From Nitrososphaerota archaeon (lineage in GTDB: Archaea; Thermoproteota; Nitrososphaeria; Nitrososphaerales; UBA183): a DNA stretch of 5,950 nucleotides. The notes below the pieces were generated by a model. It made no database searches and had not been told where the DNA came from. It worked only from the letters and a program-made list of their open reading frames with translations. Positions 1-5,950 of this stretch are shown piece after piece. Location of the stretch: assembly GCA_029785625.1 (NCBI GenBank), contig JAFLZI010000029.1:1-5950 (forward strand), in the 5' to 3' direction. The translations under genes and the position numbers were made by a program. The stretch's first letter is position 1. Each line of letters begins with the position of its first letter.

Positions 1-1064
1 TCCAGGGCGAGATCTCGGACTCTTACCTCGCCAGCATCGAGGGGCACCTCAAGGAGCTGGAGCTCGGGGAGGGGACGCTGATCAGCGCCGAGCTGGGAGA
101 GGGGAACAAGGGCACGGGCTACGCCCTGTGCAGGCAGCCCGAGGACAGGAAGGAGGGGAGGAGGCTCTTCGGGAGGAAGACGGGCCAGTTCACCTTCACG
201 CTCAACACCAACGACCAGACCGGGCCCGAGATGATGGCCGAGCTGAGGGACCGTGGGATAAACGGGCTGGCCAACACCCTCGCCCAGTCCTCCGATCACC
301 TGCTGGGCTTTTTCGTCTCTCTCCGGAACGAGCTCGCGTTCTACGTAGCTTGCATGAACCTGAGGGACCAGCTCGCCGCGAGGGGCGAGCCGGTCTGCTT
401 CCCGACCCCCGCGGAGAGGGGCAGGCGGTCGCGCGCCTTCAAGGGTCTCTACGACCCCTGCCTCGCCCTTAGGCGGGACGAGAGGGTGGTGGGTAACGAC
501 CTCGAGGCGGAGGGCAAGGACCTGGTCGTGGTCACCGGGGCGAACAGGGGTGGCAAGTCGACCTTCCTCAGGAGCGTGGGCATCTCACAGCTCCTGATGC
601 AGGCGGGCGCCTTCGCCCCGGGGGAGTCTCTACATGCCGACATCTGCACAGGAGTCTTCACGCACTTCACCCGCGAGGAGGACTCCTCGATGAAGAGCGG
701 GAAGCTTGACGAGGAGCTAGGCAGGATGAGCAAGATCGTCGACAGTCTATCCCCTGACTGCATGGTCCTGTTCAACGAGTCCTTCGCCTCCACAAACGAG
801 AGGGAAGGCTCGGAGATCTCGAGGCAGATAGTCGCCGCCCTACTCGAGAGGAGGGTCGAGGTGTTCTTCGTAACCCACCAGTACGAGTTCGCCCACCTGC
901 TCTACGAGAAGGGGACGCCGAACGCCGCCTTCCTCCGCGCGCAGAGGCTCGAGAATGGGGAGCGAACCTTCAGGGTGCTGCCGGGAGAGCCGCTGCCGAC
1001 GAGCTACGGGGACGACCTCTACCACCGGATATTCCTGGCACAGGGTCCCGGCGCCAAGGGCTAG
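1..1064 (+). CDS. MutS-like DNA-binding ATPase, C-terminal part (5' end outside window)
   Basis: The open frame runs from the left edge (first complete codon at 3) to TAG at 1062-1064, giving 353 visible residues. The C-terminal half is a MutS domain V type ABC ATPase. The Walker A motif TGANRGGKST is at 534-563, where MutS proteins usually have TGPNMGGKST. A conserved block FTHFTREED...SMKSGKLDEEL follows. The Walker B/D-loop segment is MVLFNESFAST (762-794), and the switch segment is FFVTHQYEF. The Walker B aspartate is Asn (774-776), followed by the catalytic-type Glu (777-779). I recall NESFAST as usual in the short MutS-related family rather than in MutS1. No Smr nuclease domain follows, so it is not a typical MutS2. 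The family is presumed to couple ATP hydrolysis to recognition of unusual DNA structures, but its substrate is not evident here. The gene ends about 45 nt before the TATA box of the fluoride unit and is probably transcribed separately. Confidence 0.9.
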   Translation, partial: QGEISDSYLASIEGHLKELELGEGTLISAELGEGNKGTGYALCRQPEDRKEGRRLFGRKTGQFTFTLNTNDQTGPEMMAELRDRGINGLANTLAQSSDHLLGFFVSLRNELAFYVACMNLRDQLAARGEPVCFPTPAERGRRSRAFKGLYDPCLALRRDERVVGNDLEAEGKDLVVVTGANRGGKSTFLRSVGISQLLMQAGAFAPGESLHADICTGVFTHFTREEDSSMKSGKLDEELGRMSKIVDSLSPDCMVLFNESFASTNEREGSEISRQIVAALLERRVEVFFVTHQYEFAHLLYEKGTPNAAFLRAQRLENGERTFRVLPGEPLPTSYGDDLYHRIFLAQGPGAKG

Positions 1065-1103
1065 GATGGGGTCGTCCCAGTAGGCCCGAACCCCTGGCCC
1101 TTC

Positions 1104-1116
1104 GAAAAGCTTAAAG
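1104..1116 (+). promoter_or_regulatory. Archaeal BRE/TATA promoter for the fluoride unit
   Basis: A purine-rich stretch (GAAAA, 1104-1108) precedes GCTTAAAG at 1109-1116, which resembles an archaeal TATA box. The usual 25-27 nt spacing puts the transcription start near 1138. That is the first base of the riboswitch P1 stem, so the aptamer would begin almost at the 5' end of the mRNA. The box itself is only a moderate match; the spacing is the stronger argument. Confidence 0.6.
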
Positions 1117-1138
1117 TCTCGACAGCGTCCAAAACCCT

Positions 1139-1197
1139 CGGCGGTGGGGCTCGCCATAACCGCTCGCAAACCCTTGTGAGCCGATAGCTCCTACCAG
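1139..1197 (+). promoter_or_regulatory. Fluoride riboswitch (crcB motif RNA)
   Basis: The whole aptamer can be read. P1 is GGCG (1140-1143) with CGCC (1152-1155). The connecting segment ATAACCG is at 1156-1162. P3 is an uninterrupted 8-bp hairpin, GCTCGCAA (1162-1169) with TTGTGAGC (1174-1181), and an ACCC loop. The 3' strand is CGATAGCTCCTACC (1182-1195). The pseudoknot pairs GGGGCT (1146-1151) with AGCTCC (1186-1191), six pairs with one G-U. This matches the bacterial crcB-motif layout (GGCGATG..GCC-CGCC-NAAAC-G-hairpin-TGATGGCC..CTAC) element for element. The next gene is a fluoride channel. Fluoride-bound forms of this class normally switch expression on. Confidence 0.95.
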
Positions 1198-1214
1198 ACA
1201 AATCAACAGCGAGC

Positions 1215-1222
1215 GGGAGTGA
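1215..1222 (+). promoter_or_regulatory. Shine-Dalgarno of crcB, able to pair with the riboswitch
   Basis: GGGAGTGA lies 6 nt before the GTG start at 1229 and fits the 16S rRNA 3' end. GGGAGT (1215-1220) can also pair with GCTCCT (1187-1192): six pairs, two of them G-U, across a 22-nt loop. The pseudoknot strand 1186-1191 is the same segment, so SD pairing and the ligand-bound fold exclude each other. Confidence 0.65.
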
Positions 1223-1228
1223 GAGAGC

Positions 1229-1609
1229 GTGAAGTATGACCTGGTCTACCTGGCCGTTGGGGCGGTCCTCGGTGCCTACGTCAGGTACCAGATCACCGGC
1301 GAGGGGTTCTTCATCGGGAGCCTCCCAATATCCGTCCTACTGGTCAACATTGCAGGGAGCTTCATCCTGGGGGCGAGCTCGACGGCCGTCTCAGGCCTCG
1401 GCTTGGACGGTCGCTACACGATATTCATCGGGATAGGCTTCTGCGGCTCCATGACCACGATGTCCTCGTTCGCCTTCGAGTCCGTCAACCTCATCGGGGT
1501 CGGGGAACTTGCCACGGCCGGGGCGGACATCGTGCTGAACGTCGGTGGCTCGCTCGGGGCAATAATTTTAGGAAGGGCGCTGGCCACCGTAGTGTTCGGA
1601 CTTGCATAG
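1229..1609 (+). CDS. crcB: Fluoride channel CrcB/Fluc
   Basis: This 126-residue membrane protein has four hydrophobic segments, the normal size for one Fluc subunit. Family signatures are GAYVRY (residues 15-20), LVNIAGSFILG (38-48, containing the conserved pore Asn40) and GFCGSMTTMSSF (70-81). The last matches the GFCGGLTTFSTF segment, whose two Thr help bind the central sodium. Fluc proteins form antiparallel dual-topology dimers with two pores that export fluoride, and a single gene suffices. Oddly, the first of the two pore-lining 'Phe box' residues is Met78, while the second, Phe81, is kept. GTG at 1229 was chosen because GGAGTGA lies 6 nt upstream and the protein starts directly before the first helix. 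The gene sits behind a fluoride riboswitch, and a DUF190 gene starts 13 nt after its stop, so fluoride-induced expression as a unit is likely. Confidence 0.96.
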   Translation: MKYDLVYLAVGAVLGAYVRYQITGEGFFIGSLPISVLLVNIAGSFILGASSTAVSGLGLDGRYTIFIGIGFCGSMTTMSSFAFESVNLIGVGELATAGADIVLNVGGSLGAIILGRALATVVFGLA

Positions 1610-1622
1610 CCCTGGTGACGAC

Positions 1623-1946
1623 TTGGCGAAGCCTCCCTCCAAGAGGATGGTCAAGCTCACGGTGGTGGTCAAGGCCAAGGACGCCTTCAAGGGCAAGCCC
1701 CTTGTCGACGTCCTCATCTCGCTCCTCATGGAGGCCGGGGTCTCGGGTGCGACCGTCACGCACGCGGCCCGGGGATACGGCGCGAGGGGGATCGCGAGGG
1801 CGGACGTCCTGGGACTCTCGGTGAACCTCCCTACGATAGTCGAGACCGTGAGCGATGCGGACCGGATCTCGAAGGTCCTCACCGAGGTCAAGAAGATGGT
1901 CGGGACCAACGGGCTGATAACCACATCGGAGGTCGACGTCTACTGA
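1623..1946 (+). CDS. DUF190 family protein
   Basis: The 107-residue product matches the DUF190 family (PF02641), small alpha/beta proteins with a PII-like ferredoxin fold. The recognisable core is KLTVVVKAKDAFKGKPL (11-27), then LLMEAGVSGATVTHAARGYG (34-53), and the C-terminal segment GLITTSEVDVY. Family members are commonly encoded beside crcB; the biochemical role is not established, and regulation of or partnership with the channel is only inferred. I prefer the TTG at 1623, which has GGTGA at 1614-1618 and follows the crcB stop by 13 nt. A TTG at 1602 would overlap crcB by 8 nt, and an ATG at 1647 would leave AGAGG directly against the start codon. No promoter is seen between the genes, so co-transcription with crcB from the riboswitch promoter is likely. 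The 3' end overlaps the convergent minus-strand gene by 7 bp. Confidence 0.92.
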   Translation: MAKPPSKRMVKLTVVVKAKDAFKGKPLVDVLISLLMEAGVSGATVTHAARGYGARGIARADVLGLSVNLPTIVETVSDADRISKVLTEVKKMVGTNGLITTSEVDVY

Positions 1947-2818
1947 CCTCCGAACCTGTCTAGCGTGCCCATCGACCTGTCTGCCACCCTCTCCGCCTCC
2001 AACCTGGAGAGTGACTCAAGCACCCTCTCCACGGCGGGGCGGCGCGAGTAGCTCTCGTCCTCGAGCGAGTCCCCGGTCTCCTCGAAGCTCACGCCGTGCA
2101 GCTTTGCCAAGGCGCACTCCGCGTAGTACCTCGCCTGGCTCTCAGGGTCGGGCTTCATCAGCCGCGCCTCCGGAGATCTGAGCGCCTCTGAGAGGCTGTC
2201 GTAGAGGTTCGACTCAGGGGACCACGAGAACACGCATGTCCCCGACCTGCCACCCGCGACCAGCCTCGCTGGGACTGGGAGCCAGCCGCGCCAACTAGCC
2301 CCGGTGGGCTCGACCACCCTCCCGGCTTCCACCGCCTTGCGCCACGAGGAAACGGCCAGCTCGTCCTCCCGCTCTTGCGAGTCGAGGAAACTGGAGAGCT
2401 TCCCTGCGACCGTGTCTCCGGGGAGGTCAGGCAGCTCCTCGAGGAACGCTCGCCAGAGCGAGACCGGCCATCCGTCTCCGCTGCAGACGCTCCCCTTGCC
2501 TGTGCGGACGAGGTCTTCACTCTTCACCCAGTGGACGACGCAGGGTATGCCTCCTGAGGGCTTCTCCCCAGGCTCCAAGACTCTCACCTTCAGGGTTGGG
2601 GAGGAGAGGTTGCTGGTGAACCTGCGGTAGCGCTCCGACCAGCTCCCGAAGCAGCGCCTGAGCGCCCGACCAGACCCGCCGGTCATGACCCCAATCCGAG
2701 ACATGATGGGTCTGGGGAACTCGTCGCCCGGGCGAAGGATTCCCGCCCAGCTCATCCTTGCACCGTGCGCGACGATCGGCTCCCCGTCCGCGCGCCCAGA
2801 CAGGTCGGAGGCTGTCAT
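1940..2818 (-). CDS. Unrecognised 292-residue soluble protein
   Basis: I do not recognise this protein. The frame stays open upstream to beyond 3331, but that extension is Arg/Pro/Gln-rich and looks like an out-of-frame reading. The ATG at 2818 overlaps the stop of the preceding small ORF as ATGA, which is why I chose it. Third codon positions are strongly G/C near the C-terminus, as in the neighbouring genes, supporting real coding. The product has about nine Trp and five Cys, no transmembrane segment and no signal peptide. Its C-terminal third is charged and probably helical (AVERVLESLSRLEAERVADR). No catalytic motif or nucleotide-binding loop is visible. It could be translationally coupled to the small membrane ORF, or be the main domain of a protein whose hydrophobic leader is now in another frame. 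An alternative start is ATG at 2842. Confidence 0.62.
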   Translation of the reverse strand: MTASDLSGRADGEPIVAHGARMSWAGILRPGDEFPRPIMSRIGVMTGGSGRALRRCFGSWSERYRRFTSNLSSPTLKVRVLEPGEKPSGGIPCVVHWVKSEDLVRTGKGSVCSGDGWPVSLWRAFLEELPDLPGDTVAGKLSSFLDSQEREDELAVSSWRKAVEAGRVVEPTGASWRGWLPVPARLVAGGRSGTCVFSWSPESNLYDSLSEALRSPEARLMKPDPESQARYYAECALAKLHGVSFEETGDSLEDESYSRRPAVERVLESLSRLEAERVADRSMGTLDRFGGQ

Positions 2819-2958
2819 CCGTCCATCCCATCCCGGAACCATCCCGCCGCGGTCTCCTCGTTGGGGTTGCCCTGCTTCTCCGCGCTGACGATGCCTCTCT
2901 CGGCCAGCCCGAAGGCGGCCGCAAGGAGCAGCATCAGAAGGGCCTTGAACTTCTCCAA
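2815..2958 (-). CDS. Small 47-residue protein with an N-terminal hydrophobic segment
   Basis: A TTG start at 2958 gives MEKFKALLMLLLAAAFGLAE, then a polar tail ending in FRDGMDG and TGA (2815-2817). The positive N-terminus followed by about 13 hydrophobic residues fits a signal peptide or a single membrane anchor. There is no typical lipobox or Ala-X-Ala site, apart from a weak candidate near IVSAEK. The stop overlaps the ATG of the next gene (ATGA, 2818-2815), an arrangement typical of translational coupling. Only a weak G-rich stretch (GACGGGA) precedes the TTG, and an in-frame TGA about 12 nt upstream excludes a longer form. Its family is unknown. It might instead be the detached leader of the downstream protein after a frameshift. 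Confidence 0.5.
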   Translation of the reverse strand: MEKFKALLMLLLAAAFGLAERGIVSAEKQGNPNEETAAGWFRDGMDG

Positions 2959-3039
2959 CGTCCCGTCTCATACGCCCTTCGCCCGTCTCCGCATTTGTCC
3001 TTTTGGATTGCGCGCAGTATGTCCCTGAGGACAAGAATT

Positions 3040-3318
3040 TCACTCCCAGACCGGGCCATACCGCCGACGAATCTCGTGACCCCTGCCACGGACCCGCGAA
3101 GTTCCGAAGGGAAGGGTCCCGTTGTAGGCGTGGTTGCTGCCCGGGAACGTGTAGGTCGCGCTGTTGTTCACTATCACGGAGGTGACGCTCCCGTGGGTGA
3201 CCACCCCGGTGTCGTGCGAGGGGCCGCCCATGACCGATGGCACGAAGAGGGAGAACGCCAGCACGAGCAGGCCGCCCGCCAGCGATCGCTAGCGTCGAAG
3301 CGGTCCCCGGCGGGTCAT
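3040..3318 (-). pseudogene. Probable broken secreted or membrane protein gene with in-frame TAG
   Basis: From ATG at 3318 the frame reads MTRRGPLRR, then TAG (3289-3291), then RSLAGGLLVLAFSLFVPSVM, and continues to TGA at 3040. Ignoring the TAG, the arginine-rich start plus the hydrophobic run would be a typical signal peptide or anchor of an approximately 92-codon reading frame. The following segment, VTHGSVTSVIVNNSATYTFP and onward, is Thr/Ser/Asn-rich and looks like an extracytoplasmic beta-rich protein. The last 20 residues become Arg-rich and less convincing, suggesting a frameshift or decay near 3110. A functional start downstream of the TAG would have to be GTG at 3264, inside the hydrophobic run and without an evident SD. 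No known family is recognised. A sequencing error at 3289-3291, or a true nonsense mutation, would explain it. Confidence 0.4.
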
Positions 3319-3442
3319 GGTTCTGCCGCACCGACTCAGCTTCACGGCGTCGGCAGGCAAGGGCGCAAAAGGATCACTTCTCTGGAACGATATGGGAAAC
3401 CGTCAATTCGGGTAAAGCTCACCTAGCGAAAGGGTGGTTGAG
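3319..3442. other. Intergenic stretch, no gene seen
   Basis: Between the initiator tRNA and the broken gene I see no plausible ORF or structured RNA. A short stretch resembling the tRNA 3' end lies at 3424-3437 (minus strand). The minus strand has only two TTT runs (near 3430 and 3414) that could help terminate tRNA transcription. Confidence 0.5.
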
Positions 3443-3456
3443 TAGCGAGGGGTGGA

Positions 3457-3477
3457 GTTTCAGGGGAGTCATCCCCC
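3457..3477 (-). other. tRNA intron 4 (T-loop, 59/60), 21 nt
   Basis: The central helix TTCA (3483-3480) with TGAA (3462-3459) is fully paired. Bulge 1 is AA|G (3479-3477) and bulge 2 is AC|T (3458-3456). The inner hairpin is GGGGA/TCCCC with a TGAC loop. Splicing restores the 7-nt T-loop TTCAAAT. The outer helix is the T-stem GGTGG/CCACC, which becomes continuous only once intron 3 is removed. Confidence 0.94.
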
Positions 3478-3484
3478 TTTGAAC

Positions 3485-3506
3485 TTGCGGACGGGCTGCG
3501 CCCGTT
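3485..3506 (-). other. tRNA intron 3 (T-stem, 52/53), 22 nt
   Basis: The central helix GCGG (3512-3509) with CCGC (3490-3487) is fully paired. Bulge 1 is TG|A (3508-3506) and bulge 2 is AA|G (3486-3484). The inner hairpin is ACGGGC/GCCCGT with a GCA loop. The cuts predicted by the BHB rule coincide exactly with those needed to rebuild the T-stem GGTGG. The outer helix is weak (one A-U and one G-U). Confidence 0.93.
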
Positions 3507-3521
3507 CACCGCTCTGCGGGT

Positions 3522-3542
3522 GTCCAAGCCCATTTCTGGACT
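3522..3542 (-). other. tRNA intron 2 (canonical position 37/38), 21 nt
   Basis: The outer helix is the anticodon stem GCGGG/CCCGC. The central helix is CTCA (3548-3545) with TTGG (3527-3524), containing one C-U mismatch. Bulge 1 is TA|A (3544-3542) and bulge 2 is AC|A (3523-3521). The inner helix GTCCA/TGGGC is capped by a GAAA tetraloop. This is the standard archaeal intron site, one base 3' of the anticodon. Confidence 0.93.
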
Positions 3543-3561
3543 TATGAGCCCGCCGGGATAA

Positions 3562-3583
3562 CGACCAGGCACTTTTGGTGCCT
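3562..3583 (-). other. tRNA intron 1 (D-loop, after G19), 22 nt
   Basis: Central helix: GCCA (3589-3586) with TGGU-type partner TGGT (3567-3564), four pairs with one G-U. Bulge 1 is GG|A (3585-3583) and bulge 2 is CG|T (3563-3561). The inner hairpin is GGCAC/GTGCC with a CAAAA loop. The outer helix is weak, A14 with T3560 near the D-stem. Splicing leaves the D-loop AGCCAGGTTA, with G18G19 and A21 in place. Confidence 0.87.
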
Positions 3584-3626
3584 CCTGGCTTCCCCACCTC
3601 GCTGAGACGGAGACTGATTTCTGACC

Positions 3627-3640
3627 CTTATATCCTTCTC
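3627..3640 (-). promoter_or_regulatory. BRE/TATA promoter of the initiator tRNA
   Basis: Minus strand: GAGAAG (BRE-like purines, 3640-3635) followed by GATATAAG (3634-3627). The box centre lies about 27 nt from tRNA base 1 (3603), so transcription should start at or just before the mature 5' end. This supports an expressed gene and an independent promoter downstream of the HD gene. Confidence 0.8.
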
Positions 3641-3653
3641 GGAAGGTGGAGCG

Positions 3654-4190
3654 TCACCCGAAGAGGACGAGCGACTCGGCGTCGCCGCCCACGGCCACGT
3701 CCACGTCCCTTTTGAGCTGCCTCAGCCTCTCGACGTCGTGGCCCTTCTTGACGAACCTCTTCTCCTCCTCCACGAACGGCCTCGCCCTGTCACCGTCGAG
3801 CATCTTGTCCGCGAAGCAGACGATCTTCTGCTCGAGCGTCCTGGGGACGTAGTCCCCCGCGGGGAAGCCCAGCGACGCAGCCTCCTCTGTAGAGATCCCC
3901 GCGCCCACGTGCTTCCTCACTATCTCGACGACCTCCTTGTCGACGCCTTCCTCCTCGAGGATGGCCGCCCCCACGTGCCCGTGGTCCACGAGCTGCGTCC
4001 TGCTCCTCCCTATGTCGTGGAGGAGCGCCGCCGAGACGGCCGCGCGTTCGTCCACCATGTTCCCCTGGGCCGCCGCCCTCCTGCAGAGGCGTAGGGAGAT
4101 GGCCGCGCAGGCGCGGCAGTGCTCGACTATCTTGTCGTTGCTGTGGTACTTCCTGTGCAGGGCAGACGCCTGCTCGGCGCTGGGGACCAT
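3654..4190 (-). CDS. HD-domain phosphohydrolase (archaeal HDIG family)
   Basis: The 178-residue protein carries the metal-binding set of the HD superfamily: His24 (VEHCRACA), His58-Asp59 in LLHDIGRS, His70/His72 (DHGHVGA), His94 (VRKHVGAG) and Asp128 (FADKML). The layout fits the short archaeal HDIG proteins (TIGR00295/COG1418-like). HD proteins hydrolyse phosphate esters of nucleotides or RNA using divalent metal; the substrate here cannot be told from sequence. The tail after residue 135 is highly charged. The ATG at 4190 lies 4 nt after the TFE stop, with GTGAG just upstream as a possible weak SD, so it should be co-expressed with TFE. It is the last gene of the operon; the initiator tRNA promoter follows within about 15 nt of its stop. 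Confidence 0.92.
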   Translation of the reverse strand: MVPSAEQASALHRKYHSNDKIVEHCRACAAISLRLCRRAAAQGNMVDERAAVSAALLHDIGRSRTQLVDHGHVGAAILEEEGVDKEVVEIVRKHVGAGISTEEAASLGFPAGDYVPRTLEQKIVCFADKMLDGDRARPFVEEEKRFVKKGHDVERLRQLKRDVDVAVGGDAESLVLFG

Positions 4191-4194
4191 CGGC

Positions 4195-4704
4195 TCACTT
4201 CGCGATGTCCTCTTCGAGCTGATTGATCTTCCACCGGAGGGCCTCCTTGAGCTCCGTGTTGTCGATCCTGTTGAGGGGCCGTTGGCAGGTGGGACACTTG
4301 AAGAAGGTCTCCATGGCCTCCTCGAATGTCCGGGTGACGCACGTCGGGGTCCCGCAGAAGTAGAACTCGCGGGTCTCCTCGTGCTCCAGGCGTTGCTTGA
4401 GCCTCACGAGGATCTTCTTCTTCTGCGTCTGGATGAACCCATCGGTCTGGTCGCGCTGCGCCTTCCACCTGTAGACGAACCAACCCCTCTTTGGGTCCCT
4501 TACCCTCACGCCGGAGATGAGGCTCCTCCCGAACAGGTCGTAAAGGGCCTTCCTCACCGTCTTTATCTTTAGCCCGGTGGCCGAGGCGATCTCTTCGTCC
4601 GTCGCGTTCTCGTTGTTGAGCAGCGCCCTGGCTACCCTGACGTAGTCCGGACCGCCTATTAGACCTGCGACCTTTACGAAAGTATCTTCGTACTCTATTT
4701 TCAC
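4195..4704 (-). CDS. tfe: Transcription initiation factor E, alpha subunit (TFE)
   Basis: The 169-residue size is normal for archaeal TFE-alpha. Residues 1-85 form the extended winged helix (VARALLNNENATDEEIASAT, then GLKIKTVRKALYDLF and a wing around GWFVYRW). A basic, probably helical linker (92-112) precedes the zinc ribbon: Cys117, Cys122, Cys137 and Cys140 around FYFCGTPTC and FEEAMETFFKCPTC. TFE helps TBP/TFB and RNA polymerase open the promoter. The first zinc knuckle is C-X4-C rather than the usual C-X2-C, but all four cysteines are kept. The start is GTG at 4704, overlapping the Trm56 stop as GTGA (4704-4701). This indicates translational coupling and a shared transcript with Trm56 and HflX. 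Confidence 0.97.
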   Translation of the reverse strand: MKIEYEDTFVKVAGLIGGPDYVRVARALLNNENATDEEIASATGLKIKTVRKALYDLFGRSLISGVRVRDPKRGWFVYRWKAQRDQTDGFIQTQKKKILVRLKQRLEHEETREFYFCGTPTCVTRTFEEAMETFFKCPTCQRPLNRIDNTELKEALRWKINQLEEDIAK

Positions 4705-5231
4705 GTTTTCTGTTCTACCTGCTTGCCTCTAGCCGAAGGGACTATCCTTAGCTTATAACCACTGAACACCTTCTTAAGCTCTTCTCCCCTCTGGATGTCG
4801 TGGATGGCGATCGCCAGGGCGGCGATCTCCGAGTGGGGCTGAGAGGTGACGGCCACGTTGTAATCGGCGAGCTGGTAGACCTCCCCCGGGACCTTCGGCC
4901 CGCCAACCGCGAGCAGGAAGCTCCCCTTCTCCCTCAGCTCCTCCACCCTGTCCTGGAGAGGGTCCCCGTACATGGTGAGGTGGACGATGGTCCTCCCTTC
5001 GCCCTTCGCCTCGCGGAAGACCTTTTTCCATGGGGCCTGGACGACCGGAAAGTCGCCTCCCCACGCCTTGTTCACCTCCCCGACCGTGTCCATGAGCCCG
5101 CTCTCCACCTCCTCGAGATAGACGCACTCCGCCCCGAGCGCCCTAGAGACGAGGCACAGGTGGGTCAGCGTGCGATAGTCCCTGACATACCTATGCCCCA
5201 CCCGCACCACCTTCAGGCTCTTCAGCCCCAA
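4701..5231 (-). CDS. trm56: tRNA (cytidine(56)-2'-O)-methyltransferase Trm56
   Basis: This SPOUT-class enzyme methylates the ribose of C56 in the tRNA T-loop using S-adenosylmethionine. The N-terminus VVRVGHRYVRDYRTLTH (8-24) is the family start signature. TIVHLTMYGDPL (81-92) and FLLAVGGPKVPGEVYQLADY (105-124), followed by NVAVTSQPHSEIAALAI, make up the knotted SAM-binding region. The 176-residue length is typical. The frame stays open upstream to 5411, but that part is a shadow of the HflX gene. I chose TTG at 5231, 2 nt after the HflX stop, with GGGAGGGTG at 5251-5243 upstream. The stop overlaps the TFE start (GTGA). The enzyme acts on mature-like T-loops, which is notable because the nearby initiator tRNA has introns in both its T-stem and its T-loop. 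Confidence 0.95.
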   Translation of the reverse strand: MGLKSLKVVRVGHRYVRDYRTLTHLCLVSRALGAECVYLEEVESGLMDTVGEVNKAWGGDFPVVQAPWKKVFREAKGEGRTIVHLTMYGDPLQDRVEELREKGSFLLAVGGPKVPGEVYQLADYNVAVTSQPHSEIAALAIAIHDIQRGEELKKVFSGYKLRIVPSARGKQVEQKT

Positions 5232-5233
5232 GC

Positions 5234-5950
5234 TCAGGCCGGCACCCTCCCTTCCATGCCCTCCTCCTCGGCGACCTCGGTGAGCTTGGCGTCGGCGACC
5301 CCCAAGAGCGAGTCCATCCCCTGACCGGTCTTCGAGGAGACCGCCACAGCTTCGATGGGCCCGAGCTCCCTCTTCCTCTCCTCGATCAGCTCGGCCGGGG
5401 CGAGGTCGCACTTGTTCAGGACGGCTATCGTCTTAGAGGGCTTGACCATGAGGTGGGAGAGAGCCTGGGCCGAGCTCTCGTAGCTCCTGATGAACTTCTC
5501 CGCCGGCTGGCTCGCGTCGAGGAGGAGGAAGACCACAGTAGCATAGGATATCTCCTCCAGCGTCGACTTGAACGACTCTATCAGGTACGCCGGGAGGTTG
5601 CTGATGAAGCCCACCGTGTCGGTGAGCAGGGTCTTCCTCTCTCCCACCATCACCGCCCGCGTGGTGGGAGCCAGGGTGGTGAAGACGCCGGCGTCGACGC
5701 TCTTCGTCTCCCCGGTGAGCTTGTTGAAGAGGCTCGTCTTCCCCGCGGCGGTGTACCCCGCGAGGGCGATGGTGGGGAACGCGAGCCTCCTCCTGTGTTC
5801 GCGGAATATCTCCCTCCTCTTTGCGACTTCCTCCACCTTCCTCCTGAGCGTGGCGACCCTGCTCTTCATCATCCTGGTGTAGACGTCCGCCTCGTACTTG
5901 CCGAGCCCGAAGAACCCTGGCTGCCCCCCCCTCCTGGCCATCTTGACGCT
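5234..5950 (-). CDS. hflX: HflX-family GTPase, C-terminal part (5' end outside window)
   Basis: 238 residues are visible; the N-terminal HflX domain lies beyond the right edge. Numbered from the in-frame Met at 5941, the glycine-rich linker GGQPGFFGLGKYEADVYTR is followed by a coiled-coil region (about 23-52). The G domain has G1 GYTAAGKTS (62-70), the G2 region TTLAPTTR (88-95), G3 DTVGF (108-112), G4 NKCD (176-179) and G5 SSK (202-204). DTVGFISNLPAYLIESFKST is a strong HflX signature. HflX binds the large ribosomal subunit and in bacteria splits stalled ribosomes; an equivalent role in archaea is inferred. It is the first visible gene of the operon, and its TGA (5234-5236) is 2 nt before the Trm56 start. 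Confidence 0.96.
   Translation of the reverse strand, partial: SVKMARRGGQPGFFGLGKYEADVYTRMMKSRVATLRRKVEEVAKRREIFREHRRRLAFPTIALAGYTAAGKTSLFNKLTGETKSVDAGVFTTLAPTTRAVMVGERKTLLTDTVGFISNLPAYLIESFKSTLEEISYATVVFLLLDASQPAEKFIRSYESSAQALSHLMVKPSKTIAVLNKCDLAPAELIEERKRELGPIEAVAVSSKTGQGMDSLLGVADAKLTEVAEEEGMEGRVPA

Follow-up and report, generated by a model that had tools for sequence, protein, structure and literature searches.

The window analysed here (the whole stretch of DNA, 5,950 nt) carries on its minus strand, from 3603 to 3443, a 161-nt gene that is very probably an initiator tRNA-Met gene in five exons, whose four inserts are predicted to be cut at BHB motifs by EndA and whose exons RtcB would likely join to give a standard 75-nt tRNA. 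A preliminary description of this locus had the coordinates 3443-3603, the insert lengths and the length of the product right; the strand, which it did not give, is the minus strand.

Structure of the gene and of its predicted product

The gene is made of exons of 20, 19, 15, 7 and 14 nt and of inserts of 22, 21, 22 and 21 nt, which lie, in order, in the D-loop, in the anticodon loop at 37/38, in the T-stem at 52/53 and in the T-loop at 59/60. Exon 1 (3584..3603, like all the parts on the minus strand) contains the 5' strands of the acceptor stem and the D-stem and the part of the D-loop up to G19, and the identical 20-mer is found in several sister genomes. The remaining D-arm, the 5' strand of the anticodon stem and the CAU anticodon are on exon 2 (3543..3561), which ends with position 37, while exon 3 (3507..3521) starts with A38 and continues with the 3' strand of the anticodon stem, the variable loop and T-stem positions 49-52. 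Since the cut in the anticodon loop is best placed at 37/38, these two exons measure 19 and 15 nt and not 20 and 14, a cut one base later giving the identical product. Exon 4 (3478..3484) is reduced to positions 53-59, GTTCAAA, and exon 5 (3443..3456) provides T60, the 3' strands of the T-stem and acceptor stem and A73, CCA not being encoded.

Initiator tRNA-Met is marked by a CAU anticodon, an A1-U72 pair and GGG:CCC in the anticodon stem, and the spliced 75-nt product has all of them. Its acceptor pairs (7/7) and T-stem pairs (5/5) are Watson-Crick, giving a normal cloverleaf, and we predict that it would be fully functional. Compared with the intronless 75-nt initiator genes of relatives, it is identical at 74 of 75 positions to those of L143 and L144, at 73 to those of L100, L102, L104 and L142, and at 71 (L109, L155), 70 (L139) and 64 (L165) to more divergent ones. 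The earlier proposal of four BHB-type introns leaving a flawless initiator tRNA holds up. Transcription would start from an upstream TATA-like box, ATATAA (3628..3633, minus strand), separated from the tRNA start by 24 nt. The stretch GAGAAGGATATAAG at this box is common to the orthologues in L061 and L062, and the other nine relatives compared differ there.

Two other kinds of interrupted gene were considered and rejected. The exons are contiguous, unpermuted and all within 161 nt, ruling out a split or permuted tRNA. Group I and group II introns have a ribozyme core of hundreds of bases; they are ruled out by the length of the inserts (21-22 nt), and Rfam reports no intron family in the window.

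It had been anticipated that tRNA scanners may overlook such a gene, and this is what we observed: ARAGORN reports no tRNA anywhere in the window, and the initiator gene escapes Rfam's tRNA model both in the window and in the whole genome, in which the model finds 22 other tRNAs.

BHB motifs at the four inserts

A BHB motif was taken as two 3-nt bulges around a 4-bp helix, with the cut after the second bulge base. Intron 1 (D-loop, 3562..3583, 22 nt) has the central helix GCCA:TGGT (4/4 pairs) and an inner helix of 5 bp; intron 2 (the canonical 37/38 site, 3522..3542, 21 nt) has CTCA:TTGG (3/4) and 5 bp; intron 3 (T-stem 52/53, 3485..3506, 22 nt) has GCGG:CCGC (4/4) and 6 bp; and intron 4 (T-loop 59/60, 3457..3477, 21 nt) has TTCA:TGAA (4/4) and 5 bp. 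The claim that a 4-bp helix flanks every insert thus holds for three of them, and does not for the one at 37/38, which is of a relaxed form with one C-T mismatch and one G-U. When the intron letters were shuffled 200,000 times, the exon strand of the helix being kept fixed, motifs as good were obtained 1, 107, 1 and 14 times for introns 1 to 4, respectively, indicating that the four BHB motifs exceed chance.

The 5' helix strands occupy separate exon stretches (precursor positions 15-18, 56-59, 92-95 and 121-124). As each motif uses a different stretch, in principle no order of intron removal is obligatory. EndA would make eight cleavages per molecule at these motifs, and four ligations, likely by RtcB, would follow.

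We also computed the folding of the precursor. At its energy minimum (-82.6 kcal/mol), the full-length precursor folds without the four central helices; imposing these together with the acceptor stem yields at best -67.9 kcal/mol, which is 14.7 kcal/mol higher. In part-spliced forms and 5' prefixes, helix probability stays at or below 0.15 except for the D motif, which reaches 0.44-0.70 once the T-loop intron, or the T-loop and 37/38 introns, are removed, and 0.40-0.76 in a prefix. Folded locally, the introns of the gene score 0.11 (D-loop), 0.0 (anticodon loop), 0.07 (T-stem) and 0.22 (T-loop), none of them reaching 0.5, a value attained by 46 of the 159 introns tested, own ones included (medians: D-loop 0.0, anticodon loop 0.03, T-stem 0.18, T-loop 0.07 and V-loop 0.98, the last from five introns). 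Computed folding therefore does not favour the BHB motifs, as is the case for most introns of the relatives; with only 46/159 introns reaching 0.5 it is a poor discriminator, yet it lends no support.

Together with the 3/4 helix of intron 2, this result could suggest that fewer than four of the introns are real and that at least one insert is retained in an enlarged functional tRNA. We consider this highly improbable. Initiator tRNAs are nearly constant in the sizes of the D-loop, anticodon loop, T-stem and T-loop, which are the parts that retained inserts would enlarge, and for each of the four sites there are relatives whose genes read straight through.

Copy number and splicing enzymes in the host genome

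The host belongs to the genus Gagatemarchaeum of the Nitrososphaerota, group I.1c. The neighbouring TFE gene has its named relatives in Nitrososphaerota, including many soil archaea, and the host likely dwells in soil. Genomes of the same genus include Candidatus Gagatemarchaeum stordalenia bog_1369 (L066) and AcS1-13 (L061), whose TFE is 98% identical. The genus and its family were described in PMC10640624, where table rows give predicted growth optima of 36-38 C for the described genomes of this soil lineage; the word 'intron' is absent from the main text of that paper.

A second intact initiator gene had been named as the observation that would speak against the proposed structure. None was found in the assembly, which is 88% complete and in 61 contigs, by searches with the 5'-exon pattern, the whole gene and the spliced product. 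The zero-mismatch match to the 5'-exon pattern is the initiator locus alone; 23 further sites have two or three mismatches, compared with 16 in the reversed control, and at seven of the 23 (L024-L030) the CTCATA anticodon is absent within 320 bases. The whole gene matches only itself, and the spliced product matches its own exons and two weak places, the tRNA L022 (E = 0.001) and one on C48 (E = 0.36). A second gene could lie in the unassembled part, and one interrupted inside the searched 5' exon could have been missed.

Read by eye, L022 (C51:7377-7488 of the same genome) resembles a tRNA-Val(UAC) gene and has AACGGGCGCA and then AGCCC, a sequence closely resembling intron 3 of the initiator gene. 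This likeness is possibly a trace of intron movement between tRNA genes, or else due to chance. A pattern for T-loop introns in other tRNAs gave 12 matches in the genome against 8 in the reversed control.

The incomplete assembly and the unusually large number of interruptions would be consistent with a decayed pseudogene, the functional initiator tRNA being encoded in an unassembled part of the genome. This seems very unlikely to us: the spliced product is flawless in the acceptor stem and T-stem and differs from intronless genes of relatives at as few as one position, the TATA-like box is common to two sisters, and in all seven same-genus genomes the 5'-exon pattern finds a single initiator match (an extra match in G001 does not read as a tRNA).

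By homology, the genome has EndA subunits of both catalytic and structural type, and RtcB. One predicted EndA subunit is on contig C32, and the one of catalytic type is cut between the ends of C42 and C60; its stretches with Tyr, His and Lys, which we take to be the catalytic residues, align to 3p1z_B. RtcB was identified with E = 2.7e-170.

Initiator gene introns among relatives

We then surveyed 121 genomes including the host's own, 98 of which matched the 5'-exon pattern. One match (G036, also L084) is truncated by the contig end, and the other 97 were read, 89 by script and 8 by eye. The script-read genomes have four introns in 3 cases, three in 23, two in 41, one in 16 and none in 6, and the eye-read ones have one or two introns apiece. 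Among the 23 genomes without a 5'-exon match, 8 were recovered through the anticodon arm (7 of family f2 and 1 of family f3), and 15, of which 11 are under 90% complete, were unmatched by either pattern. Four introns are therefore found in 4 of the 105 readable genomes (the host itself, G028, G031 and G047), more than four in none of them, and at least one in all 35 readable genomes of the host's family. Two close sister genomes have two introns each.

Six insertion sites are used across the relatives, in varying combinations. In the 89 script-read genomes an intron occupies the anticodon loop in 52, the D-loop in 47, the T-loop in 45, the T-stem in 30 and the V-loop in 5. These calls come from an intron caller that drops matches scoring under 30 and places D-loop cuts in relatives approximately: in L052 the automatic cut leads to an odd 74-nt product, and a cut shifted by eye restores AGCC:GGCT and the usual D-loop. 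Likewise, inspection by eye places the intron of L111/L179 (G106), called in the V-loop, in the T-stem; the site counts use this corrected assignment, and the 47-row tree described below keeps it as V. In f4, the initiator genes L149-L153 have a variable-loop intron, with the helix CCGC:GCGG (4/4), and none in the D-loop or T-stem.

The sixth site was observed by eye in the initiator genes of f2 and f3 (L219-L226), in which an acceptor-stem intron follows a first exon of four nucleotides, AGCG, and its 5' helix strand, GTAG, reaches into the leader. In G047 (f3), this intron is combined with introns at 37/38, in the T-stem and in the T-loop to make four. Acceptor-stem introns as such were already known (PMC12397907, in the part available). 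The exon GTTCAAA, put forward earlier as among the shortest tRNA exons, is indeed 7 nt long, but the first exon of the f2 and f3 genes is shorter. Double T-arm introns, which leave such a micro-exon, are present in at least 11 of 400 genomes of the order, the host's included, against none in the reversed control. This is a lower bound as the search pattern was exact, and the 400 genomes are a subset of a larger group; all four of the four-intron genomes are among the 11.

In the eleven relatives compared, the initiator gene lies downstream of TFE and on its strand, with differing intron sets. This conserved position, also that of the present gene, and the recurrence of four-intron genes with different letters in G028, G031 and G047 argue against an assembly artefact or chimera, an explanation that a draft assembly in 61 contigs might invite and that we find barely conceivable.

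Turnover of the introns

Within the genus, the intron sets differ from one genome to another. The present gene has D-loop, anticodon-loop, T-stem and T-loop introns, compared with D-loop and T-loop introns in G004, D-loop and anticodon-loop introns in G007, anticodon-loop, T-stem and T-loop introns in G005, T-stem and T-loop introns in G001, and anticodon-loop and T-loop introns in G002, G003 and G006. When the sites were mapped on a TFE tree of 30 members of the family, at least 4 changes were needed for the D-loop site, 7 for the anticodon loop, 11 for the T-stem and 8 for the T-loop; those forced by well-supported branches only are 3, 4, 5 and 4, respectively. These counts, like those from the larger tree below, are rough, TFE being short and many forks open. 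Shuffled labels did as well in 3, 70, 399 and 68 of 500 trials, respectively, so that T-stem occupancy is unclustered on this tree.

A larger TFE tree has 47 rows, namely the host and 46 of the 64 named loci (17 loci without the 5' exon in the stretch and the cut-off L084 were omitted). On this tree, L061 and L062 group with the host, and the four-intron rows L082 and L083 lie elsewhere; three changes are needed, two of them forced, the placement of L082 and L083 relative to each other not being fixed by the tree. As introns that look alike by eye fill the same sites in other combinations, having four introns is most likely a passing state of a gene that often gains and loses introns at a fixed set of sites. 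By eye, introns at one site look alike across the genus, which would favour losses.

The inner helices were compared among distinct genes, own included, leaving out introns shorter than 16 nt or with a central helix of fewer than 3/4 pairs. This filter dropped 10 of 29 T-stem, 2 of 35 D-loop and one V-loop call, some of which stem from misplaced automatic cuts. All four first inner pairs form in 18/19 T-stem, 28/43 T-loop, 5/5 V-loop, 8/33 D-loop and 10/29 anticodon-loop introns. The inner helices are kept with changing letters: pair 1 of the T-loop introns is paired in 40 of 43 cases, as GC in 22, TA in 9 and CG in 8.

Genomic neighbourhood

A fluoride riboswitch (Rfam E = 2e-9; window 1131-1606) is located directly upstream of a CrcB gene, which is followed by a DUF190/P-II-like gene. 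Between the latter and the tRNA (window 1940-3331), the longest frame has 463 codons on the minus strand and no Pfam match at E 0.001. The HflX-like, aTrm56, TFE and HD genes are on one strand. aTrm56 modifies C56 of the T-loop; its gene (window 4704-5411, minus strand) is near the initiator gene, in which C56 falls in the 7-nt exon.

Comparison with known archaeal tRNA genes

The maximum of introns in an archaeal tRNA is given as three in the available passages of PMC8450103 (2021, 'up to three'), PMC4033280 ('a maximum of three introns'), PMC3293823 ('as many as three') and PMC4390854 ('up to three introns'), and no archaeal tRNA with four was found in the literature searched, a partial coverage made up mostly of titles and the beginnings of abstracts. 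The preliminary description was thus in line with these papers in holding that four introns exceed the known number, but the gene is not a one-off, given the three other four-intron genomes among those readable.

Multi-intron tRNAs are said to be prominent in Thermoproteales, a group outside which the present gene falls; examples in the excerpts of PMC4390854 are P. calidifontis tRNA-Glu(UUC) and P. islandicum tRNA-Pro(UGG), with three introns each. As described in these sources, the Thermoproteales genes carry more than one short BHB intron, at canonical and at non-canonical positions, with removal in cis, as is predicted for the present gene too, whereas the present gene has four introns, is that of an initiator tRNA and belongs to a soil lineage. 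In Caldiarchaeum subterraneum, introns are likewise found at 37/38 and in the D-, V- and T-arms, several per gene, and the multi-intron tRNAs named in the accessible part of PMC3293823 are Leu, 'Glu[CUG]' and Thr, the initiator not being among them. Initiator tRNAs are permuted at 59/60 and 37/38 in Thermofilum pendens and split at 37/38 in Nanoarchaeum equitans, according to the part of PMC3218864 available. Those break points coincide with introns 4 and 2 of the present gene, whose exons, unlike theirs, are ordered and contiguous and predicted to be spliced in cis. The motif and the predicted machinery are the same as in known multi-intron archaeal tRNA genes, from which the present gene differs in its fourth intron, in being that of the initiator tRNA and in its soil lineage.

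Significance

Against the maximum of three in the papers checked, the intron number per archaeal tRNA gene would rise to four, and this in a tRNA on which protein synthesis depends. As ARAGORN and the Rfam tRNA model both miss the gene, tRNAs that appear to be 'missing' from such genomes may be hidden by introns. We can also envisage, as a doubtful extension, that Nitrososphaerales have an intron hot spot in their initiator tRNA, with six fixed sites (including the acceptor-stem one behind only four exon bases) that fill and empty within genera, and that in lineages like this one, with eight EndA cuts and four ligations per tRNA, the rate at which translation is initiated could be set by the capacity for splicing. 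With so many close relatives differing in their intron sets, it becomes possible to count how fast, and in which direction, tRNA introns are gained and lost.
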